From assembly GCA_011322445.1 (NCBI GenBank), contig DRMV01000012.1:1-54487 (forward strand): a stretch of DNA of 54,487 bases, given 5' to 3'. How positions within the stretch are numbered: position 1 is the stretch's first letter; each line of letters starts with the position of its first letter. The position numbers and the translations under genes are program-made. Origin of the DNA: Chloroflexota bacterium. GTDB lineage: Bacteria; Chloroflexota; Anaerolineae; Anaerolineales; DRMV01. The notes beneath the pieces were generated by a model. It had not been told where the DNA came from, searched no databases, and saw nothing but the letters and a program-made list of their open reading frames with translations. This document shows, one piece after another, positions 1-54,487 of this stretch.

Positions 1-1296
1 CAACCGCCGCAGGAACTCACCCCGTGGGCTTCCCTGCCCCCCACCCCCACCTACCTCGGCCAGGATGATTTCCAGGTGGGCGTGAGTTTCATCCGCTTCT
101 ACTTCGGCGGCGACGACCCCTTCAAGCCCGAAACCATTTTCGCCGACTTTGACGACCTGGGCGTCCAGATGTACCGCCACCTGGTCAAAGCCGAACTCAC
201 CTGGCGCAACATCGAACCCCAAAACGACCAGTGGCACTTTGAAGTCGCCGACAGCATCATTTTCAACTCCCCCCAGCCCTTCATCGCCACCGTGTTCGAC
301 TACTCCTACGCCTCCGGCACGCCGCCCTGGTGCACCGACCCCGCTGACTTCCAGAAGACCCTCGGCCCCGAAGCCAAAGACTACCTCGACCACATCCTCG
401 CCCGCTACGGCCCCCATGTGAAATACTGGGAAATCGGCAACGAAATGGAACACTGGCGGGCTGCCGACCCGGACAACGACCGCGAAGTGGACACCCTGCC
501 CAGGTGCGTGCCCCCCGACGGCTTCTCGCCCCAGGAGCAGGGGCGCTTCCTCGCCCAGGTGGCGCAATACATTCGGGAACGCGACCCCGACGCGGTCATC
601 CTCATGCCCGGCATGATCGGCCTGAGCGACTACAACATCAACAACTGGTTTGCCGGGGTGATTGAGGGCGGCGGCACCGACTGGTTCGACATCGTCAACT
701 ATCACTACTACGGCCCCTGGGTGCGCTACCCCAAACTGCGCGCCAACCTGGATGCCTTCCTGCGGGCCCACGGCATCGCCGACAAGCCCGTGTGGGTCAC
801 GGAAACCGGCACCACCTCCAGCCCCACGCTGACCGAGCGCACCGATTACCCCAACAGCCCTGAAGAGCAGGCCGCCGACGTCTTCCGCCGCTTAGTGGCC
901 GCCTGGGGCGCGGGCGACCAGGTGGCGCTCTGGCACACCTACATCGGCTCACCCGACGAGCCTGAAAACGTTTGGCGCGAATACGGCCTGCGGGAAGCCG
1001 ACGGCAGCCCCAAGCCCGCCCTCTACACCTTCCGCCTGCTGACCACGGAACTGGTGCCCTTCCAAAAGGTGGAAGCCCTCCAGGTGGGCGCACGGGGCAG
1101 CAACGTCTACCGCATCACCACCCGCGCCGGCGCGGTGAAGGTTGTGGTTTGGGGGCAGGGCACGTTCACCGTGCCCGCGGGCCTGGCGCAAATGACCTCG
1201 GTCGTGCCCAACGGGGACGGCAACTTCGCCTGGCAAGCCGTCAGCCCAGGGCAGCAGATTCCCCTCAGCGATATTCCCGTGTTGTTGAAGCCGTAG
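1..1296 (+). CDS. Glycoside hydrolase, clan GH-A type (5'-truncated)
   Basis: The reading frame is open from the first base, so the N-terminus lies outside the window; 431 codons are visible and a GTG at 76 is unlikely to be the true start. The protein looks like a (beta/alpha)8-barrel glycosidase. WEIGNEME carries the asparagine-glutamate pair typical of the clan-A acid/base (visible residue E148), and WVTETG near the end of the barrel carries the likely nucleophile (E268). The motif HYYGPW fits a substrate-cleft loop. The last 90 or so residues look like a small beta-rich domain. It most resembles GH39/GH5-like enzymes acting on polysaccharide or glycoside bonds. Family, substrate and export are not decided; any signal peptide is off-window. 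Confidence 0.7.
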   Translation, partial: QPPQELTPWASLPPTPTYLGQDDFQVGVSFIRFYFGGDDPFKPETIFADFDDLGVQMYRHLVKAELTWRNIEPQNDQWHFEVADSIIFNSPQPFIATVFDYSYASGTPPWCTDPADFQKTLGPEAKDYLDHILARYGPHVKYWEIGNEMEHWRAADPDNDREVDTLPRCVPPDGFSPQEQGRFLAQVAQYIRERDPDAVILMPGMIGLSDYNINNWFAGVIEGGGTDWFDIVNYHYYGPWVRYPKLRANLDAFLRAHGIADKPVWVTETGTTSSPTLTERTDYPNSPEEQAADVFRRLVAAWGAGDQVALWHTYIGSPDEPENVWREYGLREADGSPKPALYTFRLLTTELVPFQKVEALQVGARGSNVYRITTRAGAVKVVVWGQGTFTVPAGLAQMTSVVPNGDGNFAWQAVSPGQQIPLSDIPVLLKP

Positions 1297-1297
1297 G

Positions 1298-1359
1298 TTT
1301 TGGAGCGCGGCGACATGTCGCCGCTTTGGAAAGCGGTGCCAGGGCATCGCACTCCAAAG
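1298..1359. repeat. Palindromic intergenic repeat (family 1)
   Basis: It follows the glycosidase stop codon directly. Ends TTTTGGAG and CTCCAAA are inverted, and inside lies the perfect 18-bp palindrome GCGGCGACATGTCGCCGC (1307-1324), followed by a smaller CTTTGGAAAG palindrome. The architecture is REP/MITE-like. No coding role is seen. Confidence 0.6.
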
Positions 1360-1397
1360 GCAGCACTGTCGCCCCACATGCTGCAAACGAACCTGCT

Positions 1398-2252
1398 ATG
1401 TTCCGCCTCATACGATTTCTTGCAACGCTCCTCGTTTTCTTCGGCCTGGGGCTGGCCTTTACCGACCAGCCCGCCGCGTGGGTGCTTGGCTCGCTGGCAA
1501 CAGGTCTGCTGGGGATAGTAGCAGCCTCGCTGGGAGAGGATGTCGCCACTTACCGGCGGGTGACCGCCGCAGTGGAAGCCCATGCCCGTCGCTCCGGCCT
1601 CTCTTACAACGCCGCCCAGGCTCTTGCCCGTTTCGCGCGCCCCAAAGCGCTGGCCATGCTGGCCTTCCTCGTGGTGCTGGGCATGGCCGGGCTTTCCCTG
1701 CTCTTCGCCGAGTCCCCTACCTTTGTCATCGCGATGTGGTCGGTGCTGGTAGCCGGTGCTTTTGCGGGAGTGGCGGTGTGGGCCGTGCGCCGCTTTGCCA
1801 GCGAAAAAGCCGCCTGGGAAGCCCTCGCTGCCTGCTTAGGGCTGACCTATGCCTTTGACCCCACTACCTACGTCCCCACCATGACGGGCACTTTCCGCGG
1901 CCGGGAGGTTTTTGCGGGCATCCAGCGCCGACGGTGGCGGCGCGGCTATCGCTGCTTTGGGCCACGCGACACAGACACCACCTGCATCACCATCGCTGCA
2001 GATGTGCCCTCGCTCCCGGCCATGACCATCGTGCGCGGGCAGAAGCGCCTGCCGCCCTCCCTGGCCGCCGCGCTGGAAACCCGCCCCGACCTGCTAACCC
2101 GCCTGAAAGCTGCCCTGCCCTACCTCTGGCTGACGAGCGACGACACGGCGCTCAAACTTCAGTGGACAGGTGTGGTGCAGGATTGCGCCACTTTGCACTT
2201 CCTCTTGACCTTGGCCTGTGATTTGGCTGCTTTTCTGGAAAGCCGTCATTAA
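1398..2252 (+). CDS. Four-helix membrane protein of unknown function
   Basis: 284 residues. The ATG at 1398 is the first start directly before a hydrophobic stretch; the longer open frame upstream runs through the glycosidase and is discarded. Two hydrophobic pairs are visible: roughly residues 4-20 and 25-45, then about 90-110 and 115-140. A basic linker and a C-terminal soluble domain of about 130 residues follow. I recognise no catalytic motif or family. The helix-pair, linker and soluble-domain layout could suit a membrane-anchored sensor or a 2TM-type accessory protein, but that is a guess. A palindrome at 2259-2287 lies just after the stop. Confidence 0.6.
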   Translation: MFRLIRFLATLLVFFGLGLAFTDQPAAWVLGSLATGLLGIVAASLGEDVATYRRVTAAVEAHARRSGLSYNAAQALARFARPKALAMLAFLVVLGMAGLSLLFAESPTFVIAMWSVLVAGAFAGVAVWAVRRFASEKAAWEALAACLGLTYAFDPTTYVPTMTGTFRGREVFAGIQRRRWRRGYRCFGPRDTDTTCITIAADVPSLPAMTIVRGQKRLPPSLAAALETRPDLLTRLKAALPYLWLTSDDTALKLQWTGVVQDCATLHFLLTLACDLAAFLESRH

Positions 2253-2258
2253 GCAGGG

Positions 2259-2287
2259 GTAGGGGCGCAGCGGCGCTGTGCCCCTAC
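2259..2287. repeat. Short palindromic repeat, hairpin-forming
   Basis: GTAGGGGCGCAGCG and CGCTGTGCCCCTAC are inverted around a single G (one G-U position). It lies 6 bp after a stop codon and could stabilise or end the transcript, but there is no clear T tract. Confidence 0.5.
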
Positions 2288-2308
2288 TATTGTCTCGGCA
2301 ATGGCTCA

Positions 2309-2431
2309 GATCTCCCCTCCCCCCACGGAGCCTCGCTACCGCTCGGCTCCTTGCCCCCTTCCCCTCTTACTAAGAGGGGAAGAGGGCAGCCCTGGCAGCG
2401 CACCGCTGCCAGGGCGGGGGTTGGGGAGATC
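2309..2431. repeat. Structured miniature element (family 2), copy A
   Basis: A 123-bp element bounded by inverted ends that read GATCTCCCC on each strand. Inside, in order: a stem GGAGCC/GGCTCC, a palindrome CCCCTCTTACTAAGAGGGG, and a hairpin CCTGGCAGCG/CGCTGCCAGG. The second copy at 23518-23672 has the same ends and the same order of stems with different stem sequences. It fills most of the 307-bp gap 2253-2559; the remainder shows no gene. Confidence 0.6.
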
Positions 2432-2559
2432 AAGCAGCGAAGCCTTCACCCCTCCCTCGGATGCCGCCGGGCGGCAGGCCGACCACGAGCACGCCGCGCA
2501 CGCTGCCACAACACCCACAGGTTCGACAACCCACCCATCTAAACCCCCGGAGGTGAACC

Positions 2560-3471
2560 ATGAAACGCTTTCCCTGGCTTTTCCTCTTGCTGGCCACCTT
2601 GCTGCTGACGGTCATGGCCTGTTCCCTGCCCGGCCTGAGCAGTAGCCCCGCTGCCACACCCCCGCCCCGCCGCCCCGGCCAGCCTCCCGCGGGCACGCCC
2701 CCGCCCCAGCGCCCGCCGCGGCGCGCCCAGGGCACCTTCCAGGTGCAACCGCCCCAGGAAGAGGCCCCCGCCGCCCAGGGCGAAATCATGGTAGGCGCCA
2801 TTGACGCCCACATCCTGCTCAACCGCGATCCCGGCTTCGGCTCCTGCGGCATTGCCCCCTGGAAGAGTTCCCACTGCACCAACGGTGCCAACTGGTGGGG
2901 CATGCGCTTAGAAGCCGCCAGCATCAACCTGGTGCTCATCATCCCCGATGGCGAAAACCGCTGGGTGTTGACCAACAACCCCGATGTGCTCACCGCCCAC
3001 GGCTACAACCCCGACGACTTCAAGCCCAACGGCTACTACCAGGACGCCGCCATCACCGACTACGCCGGTGATGACGAATGCCACGCTGAAATTCGGGGGA
3101 ATAAGTTTGCTGCGCTCCCCATGGCGACCTACGAAAACGGCCAGTTCGTCATCACCTTCTCGTTTGACACGACGCCGCAGGAGCAGATGACCGGCGCGTG
3201 TGGCCGGGCCGACTTCTCCTGGGAACTGAGCAACCTGCTCTACGGCTGGGGCGCGGCCATTTCCGGCGACCCGACCGATTACACCACCACCCTCACCGAG
3301 GCCGATAACGCCGGCCCGGGCGCTTACCGCCACACCTTTAAGGTGGATACCAACCCTTCACCGGAAAACCGCGACCATGTGGAAGTTATGGTAGAGGTGG
3401 TCTGCTTCAAACCCGTGCCCGACCAGGGGCCCGGGGCCTACAACCAGACGCCCTGTCCGTGGCAGCGGTGA
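2560..3471 (+). CDS. Proline-rich secreted lipoprotein, function unknown
   Basis: 303 residues behind a strong GGAGG Shine-Dalgarno site. The N-terminus is a lipoprotein signal: a basic start, a hydrophobic core and the lipobox TVMAC with Cys about residue 21. A Pro/Thr/Arg-rich linker follows to about residue 65, then a globular domain with conserved-looking Trp and Cys residues, including pairs that could form disulfides. No enzyme motif is recognised. The protein should be anchored on the outer face of the cytoplasmic membrane. Its stop lies 8 bp before a large palindrome that precedes the methyltransferase gene. Confidence 0.7.
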   Translation: MKRFPWLFLLLATLLLTVMACSLPGLSSSPAATPPPRRPGQPPAGTPPPQRPPRRAQGTFQVQPPQEEAPAAQGEIMVGAIDAHILLNRDPGFGSCGIAPWKSSHCTNGANWWGMRLEAASINLVLIIPDGENRWVLTNNPDVLTAHGYNPDDFKPNGYYQDAAITDYAGDDECHAEIRGNKFAALPMATYENGQFVITFSFDTTPQEQMTGACGRADFSWELSNLLYGWGAAISGDPTDYTTTLTEADNAGPGAYRHTFKVDTNPSPENRDHVEVMVEVVCFKPVPDQGPGAYNQTPCPWQR

Positions 3472-3479
3472 GGATGCAC

Positions 3480-3536
3480 AACATTCCAACAAACAGGCGA
3501 CGGCTGCATCGTCGCCTGTTTGTGTTTGGGAATGTT
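3480..3536. terminator. Long palindrome between lipoprotein and R-M genes
   Basis: AACATTCC plus ACAAACAGGCGACG on the left arm pair with CGTCGCCTGTTTGT plus GGAATGTT on the right, around a 7-base loop with a 5-base bulge. It can serve as a terminator for the lipoprotein gene. Its right end overlaps the extended -10 at 3533-3541, so it could also be an operator; that role is inference. Confidence 0.5.
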
Positions 3537-3541
3537 ATAAT
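3533..3541 (+). promoter_or_regulatory. Extended -10 promoter of the R-M operon
   Basis: TGTTATAAT is a perfect TATAAT with an upstream TGn element; no good -35 is present, as expected for extended -10 promoters. Transcription would begin near 3548, giving a short leader before the ATG at 3573. Confidence 0.6.
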
Positions 3542-3572
3542 CGTGGCACCTCGTTTTGCAAAAGGCCTTTCC

Positions 3573-4499
3573 ATGCCCAAAAGCACGCCTTCATCCAAAG
3601 AGCCATTGGCTCCATATCTCCCTGCAATCACTAAGAGGACACTTTCACCGGTGCCACCGCCGTTGAAGTGGGCCGGGGGAAAAGCGGCTTTGCTCCCGCA
3701 AATGCGAGAGCATTTTCCCGCGGTGTTTGGGCGTTACCATGAGCCGTTTCTCGGGGGAGGAGCTGTATTTTTTTACCTATCCCCGCAGCGTGGCGTTAAG
3801 GCTTTTCTCTCTGATCTCAACGAAGAACTCATCAATTTTTACATTGTGCTTCGCGATCAAGTGGATGATTTACTCAAGGAAGTGCAGGCATTGCACGGAA
3901 CTTACCTCCGTCTTGGCGAAGCAGAACGCGAGAAATTGTATTACGAATGGCGCAACGCCGACCGCAGCCCGGAATTCAAAAAATGGTCCCCCTTGCGGCG
4001 GGCAGTTAGGTTTTATTTCCTCAACAAAACCGCCTTCAACGGTCTTTATCGCATCAACCGGCAAGGCTTGTTCAATGTACCGTGGGGTGGATACAAACGC
4101 CCCGCGCTTTACCGCCCACAATTGTTGCGCGATGCCGCGGCCGTTTTGCAAAGGTTTGCCGTTTTTCTGAAAGCTACATCGTTTGAAATTGTGTTGGACA
4201 ACGCCCAAAGCGGCGATTTTGTCTATTTTGACCCTCCCTATGCGCCTGTATCAGCGACGGCATCCTTCACCACCTACACTTCAGGCGGTTTTGGAGAGGC
4301 AGAACAACGGCATCTGGCGAGCGTATGCCGCGAGTTAGACCGCCGCGGCGTCATGTTTTTGCTTTCCAACAGCGATTTGCCGTGGGTGCGAGCGCTCTAC
4401 ACGGGCTTTGCTGTATTCACCGTGCAGGCTCGCCGCAATATCAACAGCAAAGGCGACAAACGGGGCCCGGTCAATGAAATTCTCGTGCGCAATTACTGA
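3573..4499 (+). CDS. Type II DNA adenine methyltransferase (Dam/D12 class)
   Basis: 308 residues, start ATG chosen because it follows the extended -10 promoter and AAAGG; an upstream extension of 38 codons would run through the palindrome. It transfers methyl from SAM to adenine N6 in a specific DNA site. Visible motifs: KWAGGK (32-37), the SAM loop EPFLGGGAVFF (57-67) and the catalytic DPPY (220-223) in the alpha order typical of D12-class enzymes. Length fits Dam and DpnIIA-like enzymes. The coding sequence is visibly less GC-rich than its neighbours, which suggests acquisition by transfer. The gene 15 bp downstream is the likely cognate nuclease. Target site cannot be read from sequence. 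Confidence 0.88.
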   Translation: MPKSTPSSKEPLAPYLPAITKRTLSPVPPPLKWAGGKAALLPQMREHFPAVFGRYHEPFLGGGAVFFYLSPQRGVKAFLSDLNEELINFYIVLRDQVDDLLKEVQALHGTYLRLGEAEREKLYYEWRNADRSPEFKKWSPLRRAVRFYFLNKTAFNGLYRINRQGLFNVPWGGYKRPALYRPQLLRDAAAVLQRFAVFLKATSFEIVLDNAQSGDFVYFDPPYAPVSATASFTTYTSGGFGEAEQRHLASVCRELDRRGVMFLLSNSDLPWVRALYTGFAVFTVQARRNINSKGDKRGPVNEILVRNY

Positions 4500-4514
4500 A
4501 ACAGGAGCATCGCA

Positions 4515-5846
4515 ATGACCCAACGCGACAAAGCATGGGAAGCCATTTTTGAGGGGGAGCACATTCCACAAACGCTGGAGAAGCAAGGCTGGGCAACGAT
4601 CACGACAGAGGTCATCCGCAAAAAGTATCACAAAGAACCACGGCTTTTAGCAAAAACCGATGCCTATGAGGCGCTTCCCGAAGTGTTCCGCAAAAACGAC
4701 GCGGCGCTGCTTTCGCTGACTAATGAAGAGTATGCCATCCTCCGCTTAGGGAACAAAGGCAAACCTCTTTTTCCGAAACTGCCGCCTGTGATTGGCAGGC
4801 CGACGCATATACACATTGAAAATTGCGCTCGGCGTATCGTGACCCTGCCGTGGGAGGAACATTTCACCAGCGAGTCTCAAGCCATTGATGCCGCACTGGC
4901 GGCACACATTTTACAGAATTTTGTGGGCGACGAAAGACTTGTGCTCACTATACGGGGGCGAAGGTGGTTTCAGAAATCCTTGCCTCTGCGTTTCTCACTC
5001 AAAGGCAGGGTGACCGAGTTTCCTTTGAAAGCGCACGGTTTCCAAATAGAGGTGGACGGGGGCTACGAGTCTCCCCGCCATGTGTACCTTCTGGAAGCCA
5101 AAAACAAAGCCCACAAAACTTTCAACTTGCGACAGGTAATGTTTCCCTACCTATTTTGGAAAGATTATCTACGCGGGCGAAATACCACTAAAACCGTCCG
5201 TCCCATTTACATGGTTTACACCGCGCACAATTATTTTCTCTACGAATTCACCGTAGAAAAAGAGGATGTGCTCAACTCGCTTTATGTTGTGCGCGCAGGA
5301 TGGTATGTGCTTGGTGCACCGCCGCTAACCTTAGCCTACATTAGAGAAATAGTGCAAACTCACACACCGGCAAATGTTCGGAATGTTCCGTTTCCTCAGG
5401 CCGACTCGTTCCTGCGGCTGTACGATATTTTGGAGGAAATCAAACGCAAAGGTGCGCTCACTGCAAACGAGATTGCCGAACACCAAGAGTTTACCCTGCG
5501 TCAGGGAAACTATTATGCCTCGGCAGCGCGATGGCTTGGCTGGCTGGGAAAACGGGGAAACGCTTTCGTAATCAGCAAGGATGGCAAGAGGCTTTTGGCC
5601 TCTGCCCTCAACGAAAGGCCAAGGCTGATTTTGCAACGGCTGGCACAGCGCCCGGTTTTCCACGAGGCGCTGCAGTGGTGGGCAACCACTGCCAAATTGC
5701 CCACAAAGGGGCAAATTGAACAATGGATTGTTCAAGCCATTGAGAGCAAGCAGATCAAAGCGCTCTCCCAAAGCACCATTCCGCGTCGGGCGAGCACCGT
5801 CGCCGGATGGCTCCAAATCCTTGCCGCGTGGGTGCGAACACCATGA
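4515..5846 (+). CDS. Type II restriction endonuclease, PD-(D/E)XK fold
   Basis: 443 residues, 15 bp after the methyltransferase and read with it. The nuclease core is visible as QIEVDGG then YLLEAKNK, giving D181, E194 and K196 in the expected D...ExK spacing. A basic region follows. The last 130 residues look like a helical or winged-helix DNA-binding tail (TANEIAEHQ, ISKDGKRLL). The protein is longer than simple type IIP enzymes. It resembles restriction proteins grouped under DUF6996/6997, but that family name is from memory and unsure. GC is low relative to flanks, as in its partner. The stop overlaps the recJ start by four bases (ATGA), so the nuclease and recJ are likely translated from one message. 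Confidence 0.8.
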   Translation: MTQRDKAWEAIFEGEHIPQTLEKQGWATITTEVIRKKYHKEPRLLAKTDAYEALPEVFRKNDAALLSLTNEEYAILRLGNKGKPLFPKLPPVIGRPTHIHIENCARRIVTLPWEEHFTSESQAIDAALAAHILQNFVGDERLVLTIRGRRWFQKSLPLRFSLKGRVTEFPLKAHGFQIEVDGGYESPRHVYLLEAKNKAHKTFNLRQVMFPYLFWKDYLRGRNTTKTVRPIYMVYTAHNYFLYEFTVEKEDVLNSLYVVRAGWYVLGAPPLTLAYIREIVQTHTPANVRNVPFPQADSFLRLYDILEEIKRKGALTANEIAEHQEFTLRQGNYYASAARWLGWLGKRGNAFVISKDGKRLLASALNERPRLILQRLAQRPVFHEALQWWATTAKLPTKGQIEQWIVQAIESKQIKALSQSTIPRRASTVAGWLQILAAWVRTP

Positions 5847-7534
5847 AAACCCACTGGCACATCGCTCCCCCAGCCCCGCCGGAGGCCGAAGAAGCCCTGC
5901 GCCGCTTTCCGCCCATTTTGCGGCAGGTGCTCTATCAGCGCGGCTTCCGCACTTACGACGACGCGCGCGCCTTCCTGGAAGCCCGCCCTCCCGAAGGCAC
6001 GCAAAACCCCTTCGCCATCCGCGACATGGACGCTACCGTAGACCGCCTCGCGGCCGCGGTGCGGCGCGGCGAGCCCATCGCGGTTTACGGCGATTACGAC
6101 GTGGATGGCGTCACCGCCACCGCCCTGCTCACCCAGACCCTGCGCCGCCTCGGCGCCACCGTCCGCCCCTACATCCCCAACCGCTTCGATGAGGGCTATG
6201 GGCTGAACTTCGGGGCCTTAGACACCCTGCACGCGGAGGGCGTGCGGGTGGTGGTCACAGTGGATTGCGGCATCCGGTCGGTGGCCGAGGCGGAGCACGC
6301 CCGCGACCTCGGCCTTGACCTCATCGTCAGCGACCACCATATCCCCGGCGAGGAGCTGCCGCCTGCCCTCGCGGTGGTCAACCCCAAACGCGCTGACGAC
6401 ACCTACCCCGAAAAATTCCTCGCGGGCGTGGGGCTGGCCTACAAAATCGCGCAGGCCCTCTACCTGCGCCTGCGCCCGCGGGAAGCCGAAACCGTGCGCG
6501 ACGCGCTGGATTTGGTCGCCTTGGGCAGCGTGGCCGACCTCGCGCCCCTGAAAGGCGAAAACCGCTACCTCGTGCGCGAAGGCCTGCACCGCCTGCGCCA
6601 GCCTCGCCGCCAGGGGCTGTTTTCCCTCATTCAGGTTTCGGGGCTGAAGCCCGAGCGCCTCACCGCCACCCACATCGGCTTCATGCTCGGGCCGCGGCTC
6701 AACGCCGCTGGACGTCTTGAATCGGCCCTTGCCGCGCTGGAACTGCTGCTCACCGACGACTACATGGAAGCCGGCCGCCTCGCCATGCAACTGGATGCCC
6801 AAAACCGCGAGCGCCAGCGCCAGACCCGCGAAGTGCAGGAAAAAGCCCAGGAACTCGCTATCCGTGACGGCGAGGTGCCCCTGCTGCTCTTTGCCGCGCA
6901 TCCTGATTTCAACCCGGGCGTGGTCGGCCTGGCGGCTTCTCGCTTAGTGGAACGCTACTACCGCCCGGCCATCGTAGGCCAGCGCGGCGAAGAATTTACC
7001 CGCGCCTCGTGCCGCAGCATTCCCGAATTCCACATCACCCACGCGCTGGAAGCCTGCGGCCACCTGCTGGAGCACTACGGCGGTCACGCCGCGGCGGCAG
7101 GCTTCACCGTGCGCAACGACCGCCTGCCCGCGCTGCTGGAATGCCTGCATGCCCAGGCCGAGGCCGCGCTCGGCGGGCTGGACTTGCGCCCCACCCTGCG
7201 CGCCGACGCCGAGGTGCGCCTGCGCGAGCTCAATGCCCAGGTGCTCACCGATTTCCGCTGGCTGGAGCCCACGGGCTATGGCAACCCGCGGCCGCGCTTC
7301 GTGGCGCGCGGGGTGAAAGTGCACAGCGCCCGCACCGTGGGCAAGGAAGGCCAGCACCTCAAACTCATTCTGGAAGACGGCGGCACGCGGCACGAAGCCA
7401 TCGCCTTCCGGCAGGGGGAATGGGCGGAAAAGATGCCGCCCGCGGTGGATATTTTGTTCACCTACGAATGGAACGAATACAACGGCCAGCGTCGCCCCCA
7501 GTTGAACATCAAAGACCTGCGCCCGGCGGAGTGA
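5843..7534 (+). CDS. recJ: Single-stranded-DNA-specific exonuclease RecJ
   Basis: 563 residues, full length for the family. RecJ degrades single-stranded DNA 5' to 3' in recombination and base-excision or mismatch repair. DHH-superfamily motifs are clear: DYDVDGVTAT, TVDCG and SDHH bind the metal ions, followed by the DHHA1 part with GGHAAAAGF and the C-terminal OB-fold region. The ATG at 5843 begins the typical N-terminus and overlaps the restriction gene stop; an ATG at 5807 would add 12 residues inside the nuclease gene and is less likely. GC returns to the genome norm here. Confidence 0.95.
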   Translation: MKTHWHIAPPAPPEAEEALRRFPPILRQVLYQRGFRTYDDARAFLEARPPEGTQNPFAIRDMDATVDRLAAAVRRGEPIAVYGDYDVDGVTATALLTQTLRRLGATVRPYIPNRFDEGYGLNFGALDTLHAEGVRVVVTVDCGIRSVAEAEHARDLGLDLIVSDHHIPGEELPPALAVVNPKRADDTYPEKFLAGVGLAYKIAQALYLRLRPREAETVRDALDLVALGSVADLAPLKGENRYLVREGLHRLRQPRRQGLFSLIQVSGLKPERLTATHIGFMLGPRLNAAGRLESALAALELLLTDDYMEAGRLAMQLDAQNRERQRQTREVQEKAQELAIRDGEVPLLLFAAHPDFNPGVVGLAASRLVERYYRPAIVGQRGEEFTRASCRSIPEFHITHALEACGHLLEHYGGHAAAAGFTVRNDRLPALLECLHAQAEAALGGLDLRPTLRADAEVRLRELNAQVLTDFRWLEPTGYGNPRPRFVARGVKVHSARTVGKEGQHLKLILEDGGTRHEAIAFRQGEWAEKMPPAVDILFTYEWNEYNGQRRPQLNIKDLRPAE

Positions 7535-7633
7535 GTGGCCTTCTCGTGTGGTGCCCGGCTGTCCGGGAAGGCTGAGCGGAAGCGTTGTAAGGCGCTGAAG
7601 CCGACGGGCGAAATGCTATGAGCAGGTGGCGCC

Positions 7634-8479
7634 TTATTTCCCCTTGCGTTGTTTCTGTGCCAAAATGCGGTCGTACACGTCGCTGCGCTTCCAGCCGCTG
7701 GCGGCGGCCAGGCGGCGCGCCAGCGCGGAGGGGCTTTCCCTTGCTTTCAGACCGGCGGCAATGGCGGCGTCAAGGGCTTCTTCCCCCCATGTTTGGGAAG
7801 CCGTAGCGGCCCCGCCCACCACGAGCACGAACTCCCCTCGCGGGGGATGCACGGCAAAATGGGACTGCGCCTCGGCCGCGGTGCCGCGCAGGAAGTCCTC
7901 GTGCTGTTTGGTGAGTTCCCGCGCCACGGTCAGCGGGCGCTGGGGGCCGAGCACGGCGGCCAGGTCGTCCAGCGCGGCTTGCAGGCGTTGGGGTGTTTCC
8001 AGAAAAATCAGGGTGTAGGGAAGATCGGCCACACTTTGCAGGAAAGCGCGACGGGCTGCACTTTTGCGCGGCAGGTAACCCAGGTAAAGGAATGCCTCGG
8101 TGGGCAGGCCGGAAGCCACCAGCGCGGCCAGTGGCGCACTGGGGCCGGGTATCGGCATTACCCGATGGCCTGACTTGAGCGCGGCTTGCACTAAGGCCGC
8201 GCCGGGGTCGTTGATGAGGGGCGTGCCGGCGTCGGAAACCAGCGCGACATCGCCTTGCGCCAGGGCTTCCAGCAAGCGGCGCTCGCGGCGGCGCTGGTTG
8301 TGTTCGTGGTAACTGATGAGGGGGGTATGGATGTCGTAATGGTTGAGGAGTTTCTGCGTGCGGCGGGTGTCTTCCGCAGCAATGAGCGTCACCTCGCGCA
8401 GCACCCGCAGCGCCCGCAAGGTAATGTCTTCCAGATTGCCGATAGGCGTGGAAACCAGGTAAAGGGTGGGCATGGGCAC
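7634..8479 (-). CDS. rsmI: 16S rRNA (cytidine1402-2'-O)-methyltransferase
   Basis: 281 residues. RsmI methylates the ribose of C1402 in the decoding centre of 16S rRNA. The N-terminus LYLVSTPIGNLEDI and the motifs AAEDTR, SYHEHN, SDAGTPLI and PGPSA are diagnostic of this tetrapyrrole-methylase-fold family. Start is one of two ATGs two codons apart. It is the last gene of a minus-strand run, 9 bp after the DUF2179-type gene, and convergent with recJ; the 99-bp gap holds weak GC-rich inverted repeats but no T-tract terminator. Confidence 0.95.
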   Translation of the reverse strand: MPMPTLYLVSTPIGNLEDITLRALRVLREVTLIAAEDTRRTQKLLNHYDIHTPLISYHEHNQRRRERRLLEALAQGDVALVSDAGTPLINDPGAALVQAALKSGHRVMPIPGPSAPLAALVASGLPTEAFLYLGYLPRKSAARRAFLQSVADLPYTLIFLETPQRLQAALDDLAAVLGPQRPLTVARELTKQHEDFLRGTAAEAQSHFAVHPPRGEFVLVVGGAATASQTWGEEALDAAIAAGLKARESPSALARRLAAASGWKRSDVYDRILAQKQRKGK

Positions 8480-8488
8480 CTTCGGCGT

Positions 8489-9019
8489 TCAGGCGCGGAA
8501 ATAGCCCCGCCGCAGCGGGCGCACGTCTTCCACAGTGATGAAGGCCTTGGGGTCAAATTCGGTGACCAGGCGGCGCACTTCTGGCACGCGTTTGCGCGGC
8601 ACGGTCAGGTTGAGGACGTCGACCGTGCCGTCGCGTCCCCGCCCGGCCACCTCGGTCACGGCAAAACCGGCCTCGCGCAGCCGCTCGGCCAGCACCGTGC
8701 CCCGGCCTGGGCTGATGACCCGCATGTGGCTGTATCCCATCGCGAGGCGCTCTTCCAGCCACATGCCCACCACCGTGCCGGTGGCAAAACCGGCGGCGTA
8801 GCCCAGCATGTTCCAGACGTTGTTGAGGTTGGCGAAAATCTGCCGGATGGCGAGTACAAACACCAGGGCCTGGAAGAAGCCCAGCACCCAGGCAAACAGC
8901 CGTTGGCCGCGGATAATCGCCAGCATTCGCACCGTAGCGATAGACACATCTACCACGCGTAAAGCAAAGATGAACGCCGCCGAAGCCAGGGCAGCCCAGG
9001 TCAATGGCTGAATGCTCAT
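8489..9019 (-). CDS. DUF2179/UPF0316-type membrane protein (paralogue 1)
   Basis: 176 residues. Three hydrophobic helices in the first 95 residues are followed by a small soluble domain with RVISPGRGTVLAERLREAG and RGRDGTVDVLNL, the pattern of the DUF2179/DUF5698 C-terminal domain. Function is unknown; related proteins are proposed to bind small ligands in the cytosol. The start ATG overlaps the stop of the paralogous upstream gene (ATGA), so the two are translationally coupled. The shared motifs VISP, AERLREAGFA and DGTVD show recent tandem duplication followed by divergence. Confidence 0.8.
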   Translation of the reverse strand: MSIQPLTWAALASAAFIFALRVVDVSIATVRMLAIIRGQRLFAWVLGFFQALVFVLAIRQIFANLNNVWNMLGYAAGFATGTVVGMWLEERLAMGYSHMRVISPGRGTVLAERLREAGFAVTEVAGRGRDGTVDVLNLTVPRKRVPEVRRLVTEFDPKAFITVEDVRPLRRGYFRA

Positions 9020-9555
9020 GAACGCCCTCCAATGCTGGCCCGCCAGATGCCTCGCCGCATCGGGCGCACCACTTCTGAGGTCACAAAGGCATCCGGGTCT
9101 GTGGTTTCCACGATTTCCAGCACCTTGGGTACCTGCCGTTGTACCACACCGCAGTTGATGAAATCCACCGTGCCGTCTCGGCCCGAGGCGGGCACTTCGG
9201 TGAATGCAAAACCGGCCTCGCGCAGCCGCTCGGCGATGGCTGCCCCCCGCCGCGGGCTGATGATGCGCAAATGCACATACCCCAGGCCGAGTTTGCGTTC
9301 CACCATGATGCCCGCAACGCCGCCGGTGGCATACCCCAACGCGTAACCGGCAATCACCAGCGGGTGCATGGTCCCCGCCACCACCCACGTCAGGGCTACC
9401 ACGAACAGGAAGGCCTGTGCAAAGGCTGCCAGCCATGCCCACAGCTTGTGCCCGCGCATCACCAGCAGCGTGCGCAGGGTGTCCAGCGTAATCCCTGCCA
9501 GCCGCATGACGAAAATGAGCAGTGCGGCAATCACGGGGGAAGTGGTTGGCGCCAT
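9016..9555 (-). CDS. DUF2179/UPF0316-type membrane protein (paralogue 2)
   Basis: 179 residues; the ATG at 9555 is chosen because it directly precedes the first membrane helix, while upstream codons run through the neighbouring gene out of character. Three N-terminal helices are followed by a cytosolic domain with RIISPRRGAAIAERLREAG and SGRDGTVDFI. It matches the downstream protein along its whole length, so the pair arose by tandem duplication and may form a heteromer. No enzyme motif is visible. Confidence 0.8.
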   Translation of the reverse strand: MAPTTSPVIAALLIFVMRLAGITLDTLRTLLVMRGHKLWAWLAAFAQAFLFVVALTWVVAGTMHPLVIAGYALGYATGGVAGIMVERKLGLGYVHLRIISPRRGAAIAERLREAGFAFTEVPASGRDGTVDFINCGVVQRQVPKVLEIVETTDPDAFVTSEVVRPMRRGIWRASIGGRS

Positions 9556-9586
9556 GGCGGGTTTCCTTATCTCTTTGAGACCGGGG

Positions 9587-10423
9587 TTAGATCTCTTCGC
9601 CTTTGGCTCTGCGGCGGGCGATTTGCCGGCGGGCACGCGCGATGAGCCAGTCCATGATCTTGTAAGTGCCGCAGCCCAGGAAGTGGCTGGCCTTCCACAT
9701 CCATTTCGGGTCGCTGCCGGGCAAAATGGCATATTTGCCGCGCGCCACGCCTTTGAGGGTTTCGGTGGCGACCTGGTCGGCGGTCAGCAGCCCGCCGGTT
9801 TCGGCCAGAATTTTGGTTTCCGGTGGCTTGAGCGGCATTTCGTAGTGCAGTTGAGGCGTATCGGTGTCGGGGGGGAAGACGACGTGCACCGAGATGCCTT
9901 CCGGCTTGAGTTCGGCGCGCAACGTGTCGGAAAAACCCCACACCGCGAATTTCGAAGCGCCGTAGGCCGAATAGCCAAAAACGCCCAAAAAGCCCGCCAC
10001 CGACGAAAGATTGATGATGTGGCCGCTGTGCCTGGCCCGCATAGGCTCGATGAAGGCCTTGCAAACGTGCACGGTGCCGTAGTAATTGATTTCCATCATT
10101 TCGTGGAACACCTCAACGGGCAGTTCCCAAAAATAGCCGGGGCGGGTCACGCCGGCAGAGTTGATCAGCCAGTCGGGCGTGCCCATGTCTTCCTGCACCT
10201 GGGCGGCCATGGCTTCCACCGCGGCAAAATCGGCGACGTCGCAAGGGTACATGCGGTGCCCTTCGCCCGGCAACGATGCCAGCGCGGCTTCCAGTTTCCC
10301 GCGCCGGCGGGCGACCAGCGCGACGCGCGCGCCTTCCGCCGCCACTTGCCGTGCCAATGCCAGCCCAATGCCGCTGGAGCCCCCCGTAATCAACACAATT
10401 TTGCCTTTCAACGATGTTTTCAT
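9587..10423 (-). CDS. SDR oxidoreductase, 3-ketodihydrosphingosine reductase-like
   Basis: 278 residues. The N-terminal Rossmann motif GGSSGIG and the catalytic YSAYGASK (Tyr-x3-Lys) define a classical short-chain dehydrogenase. The segment VVFPPDTDTPQ after the active site closely resembles the PPDTDTPG signature of eukaryotic KDSR, which reduces 3-ketosphinganine to sphinganine with NADPH. A basic C-terminal tail may bind the membrane surface. No serine palmitoyltransferase lies nearby, so a role in sphingolipid synthesis is suggested by motif only; another long-chain ketone or fatty-acyl substrate is possible. It heads a minus-strand run and is divergent from the dehydrogenase gene at 10505. 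Confidence 0.75.
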   Translation of the reverse strand: MKTSLKGKIVLITGGSSGIGLALARQVAAEGARVALVARRRGKLEAALASLPGEGHRMYPCDVADFAAVEAMAAQVQEDMGTPDWLINSAGVTRPGYFWELPVEVFHEMMEINYYGTVHVCKAFIEPMRARHSGHIINLSSVAGFLGVFGYSAYGASKFAVWGFSDTLRAELKPEGISVHVVFPPDTDTPQLHYEMPLKPPETKILAETGGLLTADQVATETLKGVARGKYAILPGSDPKWMWKASHFLGCGTYKIMDWLIARARRQIARRRAKGEEI

Positions 10424-10458
10424 CGCTCACCTCGCTACGCCTGGAGGCGCGAATGGAG

Positions 10459-10464
10459 TACAAT
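10459..10464 (+). promoter_or_regulatory. Possible -10 of the dehydrogenase gene
   Basis: TACAAT lies 41 bp before the start at 10505 in the divergent gap 10424-10504. No -35 or TGn is seen. A small inverted repeat ACTCCT-C-AGGAGT (about 10485-10497) places the Shine-Dalgarno AGGAG inside a hairpin. Confidence 0.35.
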
Positions 10465-10504
10465 AAACGTATCGCTATTCTATCACTCCTCAGGAGTCAA
10501 CACC

Positions 10505-11446
10505 ATGCGCTGGAAAATCCTTCTCACTGACGGACTGAAGGCCGAGGGGCAGGCGATTTTGAGCCGCGAGGCCGAAGTTGCCGACCGCAATGGCATCAGC
10601 GCCGAGGAACTGCAGGAAACGATCGGCGAGTATGATGCCGTCATTGTGCGCAGCCGTACCAAAATTACCGCTGCTGTGCTGGAGGCCGCCGCTAACCTGA
10701 AAGTGGTGGGGCGCGCCGGCGTGGGGGTCGATAACATTGACCTGGAAGCCGCCAAGGCCCGCGGCGTGACGGTGGTCAACGCCCCGCAAGCCTCGACCAA
10801 CGCGGTGGCCGAACTGGCGTTGGGCATGATGTTTGCCCTGGCGCGCCGCCTTGCTGAGGCCGATGCCAGCATGAAGCGCGGCGAGTGGCGTAAAAAGCAA
10901 CTGACCGGCACGGAACTCCACGGCAAAACCCTGGGTGTGGTGGGCATGGGCCGCATCGGCAGCCGGGTGGGAGAACTGGCTAAAGCCATCGGTATGTCGG
11001 TCATCGGCTACGACCCGCTCATCCCTGCCGAAGAAATTGCCCGCCGTGGTGCGGAACCCATCGCCGAACTGGACGACCTTTACGCTCAGGCCGACGTCAT
11101 TACCCTGCACGTGCCGCTCACACCCCAGACGCGCGGCATGGTGAACGCGGAAGCCTTTGCCAAGATGAAGCAGGGCGCGTTGATCATCTGTGCGGCGCGG
11201 GGCGGCGTCATTGACGAAACCGCGCTCTACGAAGCCCTGGAAAGCGGGCATATTGGCGGCGCGGGGCTGGACGTCTACGCCACCGAGCCGCCGGGCGCTT
11301 CTCCGCTGGTTTCCCACCCGCGGGTGGTTGCCACGCCCCACATTGGCGCGCAGACCAAAGAAGCCCAAACGCGCGTCGCGGTGGATATTGCTACCGAAGT
11401 GCTGGCCGCGCTGAAGGGCGAAGACCTTCGCTGGCGGGTTGTGTAA
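10505..11446 (+). CDS. D-3-phosphoglycerate dehydrogenase-like 2-hydroxyacid dehydrogenase
   Basis: 313 residues. The NAD-binding motif GMGRIGSRVGELAKAIGM, the substrate arginine in AARGGVIDE and the catalytic GAQTKEAQ region (His in PHIGAQT) mark the D-isomer 2-hydroxyacid dehydrogenase family. Sequence around GRAGVGVDNIDL and NAPQASTNAVAELA is SerA-like, which would oxidise 3-phosphoglycerate in serine synthesis. It lacks the C-terminal regulatory ACT and ASB domains of long SerA, so serine feedback by those domains is not expected. The strong SD AGGAG precedes the ATG. The phosphatase gene begins 6 bp downstream. Confidence 0.88.
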   Translation: MRWKILLTDGLKAEGQAILSREAEVADRNGISAEELQETIGEYDAVIVRSRTKITAAVLEAAANLKVVGRAGVGVDNIDLEAAKARGVTVVNAPQASTNAVAELALGMMFALARRLAEADASMKRGEWRKKQLTGTELHGKTLGVVGMGRIGSRVGELAKAIGMSVIGYDPLIPAEEIARRGAEPIAELDDLYAQADVITLHVPLTPQTRGMVNAEAFAKMKQGALIICAARGGVIDETALYEALESGHIGGAGLDVYATEPPGASPLVSHPRVVATPHIGAQTKEAQTRVAVDIATEVLAALKGEDLRWRVV

Positions 11447-11452
11447 CCGCTC

Positions 11453-12880
11453 ATGGCTGGTCAAATCCTTCTCGGCCCCCTGGTGGGTGGGCTGAGCCAC
11501 AGCAGTGTGAACCTGTGGGCCCGCGCCGATGGCCCCGGCATGTTGCACGCCTGGGTTGGGCAGAAGCCTGACCTGAGTGACGCGCGGCACGTCGGCGCGG
11601 CCTTGCTGGTGGCCGCCTCGGGCTTTTCGGGGCGGGTGCACGTCCACCACCTGGAACCCAACACCACTTATCACTACACCCTCACGCTGGAAGAAAACCG
11701 GCCTTCCTCTCGCGAAGCGCCTTACCCGTCGTTCACCACGGCGCTGCCCCCGGGTGAGATTGCCGACTTCGCTTTTGCCTTTGGCTCGTGTTTCATGCCT
11801 GGCTTGCTGAACGACGGCGAGATCTTCCGCCGGCTCGACGCCTTGCGCCCCCGCTTGGACCTCCGTTTCTTGCTCATGTTGGGCGACCAGATTTACGCCG
11901 ATGCCTGGTGGAAGAATGGCATTGACAAAGTCGCCCTCACGGAAGAGGATTACCGGGCGGTGTATCGTCACACCTGGGAGCACCCCGCGTGGCGTCAGGC
12001 GCTGCAAAACTTGCCGGTGTTTATGACCCTGGACGACCACGAAGTGGATGACGACTGGGCGTGGACTTCGCCGGAGCGCTATGAGGGGCGCATTCCCTGC
12101 TGGCACTATGTGGAGCGGTGGTTGCGCCGCCTGCCCCCAGAAGCCCGCCGCCTCAGCCATCGGCGCATTCAGGCGGCGCTGCAAACCTATTGGGAACACC
12201 AGATGATGCACGCCCCGCCGTTGTTGCACCCCCCGGAGGGCGTCAAGCACGACCGCCCGCTCATCCTCCCTGCCGACGACGGCCATTTTGCCTATACCTT
12301 TACCTTTGGCCCCGCGGCTTTCTTTGTGATGGATACCCGCACCCAGCGCATCCACGGCCAGCGGATGCTCAACCGCGCCCAATGGGAAGCCCTGGAGACC
12401 TGGCTGCTGGAAGTCAAAGACACTTTCCCGGTGAAGTTCATTATCTCGTCGGTGGCGGTCATTTTTGAACTCTGGGGCGACTTCAGCCGCGATCGCTGGA
12501 ACGGCTACCCGGATGAGCGCCGCCGCCTGTTGCACTTGCTCGCTGCCAATCACGTCGAGCATGTTTACTTCCTCACCGGCGACCTGCACAGCGCCTATGC
12601 CGTCGAGGCTACCCTGCAACCTGAGGGCAGCCCCCCGCTCAAGGTGTGGGAATTTTGCTCTTCGCCTTTTGAGCAGATGACTAACAAGTTGACCCTCTTC
12701 GCTGCCCGCAAAGTGCACACTTACCCTATCATCAAGCATAAAATCCACTTCCGCATGGCCCGCCCCAATGTGGGCATTGTGAAAGTGCGTTTTGACGCCC
12801 AGGGGAAGCCCCACGTGCGCTATGAAATTTACGATGACCAGGGGCACGATGAGCCTTCTTATGCTGTGGATGCTTCCTGA
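11453..12880 (+). CDS. PhoD-type alkaline phosphatase/metallophosphatase
   Basis: 475 residues. An N-terminal fibronectin-like domain (HVHHLEPNTTYHYTL) precedes a phosphatase core with GSCFMPG, MLGDQIYAD, TLDDHEVDDDW and LTGDLHSAY, the metal-binding order of the PhoD family. These enzymes hydrolyse phosphodiesters and phosphomonoesters, usually outside the cytoplasm with Ca and Fe. No signal or Tat peptide is visible at the N-terminus, so this member may be cytoplasmic. It follows the dehydrogenase gene by 6 bp and is probably cotranscribed. Confidence 0.82.
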   Translation: MAGQILLGPLVGGLSHSSVNLWARADGPGMLHAWVGQKPDLSDARHVGAALLVAASGFSGRVHVHHLEPNTTYHYTLTLEENRPSSREAPYPSFTTALPPGEIADFAFAFGSCFMPGLLNDGEIFRRLDALRPRLDLRFLLMLGDQIYADAWWKNGIDKVALTEEDYRAVYRHTWEHPAWRQALQNLPVFMTLDDHEVDDDWAWTSPERYEGRIPCWHYVERWLRRLPPEARRLSHRRIQAALQTYWEHQMMHAPPLLHPPEGVKHDRPLILPADDGHFAYTFTFGPAAFFVMDTRTQRIHGQRMLNRAQWEALETWLLEVKDTFPVKFIISSVAVIFELWGDFSRDRWNGYPDERRRLLHLLAANHVEHVYFLTGDLHSAYAVEATLQPEGSPPLKVWEFCSSPFEQMTNKLTLFAARKVHTYPIIKHKIHFRMARPNVGIVKVRFDAQGKPHVRYEIYDDQGHDEPSYAVDAS

Positions 12881-12933
12881 AGTTGCTATTTCAGGCCCAA
12901 GAATTGCACCGTGCACATAGCGAGGCGCCGCGC

Positions 12934-12962
12934 TTGACGAAAACCGCAGGTACGTGTAACCT
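12934..12962 (+). promoter_or_regulatory. Promoter of the coiled-coil gene
   Basis: TTGACG (12934-12939), a 17-bp spacer and TAACCT (12957-12962) form a housekeeping-type promoter 45 bp upstream of the ATG at 13007. Confidence 0.5.
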
Positions 12963-13006
12963 AAAGGAAACCTTTCCCTCTACCCAGGCCGCTTGGGGAG
13001 CCGATT

Positions 13007-13492
13007 ATGGACATTCTGGAACTGGTCGACCGTTTGGAAGAACTTTTCAACGAAAGCCGTGCTGTGCCTTTCACGCACAACGTCATCGTAGATGAAGACC
13101 GCATGTTAGACATCATCGACCAGATGCGTATTACCATTCCCGACGAGGTGCGCAAGGCGCGGCAGTTGCTCAATCAGAAAGAACGGGTGTTGGCGCAGGC
13201 GAAGGAAGAGGCCCAGCGCACCATTCAGTTGGCACAGGAACGTCGCGAGCAAATGATCCAGCGCGATGCCATCGTGCAGGAAGCCGAAGCCCGCGCGCGA
13301 GAAATCATTGCTCAGGCACGCGAAGACGCCGAAGCCATCCGGCGGGAAGCCGACGACTACGCGCTGCAAAAACTGCAAGAGCTGGAAATGGCCCTGGCGC
13401 GCATGATGGCCGAGGTGCAGAACGGCATTCAGGCGTTGCAGCAAACCCAGGCCGCGGCCGAACCGCCGCCTGTCGCGCCGCCGGAAGCCTGA
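13007..13492 (+). CDS. Coiled-coil cytoplasmic protein, DivIVA/ATPase-subunit-like
   Basis: 161 residues. After a short N-terminal region with FTHNVIVDEDRMLDIIDQMR, residues about 45-145 are almost continuous charged helix rich in Ala, Glu, Gln and Arg with heptad character; the tail is Pro/Ala rich. No membrane helix or catalytic motif is present. The pattern resembles DivIVA-like or V-type ATPase subunit-H-like proteins, but no function can be assigned. It has its own promoter and lies directly upstream of tRNA-Arg. Confidence 0.75.
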   Translation: MDILELVDRLEELFNESRAVPFTHNVIVDEDRMLDIIDQMRITIPDEVRKARQLLNQKERVLAQAKEEAQRTIQLAQERREQMIQRDAIVQEAEARAREIIAQAREDAEAIRREADDYALQKLQELEMALARMMAEVQNGIQALQQTQAAAEPPPVAPPEA

Positions 13493-13506
13493 CCAGGGGG
13501 ACGTTG

Positions 13507-13515
13507 TGGTATAAT
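13507..13515 (+). promoter_or_regulatory. Extended -10 promoter of tRNA-Arg
   Basis: TGGTATAAT places the TGn element on a perfect TATAAT, about 15 bp before the mature tRNA 5' end. Confidence 0.65.
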
Positions 13516-13529
13516 GTGCGCCGCTACCC

Positions 13530-13601
13530 GCCCCCATAGCTCAGTGGATAGAGCGTCGGCCTCCGGAGCCGAAGACCCGCGTTCGAGTCGCGGTGGGGGC
13601 A
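13530..13601 (+). tRNA. tRNA-Arg, anticodon CCG
   Basis: A full cloverleaf can be drawn. The acceptor stem GCCCCCA pairs with TGGGGGC. The D arm is GCTC/GAGC. The anticodon stem TCGGC/GCCGA encloses the loop CTCCGGA with anticodon CCG. The T arm CCGCG/CGCGG has the loop TTCGAGT. The discriminator is A, and CCA is not encoded. It reads CGG codons, frequent in this GC-rich genome. Confidence 0.95.
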
Positions 13602-13608
13602 TCTCCCG

Positions 13609-13639
13609 CAGCCCAGGCGGTCGTCTGGGCTGTTTGTTT
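13609..13639 (+). terminator. Terminator of tRNA-Arg
   Basis: CAGCCCAG pairs with CTGGGCTG around an 8-base loop and is followed by TTTGTTT, 8 bp after the tRNA. Confidence 0.75.
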
Positions 13640-13657
13640 AACCTGGATTTCGGCTAA

Positions 13658-13690
13658 GCGCCCTGAGCGGAAGTGCGAGCATTTCGGCGC
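13658..13690. repeat. Degenerate copy of the CCTGAGCGG palindromic repeat
   Basis: CCTGAGCGG-AAGTGCGAGC resembles the repeat at 50721-50770 (CCTGAGCGG-AGGTGCGAGC), with GCGCC/GGCGC at the ends. It lies between tRNA-Arg and ogt. Confidence 0.4.
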
Positions 13691-13724
13691 GCCGACCCGC
13701 AACAGTGATGGTTTTGGAGCATCC

Positions 13725-14246
13725 ATGACGGCTTACACCGCCTTTACCGACATCCCTTCGTGGGGCACGCTGGGGGTCACTGTCTCCCCGGCGGGCCTGG
13801 TGGCCGTGCATTGGGGGCCTTCCCCCGCGCACCCTGGCGGGCTGGCGGGCGAAGCCGATGCGCCGGTTGCCCAGGCGCTGCGCTGCGCGGCTTCCCAGTG
13901 GCTGGCGCACCTGCGGGAATATTTTGCTGGAAAGCGGCAGGTCTTCCCTCTGGAAATCGCGTGGCGTACCTTGTCGGCCTTCCAGCGGCAGGTGCTGCAG
14001 GCCACGGCGGCCATTCCTTACGGCGAAACGCGCACCTACGGGCAAATTGCCGCTGCCATCGGGAAGCCTGGGGCTGCTCGCGCCGTGGGGCGCGCGCTGG
14101 CTTCCAACCCCATGCCCATTGTCATCCCCTGCCACCGGGTGGTGAGTGCTGACGGCCGCCTGCATGGTTACAGCGGGCCGGGCGGTCTCGAAACCAAAGC
14201 CCGCCTGCTGGCATTGGAAAGCGCCAGCCTTGCCCTCACCCCGTAG
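13725..14246 (+). CDS. ogt: Methylated-DNA-[protein]-cysteine S-methyltransferase
   Basis: 173 residues. The protein removes alkyl groups from O6-alkylguanine by moving them irreversibly to its own cysteine. The active site IPCHRV is intact (Cys136), preceded by the helix-turn-helix pattern TYGQIAAAIGKPGAARAVGRA and followed by GYSGPGGLETKARLL. Length and the short N-terminal domain fit Ogt rather than Ada. The ATG at 13725 follows GGAGC; an in-frame extension upstream would run through the tRNA. It lies 44 bp before the DUF2344 gene. Confidence 0.92.
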   Translation: MTAYTAFTDIPSWGTLGVTVSPAGLVAVHWGPSPAHPGGLAGEADAPVAQALRCAASQWLAHLREYFAGKRQVFPLEIAWRTLSAFQRQVLQATAAIPYGETRTYGQIAAAIGKPGAARAVGRALASNPMPIVIPCHRVVSADGRLHGYSGPGGLETKARLLALESASLALTP

Positions 14247-14291
14247 TTCGCAGGTCAGGACGACATCCCGCCCTGCCCCCAGTATTCTGCC

Positions 14292-14927
14292 ATGCCCCTC
14301 CGCATCCGCCTGACCTACGCCAAAACCGATGCCATGCGCTACACCGGCCATTTGGACGTGCAGCGCACCTTAGAGCGCACCTTCCGCCGTGCCGGGTTGC
14401 CGCTGCTGCACAGCCAGGGCTATCACCCCCGCCCCAAGATGCACCTGGCCTCGGCGCTGCCGTTGGGGTGCACCGGCGAACACGAATTGGCCGATTTCTG
14501 GCTGACCGAGCCGCTGCCTTTGGAAACCATCGAGGCGGCCCTGCGGCAGGCTGCGCCGCCGGGTATTCGCGTTCTGGCTGTGGAAGCCGTCCCGGCCGGG
14601 GAACCGCCCTTGCCCAACCAGGTGGTGGCAAGCGAATATCGCGTCACGCTGCTGGAAACCGTACCCGACCTGGCAGTGCGTGTCCACCGTTTGCTGGAAG
14701 CCGAGCACCTGCCGCGAGAACGCCGCGGCAAGCCCTACGACCTGCGCCCGTTGATTGAGGCGTTGGAAATCTTGCCGCCGGATGATGCTGGCCGCCCCCG
14801 CTTGCAAATGCGTCTCAGCGCGCGCGAAGGCGCCACCGGTCGCCCCGACGAGGTGCTCGCGGCGCTCGACATTCCCCTTGGGGCAGCCCGCATTCACCGT
14901 ACCCGGCAATTCCTGCGGTCAGCGTGA
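14292..14927 (+). CDS. DUF2344 (TIGR03936) radical-SAM-associated protein
   Basis: 211 residues. The N-terminus RIRLTYAKTDAMRYTGHLD and the following FRRAGLPLLHSQGYHPRPKM are typical of the DUF2344 family, which is usually fused to or next to a B12-binding radical SAM protein. No such partner is seen in this window, so here it is a stand-alone subunit. Biochemical role is not established; an RNA-modification link is often suggested. It is separated from the rhomboid gene by a promoter. Confidence 0.8.
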   Translation: MPLRIRLTYAKTDAMRYTGHLDVQRTLERTFRRAGLPLLHSQGYHPRPKMHLASALPLGCTGEHELADFWLTEPLPLETIEAALRQAAPPGIRVLAVEAVPAGEPPLPNQVVASEYRVTLLETVPDLAVRVHRLLEAEHLPRERRGKPYDLRPLIEALEILPPDDAGRPRLQMRLSAREGATGRPDEVLAALDIPLGAARIHRTRQFLRSA

Positions 14928-14934
14928 TACAATT
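14926..14934 (+). promoter_or_regulatory. Extended -10 promoter of the rhomboid gene
   Basis: TGATACAAT (TGn plus TACAAT) overlaps the stop codon of the DUF2344 gene and lies about 63 bp before the ATG at 14997. Confidence 0.55.
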
Positions 14935-14996
14935 TCTTCGCAGCCCGTGAAAGGGGGCGTTCTCCCGCCCCGCCCATCAGTTTTCTGAGGCCTGGT

Positions 14997-15689
14997 ATGT
15001 TCCCCATCAAAGACACTGTCCGTTCGCGCTCGTTCCCCCTGATGAACTGGCTGCTCATCGCGGCCAACGTGTTGGTTTTCCTGCACGAAGACCACCTGAG
15101 CCAAATGGCGTTGCGGCGCTTCATTGACACCTATGGCATGGTGCCTGCTCGCCTGTGGCTGCACCCTCTGGAAGCCTGGCCTACCCTCTTTACCAGCATG
15201 TTCCTGCACGGAGGGTGGTTCCATTTGCTTAGCAATATGTGGGTGCTTTTCATCTTTGGCGATAACGTGGAAGACCGCATGGGGTCGTTCCGTTACCTGC
15301 TGTTTTACCTGCTGAGCGGGCTGGCAGCCGGGCTGACGCAGGCGGCGATTTTGCCCACCAGTCACGTGCCCACGGTGGGGGCCAGCGGTGCGATTGCCGG
15401 CGTGTTGGGCGCTTATATGCTGTTTTACCCCCGCGGCCGGGTGTTGACTTTGGTGCCGATTTTCTTTTTCATCACTTTCGTGGAAATCCCGGCCTGGATT
15501 TTCATCGGCATCTGGTTCCTCACCCAGTTGTATTCCGGCTGGATGGCGCTGTTGCCTTACGGTGCCCACACGATGGGAGGCGTTGCCTGGTGGGCGCACA
15601 TTGGCGGGTTTATGTTCGGCCTCCTTTTTGCCAACCTGTTCGCACAAAAGCACTATCGGCGCTATGCCGATGAATTTTATCGCTGGTAA
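14997..15689 (+). CDS. Rhomboid-family intramembrane serine protease
   Basis: 230 residues with six or seven hydrophobic helices. It cleaves membrane-spanning segments inside the bilayer. The catalytic serine is in GASGAIAGVLGAY (Ser130) and the histidine in WWAHIGGF (His201); the conserved HGGWFHLLSNM loop after the first helix is also present. The size and lack of extra domains fit a bacterial GlpG-like enzyme. The next gene, another membrane-associated protease, starts 9 bp downstream, so the two may act together in membrane protein quality control. Confidence 0.92.
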   Translation: MFPIKDTVRSRSFPLMNWLLIAANVLVFLHEDHLSQMALRRFIDTYGMVPARLWLHPLEAWPTLFTSMFLHGGWFHLLSNMWVLFIFGDNVEDRMGSFRYLLFYLLSGLAAGLTQAAILPTSHVPTVGASGAIAGVLGAYMLFYPRGRVLTLVPIFFFITFVEIPAWIFIGIWFLTQLYSGWMALLPYGAHTMGGVAWWAHIGGFMFGLLFANLFAQKHYRRYADEFYRW

Positions 15690-15698
15690 TGGAGGTGA

Positions 15699-16553
15699 AT
15701 GATGGGTGGTAGTTTTTGGGATCTGTTTTGGCTTTTCTTGATGATCGCTTCTCTGGAGCCGTGGCTGCGTCAGCGGATGCTGGAAAACGCCCGGGTTCGG
15801 ATGATGCGCGAGATGGAAAAGAAGCGCGGCTCGCGCGTCATTGCGCTCATCCATCGGCAGGAAACCTTTTCGTTCCTCGGTTTCCCGATGGCGCGCTACA
15901 TTGATATTCAAGATTCCGAACAGATCTTGCGCGCCATCAAACTGACCGACGATAGCGTGCCGATTGACCTGATTTTGCATACCCCTGGCGGCCTGGTGCT
16001 GGCGGCGGAGCAAATTGCCTACGCACTCAAAAAGCATCCCGCCAAAGTCACCGTGTTCGTGCCGCACTACGCCATGTCGGGTGGTACGTTGATTTCCCTC
16101 GCGGCGGATGAGATCGTGATGGACGAGAACGCAGTGCTGGGGCCGGTGGATCCACAGTTGGGGCAGTATGCTGCGGCTTCCATTTTGAAGGTGGTGGAGC
16201 AAAAGGACATCAATCGGGTGGACGATGAGACTCTCATCCTGGCCGATGTTTCCCGCAAGGCCATTGAGCAGGTGAAACGCACGGTGACCCGCATTCTGGA
16301 AGGCAAGATGCCTCCCGACAAAGCGGAGGAACTGGCTGAAACCTTAGCCACCGGCCGGTGGACGCACGATTACCCCATCACGGTGGAAGAGGCGAAGGAA
16401 CTCGGCCTGCCGGTTTCCACCGACATGCCCGCCGAGGTTTACAAGCTGATGAATCTCTACCCGCAAACGGCACAACGGCGCCCTTCGGTGCAATACATTC
16501 CGATACCCTACGGCCCGACCAAGCGCAACGGCGAGGGAACGCCGAAGAAGTAA
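15699..16553 (+). CDS. SDH-family Clp-fold membrane serine protease
   Basis: 284 residues. A short N-terminal hydrophobic segment (WDLFWLFLMIASL) precedes a ClpP/crotonase-fold domain. PIDLILHTPGGLVLAAEQIA and HYAMSGGTLISLAADEIVMD match the SDH proteinase family, with Ser127 in AMSGGT as the likely nucleophile. Related proteins (signal peptide peptidase-like) degrade membrane peptides. It lies 9 bp after the rhomboid gene and is probably cotranscribed. Its TAA stop is followed at once by a miniature element, so the gene end marks an insertion point. Confidence 0.88.
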   Translation: MMGGSFWDLFWLFLMIASLEPWLRQRMLENARVRMMREMEKKRGSRVIALIHRQETFSFLGFPMARYIDIQDSEQILRAIKLTDDSVPIDLILHTPGGLVLAAEQIAYALKKHPAKVTVFVPHYAMSGGTLISLAADEIVMDENAVLGPVDPQLGQYAAASILKVVEQKDINRVDDETLILADVSRKAIEQVKRTVTRILEGKMPPDKAEELAETLATGRWTHDYPITVEEAKELGLPVSTDMPAEVYKLMNLYPQTAQRRPSVQYIPIPYGPTKRNGEGTPKK

Positions 16554-16734
16554 TCCGCAGATTTCACCGATGAGCACAGATTACATCTGGAAAGCAGCGG
16601 AGGGGCGCAGATTGTGCAGGTGCTGAACAGGGCGGGACGCCGTCCCGCCCTACGGAGCGCCTCGGCGTGCTGCCCCGTAGAGAGCCGCTTCCGCTCATCT
16701 TCCCCATCTGTGCAGATCTGTGCTAATCTGCGGA
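16554..16734. repeat. Miniature element with TCCGCAGATT ends (family 3)
   Basis: A 181-bp element starts immediately after the TAA of the protease gene. Inverted ends are TCCGCAGATT (16554-16563) and AATCTGCGGA (16725-16734). It contains a near-perfect palindrome, AGGGCGGGACG-C-CGTCCCGCCCT (16629-16651), and weaker stems. No gene is seen in it. Confidence 0.6.
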
Positions 16735-16754
16735 CTTTTCCCCCGGAGGGACCC

Positions 16755-17324
16755 ATGGAAACCCTGCGTGAGCGTCCGTTGTCCAACGGCGGCGTGCTGC
16801 GGCTGGTGCACGGCGACATCACCGCGCAGGCGGTGGACGCCATCGTGAACGCGGCCAACAGCCACCTTGCCCACGGCGGCGGGGTGGCTGCTGTCATTGC
16901 CCGCAAGGGCGGCCGCGTGGTGTGGGAGCAGTCCCGGCGGTGGGTGCAGGAACACGGCCCGGTGCCCCATGACTGCCCGGCTTACACCTCGTGCGGCAAT
17001 TTGCCCTGCCGTTACATCATTCACGCGGTGGGGCCGGTGTGGCATGGCGGTCATGATGACGAAGACGCCAAACTGCGGGCTGCGGTGCAAGGCGCATTGC
17101 AGCGCGCTGAAGCATTGGGTTTGACTTCCATCGCCTTCCCGGCCATCAGCACCGGCATTTACGGTTTCCCCAAAGGGAGGGCTGCGGAGGTGTTCTACCG
17201 GGCCATCGCCGATTATTTCGCTGTCCATCCTCAGAGCCCCTTGCGCGATGTGCGCCTGGTGCTCTACGACCGCCCCACGCTGGAGGCGTTTCTCGCCGTG
17301 TGGGATGCCGGGGACGCTGCGTGA
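16755..17324 (+). CDS. Macro-domain protein (ADP-ribose binding/deacetylase-like)
   Basis: 189 residues. The macro fold binds ADP-ribose and related nucleotides and often removes ADP-ribose or O-acetyl-ADP-ribose. The motifs GDITAQAVDAIVNAANSHL, HGGGVAAVI and FPAISTGIYGFP are the expected ligand loops, with the catalytic-type Asn-Ala-Ala-Asn preserved. The ATG at 16755 follows the SD GGAGGG. No ADP-ribosyltransferase partner is seen nearby. The SpoU methyltransferase starts 3 bp downstream. Confidence 0.92.
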   Translation: METLRERPLSNGGVLRLVHGDITAQAVDAIVNAANSHLAHGGGVAAVIARKGGRVVWEQSRRWVQEHGPVPHDCPAYTSCGNLPCRYIIHAVGPVWHGGHDDEDAKLRAAVQGALQRAEALGLTSIAFPAISTGIYGFPKGRAAEVFYRAIADYFAVHPQSPLRDVRLVLYDRPTLEAFLAVWDAGDAA

Positions 17325-17327
17325 CGC

Positions 17328-18104
17328 ATGAGCGACCGCATTCGCTCCCGCCGGAACCCGAAGGTGCAGCATGTGCGCCGCTTGCTGCGCAGCGCCCGCG
17401 TGCGGCGTGAGGTAGGGCAGTTTGTGGCCGAGGGCGTGCGGCTGGCCGAAGAGGCGCTGGCCGCGGGCTGGCAGCCGGTGTGGGTGCTGTTTTCCGACGA
17501 CATCGGCGCGCGCGGGCAGGCGGTGGTGGAAGCCTTCCGGCAGCAGGGGGTGCCGGTGTTTGCGGCCTCGCCAGAGGTCATGCAGGCGGCCAGTGCCACC
17601 GAAACGCCGCAGGGCGTGCTGCTGGTGTTGCCGTTGCCCCCGCCCCGCTGGCCGGATGACGCGGATTTCCTGCTGGTGCTCGACGGTGTGCGCGACCCTG
17701 GCAATGTGGGCACGATGTTGCGCACGGCCTGGGCGGCGGGGGTGCAGGGCGTGCTGCTTTCCCCCGATTGCGCCGACCCCTTCAACCCCAAAGTGGTGCG
17801 GGCAGGCATGGGGGCGCATTTCCACCTGCCGCTGCGCCGCGCGCCGTGGGAGGCGCTGCTTCCCCTGCTGGAAGGCAAGGCCCGCTTCCTGGCCGCGGGG
17901 GGCGAAGGGGTGCCCTACACGACGGCCGACTTTCGCCAGCCCCTCGCGCTCATCGTGGGCGGGGAAGCCCACGGCGCGGGGCAAGCCGCGCGGCAAGCCG
18001 CCACCCAGGTTGTGCACATTCCCATGCCCGGCGCGGCGGAATCGCTCAATGCGGCAGTGGCAGCGGCGGTTTTGATGTTCGAGGTGGTGCGGCAGCGAAG
18101 GTGA
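17328..18104 (+). CDS. SpoU/TrmH-family RNA 2'-O-methyltransferase
   Basis: 258 residues. An N-terminal substrate-binding domain (SRRNPKVQHVRRLL, FVAEGVRLAEEAL) precedes the knotted SpoU domain with LDGVRDPGNVGTMLRTA, LIVGGEAHG and IPMPGAAESLNAAVAAAV, the three SAM and RNA motifs of the family. It should methylate a ribose in 23S rRNA or tRNA; the exact target cannot be read. It starts 3 bp after the macro-domain gene. Confidence 0.92.
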   Translation: MSDRIRSRRNPKVQHVRRLLRSARVRREVGQFVAEGVRLAEEALAAGWQPVWVLFSDDIGARGQAVVEAFRQQGVPVFAASPEVMQAASATETPQGVLLVLPLPPPRWPDDADFLLVLDGVRDPGNVGTMLRTAWAAGVQGVLLSPDCADPFNPKVVRAGMGAHFHLPLRRAPWEALLPLLEGKARFLAAGGEGVPYTTADFRQPLALIVGGEAHGAGQAARQAATQVVHIPMPGAAESLNAAVAAAVLMFEVVRQRR

Positions 18105-18208
18105 GCGGTTGAGGGGGAAAGTGTGGATGCCCTGGTGCTCCGACCTTGGCGCGTGCAAGGCCTGGCGACGTTTTGCGCCCTTACCTCCCCCTGCTTGCGG
18201 GCAAAAAA

Positions 18209-18217
18209 TGGTATGAT
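18209..18217 (+). promoter_or_regulatory. Extended -10 promoter of the GMC gene
   Basis: TGGTATGAT lies 43 bp before the TTG start at 18260 in the gap 18105-18259. No good -35 is present. Confidence 0.5.
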
Positions 18218-18259
18218 GGAGGGGGTTAAAAATTTTCGCACCGTGCAAGGAGGTGTTGT

Positions 18260-19861
18260 TTGCCTCTCCCCACCTACGACTTCGTGGTCATCGGCAGCGG
18301 CTTCGGCGGCAGCGTTTCGGCGCTGCGGCTGGCCGAAAAGGGCTATTCGGTGCTTGTATTGGAGCGCGGCAGGCGCTTTCGCGACCAGGATTTCGCCACC
18401 ACCAACTGGCAGTTCTGGAAATACCTCTGGGCGCCGCCGCTGCGCAGTTTCGGCATTCTGGAAATCAGCCTGCTGAACGGCCTGATGGTGCTGCACGGCG
18501 CGGGCGTGGGCGGCGGCAGTCTGGGCTACGCCAACGTGCTGGAAGTGCCACCCGACGATATGTTTGCCAACCCCGCCTGGCGCGACCTCGCGGACTGGAA
18601 AACCCTCCTCGCCCCCCACTATCAGACCGCCCGCCGGATGCTGGGCGTTGCCCGCAACCCGCGTCTGACCCCCGCCGACCATGCGCTGCAGGCCGTCGTG
18701 ACCGACCTCGGCCAGGGCGACACCTTCCGCCCCACCGAGGTCGGCGTGTTTTTCGGCCCGGAAGGCGAAGAAGTGCCCGACCCCTTTTTCGGCGGCGAAG
18801 GCCCGCCCCGCCGCGGCTGCCAGTTTTGCGGAGCGTGCATGGTCGGCTGCCGCCACAATGCCAAAAACACCCTGGTCAAGAACTATCTCTACCTGGCTGA
18901 AAAGCGCGGCGTGCAGGTGCTGGCCGAGCGGGAAGTCACCGACCTGCGCGCCCTGCCGCCCGACCAGCCCGATGAAGCCCGCTACGAAGTCCGCTTTCGG
19001 CGCAGCACGGCGCTGCTGCCGCGGGAAGCCGCGGTGGTGCGCGCCCGCCATGTCGTGGTCGCAGCGGGGGTGCTGGGCACCCTGAAACTGCTCTTCCACG
19101 CCCGCGAGGTCAGCGGCGGCCTGCCGCGGCTTTCCCCGCGGCTGGGCGAAAACGTGCGCACCAACAGCGAAGAACTGGTGGGCGCGGTGGCGCGCACCCG
19201 CAAGGTGGACTTTTCCCAGGGCATTGCCATCACCAGCATCGCCCGCGCGGATGCGGAAACCCGCATCGAGCCGGTGCGCTACCCGCGCGGCTCTTCCCTC
19301 ATGCGGCTGATTGCCGCCCCCACCCTGCCCGACCCGCGCACCCCGCGCGGCAAACGCTGGCTCGGCGCGGTGGCGGCGCTCTTCCGCACGCCCGGGCATG
19401 TCGCCCGCACCTACATCCTGCCCGGCTGGGCCGACCGCACGACCATCCTATTGGTCATGCAAACCGCCGACAACCGCCTCAGCCTGCGCTACGGGCGGCA
19501 TCCCCTCTATGCCTTCCGCCGCGGGCTGGTAGTGCAGCACGACCCCCTGCGCCCCATTCCGGTGGGCGTGCCCGGCGGCCACGAAGCCGCCCGCCGCTTC
19601 GCAGCCCGCATTGACGGCATGGTGGCCGGTTCAGCCGCCGAAAGCCTGCTCGGCCTGCCCATCACAGCGCACATCCTTGGGGGCGTGCCCTTTGGCCGCG
19701 ACGCGCAGGAAGGCGTGGTAGGGCTGGACGGCCAGGTGCATCACTACCCCGGCCTCTATGTGGTGGACGGCAGCATCGTACCCGCCAACCCCGGCGTCAA
19801 CCCCAGCCTGACCATCACCGCCCTGGCCGAATATGTGCTGAGCCAGATTCCCCCAAAATAA
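18260..19861 (+). CDS. GMC-family flavin oxidoreductase, cholesterol-oxidase-like
   Basis: 533 residues; a TTG start is chosen because it follows AGGAGGTG at the right distance. The FAD-binding GSGFGGSVSALRLAEKG and GAGVGGGSLGYANVL fit the glucose-methanol-choline family. The segment CQFCGACMVGC (Cys187, 190, 193, 197) followed by HNAKNTLVKNYL is shared with ChoD-like enzymes of actinobacteria and may bind an iron-sulfur cluster, though this is not proven. The C-terminal GLYVVDGSIVPANPGVNPSL is the conserved active-site region. Substrate may be a sterol, hopanoid-like lipid or another alcohol. Confidence 0.85.
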   Translation: MPLPTYDFVVIGSGFGGSVSALRLAEKGYSVLVLERGRRFRDQDFATTNWQFWKYLWAPPLRSFGILEISLLNGLMVLHGAGVGGGSLGYANVLEVPPDDMFANPAWRDLADWKTLLAPHYQTARRMLGVARNPRLTPADHALQAVVTDLGQGDTFRPTEVGVFFGPEGEEVPDPFFGGEGPPRRGCQFCGACMVGCRHNAKNTLVKNYLYLAEKRGVQVLAEREVTDLRALPPDQPDEARYEVRFRRSTALLPREAAVVRARHVVVAAGVLGTLKLLFHAREVSGGLPRLSPRLGENVRTNSEELVGAVARTRKVDFSQGIAITSIARADAETRIEPVRYPRGSSLMRLIAAPTLPDPRTPRGKRWLGAVAALFRTPGHVARTYILPGWADRTTILLVMQTADNRLSLRYGRHPLYAFRRGLVVQHDPLRPIPVGVPGGHEAARRFAARIDGMVAGSAAESLLGLPITAHILGGVPFGRDAQEGVVGLDGQVHHYPGLYVVDGSIVPANPGVNPSLTITALAEYVLSQIPPK

Positions 19862-19929
19862 TCCCTTCCCCGCTCACCTCACTACCCGACTATCCGACGA
19901 TCTGACTACCCGACCCCCGGAGGCCCCCC
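19862..19929. repeat. ACTACCCGAC-type short direct repeats before the acylase gene
   Basis: The 68-bp gap contains repeated ACTACCCGAC/ACTATCCGAC units ending in CCCCCGGAGG just before the ATG. A related pattern on the opposite strand precedes the start at 50489. Confidence 0.4.
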
Positions 19930-22350
19930 ATGTCCCTGCTCCACACCCTTCTCACCCCACCCTTGAAAGCCATCCTGGCCCGCATGAGCAAGCGCCGCCT
20001 GCCGATGACCGACGGCGAACTGCACCTCGAGGGGCTGCAGGCGCCCGTGGAGGTCATTCGCGACCGTTGGGGCGTGCCGCATATTTACGCCCAAAGCGAG
20101 CACGACCTTTTCTTCGCCCAGGGTTATGTCCACGCTCAGGATCGGCTGTTTCAAATGGAAATCGCCCGGCGGCTGGCCTTGGGCCGCCTGAGCGAGATTT
20201 TCGGCGAGATGGCGTTGGATACCGACCGCATGGCGCGCCGTTTTGGCTTCCCGCGCCTGGCCCGGCAGGAATGGGAAAGCGCCCCCGATGACCTGCAGGG
20301 GATGTTGCTGGCTTACGCCGACGGCGTCAATGCTTTCATTCACGCTATGGGCGACACCAAAGAGGTGGGCTTCTCGCTGCTGCGCCTGACGCCGGAAGAC
20401 TGGCACCCGGAACACACCCTGGCGATCGTGCGGGTGATGATTTGGGAACTCTCGCACGGCTGGCAGGGCGAACTGGTGCGGGCGGAACTCGCCGAAACCG
20501 TGGGGGCTGAGCACGCCGCCGATTGGGAAATCCACTACCCGGCGCGCAATCCGCTCACCTTGCCGGAGGGCATTGAATTCAACCGTTTGGACCCCGACGG
20601 CAGCCTGCACCACGCGCGAGGGCCATTCCTCGCCCGCGGGCAGGGGAGCAACACCTGGGCCGTGGCGGCTTCCCGCAGCGCCACGGGCGGCGCGGTGCTG
20701 GCCAACGATATGCACCTCAAGGTGGGGGTGCCCGGCGTGTGGTATGAAAACCACCTGGTGGCCGGGGACGCGCTGGAAGTAAGCGGCGTGAGCATCGCCG
20801 GCGTGCCGTTAGTGCTGGTGGGGCACAACGCCCGCCTCGGCTGGGGCATGACCCTGGCTTATGTGGATGCCGAAGACCTTTTTGTGGAGCGTTTCGACCC
20901 GCAGGACCCCACGCGTTACCTCTTCCGTGGCGAATGGCGCACGGCAGAGGTGGTGGAGGAGCCCATTGTCGTCAAAGGGCGCAGCGAGCCGGTGGTCGAA
21001 AAGGTGGTGATCACCCATCACGGCCCGGTGATTTCGCCGGTGGTTTCGTATGGCCCGGCGCTGCGGGCCGAGGCCGACTTTGTGGAGCGGCTGACGGTGG
21101 CTTCGATGGCCCTGCAGCCGGGCGAAATGGTGCGCGGCTGGTGGCTGCTCAACAAAGCCGCCAACTGGGATGACTTCGTGGAGGCCCTGCGTTGGATCGA
21201 AGCGCCGCAACTTTGCACCAGTTACGCCGATGTGGAAGGCAACATTGGCTGCTGGGTGACGGGCAAACTGCCCGTGCGTGCCAGGGGCGACGGCAGCGTG
21301 CCGGTGCCGGGCTGGACGGGCGAATATGAATGGGTGGGCGAGGTGCCTTTCGAGGAAATGCCCCATACGCTCAACCCCCAGCGTGGCTATCTGGTCAACA
21401 CCAACAACAAAGTCGTGGGCGATGATTACCCCCACTTCCTCGGCAATATCTGGATGAACGGCTACCGCGCCCGCCGTCTGGAACAAATGCTCACGGCGAA
21501 GGATAAACTCACCCTCGATGACCACGCGGCCATGCAGGTGGACGTCACTTCCCTGCCGGGGCAGGAATTCGTGGAAGCCCTGGCCGATTTCCAGAGCGAC
21601 GACCCCGACGCTGCCCTGGCGCTGCGCCTGCTGCGGGCATGGGATTTCCAACTCACGCCCGACACGGTAGGCGGCACCGTCTACGAAGTCGCCCGCTACA
21701 CGCTGGTGCGCAATCTGTTGCTGGCTGTTGTAGACGAAGCCCTTGCCAATCGCATCATGGGCGAGGGTTATCATCCTTTAACGCTGTATGCTTCGGAATT
21801 TTACGGTCATGACGTGGTGGCGCTGCTGCGCTTTTTACGCGCCCCCGACAACTGGTGGGTGCAGCAGGCCGGGGGACGGGAAGCCTGGCTGACGCGTGGC
21901 TTGAAAGCGGCCGTAACATGGCTGCGGGAAAACCTGGGCGCTCAACCGGAAGGCTGGCGATGGGGCAAACTCCACCGCCTGCCGCTGGAGCATTTGTTGG
22001 GCACGCAGCCACCGTTGGATAAAATTTTCAACCTGCCCGCTCTGGAAATTGGCGGTGACACCGACACCCCCTTCCAAACCGCCATTTTGCCCCAAACGCC
22101 TTACGCCACCCTCAACTTTGTGCCCTCTCACCGCCAGATCTTCGACTTCACCGATTGGGACAACGCCCGTATGGTGATCTTGCCCGGCCAGTCGGGGCGG
22201 CTTGCCAGCCCCCATTACGCCGACATGGTGCCGTTGTGGTATGAGGGGCGCTATCATCCCATGTTGTGGTCGCGTGAGGAGGTGAAAGCCCATGCCGAAG
22301 GCACATTGCTCTTGCGCCCTGGGGAAGCCCACGCCGGCGCTGCACATTAG
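19930..22350 (+). CDS. Penicillin acylase family N-terminal-nucleophile hydrolase
   Basis: 806 residues, the normal size of the precursor. These enzymes self-cleave into alpha and beta chains and hydrolyse amide bonds in penicillins, acyl-homoserine lactones or other acylated amines. The new beta-chain N-terminus should be Ser240 in GQGSNTWAV, the conserved GSN-W motif. VIRDRWGVPHIYA and FAQGYVHAQDRLFQME are typical of the alpha chain; LANDMHL and NKVVGDDYP belong to the beta chain. No clear signal peptide is visible, unlike many periplasmic relatives. Substrate cannot be assigned. It is followed by a strong terminator. Confidence 0.92.
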   Translation: MSLLHTLLTPPLKAILARMSKRRLPMTDGELHLEGLQAPVEVIRDRWGVPHIYAQSEHDLFFAQGYVHAQDRLFQMEIARRLALGRLSEIFGEMALDTDRMARRFGFPRLARQEWESAPDDLQGMLLAYADGVNAFIHAMGDTKEVGFSLLRLTPEDWHPEHTLAIVRVMIWELSHGWQGELVRAELAETVGAEHAADWEIHYPARNPLTLPEGIEFNRLDPDGSLHHARGPFLARGQGSNTWAVAASRSATGGAVLANDMHLKVGVPGVWYENHLVAGDALEVSGVSIAGVPLVLVGHNARLGWGMTLAYVDAEDLFVERFDPQDPTRYLFRGEWRTAEVVEEPIVVKGRSEPVVEKVVITHHGPVISPVVSYGPALRAEADFVERLTVASMALQPGEMVRGWWLLNKAANWDDFVEALRWIEAPQLCTSYADVEGNIGCWVTGKLPVRARGDGSVPVPGWTGEYEWVGEVPFEEMPHTLNPQRGYLVNTNNKVVGDDYPHFLGNIWMNGYRARRLEQMLTAKDKLTLDDHAAMQVDVTSLPGQEFVEALADFQSDDPDAALALRLLRAWDFQLTPDTVGGTVYEVARYTLVRNLLLAVVDEALANRIMGEGYHPLTLYASEFYGHDVVALLRFLRAPDNWWVQQAGGREAWLTRGLKAAVTWLRENLGAQPEGWRWGKLHRLPLEHLLGTQPPLDKIFNLPALEIGGDTDTPFQTAILPQTPYATLNFVPSHRQIFDFTDWDNARMVILPGQSGRLASPHYADMVPLWYEGRYHPMLWSREEVKAHAEGTLLLRPGEAHAGAAH

Positions 22351-22374
22351 CCCCCGCAAAGCCGGAAAAGCAAA

Positions 22375-22405
22375 AGCCAGAGCGCATTGCTCTGGCTTTT
22401 TTTTT
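22375..22405. terminator. Strong rho-independent terminator, bidirectional
   Basis: AGCCAGAGC pairs with GCTCTGGCT around GCATT, followed by nine T on the plus strand and preceded by AAAA, so it can end both the acylase gene and the convergent galE transcript. Confidence 0.88.
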
Positions 22406-22419
22406 GAAAAGGCCGTGCC

Positions 22420-23406
22420 TCAATCTTCGTAGCCGTAAGGGTGGCTTTGATGCCAGGCCCACGCGCTGGCGATGATGTCGCGCAGGGCCGGGATTTGCGG
22501 CTGCCAGCCCAGTTCCCGGCGGATGCGCTCGGAAGAGGCCACCAGGCGGGAGGGGTCGCCGGGGCGGCGGGGGGCCACTTCGGCAGGAATGGGATGGCCG
22601 GTGACTTCCCGCGCGGTGTCGATGACTTCCCGCACGGAATAGCCCACACCGTTGCCCAGGTTGTAGATGAGTTTGTCGCGCTCGGCCAGCGCATCCAGCG
22701 CCAGCAGGTGAGCGGCCACCAGGTCGGCAATGTGGATGTAGTCGCGTATCGCCGTGCCGTCGGGGGTGGGGTAGTCGTCGCCGAAGATGTAGATTTTCTC
22801 CCGCTGGCCCAGGGCTACCTGCAGCACCAGCGGGATGAGGTGCGATTCGTGGGGGTGAGCTTCGCCGCGGTCGGGCAGGGCGCCCGCCGCGTTGAAGTAG
22901 CGCAGGGCGGCATAGTGCAGGCCGCGGGTGCGCCGGTACCATTCCAGAATTTGCTCGACCATCAACTTGGTCTGGCCGTACACATTGGTGGGGCCGAGGG
23001 GGGCGTTTTCATCTAACGGTTCATCGCGGGGCGCATATACCGCCGCTGTGGAGGAGAACACGAACCGCCGAATGCCCGCTTCCGTGGCGGCGTCAATCAG
23101 CCGGATGGCGTTGGCAACGTTGTTGCGGAAGTACATGCCGGGCTTTTCCATGCTTTCCCCGGCTTGAATGAAGGCCGCGAAGTGCAGCACCGCGAGGTAA
23201 TCGCGGGCGTGCAGGGCTTCGCTGAGCGTTTCTTCGTCGCTCAGGTCGGCGTGGATGAATTCAGCGCCCGCCGGAACGGCCTGACGGTGGCCGGTGACGA
23301 GGGAATCGTACACGGTGACGGCATAACCGGCTTTCAGCAGGGCTTCCACAGCGGCCGAGCCAATGTAGCCCGCCCCGCCGGTGACGAATACAGAGGGCAT
23401 GGTCAT
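22420..23406 (-). CDS. galE: UDP-glucose 4-epimerase
   Basis: 328 residues; the ATG at 23406 follows GGAG by six bases and precedes PSVFVTGGAGYIGS. GalE interconverts UDP-glucose and UDP-galactose using bound NAD. The Rossmann motif GGAGYIGSAAVEAL, FSSTAAVYA, YGQTKLMVEQ (Tyr-x3-Lys) and RYFNAAGA are complete. An upstream in-frame ATG at 23445 would add 13 residues without support. The gap behind it (23407-23725) is filled by repeats, so galE is probably transcribed separately from hutH. Confidence 0.95.
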   Translation of the reverse strand: MTMPSVFVTGGAGYIGSAAVEALLKAGYAVTVYDSLVTGHRQAVPAGAEFIHADLSDEETLSEALHARDYLAVLHFAAFIQAGESMEKPGMYFRNNVANAIRLIDAATEAGIRRFVFSSTAAVYAPRDEPLDENAPLGPTNVYGQTKLMVEQILEWYRRTRGLHYAALRYFNAAGALPDRGEAHPHESHLIPLVLQVALGQREKIYIFGDDYPTPDGTAIRDYIHIADLVAAHLLALDALAERDKLIYNLGNGVGYSVREVIDTAREVTGHPIPAEVAPRRPGDPSRLVASSERIRRELGWQPQIPALRDIIASAWAWHQSHPYGYED

Positions 23407-23438
23407 GGGATGCTCCGAAAACAGGGGATGATCTGCCA

Positions 23439-23737
23439 ATTTCACCGAGGCGCACGGATTTTCTGTGCTCCTTCTCTACTCGGCTGATTGACTGACAAAA
23501 CGCTGCCAGGCAGCCCAATCTCTCCTATCCCCCGATGAGCCTCGCTTGGCCTTCGACTTCGCTCAGGCCAGGCGCTCCGCTCATCTGCCCCCTTCCCTCC
23601 CTTGGCAAGGGAGGGAAGGGGGCGGCTTCAGCGACGCTGCAGCGTCGCTGAAAGCGGGGGTAGGGAGAGATCAAGCATGGAAACCAGAGCAATGAGATCT
23701 GTCAATCACCGATCTCCAATCGGTGCTAATCGGTGGA
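23439..23737. repeat. Composite miniature element (family 3 arms around family 2)
   Basis: The outer arms carry ATTTCACCGA (23439-23448) and GTGCTAATCGGTGGA (23723-23737), which match the ends of the element at 16554-16734. The family 2 element at 23518-23672 is nested inside. The right arm overlaps the end of hutH and supplies its TAG stop. This fills the 319-bp gap; no gene is seen in it. Confidence 0.5.
23518..23672. repeat. Structured miniature element (family 2), copy B
   Basis: About 155 bp with inverted ends ATCTCTCCTATCCCCC and GGGGGTAGGGAGAGAT. Inside: stems GATGAGC/GCTCATC with inner GGCCT/AGGCC, a palindrome CCCTCCCTTGGCAAGGGAGGG, and a hairpin CAGCGACGCT/AGCGTCGCTG. The order of stems matches copy A at 2309-2431 although the stem sequences differ. 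The first loop contains CTTCGACTTCGCTCAGG, the core of the family 4 repeats. Confidence 0.6.
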
Positions 23738-25291
23738 TGCGTCTTTTATCCGGGCGTTCACGGCGTGCAGAAATTCGCAGGAAGCCAGCACCTCGCGGGT
23801 GCGGGCGATTTCCGGTCCCCACCACGCGTCGCCGGGGGTGTAGGGCACGGCTTCCCGCAGGCGGCGGTAGGCTTCCGCGGTGCCGCGCCCCAAGCGGGCT
23901 TCCGGCATCTGGCGCAGGCGCAGGTCGAGGGCGCGGGCGGCGGTGTAGGCTTCCACCGCGAGGACATGCGCGGTGTTGGCAATCACCGCGCGGGCGTGGC
24001 GGGCGGCGGTCATCGCGTTGGCGTTGTGGTCTTCCTGCTCGCCGGAAGTCGGCAGCGAGCGGGTGCTGTCGGGGCCCGCGAGGGTCTGGTTTTCCAGCAC
24101 TAACGAAGCGGCAGTGTATTGCGGCATCATCAGGCCGGAATTCAGCCCCGCGGCTTCGGGCGTATCGACCAGCATGGAAGGCAGGCCGTAGTTCAGGTTG
24201 CCGTCGGTGAGGCGGAAGATGCGGCGCTCGCTGATGGCGGCCACTTCGCTCATCGCAATGGCGAGGAAATCGGCAGCCATGCCCACCGGTTCGCCGTGGA
24301 AGTTGCCGCCGGAGATGGCGTCGTGGGGGCCAAAGATGAGGGGGTTGTCGGTCACGGCGTTGACTTCCCGTTCCACGACGCCGGCCACAAAAGCCCAGGC
24401 ATCGCGGGCCGCGCCCTGCACCTGGGGCGCGGTGCGCAGCGAATAGGCATCCTGCACCCTGCCGCCCGCGTCCACGAAGGTGCTGCCGCGGGTAAGGGCG
24501 CGCACGCGGGCGGCCACGGCCATTTGCCCGGGGTGGCGGCGGGCGCGGTGCACCCGCTCGTCGAAAGCGTTGGACGCTCCCAGCAGGGCTTCCAGGCTCA
24601 TGCTGAGGGTGATTTCGGCCACATCCAGCCAGTGGGCGGCGTCGTGGACGGCCAGGGCGAGGATGGCCGCCGAAAAGGTGGCGCCGTTGGTGACGGCCAG
24701 CCCCTCTTTCGCCCCCAACACCAACCGGGGAATGCCCGCAGCCAGCATGGCTTCCTTACCGCGCATCCGCTGGCCGCGGTAGATGGCCCAGCCGGAATCC
24801 TCGGCGCGGTCGGCGGCATCGGTGGTCATCACCAGCCCCAGATGGGCGAGGGGGGCAAGGTCGCCCGAAGAGCCCATCGAGCCTTGCGAGGGGATTTCGG
24901 GCGTGACGCCGCGGTTGAGCATTTCCAGCAGGGTTTCCACCAGCACGGGGCGCACGCCCGAATAGCCGATGGCGAGGGTGTTGGCGCGAATCAGCATTGC
25001 GGCGCGCACCACCTCTTCGGGCAGGGGCGCGCCGGTGCCCACCGCGTGGCTGAGGATGAGGTTGCGGCTCAGTTGGGCGGCCTGTTCCGCCGAGATGCGG
25101 CGGTCGGCAAAAATGCCGAAACCGGTGTTGATGCCATAGACCGGCTTGCCCGCGGCCAGGATTTCCTGCACCCAACGGTGGCCGCGCACCAGCCGCTCGC
25201 GGGCAGCAGGCGCCAGTTGGACGGGTTCGCCGCGGCGGGCCACCGCGGCGATTTCTTCCAGCGTGAGGTGATGTCCGTCGATCGTGAGCAT
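23726..25291 (-). CDS. hutH: Histidine ammonia-lyase
   Basis: 521 residues, full length. It removes ammonia from histidine to give urocanate with the self-made MIO cofactor. Tyr52 in VYGINTGFG, SHAVGTG (His82), GSMGSSGDLAPLAH, NPLIF and SGGNFHGEPV are the family landmarks; the His in SHAVG favours histidine over aromatic substrates. The cofactor triplet is Ser141-Ser142-Gly143 instead of the usual Ala-Ser-Gly. No hutU, hutI or hutG is nearby. The last codons and the stop are made from a repeat arm. The ATG follows the phytol-kinase-like gene stop by 3 bp, so they are coupled. Confidence 0.92.
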   Translation of the reverse strand: MLTIDGHHLTLEEIAAVARRGEPVQLAPAARERLVRGHRWVQEILAAGKPVYGINTGFGIFADRRISAEQAAQLSRNLILSHAVGTGAPLPEEVVRAAMLIRANTLAIGYSGVRPVLVETLLEMLNRGVTPEIPSQGSMGSSGDLAPLAHLGLVMTTDAADRAEDSGWAIYRGQRMRGKEAMLAAGIPRLVLGAKEGLAVTNGATFSAAILALAVHDAAHWLDVAEITLSMSLEALLGASNAFDERVHRARRHPGQMAVAARVRALTRGSTFVDAGGRVQDAYSLRTAPQVQGAARDAWAFVAGVVEREVNAVTDNPLIFGPHDAISGGNFHGEPVGMAADFLAIAMSEVAAISERRIFRLTDGNLNYGLPSMLVDTPEAAGLNSGLMMPQYTAASLVLENQTLAGPDSTRSLPTSGEQEDHNANAMTAARHARAVIANTAHVLAVEAYTAARALDLRLRQMPEARLGRGTAEAYRRLREAVPYTPGDAWWGPEIARTREVLASCEFLHAVNARIKDASTD

Positions 25292-25294
25292 GGT

Positions 25295-25999
25295 TTACCA
25301 CCAAAGGCGTGCCAGCAGCACGGCGGCCAGTGGCACGGTGAGATTGTCGATCTCTTCCAAAGGCAACGATTCAACCACCGCGGCCGCAAAAGCCACCGCG
25401 GTCAGCGGGACAAGGTAAGCCGCCCACGGCGCGGGGAAAGCGCCCGCGGCGACATACGCCGCCAGCACCGCCGCGGCCAGCAGCCACCCGCCCAGGAAAA
25501 CGGCCAGGCTGCCTTCCCAGGTTTTGCGCCGCGACCAGGGGAGGGGGTGCCTGCCCCAGCGCCGCCCCACCAAGTCGGCGATGCCATCGCCGCCGCAGAG
25601 CAGCATCAGCGCCACCACGCCCGCGGGGCTTTTCCAGTAGAGCACGGTTAGGAGCACGAAAATCAGGCCATAAAAGAGCGGCCCGCGCAGAATTTCCCGC
25701 CGGTCGCCCGTGCGCGACATGGCCTGCACCGCGGCGTCATCCCGCCACAGCCCCAGGCCGATGAGGGCAAACTGGGCGGTAATGAGCAGCGGCACCAACG
25801 CGGCAAGGTAGGGGGCTTCGGGGGCGTTGTCGAAAAGCAGCCAGCAGAGCACGAACAGCGGGCCGGTGCCGATGTGGATGATTTTGCGGCTCAGGCGGCT
25901 GCTCACCCAGCCGCGCGCCGCGGCAAAGTCGTTCAGCCGCAGCCAGACGAGCGAGATGAGAAAGGTGAGGGCTAAGGCCAGGATGTTGTTGTGCAGCAT
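25295..25999 (-). CDS. Phytol/dolichol kinase-like membrane protein
   Basis: 234 residues with about seven hydrophobic helices. SRKIIHIGTGPLFVL, CGGDGIADLVGRRWG and SRRKTWEGSLAVF form the CTP-dependent kinase pattern shared by phytol kinase VTE5, dolichol kinase and Dgk1. It should phosphorylate an isoprenoid or lipid alcohol in the membrane. The ATG at 25999 is followed by a hydrophobic helix; a longer form to 26098 would overlap the upstream gene. It ends 3 bp before the hutH start. Substrate is not decided; a CdsA-type cytidylyltransferase is the other possibility. Confidence 0.75.
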   Translation of the reverse strand: MLHNNILALALTFLISLVWLRLNDFAAARGWVSSRLSRKIIHIGTGPLFVLCWLLFDNAPEAPYLAALVPLLITAQFALIGLGLWRDDAAVQAMSRTGDRREILRGPLFYGLIFVLLTVLYWKSPAGVVALMLLCGGDGIADLVGRRWGRHPLPWSRRKTWEGSLAVFLGGWLLAAAVLAAYVAAGAFPAPWAAYLVPLTAVAFAAAVVESLPLEEIDNLTVPLAAVLLARLWW

Positions 26000-26024
26000 G
26001 AAACCTCGAGGAGGGAGGCGGGCG

Positions 26025-27080
26025 TCAGGCCGCGCGGAAGGACGCGGCGCGGTCGGCGGGCGGTGCGTCGGGGGTGCTTTCCGGCGCTGCAGGGGCACCC
26101 GCTGGCGAGGTGGTTTCCTGCGGCTGAGGCTCGCCGCCGATGAAATGCAGGTAGGCCAGCACCCAGGCGCTTTGCAGGTAGGTTTGCAACAGGCCCAGCA
26201 AGAAGAGGTAGAGCACGAAGACGATGAACCCCGCCAAAATGCCGACGAAGATCACCGGCAGGAACGACCCGGCAGCCGCGGAAAGCGCGGCCAGCAGGGC
26301 CAGCCCGACCAGCACCACGATGACGATGCCCACGAAAAGCGCGCCGAGGGCAATACCCACCCCCAGGTGGATGGCGGTCAGCAACACGCCCATCACCACC
26401 GCGTTCCAGAAGTTGTTTTTCAGCACTTCCCAGCCGCGAGAAAAGGAGGCCAGCAGGGGCAGGTCTTCCACCACCAGCGCCAGCCGCGCCATTTCCAGGT
26501 AGAGTTCCACCAGCCAGATGAAGGGGATGGCGAGAATGATCAGGGGGATGAGGCAGAGCAACCCCACCCCGAAGGTGGCGAAGGTGAGAACGAGGGTGAG
26601 CAGGGAAAAGATGATCGCCAGCAGGACCGCGCTTCCTCCGATGAGCAGGGCGAACCCCACCATGCGCCAGAAGAAGCGTTTGCCTTCGTTGAAGACTTCG
26701 CTTGTGGTGAGCGGGTGGCCGTCGCGAATGTCGCTCAGGATGCCCCGCAGGAGCGACGGGTCGGCGATGGCGCGCACGGCCAGCATGACGACGAGCCACA
26801 CCAGCAGCAGCGTCAGGAACCCAAGGGCGATGAGTACCCACGTGCGCTCTGGAATGGTGCTTAGCGCGTGCAACCAGTGTTCGAGTTCGGGGGGAATGTT
26901 GGGGGAGCCGTGCCCGATCGTTCCCGGCGACGAGAAGGACGGTGTTTGAAAGTTGAAGGAGGGCAGGGCAATGCGCCCGTAAGTCCCGCCTGCGCAGGCG
27001 CTCAGCAAGCCAAACAACCACAATGCTGGCTGGCGTTTGAGAGTTTGCCAGGCGCGGCTCAGAATTTCCTGGTAAGGCAT
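26025..27080 (-). CDS. Multi-pass membrane protein (paralogue 1)
   Basis: 351 residues with about six hydrophobic segments. The N-terminus AWQTLKRQPALWLFGLLSA is also seen in the next gene (AWEITRQRRALWRFGFLAA). The central SRGWEVLKNNFWNAVVMGVLL matches the paralogue's QGWKAWKARFWQVVMVALVL. The tail is Pro/Ala/Thr rich and should lie in the cytoplasm. This pattern is common in uncharacterised bacterial membrane proteins, sometimes labelled as glycerophosphodiester-phosphodiesterase membrane-domain proteins; no catalytic motif is present. Confidence 0.7.
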   Translation of the reverse strand: MPYQEILSRAWQTLKRQPALWLFGLLSACAGGTYGRIALPSFNFQTPSFSSPGTIGHGSPNIPPELEHWLHALSTIPERTWVLIALGFLTLLLVWLVVMLAVRAIADPSLLRGILSDIRDGHPLTTSEVFNEGKRFFWRMVGFALLIGGSAVLLAIIFSLLTLVLTFATFGVGLLCLIPLIILAIPFIWLVELYLEMARLALVVEDLPLLASFSRGWEVLKNNFWNAVVMGVLLTAIHLGVGIALGALFVGIVIVVLVGLALLAALSAAAGSFLPVIFVGILAGFIVFVLYLFLLGLLQTYLQSAWVLAYLHFIGGEPQPQETTSPAGAPAAPESTPDAPPADRAASFRAA

Positions 27081-27141
27081 GGTTTTTTCCTCCTTAGAAG
27101 CCTGTCCAAAAATTCCTTTACAGGTATTGGATGATATGCCA

Positions 27142-28143
27142 TCAAGGCGTGCTGGGGAGGGCTTGGGATGGAGAGGCTGGCGACGGGGCTTCAGGCGTGA
27201 CCAGCGCCTGGTAAAGCAAGCCCCAACTTACCAAGACGAAGGTCGTAACCGGGGCCAGCACGGCCGCTAAAGCCAGTTTCCCGCTCAACATCAGGCCGAC
27301 GGAAGCCGCCGCCAGCACGAAGGGGTGGGCAACGAACCAGGGAATCAGCGTGGCTTTCCACATTTGTAACAGGGTAGCAAGCACAAGCATCAGAATGGAA
27401 CCAAGGTAGAACAGCACGGTTGCAATGACCCACTGGATGATGCTCAATACCAGGGCGACCATCACAACCTGCCAAAAACGGGCTTTCCACGCTTTCCACC
27501 CCTGCACCAGAGCCTGCCGGAAGGTGCGGTTTTCGAGCACGATGGCGCTGCTGCCAAGTTCCACGTAAATGTGGAGCAGCCAGGCCAGCAGCACGAGCGC
27601 GCCAAAGAGCGGCACCGCGACTACCACCGCTACAAGCCCCGCCAGCCATGCCACCAGCCCAACGAGCACTCCAGCCCCCACGGCGGCCAGGCCGAATGCC
27701 AGCGTGGCCGGCAAAGGGAAGAGAAACAGCCGCCAGAAGAATTGTCGGCTTTCGGACCACAAAGCGCTGGGATGGAGGGGGGCGCTGCGGTGGTGGGGGG
27801 CGACGCTGTGGAGCAGCGCGGCTTTGCCCACAACGGAAAGCCCGTAGAACGCCAGCATCAGTGCCAGGGTGCTCACCGCCATTGCCTCGGCCATGCTCGT
27901 GGCGGTGTGAGGAGACAATGCCGTAAAGACTTTCAGCCACAGGGTTGGGGGTTGCCAGCCCGTCATGGTCAGGGCGCGCGGCGGTGTGTTCCGTAGGTAA
28001 TCGCCGCTCAAGGGTGGGGCCTGGAAGGCGTTCAGCAGCAAGGGGGAACCCAGCAGCGCGGCCAGGAATCCGAACCGCCATAACGCTCGCCGTTGGCGGG
28101 TGATTTCCCAGGCTTGGGAGAGAATGGTCGTCCAGAGCCGCAT
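27142..28143 (-). CDS. Multi-pass membrane protein (paralogue 2)
   Basis: 333 residues with about six hydrophobic segments, sharing sequence and layout with the protein encoded at 26025-27080. The ATG at 28143 starts MRLWTTI and lies 4 bp after the guaA stop; a start six codons upstream would overlap guaA. Function is unknown. Tandem duplication and position after guaA suggest it is carried along in the transcript rather than linked to purine metabolism. Confidence 0.7.
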   Translation of the reverse strand: MRLWTTILSQAWEITRQRRALWRFGFLAALLGSPLLLNAFQAPPLSGDYLRNTPPRALTMTGWQPPTLWLKVFTALSPHTATSMAEAMAVSTLALMLAFYGLSVVGKAALLHSVAPHHRSAPLHPSALWSESRQFFWRLFLFPLPATLAFGLAAVGAGVLVGLVAWLAGLVAVVVAVPLFGALVLLAWLLHIYVELGSSAIVLENRTFRQALVQGWKAWKARFWQVVMVALVLSIIQWVIATVLFYLGSILMLVLATLLQMWKATLIPWFVAHPFVLAAASVGLMLSGKLALAAVLAPVTTFVLVSWGLLYQALVTPEAPSPASPSQALPSTP

Positions 28144-28147
28144 GGGG

Positions 28148-29692
28148 TTATTCCCACTCAATCGTCGCCGGGGGTTTGGTGGTGATGTCGTACACCACGC
28201 GATTGACGCCCGGCACTTCGTTGACGATGCGCCGTGAGACCTCGGCCAGCAGGTCGGCGGGCAGGCGGGCCCAGTCGGCGGTCATGAAGTCGTCGGTGGT
28301 GACGGCGCGCAGCACGAGGGTTTCCTGATAGGTGCGCTGGTCGCCCATCACGCCGACCGATTTGACCGGCAGCAGCACGGCAAAGGCCTGGGAAACCGCG
28401 CTCCCGCGCCCGCCCAGTAGCCCGGCGGCTTCCAGCGCGCGGGTGAAGATGGCGTCGGCGGCGCGCAATTTCGCCAGCCGCTCAGCCGTAACTTCGCCAA
28501 GGCAGCGCACCGCCAGCCCAGGCCCCGGGAAGGGCTGCCGCCACACCATCGCCCGCGGCAGGCCCAGCGCCTCGCCTACGGCGCGCACTTCGTCTTTGAA
28601 AAGGTAGCGCAGCGGCTCTACCAGGTCGAAAGCCATCTTTTCGGGCAGCCCGCCGACATTGTGGTGGCTCTTGATGCGGTGGGCTTTGGCCCGGTCGGGG
28701 GCGCGCGATTCTACGACGTCGGGGTAGATGGTGCCCTGCACCAGAAAGCGCGGCTGGCCCAGGCGGCGGGCTTCGCGTTCAAAAATGCGGATGAACTTTT
28801 CGCCGATGATGCGGCGCTTGGCTTCGGGGTCGGTGATGCCCTGCAGGGCTTGCAGGAATTCGTCGGCCGCGTCTACCACGACCAGGCGCGCCCCCAGCGC
28901 ATCGCGGAACGCGGCTTCCACCTGCTCGCGCTCGCCCGCCCGCAGCAGACCGGTATCCACGAACACGGCGGTCAACCGCTCGCCCACGGCGCGGTGCACT
29001 AAGGCCGCCGCCACGGTGGAATCCACCCCGCCGCTGACCGCCGCAAGCACCGGCTCATCCCCCACCTGCGCCCGCACGCGCGCCACGCTTTCGGTGATGA
29101 TGTTTTCGGGCGTCCAGTCGGGGGAAGCGCCGCAAATTTCCACGGCAAAGCGGCGCAAGATTTCGCCGCCGCGGGGCGTGTGCTGCACTTCGGGGTGGAA
29201 CTGCACGCCGAAATAGCGCCGCCGCAGGTCACCCATCGCTGCGATGGGGCTGTTGGCCGTGCGCGCCAGCACTTCGAAGCCTTCCGGCAGGCGCTCGATG
29301 CGGTCGCCGTGGGACATCCACACCGGGTAGCGGCCTTCCGGCAGCAGCGGGTTGGGGCGCAGCACTTCCAGCGTGGCGGGGCCGTATTCCCGTTGCGGGG
29401 CAGGGTTGACCGTGCCGCCGAGGGCGTGGGTGAGCGCCTGCATCCCGTAGCACACGCCGAGCACGGGCAGGTCGCTTTCCAGCACATAGCGCGGAATTTG
29501 CGGCGCGTCGGGGGCATAGACCGAGGCCGGGCCGCCGGAGAGGATGAAGCCTTTGGGGTGCAGCGCCATCACCTCGGCGGCTGGGGCATCGTGAGGGAAA
29601 AGTTCGCTATACACCCCCTGCTCGCGCACCCGGCGGGCGATGAGTTGCGCATATTGGGAGCCAAAATCGAGGACGATGAGGGGGGCGTTCAC
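28148..29692 (-). CDS. guaA: GMP synthase (glutamine-hydrolysing)
   Basis: 514 residues. It converts XMP, glutamine and ATP to GMP. The N-terminal class I amidotransferase has GVCYGMQ (nucleophile Cys) and FHPEVQHT (His, Glu). The ATP pyrophosphatase has the loop SGGVDST, and the C-terminal dimerisation domain ends with [15 protein letters not shown]. All expected domains are complete. It begins 3 bp after the xpt stop, pairing guanine-nucleotide synthesis with xanthine/guanine salvage. Confidence 0.97.
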
Positions 29693-29695
29693 GGG

Positions 29696-30271
29696 TTACT
29701 CCGCGAATTCGATGCGTCCGTCGTCGTGCAGGGCGCTGATGCGCGCCAGGGCTTCGATGGGCACGCCCAGCGGTTCCAGTTTGGCGCGCCCGCCTTCGAA
29801 GGTCTTTTCGATGAGCGCGCCGATGCCCACAACTTCTGCCTGCGCGGCCTGCACCAGCCGCACAAGCCCTAAAATGGTTTCTCCAGAAGCCAGAAAGTCG
29901 TCGATGATGAGGATGTGTTCCCCCGCGTGCAGGTATTCGGGCGAGACCATCAGTTCCACCTCACGCCCTTTGGTGTGAGAAGGCGTGAGGGTGAGGAAGA
30001 TCTGGTCGGGCATGGTCACGGGGCGGTGTTTGCGGGCGAAGACCAGCGGCACGCCGAGGTGGTAAGCGGTTGCCAGGGCAGGTGCAATGCCGGAAATTTC
30101 GGCCGTGAAGACTTTTTGAGGGTGAGTGGAAGCGAAGCGGCGGGCGAGTTCCTGGCCGCAGGCCATCATCAGGCCAGCATCGACCCGGTGGTTGATGAAG
30201 GAATCCACCTTGAGGATGCCGCCGCCGAGGTAGCGGCCTTCGGCGAGGATGCGTTCTTTCAGGGCTTGCAT
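29696..30271 (-). CDS. xpt: Xanthine phosphoribosyltransferase
   Basis: 191 residues; the ATG at 30271 follows AAGGAG by six bases and aligns with the known Xpt start (QALKERI); a start ten codons upstream is less likely. It makes XMP from xanthine and PRPP for conversion to GMP by the next gene. LKVDSFINH, VFARKH, the PRPP loop LIIDDFLASGETILGLV and GIGALIEKTFEGGR match the family. A 9-bp stem (30298-30306 with 30333-30341) lies in the leader; no standard purine riboswitch was recognised. Confidence 0.93.
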   Translation of the reverse strand: MQALKERILAEGRYLGGGILKVDSFINHRVDAGLMMACGQELARRFASTHPQKVFTAEISGIAPALATAYHLGVPLVFARKHRPVTMPDQIFLTLTPSHTKGREVELMVSPEYLHAGEHILIIDDFLASGETILGLVRLVQAAQAEVVGIGALIEKTFEGGRAKLEPLGVPIEALARISALHDDGRIEFAE

Positions 30272-30297
30272 GACGCGCTCCTTGTGGAAGGGAAGTT

Positions 30298-30341
30298 CCA
30301 CGCCGCAGGAGGCGGTGCAAGCGAAAGCCGGGGCGGCGTGG
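30298..30341 (-). other. Leader hairpin upstream of xpt-guaA
   Basis: CCACGCCGC and GCGGCGTGG pair perfectly and occupy the gap between the kinase stop and the xpt Shine-Dalgarno site. It could be an attenuator, a processing site or a partial terminator; no T tract follows. Confidence 0.4.
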
Positions 30342-32573
30342 CTACGGAAGCGAAGGACGCCAGGCGGGGTCGAAATCCCATCCGTCGCGAGTGGTGAGGC
30401 GTTTCACCTGGGCGCCATCAATGGAAAGCAGGAAGATGTCGTGGTTGGGGTCTTTCCAGCCTTCGAAGGCCAGCCACCGCCCGTCGGGCGAGGCCGCAGG
30501 TTCCCGCATTGCCATGCCGATGACGGTGAGGGGGAATTCCCGCAAGCCCTTTTGGGCCAGCGGCGCTTTGACGAGGTAAGGCAGGGCTTGTTTGGAAGGC
30601 AACTGCGAGAAGACCAGCAGTGCGCCGTCGCCGCCCCAGGTGGGGTGAGCATCCAGTTTGCTCCCGCTGTGCGAGAAAGGTTGCGGCTCACCAGTTTTGC
30701 CGGTGGTGGGGTCGAAGGGAAGCAGCCAGATGCGCGAGGTATCGAGGCTGGTGAACGCCAGGTAGCGGCCGTCGGGAGACCAGGCGGGCTGAGCCGTTTG
30801 CGGCATCTCAGGGGTCAGGGGAGTGATCTTGTGCGTGCTCAGGTCCAGCAAATAGAGCCGCGGGCTGCCGCTGTGCAGGCTGGTGAATGCCAGGTAGCGA
30901 CCATCGGGCGAGATGGCCGGGTCGTAGCCGCCCCATTCTGGCGGTGTCAGTTCGTCTACTTTGCCAGAATCCAGATGGAGGAGGTAAATCTGGCTTTCCA
31001 GGTAGACCGACTGGTTGGTTTTGCATGGGGCCGTGAAAGCCAGCGCGTTGCCGTCGGGGGCCCAGGCGGGCTGACAGGCGCCGCCGGGGCGCTCGGTGAG
31101 CTGGCGGATGATATGCCCTGTGGTGTCGGCCAGCCAGATTTGGGCTTCGTCGCCGTTTTGTGAGGCGAAGGCCAGTTGCCCGCTGCCGCCAATGGGGGTG
31201 GGCGCGGGGGTAGGGGTGATGGTCGGCGTTGGTGTGGCGGTGGGGGAAGGCCGCGGGGTGGTGGTCGCCGTGGGGGAAGGTGTGAGGCTGGGGGTAGGGG
31301 TGGGGCTGGCGTGCGCGGCGACGGCCAGGGGCGTGATGGTGGCGCCCGCGGGGGCGGTGGGGGGCGTGGCAGGTGGTGAGGCAGCGGTTTGCCAGCCCGG
31401 CACCCAGCGGGCGACGTAGGGCGCCAGCCTGGCTTGCCCCCACTGTTCGACCTGCAACGCCGTCGCTTGCAGCGTGTGAGGGGAGACGCGATACCACGCG
31501 GCCAATACCAGGGCAATCAGGCTAAGCCAGAACCACACCCGCAGGCGGCGGTAGCGCTTGTGGGGGCGGGAAGGGGCGGGTTGGGCGGCGGATGAGGGGC
31601 GGGGTTGGGAACCCGGCGTCGCGCCTGCGGCGGCTGAGGGCGGTTGGGAAGGGGGCTTTTTCCCACTTCCGCCGTCTTCGGCCGGGGCGCTGCGCCACCC
31701 CCCGATGCCCGGGGGGGGTGAGATCACCCATTGATGGTCTTGCAGGCGCTGTTCCTGGTTGGGCACCAGGTCGAGGCTTAGCAGCGCGGCTTTCATTTCT
31801 GCTGCTGAGGCGAAGCGGTCGCTGGCCTGCAGGGCCATGGCCGTTTCGATGATTTGCGCCAGGGCCGCGGGCACTTCGGGGTTGACCGCGTCCAGTGGGC
31901 GCAGTTCGGCCTGGTCGAGGGCGCGTTCGAAGGCATCGGGCGGGGCTTCCCCTGCCAGCGCCATGTAGAGGGTAGCCCCCAGGCTGTAGATATCGGAATG
32001 GGGGCCGGTATGGGAGGTGCCATACTGCTCGGGCGGGGAAAAGCCCGGGGTGACCGCCTGCGCACCGGTCACGGTGCGCTGGTCGTGCCCGCCGACTTTT
32101 GCCAGCCCGAAGTCCACCAGGAAGACGTGCCCCTCGGAGGTGATGCGCACGTTGCCGGGTTTGATGTCGCGATGAATGATGGGAGGCTGCTGGCTGTGCA
32201 GGTATTCCAGCGCGTCGCACAGGGCCAGTCCGATGGTGACGGCTTCCTGCACGCTGATTTTGCCGGTGCGCTCGATGCGGGCTTTGAGGTCTTCCCCCTC
32301 GATGTAGTCCATCACCAGGTATTGCCCCTGGTTTTCGATGACAAAGTAGTCGGTGACGCGAGGCAGGTTGGGGTGGCGCAAGGAGGCCAGCAGGCGGGCT
32401 TCCTGCTTGAATTGTTCGGCGTATTCGGAAGAGCCGAACAGGTTTTCTTTGATGGCGACTTCGATGTTGAGGGTGGTGTCCAGGGCCCGATAGACCGATC
32501 CCATCCCTCCCTGCCCCAGCACGGAAAGGATGCGATAGCGCCCCTGAAGCATGTCGCCAACTTGAAGCGCCAT
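30342..32573 (-). CDS. Ser/Thr protein kinase with TolB-like propeller
   Basis: 743 residues. The kinase domain (about 12-270) is complete: GQGGMGSVY loop, Lys42, catalytic HRDIKPGN (Asp136) and DFGLAK (154-156). A Pro/Ser-rich juxtamembrane region, one transmembrane helix (about 346-362) and a long Pro/Thr linker with TPTPS repeats follow. From about residue 485 to the end, repeated blades with WSPDGRYLAFTS and similar form a TolB/WD40-type beta-propeller, presumably outside the membrane. It is a PknB-type signalling kinase that may sense cell-wall or external ligands. It is 18 bp downstream of gyrB. Confidence 0.93.
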   Translation of the reverse strand: MALQVGDMLQGRYRILSVLGQGGMGSVYRALDTTLNIEVAIKENLFGSSEYAEQFKQEARLLASLRHPNLPRVTDYFVIENQGQYLVMDYIEGEDLKARIERTGKISVQEAVTIGLALCDALEYLHSQQPPIIHRDIKPGNVRITSEGHVFLVDFGLAKVGGHDQRTVTGAQAVTPGFSPPEQYGTSHTGPHSDIYSLGATLYMALAGEAPPDAFERALDQAELRPLDAVNPEVPAALAQIIETAMALQASDRFASAAEMKAALLSLDLVPNQEQRLQDHQWVISPPPGIGGWRSAPAEDGGSGKKPPSQPPSAAAGATPGSQPRPSSAAQPAPSRPHKRYRRLRVWFWLSLIALVLAAWYRVSPHTLQATALQVEQWGQARLAPYVARWVPGWQTAASPPATPPTAPAGATITPLAVAAHASPTPTPSLTPSPTATTTPRPSPTATPTPTITPTPAPTPIGGSGQLAFASQNGDEAQIWLADTTGHIIRQLTERPGGACQPAWAPDGNALAFTAPCKTNQSVYLESQIYLLHLDSGKVDELTPPEWGGYDPAISPDGRYLAFTSLHSGSPRLYLLDLSTHKITPLTPEMPQTAQPAWSPDGRYLAFTSLDTSRIWLLPFDPTTGKTGEPQPFSHSGSKLDAHPTWGGDGALLVFSQLPSKQALPYLVKAPLAQKGLREFPLTVIGMAMREPAASPDGRWLAFEGWKDPNHDIFLLSIDGAQVKRLTTRDGWDFDPAWRPSLP

Positions 32574-32591
32574 AATGTTTTGACCTCGGGG

Positions 32592-34659
<2,068 letters not shown>

Positions 34660-34727
34660 CGGGTGCACTTGGTGGTGTACCTGGCTTCAATATCCGTTCA
34701 CCCTGCAAGGTGTAAGGAGGAGGAAGT

Positions 34728-35939
34728 ATGAAGAAGCGATGGTTCATTTTGTTCGCCGTAGTGATGATCGCGGTGCTGGCTTTGGCGGCCTGCGGTCAGA
34801 AGTCCACTTATAAGTGTGACGACCCCTACGGCTGTGTCAACATTGGCCCCAACGACCCGATCAAGATGGGCGTGGCGGTGGTGTTGAGCGGCCCCAATGA
34901 ATCGCTGGGCGTGGACGAAGTGGGCGGCGTGGAAATCGCCGTGGACGACTTCACCGCGGCCAACAAGGATTGGTTGGGCAAGCACACCATCCAGGTGGTG
35001 AAGGAAGATGCTCAGTGCTCCGCTGAGGGCGGTCAGACTGCTGCTCAGAAACTGGCAGCCGACAAGTCCATTGTGGGCGTGATCGGGACGGCCTGCTCCA
35101 GCGCGGGTGAGCCTGCTTCCAAGATCCTCTCGGATGCTCACATTGTGATGATTTCGCCTTCCAACACGGCCCCTTCGCTGACCGACCCGAAGACGCATGC
35201 CGAGTGCTACCTGCGCACTGCCCACAACGACAAAGTGCAGGGTAAGGCTGTGGCTGAATTTGCCTACAACGTCTTGGGTGCCCGCACCATGGCGACCATC
35301 CACGACGGCAGCCCCTATGCCGAGCAGCTGCAGCAAGTGGCTTGCGACGTCTTCACCCAACTGGGCGGCAAGTGCGTGGCTCAGGAAGCCATCAACGTCG
35401 GCGACACCGACATGCGCCCAGTGCTGACCAAGATTGCGGCCAGCAAGCCCGACGTCCTCTACTACCCGATCTTCATCCAGGAAGGCGCCCTGATTACCCA
35501 GCAGGCGAAAGAGGTGCCCGGCCTCGAGAAGACCGTGCTGATGGGCTCCGACGGCATGATTTCGCCGGACTTCATCAAGGCGGCAGGCGAAGCGGCTGAG
35601 GGCATGTACCTCTCCGGCCCCGCAGCGGTGAACAATGCCGAGTTCAACAAGAAATACGAGGCCAAATACGGTCAGGAACCGCCCAGCGCTTTCCACCTGC
35701 ATGCTTACGACGCGGCGATGATGCTGCTCGATGCCATCAAGAAGGTGGCGGTGGTGGAGAAAGACGGCACCATCCACATTCCGCGCAAGGCGCTCTGCCA
35801 GGCCCTCTTCAGCACCAAGGACTTCAAGGGCCTGACCGGCACGCTCACCTGCAACCAGTACGGTGACTGCGCTGACCCGAAGATCAACATCAACCAGATT
35901 CAGAATGGCAAGTACGTCCCGGTGTGGCCTAAGAAGTAA
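34728..35939 (+). CDS. livJ: Branched-chain amino-acid/amide ABC transporter, binding lipoprotein
   Basis: 403 residues behind a strong GGAGGAGG SD. Lipoprotein signal with lipobox LALAAC places the mature protein on the outer face of the membrane, where it captures substrate for the permease encoded next. The periplasmic-binding-protein type I fold is visible: IKMGVAVVLSGPNESLGVDEVGG, VIGTACSSAGEPASKIL, MISPSNTAPSLT and MGSDGMISPDFIKAAGEAAEGMYL. Substrate could be branched amino acids, urea or short amides. Two hairpins separate it from livH and may raise its expression above that of the permease. Confidence 0.9.
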   Translation: MKKRWFILFAVVMIAVLALAACGQKSTYKCDDPYGCVNIGPNDPIKMGVAVVLSGPNESLGVDEVGGVEIAVDDFTAANKDWLGKHTIQVVKEDAQCSAEGGQTAAQKLAADKSIVGVIGTACSSAGEPASKILSDAHIVMISPSNTAPSLTDPKTHAECYLRTAHNDKVQGKAVAEFAYNVLGARTMATIHDGSPYAEQLQQVACDVFTQLGGKCVAQEAINVGDTDMRPVLTKIAASKPDVLYYPIFIQEGALITQQAKEVPGLEKTVLMGSDGMISPDFIKAAGEAAEGMYLSGPAAVNNAEFNKKYEAKYGQEPPSAFHLHAYDAAMMLLDAIKKVAVVEKDGTIHIPRKALCQALFSTKDFKGLTGTLTCNQYGDCADPKININQIQNGKYVPVWPKK

Positions 35940-35963
35940 CTTCTGGCTCCCGTAGGACTGTGC

Positions 35964-36046
35964 AGGGGTGCCGGGAGGTTGCTTCCGGCACCCCTAACCC
36001 ATATCCACCTCTGCACGCCGGGGGAACGGTTCGCCGCTCCCCCGGC
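35964..36046 (+). other. Tandem hairpins between livJ and livH
   Basis: AGGGGTGCCGG (35964-35974) pairs with CCGGCACCCCT (35985-35995), and GCCGGGGGA (36017-36025) pairs with TCCCCCGGC (36038-36046). Neither is followed by a T tract, so mRNA stabilisation or partial attenuation is more likely than full termination. Confidence 0.6.
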
Positions 36047-36069
36047 GGCGAGTGCAAGAGGGAGGCTTC

Positions 36070-37140
36070 ATGGCTGATAAACTCAAACATTTCCTTGAAC
36101 GCCTTAGCCTGGTTGACATCATTGTGTGGGCGTTCGGCCTGGCAATTGTCGTGATTGCCATTGTTGGCGTCTTTGGCTCCATCCACAATGCGTATTACAC
36201 CAAAGAGCAGTGGATGGATTTTGTTGTTTATGGGTTTTCACAGGGCGGCGTGTATGCGCTGATTGCTCTGGGGTACACCCTGGTTTACGGTATTCTTTTC
36301 ATGATCAACTTCGCCCACGGCGATATTTTCATGGCTGGCGCTTTTACGGGCTACTTTTTAGCAGCCAAACTGGATCAGTATGGCATTTACAACTCGCACC
36401 CCATCATTTCGTTGTTATTGGTGATGCTGCTGGCTATGGCGACCTCGGTGGTGGTGGCATTGATTACTGAGCGAGTGGCTTATCGCCCCTTGCGGCGCGC
36501 CCCTCGCCTTGTGCCGCTGATCACCGCCATTGGCGCCTCGTTCACGATTGAATATACTTTCCGGGGCTTCTACGGTTCAGGTGTGGAGGCGTACCCGGAT
36601 ATGAACATTTTTGTGGGTAAAGTCTCGGTGCTGGGCGTCAAAATCTTGAAAGTCCATCTGCTGGTGATCATTGTGTCGTTGCTGTTGATGGCAGGCCTGT
36701 ATGCTTATGTGCAATATACCAAGGCCGGGAAAGCCATGCGCGCGGTCGCCGAGGACAAGGATGTCGCCGCCCTGATGGGGGTGGATGTCGATGGCATCAT
36801 CGTCAACACCTTCATTCTGGGCTCGGCGCTGGCAGGGATTGCCGGTGTGCTTTACGCCCTGATTTTCAAGCAGGTTCACTTCTTCATGGGATTCGTCCCC
36901 GGCATCAAAGCCTTCACAGCCGCGGTGTTAGGCGGCATTGGGAATGTGCCTGGCGCTATGCTGGGCGGCTTCTTCCTGGGCATCTTTGAGGCGTTGGGGC
37001 CGGGGCTGATTCTGGAAGGCCTGGGCATTCCGGCTTCCTACCAGTTGAAGGACGTCATCGCCTTCACCCTGCTGGTGTTGGTGCTGATTTTCCGCCCCAG
37101 CGGTATTTTGGGCGAGCGCCTTTCTGAAGAGAAAGTGTAG
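36070..37140 (+). CDS. livH: Branched-chain amino-acid ABC transporter permease LivH
   Basis: 356 residues; the ATG at 36070 follows GGAGG. It has eight or more membrane helices. The N-terminal region contains a hydrophobic helix plus the conserved GFSQGGVYALIALGYTLVYGILFMINFAHGD in which LivH proteins start their permease core. The coupling segment AMRAVAEDKDVAALMGVDVD and the KAFTAAVLGGIGNVPGAMLGG loop are typical. It forms the channel with LivM. The first 50 residues, with an additional helix, extend beyond the shorter classical LivH. Confidence 0.93.
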   Translation: MADKLKHFLERLSLVDIIVWAFGLAIVVIAIVGVFGSIHNAYYTKEQWMDFVVYGFSQGGVYALIALGYTLVYGILFMINFAHGDIFMAGAFTGYFLAAKLDQYGIYNSHPIISLLLVMLLAMATSVVVALITERVAYRPLRRAPRLVPLITAIGASFTIEYTFRGFYGSGVEAYPDMNIFVGKVSVLGVKILKVHLLVIIVSLLLMAGLYAYVQYTKAGKAMRAVAEDKDVAALMGVDVDGIIVNTFILGSALAGIAGVLYALIFKQVHFFMGFVPGIKAFTAAVLGGIGNVPGAMLGGFFLGIFEALGPGLILEGLGIPASYQLKDVIAFTLLVLVLIFRPSGILGERLSEEKV

Positions 37141-37155
37141 CCAAGGCGGTGAGAT

Positions 37156-38808
37156 ATGGAATCTAAGCAATCGACCTGGAAACAAGCGTTATGGGCTGGC
37201 TTGCTGGCGGGTGCTGTCGCGCTCTACTTCACGCTGGTGGGGATGGTGCAGACGTTCAGCAAGCGGGCCGTGATCGCTGACCTTTCTTTGGGGCACATCA
37301 CCCTGTTGCTGGCAGCAGGCACGGTGTTGTATGTGTTTGCGCTGCGGGACCACTCGCCTGTGGGGGGGCGTCTGTTGCACACCACCTTTGCGGGGGGTGT
37401 GGGCGGCCTGGTGCTGGGGTTGTACCCTTTTCTTGGTCAGTGGATAGATTTTCATTATATGTTCGTGCGTACCTCGCCGCAGTTGTATGCCCTTTTGCGG
37501 TTTGGGCAACCCCCGACGACGGGCTTGATTTTGATGATTGTGCTCGGCGCGGTGTTAGGCGCGGTGCTGGCCGGATTGACACTGCTTGAACCTTTCTGGC
37601 GCGATGCCATCATTCGCTCCACGCTCATCACCATCACGGTGGGTATGCTTTCCGACTTATTCAAAGGCATGACCATCGGCGTGCTCTTTGAGCCGTTCAT
37701 GAACGCTGAGGGCTTGAATTATGTGGGCGCAGTGCTGGTGTTTGGGTTGACGATCGCCTATGTCGTCCTGGCCCGTAAGCGCGCCGAGCAACGTGCCGCC
37801 CTGGAAGCCGCCGGCGAGTTACCGCAAGCGCGGCTGTCGCCGAGTGTCCGCCGTTGGGCGATTTCCGTAGGGTTGATGGTGCTGCTGCTGGCTTTGCCTG
37901 CCATTTTGGGCTCGTACCTCAGCCATGTACTCAACATGGTTGGCCTGTATATCATCATGGGGTTGGGCCTGAACATCGTGGTGGGTTACGCTGGCCTGCT
38001 CGACCTCGGTTATGTGGCCTTCTTCGCCTTGGGCGCTTATACCATGGGGCTGTTGACCTCTACCGGCCCGCTGGGGATTGCGCACTTCACTTTTTGGGAA
38101 GCCCTGCCGTTCTCCATCCTTGTGGCGCTGGTGGCGGGCATCTTGCTTGGTATTCCGGTGCTGCGGATGCGGGGTGACTACCTGGCCATCGTGACCTTAG
38201 GTTTCGGCGAGATCATCCGTATCCTGGCGCTTTCCAACTGGCTGAAGCCCCTCATTGGCGGCGCGCAGGGCATCTTGCTCATCAAGAAGCCGCCTTTTGG
38301 CCCCTGGACCCTGGAGACGCCCATTCACTTCTACTACCTCATCCTGGCGGGTATCATTCTCGCGTTCTTTGTGGCCTACCGCCTGCGTGAGTCGCGGCTC
38401 GGGCGGGCGTGGATGGCGATGCGCGAGGATGAGGACGTCGCCGAGGCTATGGGCATCGACCTGGTGGTCACCAAACTGACGGCCTTTGCCTTTGGCGCTT
38501 CGTTCTCCGGCCTTTCGGGCGCTATCTTCGCTTCGTATGTCGGTTCCATTTTCCCCCACAGTTTCAACCTGCTGATTTCCATCAACGTGCTCTCGCTCAT
38601 CATCGTGGGTGGCGTGGGAAGCCTGCCCGGCGTGGTGGTCGGCTCGATGGCGTTGGTGGGGCTGCCCGAACTGCTGCGAGAATTTGCCGAGTACCGGATG
38701 CTGATGTACGGCCTGGCATTGATTGCCATGATGCTGCTCAAGCCCGAGGGCTTCTGGCCGGAACCCATTCGGAAACGCGAACTGCGCGTCGAAGAGACGG
38801 GCGATTAG
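37156..38808 (+). CDS. livM: Branched-chain amino-acid ABC transporter permease LivM, extended
   Basis: 550 residues, much longer than a minimal LivM. The permease core lies at about 230-545, with LGLNIVVGYAGLLDLGYVAF, PVLRMRGDYLAIVTLGFGEI, AWMAMREDEDVAEAMGID and GGVGSLPGVVVG. The first 225 residues add about five hydrophobic segments and a basic linker with no match to classical LivM. This N-terminal membrane domain may be a species-specific regulatory or assembly part. It starts 15 bp after livH and ends 10 bp before livG. Confidence 0.92.
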   Translation: MESKQSTWKQALWAGLLAGAVALYFTLVGMVQTFSKRAVIADLSLGHITLLLAAGTVLYVFALRDHSPVGGRLLHTTFAGGVGGLVLGLYPFLGQWIDFHYMFVRTSPQLYALLRFGQPPTTGLILMIVLGAVLGAVLAGLTLLEPFWRDAIIRSTLITITVGMLSDLFKGMTIGVLFEPFMNAEGLNYVGAVLVFGLTIAYVVLARKRAEQRAALEAAGELPQARLSPSVRRWAISVGLMVLLLALPAILGSYLSHVLNMVGLYIIMGLGLNIVVGYAGLLDLGYVAFFALGAYTMGLLTSTGPLGIAHFTFWEALPFSILVALVAGILLGIPVLRMRGDYLAIVTLGFGEIIRILALSNWLKPLIGGAQGILLIKKPPFGPWTLETPIHFYYLILAGIILAFFVAYRLRESRLGRAWMAMREDEDVAEAMGIDLVVTKLTAFAFGASFSGLSGAIFASYVGSIFPHSFNLLISINVLSLIIVGGVGSLPGVVVGSMALVGLPELLREFAEYRMLMYGLALIAMMLLKPEGFWPEPIRKRELRVEETGD

Positions 38809-38818
38809 GAGGCGTTTT

Positions 38819-39625
38819 ATGGCTCCCATTTTGATTGCAAAAGGTGTGACGAAACGGTTTGGCGGGTTGGTGGCCGTCAACAGCCTGGATTTCACCATTG
38901 AAGCCGGCAGCATCGCTGCGGTCATTGGTCCGAATGGTGCGGGCAAGACCACCTTCTTCAACTGCATCACTGGCTTCTACACGCCCGAAGAAGGGCAAAT
39001 CATCTTCGACGGCCACGAAATTCAGGGCTTCCGGCCCGATCGGGTAACGCGCATGGGAATTGCCCGCACTTACCAGAACATCCGGTTGTTTGCCAACATG
39101 ACGGCGTTGGAAAATATCATGGTGGGGCGGCACCCGCTGATGCATCATAACTGGTGGGATGCAATCTTGCACACGCCCCGCTACCGCAAGGAAGAAAAAG
39201 AAGCCCTGGAAGAGGCCCAGCGACTGCTCAATTTCGTGGGGCTGAGCGGTTTGGGCGACCAACTGGCTCGCAACCTGCCCTACGGCGCACAACGGCGTCT
39301 GGAAATTGCCCGTGCCCTTGCCAGTAAACCTAAACTCTTGTTGCTGGATGAGCCGACCGCTGGTATGAACCCCAACGAGACTGGCGAGATGATTCGCTTC
39401 ATCCGCCACCTGCGGGATGAACTCGGCTTGAGCATTTTGCTCATTGAGCACGATATGAAAGTGGTGATGACCATCAGCGAGAAAATCGCGGTGATGGACT
39501 TTGGTAAGAAGATTGCCGAGGGCAAACCCGAAGAAATTCAGCGCAACCCGCGGGTGATTGAAGCCTACCTGGGGCGGGGGGCTGCCTCTGGTTTGGGAAG
39601 CAGCCAGGCCGCGGCAACGGCGTAA
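38819..39625 (+). CDS. livG: Branched-chain amino-acid ABC transporter ATPase LivG
   Basis: 268 residues. Walker A GPNGAGKTT, signature LPYGAQRRLEIARALA, Walker B LLLLDEPTAGMNP and the H-loop IEHDMKVVM are complete. It powers LivHM import with LivF. The long insert between Walker A and signature with NIMVGRHPLMHHNWWDA is characteristic of LivG. The C-terminal tail is Gly/Ala/Ser rich and probably flexible. Confidence 0.95.
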   Translation: MAPILIAKGVTKRFGGLVAVNSLDFTIEAGSIAAVIGPNGAGKTTFFNCITGFYTPEEGQIIFDGHEIQGFRPDRVTRMGIARTYQNIRLFANMTALENIMVGRHPLMHHNWWDAILHTPRYRKEEKEALEEAQRLLNFVGLSGLGDQLARNLPYGAQRRLEIARALASKPKLLLLDEPTAGMNPNETGEMIRFIRHLRDELGLSILLIEHDMKVVMTISEKIAVMDFGKKIAEGKPEEIQRNPRVIEAYLGRGAASGLGSSQAAATA

Positions 39626-39637
39626 AGGAGTGCGCTT

Positions 39638-40351
39638 ATGGCTATGCTTGAACTTCACGACGTCCATTCCTTCTACGGCAACATTGAGGCCCTCAAAGGC
39701 ATTTCGTTGACCGTGGAAAAAGGCGAAATCGTGACCCTGATTGGCGCGAACGGCGCGGGCAAAACCACCACCCTGCGCACCATCACGGGCCTCATCAAGC
39801 CGCGTCAGGGCACGGTCATTTTGGAAGGCGAAGACCTGACGACTTTCAAGCCCCATGAAATCGTTTACAAAGGTGTGTCGATGGTGCCGGAAGGCCGCGG
39901 TATCTTTGCCCGCTTGACGGTGGCCGAAAACCTCGACCTGGGCGCTTACAGCCGCAACGACAAACAAGGCATCAAAGCCGACCTGGAACGAGTTTACGAA
40001 CTCTTCCCCCGCTTGAAGGAACGCCGCAATCAGGTGGCGGGCACGCTTTCGGGTGGTGAGCAGCAGATGCTTGCTATCGGCCGCGCGCTGATGGCGCGCC
40101 CCCGTTTGCTGTTGCTGGACGAGCCTTCGATGGGCCTTGCGCCGGTGCTGGTCGAACTCATCTTCGACACCATCGTGGATATCAACAAGCAAGGCACAAC
40201 CATCTTACTGGTCGAGCAAAACGCGCTCATGGCGCTTTCCATTGCCCACCGCGGCTACGTGCTCCGCACGGGCGAAATTGTGCTGGCCGATACGGCTGAA
40301 AACCTGCGCACTAACGAAATGGTGCAGAAGACTTACCTCGGCATGGAATGA
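39638..40351 (+). CDS. livF: Branched-chain amino-acid ABC transporter ATPase LivF
   Basis: 237 residues; ATG follows AAAGGAG. Walker A GANGAGKTT, signature LSGGEQQMLAIGRALM, Walker B LLLLDEPSMGLAP and the LivF-type SMVPEGRGIFARLTVAENL are all present. It pairs with LivG as the second nucleotide-binding subunit. Last gene of the liv operon; a new promoter begins 16 bp after its stop. Confidence 0.95.
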   Translation: MAMLELHDVHSFYGNIEALKGISLTVEKGEIVTLIGANGAGKTTTLRTITGLIKPRQGTVILEGEDLTTFKPHEIVYKGVSMVPEGRGIFARLTVAENLDLGAYSRNDKQGIKADLERVYELFPRLKERRNQVAGTLSGGEQQMLAIGRALMARPRLLLLDEPSMGLAPVLVELIFDTIVDINKQGTTILLVEQNALMALSIAHRGYVLRTGEIVLADTAENLRTNEMVQKTYLGME

Positions 40352-40366
40352 ACCATCGCTTCTCCG

Positions 40367-40375
40367 TGGTACAAT
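40367..40375 (+). promoter_or_regulatory. Extended -10 promoter of the HEAT-like gene
   Basis: TGGTACAAT is followed directly by a perfect 10-bp hairpin, AATGCGCGGG/CCCGCGCATT (40373-40397), so the RNA would start within this stem. A second stem AAGGCGC/GCGCCTT follows in the leader. Confidence 0.5.
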
Positions 40376-40397
40376 GCGCGGGCTGGCCCCGCGCATT
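40373..40397 (+). other. Leader or terminator hairpin after livF
   Basis: Perfect stem AATGCGCGGG/CCCGCGCATT with loop CTGGC, followed by only TTG. It may help end the liv transcript or act in the leader of the next gene. Confidence 0.5.
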
Positions 40398-40456
40398 TGC
40401 CTTTAAAGGCGCTGGCGTGGAGGGCGCCTTGTGTTCCCATAAACTGTGGAGGATGT

Positions 40457-41290
40457 ATGCTCGACCGTGACGCGCTGCTCATCGATCTCAAGGGGGCCGC
40501 CCGCATTGGCAGCCCCGAAGCCCTCGACCTGGCCCTGGAAGGGCTGGCGGCGTGGAAGGCGTTTACAGCGAATGCCCGCCTGGCCTCCGAGGATGTCGCC
40601 CGCGTGCTGGTGCCGTTGGGCGAGGTGCTGGCTGCTCCAACGGTGCCCGCGGCTTATTTGCGCTCCCTGGCCGAACACCCGCTTGCCGGCGGGCGGGCGC
40701 TGGCCGCGGTGGCGCTCACTTTGCGATACCTGCGGGGGGAAGCCGCGTGGTCGGCCTTGCTCACCCGCCTGGCGGGCGACAGGCGGGCTGAGGTGCGTTT
40801 TGCCCTGGCGACGTCCCTTGGGCAGCATGGCCGCGATGAGCACTTTCCCGCGGCGGCTGCTTTGCTGAAGGCCTGGCTGGACCCCGCACGAGGCCCCCGC
40901 GTGGGGCAAACGGCCCTCCAGGCTGCAGCCGTGCTGGCGCAGCCCTATCCTCGCCAGGTGCTTTCCCTGCTCGCGCGACTCACGCCCGCCCAGGTGGTTC
41001 ATCCTGAGGTGCAGCGGCCGTTGGCGGAGGCCCTGAAGCAGGTGGGCGCCTTCGGCACGGATGAAGACAAAACGGCGCTGGCGCAACTGTTGGCGAGATG
41101 GCTTCAAGAGAGCGGCGGTGAAGCGGCTCGGCTCGTTTTGCAGGTGCTGCATGCCGGCTGGGCGCGTCAGGCGCCTGAGCAGACCTTGGCATTGCTCGAT
41201 GCCGTGGAAGCCACGGGCGGCGCGTCGCGCCTCTCGCGGCGCACTCGCGCCTTCATTCGCCGCGCCGCGGGGATGGAAAGCGAAAGATGA
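40457..41290 (+). CDS. HEAT-repeat-like helical protein, function unknown
   Basis: 277 residues, almost all alpha-helical and rich in Ala and Leu. Segments such as LLTRLAGDRRAEVRFALATSL and LLSLLARLTPAQVVHPEV have the spacing of HEAT or armadillo repeats; about five units can be sketched. No catalytic residue pattern, signal or membrane helix is visible. The ATG follows GGAGG; its stop overlaps the phosphoesterase start by ATGA. It may be a scaffold partner of that enzyme, but this is inference from coupling only. Confidence 0.7.
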   Translation: MLDRDALLIDLKGAARIGSPEALDLALEGLAAWKAFTANARLASEDVARVLVPLGEVLAAPTVPAAYLRSLAEHPLAGGRALAAVALTLRYLRGEAAWSALLTRLAGDRRAEVRFALATSLGQHGRDEHFPAAAALLKAWLDPARGPRVGQTALQAAAVLAQPYPRQVLSLLARLTPAQVVHPEVQRPLAEALKQVGAFGTDEDKTALAQLLARWLQESGGEAARLVLQVLHAGWARQAPEQTLALLDAVEATGGASRLSRRTRAFIRRAAGMESER

Positions 41291-41853
41291 TCACCCTTGG
41301 CGTTATTGCCGACACCCACGTCCCCGACCGGGCCCGCGCCGTGCCGCCCGAGGCGCTGGAGATCTTTCGGCAGGCTGGCGTCGCGGCAATTTTGCACGCT
41401 GGCGATGTCATTCGCCCGTCGGTGCTGACCACGCTGGAAGCCATTGCGCCCACCTATGCCGTGCGGGGCAACCGCGACTGGTATTTCCTGCGGCGCTTGC
41501 CATCGCGGCGGGTGTTGCAGTTTGAAGGGGTGCGTGTGGGCATGTGCCACGGTCATGGCTCTTTCCGGCGCTATTTGGGGGATAAGTGGGAGCACTTTCG
41601 CCGCGGCGCGCCGCCGTTTGCCCGTTTTGCCTATCGCGCGTTGGCTGCTTTCCCCCAGGTGGATGTGGTGGTGTTCGGCCACACCCATTACCCCGTTTGC
41701 CGTTGGGTGGGGGTTCAACTGTTGTGTAACCCGGGCTCGCCCGTGGTGCCTGCGCTGCCGGGCGTGCCGCGAGCGGTGGGCTTGTTGCATATCAATGGGC
41801 GTACCGTGTGGGGAGAACTGCGTGTGTTGGGTCAGGCGCAGGTTGAGGTATAA
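41287..41853 (+). CDS. YfcE/MJ0936-type metallophosphoesterase
   Basis: 188 residues. Metal-binding motifs are complete: GVIADTHVPDR (Asp, His), LHAGDVI (Asp), VRGNRDW (Asn), CHGHG (His) and VFGHTHYPVC (His-x-His). The family hydrolyses phosphodiesters, often with Mn, and natural substrates are mostly unknown. It is coupled to the HEAT-like gene by ATGA. The stop codon overlaps the -10 box of the next gene. Confidence 0.9.
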   Translation: MITLGVIADTHVPDRARAVPPEALEIFRQAGVAAILHAGDVIRPSVLTTLEAIAPTYAVRGNRDWYFLRRLPSRRVLQFEGVRVGMCHGHGSFRRYLGDKWEHFRRGAPPFARFAYRALAAFPQVDVVVFGHTHYPVCRWVGVQLLCNPGSPVVPALPGVPRAVGLLHINGRTVWGELRVLGQAQVEV

Positions 41854-41854
41854 T
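41827..41854 (+). promoter_or_regulatory. Promoter of the lipoprotein gene at 41898
   Basis: TTGGGT (41827-41832), a 16-bp spacer and TATAAT (41849-41854) lie 43 bp before the ATG. The TATAAT shares the TAA stop of the phosphoesterase gene. Confidence 0.55.
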
Positions 41855-41897
41855 CCCTTCCGTTCTATCCGCTCTTTCCAGATTTGGAGGAAACAAC

Positions 41898-42863
41898 ATG
41901 TCGCGTTCGGTTCGTTTGTGGGCCAGTGGGGTGCTGGCCGTTTTCCTGATGACGCTTTTGGCCGCTTGTGGCCCTTCGACCTTCACCCTGCGCCTGCATC
42001 TCAAACAGGGCGATGTTTACAAAGTTACCACTGTGACCAACCAGCACATTTCGCAAGAAATCATGGGGCAGAAGATGACCCTTGACCAGAAAATGACAAT
42101 GGAATATCGCTGGGAGGTCACCCAGGTGGCCGAGAATGGCAATACGACGGTCAAGGTGACTTATACGCGTGTGGCGATGGAGCAGGACCAGGGCGGGCAA
42201 AAACGCTCTTTTGATACTGCCAGCGGGCAGGAGCCGCCCGATTTCTTCAAGGGCCTCGATTTGCTGGTCGGCAAGTCGTTCAGCATGGAATTCACCCTCA
42301 AAGGTGAGGTGGTCAAGATTGACGGCCTGGATGAGATGTTCCGCCAGGTGGCCGAAGGGGTGGGCTTTGGAGATAAAGAATCTACCGACGCGTTTTACAA
42401 AGCGTTGACCGATTCCTTTGGCGAAGATGCCATCACCGAGCAGTTCAAGACGGCCTTTGGCGATTACCCCGATACCCCCCTCAAGGTGGGGTCCACGTGG
42501 ACTACCGACTCGCAGCTCAAGGTCACTTTCCCGCTGGATGTCCATGCCACTTACACCGTGAAATCATGGCAGGATAATCAAGCGGTGATCGCGATGGAAG
42601 CCACGCTGAAGTCTGATGCTACCAAACGGGAGACAGGCCAAAACCCGCTTTTCGACGTCATCTATGACCTCAGCGGCACGCAGCAAGGCACGCTGACGGT
42701 GGATGTGGGCACGGGGCTTTTGCGCGAATCTCAGGTAACTCAGCATGTCGAAGGGAAAGTGTTGCTGGTGGACCCCAAAAGCAAAGACAACACCGATGCC
42801 CTGCCGATGCCTTTTAGCATGGATACCGACATCACCACCACGGTGGCGAAGCAAGGGCAGTAG
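41898..42863 (+). CDS. Lipoprotein, DUF6263-like
   Basis: 321 residues with SD GGAGG. The signal ends in the lipobox LLAACG. The mature domain is beta-rich, beginning LRLHLKQGDVYKVTTVTNQ and containing KVGSTWTTDS and KSWQDNQAVIAMEATL, the pattern of the DUF6263-type family of secreted lipoproteins of unknown function. GC is lower than neighbours, but codon use does not otherwise look foreign. A strong terminator follows. Confidence 0.75.
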   Translation: MSRSVRLWASGVLAVFLMTLLAACGPSTFTLRLHLKQGDVYKVTTVTNQHISQEIMGQKMTLDQKMTMEYRWEVTQVAENGNTTVKVTYTRVAMEQDQGGQKRSFDTASGQEPPDFFKGLDLLVGKSFSMEFTLKGEVVKIDGLDEMFRQVAEGVGFGDKESTDAFYKALTDSFGEDAITEQFKTAFGDYPDTPLKVGSTWTTDSQLKVTFPLDVHATYTVKSWQDNQAVIAMEATLKSDATKRETGQNPLFDVIYDLSGTQQGTLTVDVGTGLLRESQVTQHVEGKVLLVDPKSKDNTDALPMPFSMDTDITTTVAKQGQ

Positions 42864-42884
42864 CATTCGGAAACCGCAAAAACT

Positions 42885-42923
42885 TTCAGGGTGCAACTTT
42901 AATGTTGCGCCCTGAATTTGTTT
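42885..42923 (+). terminator. Rho-independent terminator
   Basis: A 13-bp stem TTCAGGGTGCAAC/GTTGCGCCCTGAA (one G-U) around a short AT loop is followed by TTTGTTT, 22 bp after the lipoprotein stop. Confidence 0.85.
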
Positions 42924-43003
42924 AAAGGCGAGGTGGTGCCCAGGGCATAAAGCGGGGAAAACCGCGCTCTGGTCTGATGGGGGGCTTGAGGGGAGACGCC
43001 GGG

Positions 43004-44092
43004 CTACAGGCGGCTGGCTGCGACCACGGTCTCGGCGAGCACCGCGAGGCCGGTGCTCAGGGGGCGGGTGTGGATGAATTCCTTGAGGGTGTGTGCACCG
43101 CCTCCCGTGGTCAACCCCAGGCAGATGGCCGGGTAACCGCGGCTGAGGGGGATGTTCGCGTCGGTCGAGGCCACAGCCGTGCGCCCGCTGAGGCCGCGGC
43201 GGCGCAGAGCCGTTAGCGCGGCCTGCACCAGGGGATGGCTGAGGGGGAGGCTCCCCGTCGGGCGGTCACCGATGTGTTCCCAGGTGATTTCGACGCCGGG
43301 CTGGCGCGCCCGATGGGCTTCGGCTTCCAGCCTTTGGGCCAGGGCTTCCAGAGCGTCGGCATGGACGGCGCGCAGGTCAATTTCGGCGCGGGCCTCAGGG
43401 GCGATGGTGTTGATGGAAACGCCGCCGTGGAAGGTGCCGACATTGAACGAGGTTTCTCGCGGGCGCTGTTGGGCTTCCAGGCGGGTGATGAGCGCTGCCA
43501 GCGTGTGAATGGCAGAAGGCGAACCGGCATTGGCCCAGGCGTGCCCCCCTGCTGTGCGGACGGTAAGAGCATAACGCCGCACTCCCAGCGCGCGCGGGTA
43601 CACCCAGCCCAGCCCCAGCCCTTCCAGCACGATGTAAGCACGGGCCTGCGCGCCAAAGCGCGCCACAATGCTTTTCATGCCTTTGAGGTTGCCTAACCCT
43701 TCTTCGCCCACGTTGGCAACCAGCCAGAGGTCGGTGGGCAGACGGCGGTTTTCGACGCGCAGCAGCCACACCAGGCCGAGCAGGGCTGCCACCGCGACGC
43801 TGTTGTCGCCAATGCCTGGCCCTGCAATGCGGTGGGCGTCGCGCTGCATGGCAAGCGGGGTGTTGGCTGGGAACACCGTATCCAGGTGTGCGGAAACCAC
43901 CACTGGCCGCGCCGAGGAAGCCCCCGGCAGGCGGGCGTACACATTGCCCACCGCGTCAGTTTCTACGGCCAGCCCTTCGGCGGCAAAGCGCTCCTTCACG
44001 AAGGCCGCGCGGGCGGTTTCTTCCCCCGTGGGTGCGGGAATTTGCTGGATGGCAACAGCCAGGTCGAGCAGGCGTGGAAGCAGCGAGGGCAT
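43004..44092 (-). CDS. M20-family metallopeptidase
   Basis: 362 residues from the ATG at 44092, five bases after AGGTG; a GTG at 44098 that overlaps the upstream stop is the alternative. Two-zinc motifs are complete: SAHLDTVF (His, Asp), GIGDNSVA (Asp), and GEEGLG (Glu general base). It resembles the M20/M25/M40 di- or tripeptidases such as PepT; the middle dimerisation domain with GGVSINTIAPEARAEIDLR is present. No signal, so a cytoplasmic peptide or amide hydrolase. Cotranscribed with the PfkB gene. Confidence 0.88.
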   Translation of the reverse strand: MPSLLPRLLDLAVAIQQIPAPTGEETARAAFVKERFAAEGLAVETDAVGNVYARLPGASSARPVVVSAHLDTVFPANTPLAMQRDAHRIAGPGIGDNSVAVAALLGLVWLLRVENRRLPTDLWLVANVGEEGLGNLKGMKSIVARFGAQARAYIVLEGLGLGWVYPRALGVRRYALTVRTAGGHAWANAGSPSAIHTLAALITRLEAQQRPRETSFNVGTFHGGVSINTIAPEARAEIDLRAVHADALEALAQRLEAEAHRARQPGVEITWEHIGDRPTGSLPLSHPLVQAALTALRRRGLSGRTAVASTDANIPLSRGYPAICLGLTTGGGAHTLKEFIHTRPLSTGLAVLAETVVAASRL

Positions 44093-44094
44093 TG

Positions 44095-45096
44095 TCACAC
44101 CTGACGGACATCACGCATCAGCGCCTCGGCGCGGGCGTGGAGCAAGGCGGGCAGGGTATCGGCAAGGGCAAAAACGCCCCGGGTTTCGGCAGCCAGCGTG
44201 GCCGTGGCTGCGCCACGCACGGCCGCCTGGACGGGGTCCAGGGTTTCCCGATAGGCGACCAGGAAGGCACCGGCAAAGGCATCGTCCGCGCCGGTGGGGT
44301 CGGCCACCTCGGTGGGGTAGCCAGGAATCACCCAGCGGCGGCGGGAGGTGCTTTCGTAAAGCCATACCTCGCCGCTTGCGCGCCGAATGACCACCAGTTC
44401 CACCTGCCAGTGGCCTATGGCAGTGGCCATTTCCCACAGGTCGCTGTACTGTTCGCGAAACAGCGCGGCGAGCGTGGTTTCGGGGGTGATGAGCGCGGTC
44501 AGCCCGTGCACCAGGGGGGGGATGCGCTGGGCGAAGAGGGAGGTCATGTAAGCGGGGTGGGGAGAAAGGGTGGTAAGCGGCACGCCCGCGGTGCGCAGTG
44601 TGGCGGGTAACAAATGGTGTGTCAGGAAGTCGTGGGGGCAAAAATGGGCAGCCCGTGCGTCGGCAAAATCGGGGGGCAAATCGGCCAGGCGTAGGGTGGT
44701 GGGCGTGGGTTGTTCCAGGTCGGCGCGGCGCAGGGTGTGAGGAGCGTAGTTCAGCAATTCACGGGGAAAGTCGAGCCCACGGCGGGCAAAGGCGCTGGCA
44801 GGCTGTTCGTTGCTGAGGCCGCCGTCAGGGCGATAGATGAGCACCCGGCGGGTGTCCAGCGGCTGAGGCAGAATTTTGATGCCCCGGATGTCCCACCCGC
44901 GTTGGCGAATGGTGTCCAGCCAGGTGCGAGGGAAATCTTCCCCCACGCGCGCCACCACGCCCACCTTGCCGCCCCACAGCGCCGCGCCTGCCGCGGCGTA
45001 AAGCACGCCCCCGCCAGGAACATCCAGCAGTGGTTTGCCGTGCGGTGGCAGGATGAAGTCGCGGGTCAGCGCCCCAAGAAAAAGGTAATCGGCCAT
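44095..45096 (-). CDS. PfkB-family carbohydrate kinase
   Basis: 333 residues from MADYLFLGAL; this start is typical for the family although it lacks a good SD, and an in-frame ATG at 45153 would add a hydrophobic 19-residue segment. PfkB kinases phosphorylate sugars or nucleosides with ATP. The N-terminal GGGVLYAAAGAALWGG is as expected. The C-terminal motif reads DPTGADDAFAGAF, where the usual GAGD has become GADD while the catalytic last Asp remains. Substrate is unknown. The following peptidase gene overlaps or abuts it. Confidence 0.82.
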   Translation of the reverse strand: MADYLFLGALTRDFILPPHGKPLLDVPGGGVLYAAAGAALWGGKVGVVARVGEDFPRTWLDTIRQRGWDIRGIKILPQPLDTRRVLIYRPDGGLSNEQPASAFARRGLDFPRELLNYAPHTLRRADLEQPTPTTLRLADLPPDFADARAAHFCPHDFLTHHLLPATLRTAGVPLTTLSPHPAYMTSLFAQRIPPLVHGLTALITPETTLAALFREQYSDLWEMATAIGHWQVELVVIRRASGEVWLYESTSRRRWVIPGYPTEVADPTGADDAFAGAFLVAYRETLDPVQAAVRGAATATLAAETRGVFALADTLPALLHARAEALMRDVRQV

Positions 45097-45162
45097 GAGA
45101 GAAAGCACCAGGAAGGCCAGCAGCCGCCGCGCTGCTTTGCGGGGACAACACACAGCGAGGAG

Positions 45163-45185
45163 GTTCCCCGGAGAGGCTGGGGAAC
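45163..45185 (-). other. Small hairpin between rsgA and pfkB-type gene
   Basis: GTTCCCC (45163-45169) pairs with GGGGAAC (45179-45185) immediately after the rsgA stop. No T tract, so it is probably not a full terminator. Confidence 0.35.
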
Positions 45186-46148
45186 TTACAAGTCGATCAG
45201 GTCGCCGCGCTGGTAGCCTTCCTCACCCAGGCGCATGCGCACGTAAGAAGCATAGCGTTCCGGGTGAATGCGGCCTTCCGCGACGGCCTGACGGATGGCG
45301 CAGCCGGGTTCGTGGATGTGGGTGCAGTCGCTGAACTGGCACAGGCGCACCAATTCGCGAAATTCGGGGAAATAGCCGTCGAGTTCTTCAGGTTCGATAT
45401 CCCACAGAGAAAGCGCTTTCAGCCCCGGTGTGTCGGCCACCCAGCCACCGCCCTCCAATGGGAACATTTGCCGCACCACGGTGGTGTGCCGGCCTTTGCC
45501 GGTGGCTTTGCTGATTTCCCGCACAGCCAGCCCCAGGCCGGGCTGCACCGCGTTCAACAGGCTGGATTTGCCCACCCCCGACGGCCCGGCAAACACCGAG
45601 ACCTTGCCCTGCAGGTGCTCGCGCAGGGCCTCGACCCCCAGACCGGTGGCCGCGGAGGTGTAGAGCACGGGGTAGCCGATGGTTTCGTAGTGGCCGAAGA
45701 GGGCTTTGGCTTTTTCCAGCCCTACCAGGTCGGCTTTGTTGGCTACGATGAGCGCGGGAATGTCTTGTTTTTCGCTGATGACGAGGAAACGGTCCAGCAT
45801 CCGCAGGCGGGGTTCGGGCTGGGCGCAGGCGAAGACGAACACGGCCTGGTCGGGGTTGGCGATGATGATTTGCTCATATTCGCCGCGCGGGGTGGGGGCC
45901 ATGCGGGAAAGTTTGCGGACGCGCGGTTCGATGGCTTCGATCAGGCCAGTGCCGTCGGGCAGGCGGCGGAAGCGCACCCAGTCGCCCACAGCGACCAGGT
46001 CGCCGCGCCTGGGGCCGCGTTTGAGCCTGCCCCGCAGGCGGCAGGTGATTTCTTCGCCGTCGTCGGTATGCACGGTGTAAAAGCCCGATTGCGAGCGGAT
46101 GACCAGCCCGCGGGGCAAAGCGTCGGGGGTGTTTTTGTCGTTGGGCAT
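45186..46148 (-). CDS. rsgA: Ribosome biogenesis GTPase RsgA
   Basis: 320 residues. RsgA is a circularly permuted GTPase that helps mature the 30S subunit. An N-terminal OB domain with VAVGDWVRFRR is followed by NKADL (G4), SAATG (G5), GPSGVGKSSLLNA (G1) and DTPG (G3), in permuted order. The C-terminal zinc knuckle CQFSDCTHIHEPGC is intact. It starts one base after the stop of the penicillin-binding protein gene. Confidence 0.96.
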   Translation of the reverse strand: MPNDKNTPDALPRGLVIRSQSGFYTVHTDDGEEITCRLRGRLKRGPRRGDLVAVGDWVRFRRLPDGTGLIEAIEPRVRKLSRMAPTPRGEYEQIIIANPDQAVFVFACAQPEPRLRMLDRFLVISEKQDIPALIVANKADLVGLEKAKALFGHYETIGYPVLYTSAATGLGVEALREHLQGKVSVFAGPSGVGKSSLLNAVQPGLGLAVREISKATGKGRHTTVVRQMFPLEGGGWVADTPGLKALSLWDIEPEELDGYFPEFRELVRLCQFSDCTHIHEPGCAIRQAVAEGRIHPERYASYVRMRLGEEGYQRGDLIDL

Positions 46149-46149
46149 T

Positions 46150-48354
46150 TCAGGGTTTGGGGGTCGCGGTGGGGGTGCCGGTGGTTTCAGGCGTGGGGGT
46201 GCGGGTCACGCCGATTTGCGATTCCCACGGGTAGAGCGCCCGCGGTTTGCCGTAGAAGTAGATTTCCACCACGCGGCGCAAAATGGGCGCGGCCACTTCT
46301 GAGCCTTCGCCGCCATATTCCACCACCACAGCCACGGCGATGTCGGGCTTGTCTTCCCGCTGGGCGTCGGTGTAGGCTACGAACCAGGCATGGGGTTTCC
46401 CTGCCGCGGTGCTGGCTGTGCCCGTTTTGCCGTATAGCGGAATGCCGAAATTGAGAAAGCGCCAGTAGGCTGTGCCGCGCGGGTTGGCGACTACCATTCG
46501 CATCCCTTTGCGGATGATAGCCAGGTTTTCGGGGCTGACCGGCAGGTGGCCGCGCACTTTGGGTTTGAACTGTTCGACGACCTGGCCGTCAGGGCCGACG
46601 ATTTTTTCCACCATTTGTGGCACGTAAAGCGTCCCACCGTTGCCCACTGCCGCGACATAGTCGGCTACCTGCAACGGGGTGACCAGCGTGGTGCCCTGCC
46701 CGATGGCCTGTTGCACGGCTTCCCGCTCGTTGGTGGGGTCGAGAATTTGCCCTGCCTCGTCGCCGATTTCGATGCCGGTGGGACTGCCCAGCCCAAAGCC
46801 GCGGGCCATTTGCGCCACGGCGTTGGGTTTGTAATGTTTGTAAAGGTCCAGCCCAATATGCCAGAAATAAGGGTTGCAGGAGCGCATCAGCCCTTCGGGC
46901 AGGTTGAGTTTGCCACTGGGGTGGAAGCCGTGGTCGTAAGTCCAGTCGTAGAGGGTCAGGCCGGGGATTTCTTTGAATTCGTAGCCGCAGTCGTAGATGG
47001 TGTCTTCCTGAAAGCGGCCACTTTCCAGCGCCGCGGCCATAGTAATGATTTTGAAAATTGAGCCTGGGGGGTAAAGGCCGTGCGTGGCGCGGTCCAACAT
47101 GGGTTTGGCCGGGCTGTTGAGTTGTTGCAGCAGCGCGCCGCTGTTGAAGTTGGCGGCCTCGAAGGCGTTGGGGTCGAAGCCGGGCGAGGAAACCAGCGCG
47201 AGCACCCGCCCTGTGTCGCGTTCTAGCACCACAATGGCCCCAACGAAGCCTTTCATGGCCTGTTGGGCTTGTAGTTGCAGGTCGCGGTCGATGGTGGTGT
47301 AAAGGGTGTCGGCCGGGCGCGGCGAGGCTTTGCCTAACGCCTGAACGATGTTGCCTTTGTCGTCCACCACGTAGAGCGTGCCGCCGTTTTTGCCCGCCAG
47401 GTAAGGCTCGCCCCAGCGTTCCAGCCCCATGCGCCCGATTTTCTGGTCGACGCGGTAGCCTTTGCGGCGATATTTTGCCAGTTCGTCGGGCTGCAGGGCG
47501 CTGATGTAGCCTACACCGTGGGGGGAAACCCCGCCGCCGTAGTACCACCGCCCGGTGTAGCGGCGCAGCACGATGCCTGAATAACCGACCAGTTGCTTGT
47601 AATATTTGTCGGCCACGTCGGCGGAAACTTCGGCAATGGGCACATAGCCGCCCGGCGGGGGAGATTCGTAAGCCGCACGCAGGTAGGCGGGGCGGATGCC
47701 GGTGACGCGCCAGAGCAGGCTGAAAAGGCTGTTTTCCTGTTCCGGGTCCACTTGCCCAGCCATCAGGCCGATGGACATGGCCTCGGTTTGGGTGGCAATG
47801 ACCTTGTCGTTGCGGTCGAAGATTTCCCCGCGGGCAGGCACTTGCAGGTCCAGGGCAAGGCGCTTGCCGCCGTGCAGTTCGGGAAGGATGAGCGCCTCAT
47901 CCCACTGCACGCGCCAGATGCCCTTTTCGAGGCTGAGGTGCATGACGGTGTCGCGGGTGATGTCGCCCACCACCGCGCTGTGCAGCGTGACAGTGTAAGC
48001 CACCTGGGCGCTGCGGGGCGCCAGCAGCGAAGAGCGAATGCGGAAATCCACGCTTTGCAGTGCGGCGTTTTCCGCAATGTCTTTGTAATAGGCGGCGAAG
48101 TCGTCTTTGCTAATGGCGTCCTGGCTGACGGAAGTCAGCAGGTGATACATGCTGGTGTAGTCATCTTGCTGCCAGGCGCGCAGGTAGGCTTCGGCCACGA
48201 CTTGCGGGTCGGGCACGTGGGTGGTGGCGATGAAGGGGGAAGGCAGCGCCGTGGGCCCCGACGGCGTGCCGGTGCCCGGCGGCGTACAGGCCACCAGAAG
48301 CACTGCTGCAAGCAAAAAGAGCGACAACGCAGAAAGGAACCGAAAGCGGGACAT
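46150..48354 (-). CDS. PBP2a/MecA-type penicillin-binding transpeptidase
   Basis: 734 residues; ATG at 48354 has GGAG five bases upstream. A lipobox LLVAC lies at the N-terminus, so it may be a lipoprotein rather than a helix-anchored enzyme. Residues about 45-160 form an NTF2-like domain (VAEAYLRAWQQDDYTSMYHLL) as in MecA. The dimerisation domain has RGEIFDRNDKVIA. The transpeptidase has PPGSIFK (catalytic Ser-x-x-Lys), RSCN (SxN) and YGKTGTAS (KTG). It should crosslink peptidoglycan. The tail is Thr/Pro rich. No rodA or ftsW partner is in the window. Confidence 0.92.
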   Translation of the reverse strand: MSRFRFLSALSLFLLAAVLLVACTPPGTGTPSGPTALPSPFIATTHVPDPQVVAEAYLRAWQQDDYTSMYHLLTSVSQDAISKDDFAAYYKDIAENAALQSVDFRIRSSLLAPRSAQVAYTVTLHSAVVGDITRDTVMHLSLEKGIWRVQWDEALILPELHGGKRLALDLQVPARGEIFDRNDKVIATQTEAMSIGLMAGQVDPEQENSLFSLLWRVTGIRPAYLRAAYESPPPGGYVPIAEVSADVADKYYKQLVGYSGIVLRRYTGRWYYGGGVSPHGVGYISALQPDELAKYRRKGYRVDQKIGRMGLERWGEPYLAGKNGGTLYVVDDKGNIVQALGKASPRPADTLYTTIDRDLQLQAQQAMKGFVGAIVVLERDTGRVLALVSSPGFDPNAFEAANFNSGALLQQLNSPAKPMLDRATHGLYPPGSIFKIITMAAALESGRFQEDTIYDCGYEFKEIPGLTLYDWTYDHGFHPSGKLNLPEGLMRSCNPYFWHIGLDLYKHYKPNAVAQMARGFGLGSPTGIEIGDEAGQILDPTNEREAVQQAIGQGTTLVTPLQVADYVAAVGNGGTLYVPQMVEKIVGPDGQVVEQFKPKVRGHLPVSPENLAIIRKGMRMVVANPRGTAYWRFLNFGIPLYGKTGTASTAAGKPHAWFVAYTDAQREDKPDIAVAVVVEYGGEGSEVAAPILRRVVEIYFYGKPRALYPWESQIGVTRTPTPETTGTPTATPKP

Positions 48355-48390
48355 AGGCACTCCAGCCGCGGGAGGGCATTTTTGCGGTTT

Positions 48391-49200
48391 TCAGGGGCCT
48401 GCATTGCCGAAGGTTTGGCCGCAGGCAGGGAACGCACCTTCACAATTGTACCCCAAAGCCGCGGTGCAGCGGGCGGGAGTGTTTTCCGCGGGGGAAGCCC
48501 CTAACGCGCGCAACATGCAGGCCAACGTGCACAGCGGCAGGCCAACGACGTTGGCATAGCAGCCCTCAATACGCACCACGGGCGAAAAACCGCGGTTTTG
48601 AATGGCATACGCGCCGGCTTTGTCCATCGGGTCGCCGCTGGCGACGTAAGCGGCGATTTCTTCGTCGGTGAACGCGCGCATGAACACCGCGGTGCGCTCC
48701 ACCGCGGTTTCCAGGCGGCCCGTGGCCGCGTCCAGCACGGCCACGCCGGTGAGCACCGCGTGCTCACGCCCGCGCAGGCGGCGCAGCATGGCCGCGGCCT
48801 CGGCTTCGTCGGCGGGCTTGCCCAAAATCTCGTCGCCGTCCACCACCGCGGTATCGGCGGCGACGACCCAGCGCATCGCCCCTCGCCCTCTGGGAGAGGG
48901 GGTGGGGGTGAGGGCATTCTGTGATGAGGTTGGTGGTTCTGCCGACGCGGTGCGCTGCCTTTCGCTCCCACGTCCTTCGACTTTGGGCGTCGCTGCGCTC
49001 CGCCCTCCGCTCAGGACGTGGGTGAGCGCGCGCACTTTAGCCGCGGCCAGGCGGCGCACATAGACTGCAGGGGCTTCGTGGGGCAGCGGGGTTTCGTCTA
49101 TATTCGCGGACGCGGCCTGCACCGGCAGGCCCAGCAGTTTGATCAGTTCCCGCCGCCGCGGCGATTGGGAAGCCAGCAAAATGCCTTCCGCAATGCTCAT
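48391..49200 (-). CDS. maf: Maf nucleoside-triphosphate pyrophosphatase with repeat-derived insert
   Basis: 269 residues, longer than the usual 190-210. Maf removes pyrophosphate from nucleoside triphosphates such as dTTP, UTP or modified forms. [36 protein letters not shown] and [12 protein letters not shown] are intact. Between the KVRALT helix and MRWVVAADT is an insert of about 48 residues (61-108) encoded by two intergenic-type repeats, giving the peptide pieces [17 protein letters not shown] and [11 protein letters not shown]. The frame is unbroken. A Cys-containing C-terminal tail follows the fold. Start overlaps the preceding gene's stop (ATGA). Confidence 0.9.
48877..48916. repeat. 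Intragenic CCCTCTCC-type repeat inside maf (family 5)
   Basis: A GC-rich repeat with the core CCCTCTGGGAGAGGG and flanking C and G runs. On the maf strand it codes [13 protein letters not shown]. It lies where normal Maf proteins have only a short loop. Confidence 0.65.
48967..49022. repeat. Intragenic CGTCCTGAGCGG palindrome inside maf (family 4)
   Basis: Outer arms CCCACGTCC and GGACGTGGG enclose CTTCGACTT...CCGCTCAGGACG. The same unit occurs outside genes at 50544-50591 and 50721-50770. On the maf strand it encodes [19 protein letters not shown]. Confidence 0.75.
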
Positions 49201-50489
49201 GCCGCATCCTCCAGCAGCAGCCGCGCCGCTCGCCGCCCGATTTCCACCGCAAAGTTGGTGCCCCTATCCCACGGGTACACCTGATACATGCTCGCGAGGT
49301 AAAGCCCCCGCACCGGGGTGCGGATGGCCGGAATGTTGCGGCTGTGGTTCACCAGCGGCACCGGCTGGGCATAGCGGGTGCGGTAAAGCCACGCGCCTTC
49401 CACCCACTCTTCGCGGAAATCGGGGTTGATGCGCTTCAGCGCGGGCAGGTAAATCGCCAGCAGTTCCTCTTTGCTGAGGCCAAAATACTCGTGGTCGGGC
49501 GGCAGGTAATCGCCCACGTAGGCAATGTGCGCCCCGCCGAAGTTTTCCGGCGGCACGAAGTTAGTGTGGTCCACCAAAATCAGGAAGGGGAAGCCTGCCT
49601 GCTTGGGGATGTTGTACCAGTAGTACCCCTCGCGGGAAAGCGGGTGCTTGAGCGCGAGGGCAATCGCCAGCGCGCCCATGTTCTTCAGGCCGCGAATGCC
49701 GGCGAGGTAATCTTCGGGCAGGTCGGGTGCGAGGTCGGCGAAGATGCGGGGCGGCATGGCGGCCAGTACGCGATCATAGGTTTCGGGTGCGCGGCCTTCG
49801 GCTTCTACCTGGAAGCCGCCCGCGACGGCCTGCACGCGACGGACGCGGGCTTCGTAGTGGAAAACCGCCCCGCGGGCTTCCAGTTGGGCGGCGAAATCAT
49901 CGGCGAAGGCCTGGAAGCCGCCCTCGTAGGTGCCCAGGCGCGGCGTGCGGGCATGAATGCGCGCCCAGAACCACGCCATATTGACTTCCTGATAGTAGGG
50001 GCCGAACTTGCCGATGAGCAGCGGCTCCCACAGGGCGCGGTAAGCGCGCTCGCCCAAGGCGCGGCGCAGCCATTCGTGCGCGGTGTGGCGTTCCAGCGGC
50101 TTCCAGAAGGGCGTGAGGCGCAAATACACGCCCACCAGCCCGAAGCGGATTTTGTCGGGCCAGCTCAGGCCGGGGTAGGCGAGCACCGCGAGGGCGGAAT
50201 CAAAGGGGTAGAATTTGCCCTGGTGGTACACCACCGTGGTGGGGCGGGGAAAACGCACCTTGCTTTCCAGGCCGAGTTCCTTGATCAGGCCAAGGACGTG
50301 CCTGTCAGAAGCGAACCAGTGATGGTAGAAATATTCCAGGCTCCACTGCCAGCCGGGCTGGCGGAAGCCGGAAGCCAGGCCGCCGGGTTTGTCCGCGGCT
50401 TCGTAGATGGTGACGTCGTGGCCGGCTTTCAGCAGGTCGTGAGCGGCGCTCAGCCCGGCAAAGCCGGCACCTAAGATGGCGATACGCAT
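49197..50489 (-). CDS. NAD(P)/FAD-dependent amine-oxidase-like protein
   Basis: 430 residues. The N-terminus [18 protein letters not shown] is a dinucleotide-binding Rossmann motif, followed by [13 protein letters not shown]. The C-terminal [20 protein letters not shown] is the second FAD-contacting region of the protoporphyrinogen oxidase/amine oxidase superfamily. Members act on porphyrinogens, carotenoids or sugar intermediates such as UDP-galactopyranose; nothing in the sequence decides the substrate. Neighbour maf overlaps by ATGA, and no haem genes are present. Confidence 0.85.
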
Positions 50490-50526
50490 GGGGTAGTCCT
50501 GTAGTTGGGGTAGTCAGTTAGTCAGG
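50490..50526. repeat. Short GACTACCCC/CTAACTGAC direct repeats before the start at 50489
   Basis: On the minus strand the leader reads repeated CTGACTAACTGACTACCCC-like units ending in GGACTACCCC before the ATG. It resembles the leader at 19862-19929. Confidence 0.35.
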
Positions 50527-50543
50527 GTGGTCGTTTGGTCGGG

Positions 50544-50591
50544 CGTCCTGAGCGGAGGGCGGAGCGCATCGACGCCCGAAGTCGAAGGACG
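50544..50591. repeat. CGTCCTGAGCGG palindrome (family 4), copy
   Basis: CGTCCTGAGCGG...GTCGAAGGACG, 48 bp, with inner GGGCGGAGCGCATCGACGCCC. Extragenic counterpart of the unit inside maf. Confidence 0.65.
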
Positions 50592-50628
50592 AGATGGCAG
50601 AAAATGGAGCGGAACGGCACGCGACGTG

Positions 50629-50700
50629 CTTCGACTGTGCTCAGCACAGGCGCTTCGGCTGCGCTCAACATATGCGCTTCGACTTCGCTCCCGTTGGTCA
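50629..50700. repeat. Tandem 24-bp repeat array, three units
   Basis: Units begin CTTCGACTGTGCTCA, CTTCGGCTGCGCTCA and CTTCGACTTCGCTC, spaced 24 bp apart. They extend the core of the flanking palindromes. The gap 50490-50779 holds only repeats. Confidence 0.55.
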
Positions 50701-50720
50701 CTCCGCTCAGCGCGTTTCCA

Positions 50721-50770
50721 CGTCCTGAGCGGAGGTGCGAGCTGCAGGCGAGCACCGAAGTCGAAGGACG
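50721..50770. repeat. CGTCCTGAGCGG palindrome (family 4), copy
   Basis: CGTCCTGAGCGG...GTCGAAGGACG with inner GGTGCGAGC/GCGAGCACC, 50 bp, ending just beyond the methyltransferase stop. The ends are the same as in the other copies while the inner stem differs. Confidence 0.65.
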
Positions 50771-50779
50771 GTGCACGCC

Positions 50780-51559
50780 TCACCGCCTGAAAAAGTGCCA
50801 GACGAAGCGGCGGGGGTCGGGGCGGGGGCGGTGCAGGTCGCCGAAGGCCGCGCGAGCCGCGGCGCGCAGTTCAGCCACGATGGCGGCGTGCTCGTCGTCG
50901 GGCAGGCCCCAGTAGGGCGTGAACTGGCGGGTGCTTACGCTTTCCAGCACGTCCGCTGGCACCACGGTTTTCTGCCAGCGCGCGGCTTCTACCGTGTGGG
51001 GTGTGCCCCAGCGCGCGGCCAGCGCGGCCACGATTTCGGGGTAATCGCGCCACATGGGCGCGTGCAGATCGTGGCCGCGGGCGGCCAATGCCTGCCGCCA
51101 CGCGTGCAGCGTCCAGCCGATGGGCGCGGCGGGGTCGTGGTCAATGTAACCTAAGGCAAACGAGCCGCCCTGGGCAAGCACCCGTCGGATTTCGCCCAGC
51201 GCGGCGGGCAGGTCGGCCACCAGGTGCAGGGTGTGCACGCTGAACACCGCGGGGAATGCGGCATTGCGGAACGGCAGGTGCATCGCGTCGGTCAGCACCG
51301 GCTGCGGAAAAGCCGCGCCCGCAGGCCGTTTGGCGCGCAGGTGGGCGAGCATTTCCGGCGAGAGGTCAGCAGCCACGACCCAGAAACCGCGCGCGGCCAG
51401 CGGCAGGGCGAGGCGTCCGCTGCCCGCGCCCACATCCAGCACCCGCGCACCCTCGGGCAGGCGCGCGGCCAGCGCCGCCACGATGGCTTCCTGCACGCCG
51501 GGCGGCAGGCTGCGGCTTTGGTCGTAGTGCCGGGGATCGCCGTGAAAGGCAGTATCCAC
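50780..51559 (-). CDS. Class I SAM-dependent methyltransferase
   Basis: 259 residues; GTG start follows AGGAG by eight bases and begins VDTAFHGDPRHYDQSRSLPP. A longer in-frame version to 51697 would run through pssA. Motif I is VLDVGAGSGRLALPLA, with Asp in VVAADLSPEML. It resembles UbiE/Methyltransf_11 proteins. It lies 34 bp after the pssA stop, so it may methylate phosphatidylethanolamine or a related lipid, but substrate motifs are lacking. Confidence 0.82.
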   Translation of the reverse strand: MDTAFHGDPRHYDQSRSLPPGVQEAIVAALAARLPEGARVLDVGAGSGRLALPLAARGFWVVAADLSPEMLAHLRAKRPAGAAFPQPVLTDAMHLPFRNAAFPAVFSVHTLHLVADLPAALGEIRRVLAQGGSFALGYIDHDPAAPIGWTLHAWRQALAARGHDLHAPMWRDYPEIVAALAARWGTPHTVEAARWQKTVVPADVLESVSTRQFTPYWGLPDDEHAAIVAELRAAARAAFGDLHRPRPDPRRFVWHFFRR

Positions 51560-51593
51560 CCTGGGTGCTCCTGGGGTTGCAAGGACGGTGGGG

Positions 51594-52370
51594 TCAGGGC
51601 TCCGACGAGGGTTTGGGGGCTTCGTCGGGAGACTGCTGAGCGGCCTGCTTGCGTCGGCGTGGCCGTAGCAGCCACAGCACCGGCCCCGAAAAGGCATAGA
51701 CGAGGAACATCAACGGCAGCACCAGCGTGGGCTCGGCCGCAATGGCCGCGAAGCCCACCGCGATGCCTGCCGTGGCATAGAAGGCTTGCTTGCGGTTGAG
51801 CCGCACGGTTTTGAAACTGTAATAGGGCAGGGTGCTCACCATCAGGAAAGCCAGCAGCGGCACCGCGATGAAAAACAGGGTCGCGCGGGTTTGCTCATCC
51901 AGGGCATAGCGGGTGGAAAGCAACACCAGCCCGCCGAGGGTGCCCGAGGCCGTGGGCGTGGAAAGCCCCTGGAAATAGGTGTTGGCTTTCCCGGGTCTGG
52001 TGGTGGTGTTGTAGCGCCCCAGCCGCAGCGCGGCGCCGGCAGCGAACAGGAAGGCGACGATCCAACCATAGCGGTCGTAGCGTTGCAGGGCATAGAGGTA
52101 AGCCAAAGTGGCGGGAGCGACGCCGAAAGAGAGCGAGTCGGCGAGCGAGTCGTATTCCACCCCGAAGTCGCTGGAAGAGCCGGTCAGTCGGGCGAGGGGG
52201 CCGTCCACGAAATCGAACAGCATGGCGACATAAATCAGCGCCGCAGCGCGGGTATAGTGGCCGCCGATGCCCGAGACCAGCGAAGCAAAGCCGAGAAAGA
52301 GGTTGCCGGTGGTGAACAGGCTGGGCAGCAAAGAAATGCCCTGCCGACGGCGCGCAGCACGTTTGGGCAT
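51594..52370 (-). CDS. pssA: CDP-diacylglycerol-serine O-phosphatidyltransferase
   Basis: 258 residues with about eight membrane helices. The CDP-alcohol transferase signature is complete: DGPLAR then G and two Asp in SSSDFGVEYDSLAD, giving the DGx2ARx8Gx3Dx3D pattern. It makes phosphatidylserine, which the preceding gene product decarboxylates. It begins 3 bp after psd. The first residues are basic, as usual for the cytoplasmic end. Confidence 0.92.
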   Translation of the reverse strand: MPKRAARRRQGISLLPSLFTTGNLFLGFASLVSGIGGHYTRAAALIYVAMLFDFVDGPLARLTGSSSDFGVEYDSLADSLSFGVAPATLAYLYALQRYDRYGWIVAFLFAAGAALRLGRYNTTTRPGKANTYFQGLSTPTASGTLGGLVLLSTRYALDEQTRATLFFIAVPLLAFLMVSTLPYYSFKTVRLNRKQAFYATAGIAVGFAAIAAEPTLVLPLMFLVYAFSGPVLWLLRPRRRKQAAQQSPDEAPKPSSEP

Positions 52371-52373
52371 GGT

Positions 52374-53009
52374 TTACTCCCGAGGCAGGAAGGCAAGTGG
52401 AGTTTCGCCAGCGCGGACCTTGTGGCCGAGCGCGACCAGGGGTTCGGCTTCCAGCGGCAGATAAACTTCCACGCGTGAACCGAAGCGAATCATCCCCAGG
52501 CGCTCGCCGCGCTGGAAGGTTTCCCCTGCGGCGATGAACGGCACAGTACGGCGGGCGATGGCGCCCGCGACCTGCACCATCAGCACCCGCTTACCGTCAT
52601 CGCGCAGCAGGTAGTAGTAGCGGCGCTCGTTGCGGGTGATGGCTTCGGCTTCGTAGGCGCGCAGGAAAGCGCCCGGCCGGTGTTCGATGGCTTCCAGCGT
52701 GCCGGTGACCGGGGCGCGGTTGACATGCACGTCGAGCACGCTCATGAAGATGCCAACTTGCCAGGCTTCCCCTTTCAGCCAGCGGGGCTCGAAGGTGCGC
52801 TTGAGCACGATGACCGTACCATCGGCGGGGGAAACCACGAGGTCGCGCGGCGCTGGGGGCCTGCGGTCGGGGTCGCGGAAGAAATAGGCCACCCCCGCAG
52901 CCGCGAGTGCACTGGCCGCTGCCGTCTTGCGGAAGCCCAGCAGCCCTAAAGCCGCAGCCAGGGCGGTGGGGGCCAAAATGAACGGCGTGCCTTCTCGGTT
53001 GATGCGCAT
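52374..53009 (-). CDS. psd: Phosphatidylserine decarboxylase proenzyme, short type
   Basis: 211 residues, the size of the short archaeal/Gram-positive-like form. It converts phosphatidylserine to phosphatidylethanolamine with a pyruvoyl group formed by self-cleavage at Gly-Ser. The cleavage motif appears as RFGSRVEVYLP near residue 180. VSPADGTV, FMSVLDVHVNRAPVTG and the membrane segment near the N-terminus are as expected. The leading SD is not strong. Operon with pssA. Confidence 0.93.
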   Translation of the reverse strand: MRINREGTPFILAPTALAAALGLLGFRKTAAASALAAAGVAYFFRDPDRRPPAPRDLVVSPADGTVIVLKRTFEPRWLKGEAWQVGIFMSVLDVHVNRAPVTGTLEAIEHRPGAFLRAYEAEAITRNERRYYYLLRDDGKRVLMVQVAGAIARRTVPFIAAGETFQRGERLGMIRFGSRVEVYLPLEAEPLVALGHKVRAGETPLAFLPRE

Positions 53010-53045
53010 GGGGTTTTCTCCTCAGAAGCAAGGGGACAGGCGAAG

Positions 53046-54296
53046 TTATTGCCCTTCTGCTACGGCGCGTTTGAGGTCGTCGAAAGAGGTCATCCACGCC
53101 ATGCGATGCACGAAATCGGCCAGGGTAGGGCTTTGGGCGCGCAACTGGCGCACGGCTGCACCGACGGGGTCGTTGCCCGCGGCGCCGCCGGGCACGTCGG
53201 CATAGGCGCCGTAGAAGGCAAAATAAGCCTGGTTGAGTTTGCGGATGTGATAGCCGTGTTCCCAGAAGAACTTGCGGCGTTGTTCCATGTAGGCTTCGGC
53301 TTCTTCCACTTTGCCTTCGGCAAGCAACTGGTCGACGTGCACGCGCGTTTTGCGCATTTCGGCGCGAAAATCGAACGCCGGCGGGGAAGAAGGCTGCTGA
53401 GGCCGGCTGGAAGGCGGCGGCGCTGGCGGCGGCAGTAATTCGGGGTAGAACGTCGCCAGCACCTGATGCCCGATTTCTTTGCCCACGATGTTGGCCGTGG
53501 TCTCGTTCATCGTCCGCAGGGCGGGGGTGTGGTCGTAGAGCATGCCGAGGGGGTGCCAGTCGAGGTAATTGTGGGTCCATTCGTGGGCGATGGTGTCTAC
53601 CAGCCAGGGGAAGTTGTCGGTTTCCATCACCATGGTAGGGTAAACGCCCACCCCGCCGATGGGCACCACCAGGGTGGACACGTCGAGCGCGTGGGCCACG
53701 GCGTCTTCCAGTTGCACTTGCTGGTCGATGCTCAGGTCGGGCTTGAGGGAGATGTTGGCAATCTGGCGGATTTCGGTGCGGGGGGAAACGATGAGCGCCA
53801 TCGGCACCGGCGTGGTGCGATACATCACTGGCGGCGTAGGTTGCCCCAAGAAAGCGAGCCCGTTTTGGGCGAGCGTGGCGCTGATTTGGGCCTGGAGCAC
53901 TTGCTCGGCCAGAGGGGCCAGCCAGGCGCTGCGGGCGCGCTCGTCGGCCAGGCGGCTGCGTAGCGATGCGACCAGCGCGGTATCAACGCCGTTGGGGTTG
54001 GCCAGCGCGTCGGCCAGACGGGCCTGCGTGTGGCCGATTTCGCCCATCAGTTGCACGTAATCGAGCACCACCTGGCGGTCGGCGGTGGCGGGCATCAGCC
54101 GCTCTGCGCCCAGCGCCCCAGCGAAGAGTTTGGTCTCCCACGCCTGCCACAACCACTCGCCGTAACTGAATTCCAGCGGGCGGGTGAAGGCATGGATGCG
54201 CGCCATACGGTCGGAGGCCGCGACCTGACTCTGGGTGAGGAACGGAATGAGCAGGAGGATGACGGCCAAATTGGCAAGGCGTTTTGGACGGCGCAT
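53046..54296 (-). CDS. Secreted HExxH metallopeptidase-like protein
   Basis: 416 residues. A basic N-terminus and hydrophobic segment ending QVAASD look like a signal or anchor. The motif HEWTHNYLDW gives HExxH, and NETTAN lies 22 residues after the second His, which suits a gluzincin-type zinc site (third ligand Glu). The surrounding sequence does not match a family I can name. A Pro/Ser-rich linker and a C-terminal helical part with two charged coils follow. It precedes psd by 36 bp. Confidence 0.65.
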   Translation of the reverse strand: MRRPKRLANLAVILLLIPFLTQSQVAASDRMARIHAFTRPLEFSYGEWLWQAWETKLFAGALGAERLMPATADRQVVLDYVQLMGEIGHTQARLADALANPNGVDTALVASLRSRLADERARSAWLAPLAEQVLQAQISATLAQNGLAFLGQPTPPVMYRTTPVPMALIVSPRTEIRQIANISLKPDLSIDQQVQLEDAVAHALDVSTLVVPIGGVGVYPTMVMETDNFPWLVDTIAHEWTHNYLDWHPLGMLYDHTPALRTMNETTANIVGKEIGHQVLATFYPELLPPPAPPPSSRPQQPSSPPAFDFRAEMRKTRVHVDQLLAEGKVEEAEAYMEQRRKFFWEHGYHIRKLNQAYFAFYGAYADVPGGAAGNDPVGAAVRQLRAQSPTLADFVHRMAWMTSFDDLKRAVAEGQ

Positions 54297-54487
54297 GGGG
54301 TGATTTTACCGCGTTTTTGGGGGCTGCGACGGGAAGGCTGAAAGGGGGAGCACTCATAAGTTGTAGAATCAGGCAGCAAGGGGCCAGCCGGTGGTGGGAG
54401 ACCAAGCATCGCTCAACCAGGCTGCTCGCGCTTTGGCGGTCATTTCAGCCCCGTATGGCGTCCATCGAGCACCGGCTCGTTTGAGCC
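54297..54487. other. Window end, no gene supported
   Basis: The 191 bases beyond the last start contain no reliable gene. They hold the leader of the metallopeptidase gene on the minus strand; no convincing promoter was fixed. Confidence 0.4.

Follow-up and report, generated by a model that had tools for sequence, protein, structure and literature searches.

The window, the 54,487-nucleotide stretch of DNA analysed here, is contig C12 of a 2.63 Mb genome whose relatives are Anaerolineales MAGs. Two palindromic elements, copies A and B, are each situated between co-directional genes in this window (Table 1). RNAfold predicts a common fold plan for the two, composed of an outer stem and three hairpin arms (-98.8 kcal/mol for copy A and -115.9 kcal/mol for copy B), with both outer stems taking the form GATCTCnCC-(2x2 mismatch)-CCCCC / GGGGG-(2x2)-GGGnGAGATC. 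Direct reading bears out the layout given in a preliminary description of this DNA, namely inverted ends of the GATCTC type, a GAGCCTCGCT arm, a CCC..GGG palindrome and a last hairpin before GGGGGT. A chance origin is disfavoured, as eight strong hairpins (score ≥11) are found in the window, four of them arms of A or B, while the same scan of two first-order Markov simulations returned one and none. Two adjoining G/C-rich hairpins at 35964-36047, AGGGGTGCCGGG..CCGGCACCCCT and CGCCGGGGGA..CTCCCCCGGCG, possibly represent a further element.

Table 1. Features of copies A and B and of their shells in the window
Feature	Positions	Strand	Basis
Copy A core, GATCTC-type palindromic element with three arms	2309..2431	+	fold, sequence, homologues
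Copy A outer imperfect stem	2309-2324 / 2416-2431	+	fold, sequence
Copy A arm 1 (GGAGCCTCGCTACCGCTCGGCTCC)	2327..2350	+	fold
Copy A arm 2 (TGCCCCCTTCCCCTCTTACTAAGAGGGGAAGAGGGCA)	2352..2388	+	fold, hairpin scan
Copy A arm 3 (GCCCTGGCAGCGCACCGCTGCCAGGGC)	2389..2415	+	fold, hairpin scan
Copy A left-shell remnant (TCTCGGCAATGGCTCA)	2293..2308	+	similarity to relatives extends to 2293; complete relatives in G003/G011
Copy A right-shell remnant (AAGCAGCGAAGCC)	2432..2444	+	similarity to relatives extends to ~2444-2450
Copy B core, plan as A, arm 1 enlarged by GGCCTTCGACTTCGCTCAGGCC palindrome	23517..23672	+	fold; match to glyS element
Copy B arm 1	23534..23585	+	fold
Copy B arm 2 (GCCCCCTTCCCTCCCTTGGCAAGGGAGGGAAGGGGGC)	23587..23623	+	fold, hairpin scan
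Copy B arm 3 (TTCAGCGACGCTGCAGCGTCGCTGAA)	23627..23652	+	fold, hairpin scan
Left terminal inverted repeat of MITE shell 2 around copy B (CTGATTGACTGACAAAAC)	23484..23501	+	shell-2 set; ~10-bp target duplications in other copies
Right terminal repeat of copy B shell, degenerate (GATCTGTCAATCACCG)	23696..23711	+	direct reading and shell-2 set

Within one Anaerolineales family, the core occurs in multiple copies and in many MAGs. Its exact end motif occurs in 77 stretches among 84,980 genomes, with about 70 in the MAGs of the Anaerolineales relatives and the remainder as scattered single matches, and a 321-bp query centred on one copy matched nine of 41 genomes, all belonging to one family. Approximately 110 candidate cores were extracted. 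Copy A has homologues at the level of ~87-88% identity (L258, L259 and L269); as a DNA query it matched nothing except itself, and its flanking genes gave no clear orthologous site in the relatives. Copy B is 85% identical over 106 bp (E=1.8e-27) to a core inserted in glyS.

The majority of intergenic cores are enclosed by MITE-like shells. The cloverleaf core is contained in at least three unrelated shells with terminal inverted repeats (TIRs), two of which, shells 1 and 2, join these with the target duplications expected of MITEs. Shell 1 spans about 250-320 bp, with ends TGCATTCTCAAAC..GTTGATTATGCA and 4-bp duplications that are mostly NTAR (CTAA, TTAG, TTAA), while shell 2 has ends CTGATTGACTGACAAA..TTTGTCAGTCAACCA and target duplications of ~10 bp, such as CTGACGCCGC and AAACGAGCGC. 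The third, shell A, surrounds the relatives of copy A and has TCCGAAAAA ends. Shells 1 and 2 share one core architecture, and each of them contains both main arm-3 types. Because several unrelated MITE shells contain the core, it is amplified by hitchhiking. The shell 2 around copy B has decayed, as has the copy's own target duplication, and copy A retains shell remnants only. The intergenic site of copy B (23484-23711) is an insertion hotspot, holding in the sister genome G003 (L238) an unrelated MITE with a GCCCTCACC..GGTGAGGGC core; with this other MITE at exactly that spot, G003 was ruled out as an empty site for copy B. Palindrome tips are landing sites for other elements. The arm-2 tip CCCTTACTAAGGG (TTACTAA) hosts nested elements in L072, L149, L180, L182, L185 and L190, those in L072 and L149 being shell 1.

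Shell-less relatives of A and B are found in-frame in unrelated conserved genes, including essential housekeeping genes. One such core resides in glyS, the gene for the GlyRS beta subunit, whose orthologues carry a different palindrome in G003, G004 and G009, another core in G008, and none in G006 and G013. A single glyS position holds different palindrome families (GATCTC core or GTAGGGGCGAACGGCCGTTCGCCCCTAC) at L034, L218, L220, L221 and L230. Other in-frame cores, distributed over several genomes and leaving the host frames open, occur in uvrA, in gcvT-, maf-, hisC-, UvrD-, MenD- and Mfd-like genes, and in phosphotransferase genes; Pfam scans were run for glyS and uvrA, and the other host names were read from translations. 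Mfd-like orthologues exist with and without palindromes, and those of other genera lack the insert. The insert in the mfd-like gene (L355) was considered unique to the source genome, which is rejected, as G003 has an insert there too; other genomes are without it, but gave no exact junction. Likewise, no core-only insertion could be paired with a clean empty site whose junction was exact.

The preliminary description had held that the paired arms differ between copies while pairing is kept, and advised that copies be collected and tested for covariation. In an alignment of 36 cores, A and B included, 96.3% of cells are paired (93.3% when shuffled), 55 cells are double-changed against 14.0 when shuffled (none of 500 shuffles reached as high), and the covariation score is 0.130, compared with 0.071 when shuffled and 0.030-0.059 with partners slid by 1-3 columns, figures that are not probabilities since the copies are related. 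The pairing claim is thus supported above both kinds of control, with most of the covariation residing in arm 3, where one pair occurs as A-T, T-A, C-G and G-C. The accompanying proposal of compensatory change stands in that the covariation is real, but much of the difference between A and B is replacement of whole arms and not point-by-point compensation.

Broken stems, which had been named as a sign against a selected structure, predominate among the recent changes of resident copies. Rare single changes at stem pairs amount to 150 cells (44 G-T, 42 A-C and 64 other) versus 10 compensated doubles. The rare-variant rate of stems (0.0099) is only slightly below that of loops (0.0141) or shells (0.013-0.022), and arms have been deleted in L046, L074, L071 and L263. 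Given this predominance of pair-breaking changes and the occasional loss of arms, the structure can be described as kept between lineages and decaying in resident copies. Across copies, the core is less variable than its surroundings, with stem minor alleles at 5.7% versus 17-23% in shells. What maintains the structure seems to be the way in which the element is copied or mobilised. A and B are copies of a mobile palindrome family that keeps its folded shape while its sequence changes, and the contrast initially drawn with passive repeats was misplaced, for these repeats are mobile, lie in MITE shells with target duplications and occur in-frame in genes.

DUF559 (PF04480), which we take to be a Vsr-like PD-(D/E)XK nuclease, has nine strong matches in the family, all of them in long open frames. 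Vsr-like homing nucleases are known, and in an intein-like insert DUF559 occupies the usual place of the homing endonuclease. Pfam locates DUF559 within UvrA, MetH, an OMP-decarboxylase fusion and an MmeI-type enzyme, so that, as in homing elements, a nuclease domain lies in-frame in conserved hosts (UvrA, MetH and MmeI-type). The Vsr relation of a Caulobacter DUF559 protein has been supported (PMC12907096). The uvrA genes of G000, G003, G005, G006, G008 and G009 carry the domain in-frame at a common position, and peptides encoded by palindromes adjoin it in five of these six genomes, on both sides in G000, G003 and G008; the six cases may represent one ancestral insertion. At the uvrA-DUF559 loci (L354 at G000:C36:21100-24500, L361, L358, L375, L376 and L378), GATCTC palindromes bracket the domain wherever both sides are readable. 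G004, G011 and G012, incomplete MAGs with many cores, gave no DUF559 match.

In metH, an in-frame DUF559 is placed in the linker that joins the pterin-binding domain to the B12-binding domain (L373, L425, L433 and L440) in different Anaerolineae families, and the site used outside the family of A and B is the same linker as within it. A set of 20 loci selected for their long frames has DUF559 lying within MetH, several methylase types and intein-like inserts, the last including those in DNA methylase genes (N6_N4 methylases) at L435, L436, L439 and L442. Matches to Intein_splicing in L435, L439 and L442 are weak and below Pfam's cut-off. The uvrA, metH and MmeI-type inserts gave no intein-splicing match, and they terminate in DNA palindromes whose translation serves as a linker.

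DUF559 is present in 115 of 248 Anaerolineae genomes, just under half of the sample. At the 30 strongest loci, selected by E-value with palindromes ignored, hairpins scoring ≥11 were found in 27 of 60 flanks versus 6 of 120 control windows (p=2.6e-10). Both flanks share a common repeat at 27 of 51 DUF559 loci, versus 11 of 200 mismatched pairs (p=1.4e-11), three of the 51 being uvrA cases of possibly common ancestry. These flanking repeats are often in-frame inside the hosts (MetH, type II methylases, inteins). Across Anaerolineae, palindromes of this type lie on either side of DUF559 genes and domains. A search of the open-access literature found nothing on DUF559 in connection with mobility or palindromes.

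The explanation that we favour, at a probability of roughly one half, is that A and B represent solo copies of a palindrome mobile at the DNA level, which spreads with DUF559 homing-type nucleases and also hitchhikes in MITEs. The complete element would be palindrome-DUF559-palindrome, the palindrome having ends GATCTCnCC..CCCC / GGGG..GGnGAGATC, a conserved 2x2 mismatch in the outer stem and one to three arms. The mobilising role of DUF559 we infer. As the candidate nuclease, it would cut target genes or unoccupied alleles, and repair would copy the element in, in a homing-like manner; solo palindromes would be non-autonomous or excised derivatives. Stop-poor, G/C-rich palindromes would be tolerated because most insertions survive only in-frame. 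Palindromic symmetry might be restored between lineages by hairpin-templated repair, or only foldable copies might mobilise, with resident copies decaying afterwards. Because A and B sit in MITE shells, these recent copies may themselves owe nothing to DUF559. Palindromes are common in these genomes and could be permissive landing sites instead of part of the element. Tentatively, and with rather more doubt, a new class of Chloroflexota mobile element may be proposed, in which candidate DUF559 homing-type nucleases travel between paired palindromes, insert in-frame without intein splicing and leave solo palindromes that are amplified by MITEs.

The preliminary description had favoured a selected RNA, and a regulatory RNA or mRNA structure, such as a terminator, attenuator or stability element, would account for the very stable fold, the position of both window copies between co-directional genes and the covariation. 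RNA selection should favour G-U, yet G-T is not tolerated above A-C in the stems, either among the single-change cells given above or by states (37 versus 37); rare mismatches therefore reveal no wobble preference on one strand. At gathering thresholds, Rfam matched only a tRNA in the window, leaving A and B unmatched, and a terminator search returned nothing at copy A and, at copy B, a single weak 5-pair site that is unrelated. With copies inside ORFs as well, a selected RNA is very improbable, and identity as an ncRNA gene is rejected on the mismatch symmetry, the mostly pair-breaking changes and the deleted arms. Transposition as single-strand units, in the manner of REP/RAYT or IS200/IS605, would suit hairpins that carry a conserved mismatch close to the foot, the occurrence of solo and paired copies and the deletion-prone arms, with DUF559 genes merely landing in palindromes; the matching palindromes on DUF559 flanks are nonetheless far above control, and this account is improbable.

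A stronger competitor, though still an unlikely one, would have A and B as ordinary MITEs, non-autonomous IS derivatives moved by DDE transposases, with the palindromic interior a passive passenger and DUF559 unrelated. The clear TIRs and target duplications of shells 1 and 2, the length of 250-320 bp, the 20+ copies per genome and the nested insertions are all consistent with this. A passive passenger does not, however, sit easily with one core plan in unrelated shells and shell-less in genes, nor with pairing that covaries between lineages in a core less variable than its shells. The reading of A and B as solo copies of a palindrome spreading with DUF559 is preferred.

Two reviews describe the Rickettsia palindromic elements (RPEs) as structured repeats of ~100-150 bp, both intergenic and in-frame in many conserved genes, with at least one open frame (PMC2229807, PMC10969869). 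At keyword level, neither review names a nuclease for RPEs (PMC2229807, PMC10969869). The elements described here resemble RPEs as structured palindromic repeats of that size range that lie between genes as well as in-frame in conserved genes and are open in at least one frame, a likeness of behaviour and not of compared sequence. They differ in belonging to another phylum, in their Pro/Gly-rich peptide and multi-arm core, in palindromes that bracket a nuclease, and in their MITE shells. To our knowledge, there is no settled mechanism for the movement of in-frame palindromic elements, described in Rickettsia. RPE-like elements are here found in a phylum that is free-living, alongside a specific candidate enzyme, and, if the proposal is true, DUF559 would be a candidate mobiliser for RPE-like in-frame palindromes, this Pfam domain of unknown function would acquire a function in homing, and many palindromes of these genomes would be explained. 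The covarying stems would then reflect DNA mobility and not RNA function, which would be a caution for ncRNA discovery based on covariance.

MITEs, according to one of these reviews (PMC10969869), are likewise short, non-coding and of high copy number, and shells 1 and 2 share their TIRs and target duplications; the difference lies in a cloverleaf core that is common to unrelated shells and also occurs in genes by itself, with no TIRs. Homing endonucleases and inteins, especially Vsr-like ones, similarly place a nuclease domain in-frame in conserved hosts, and DUF559 is also found in intein-like inserts, but the uvrA, metH and MmeI-type inserts differ in their palindromic ends serving as linkers and in lacking an intein-splicing match. 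REP and REPIN sequences (PMC3116915, PMC3733652) are also palindromic and dispersed, with structure kept as sequence drifts, whereas the present elements are longer, multi-armed and often intragenic. As far as the open literature shows, no known system combines the features of RPEs, MITEs and homing elements; the closest in behaviour are the RPEs, with the shells corresponding to MITEs and DUF559 to homing endonucleases.
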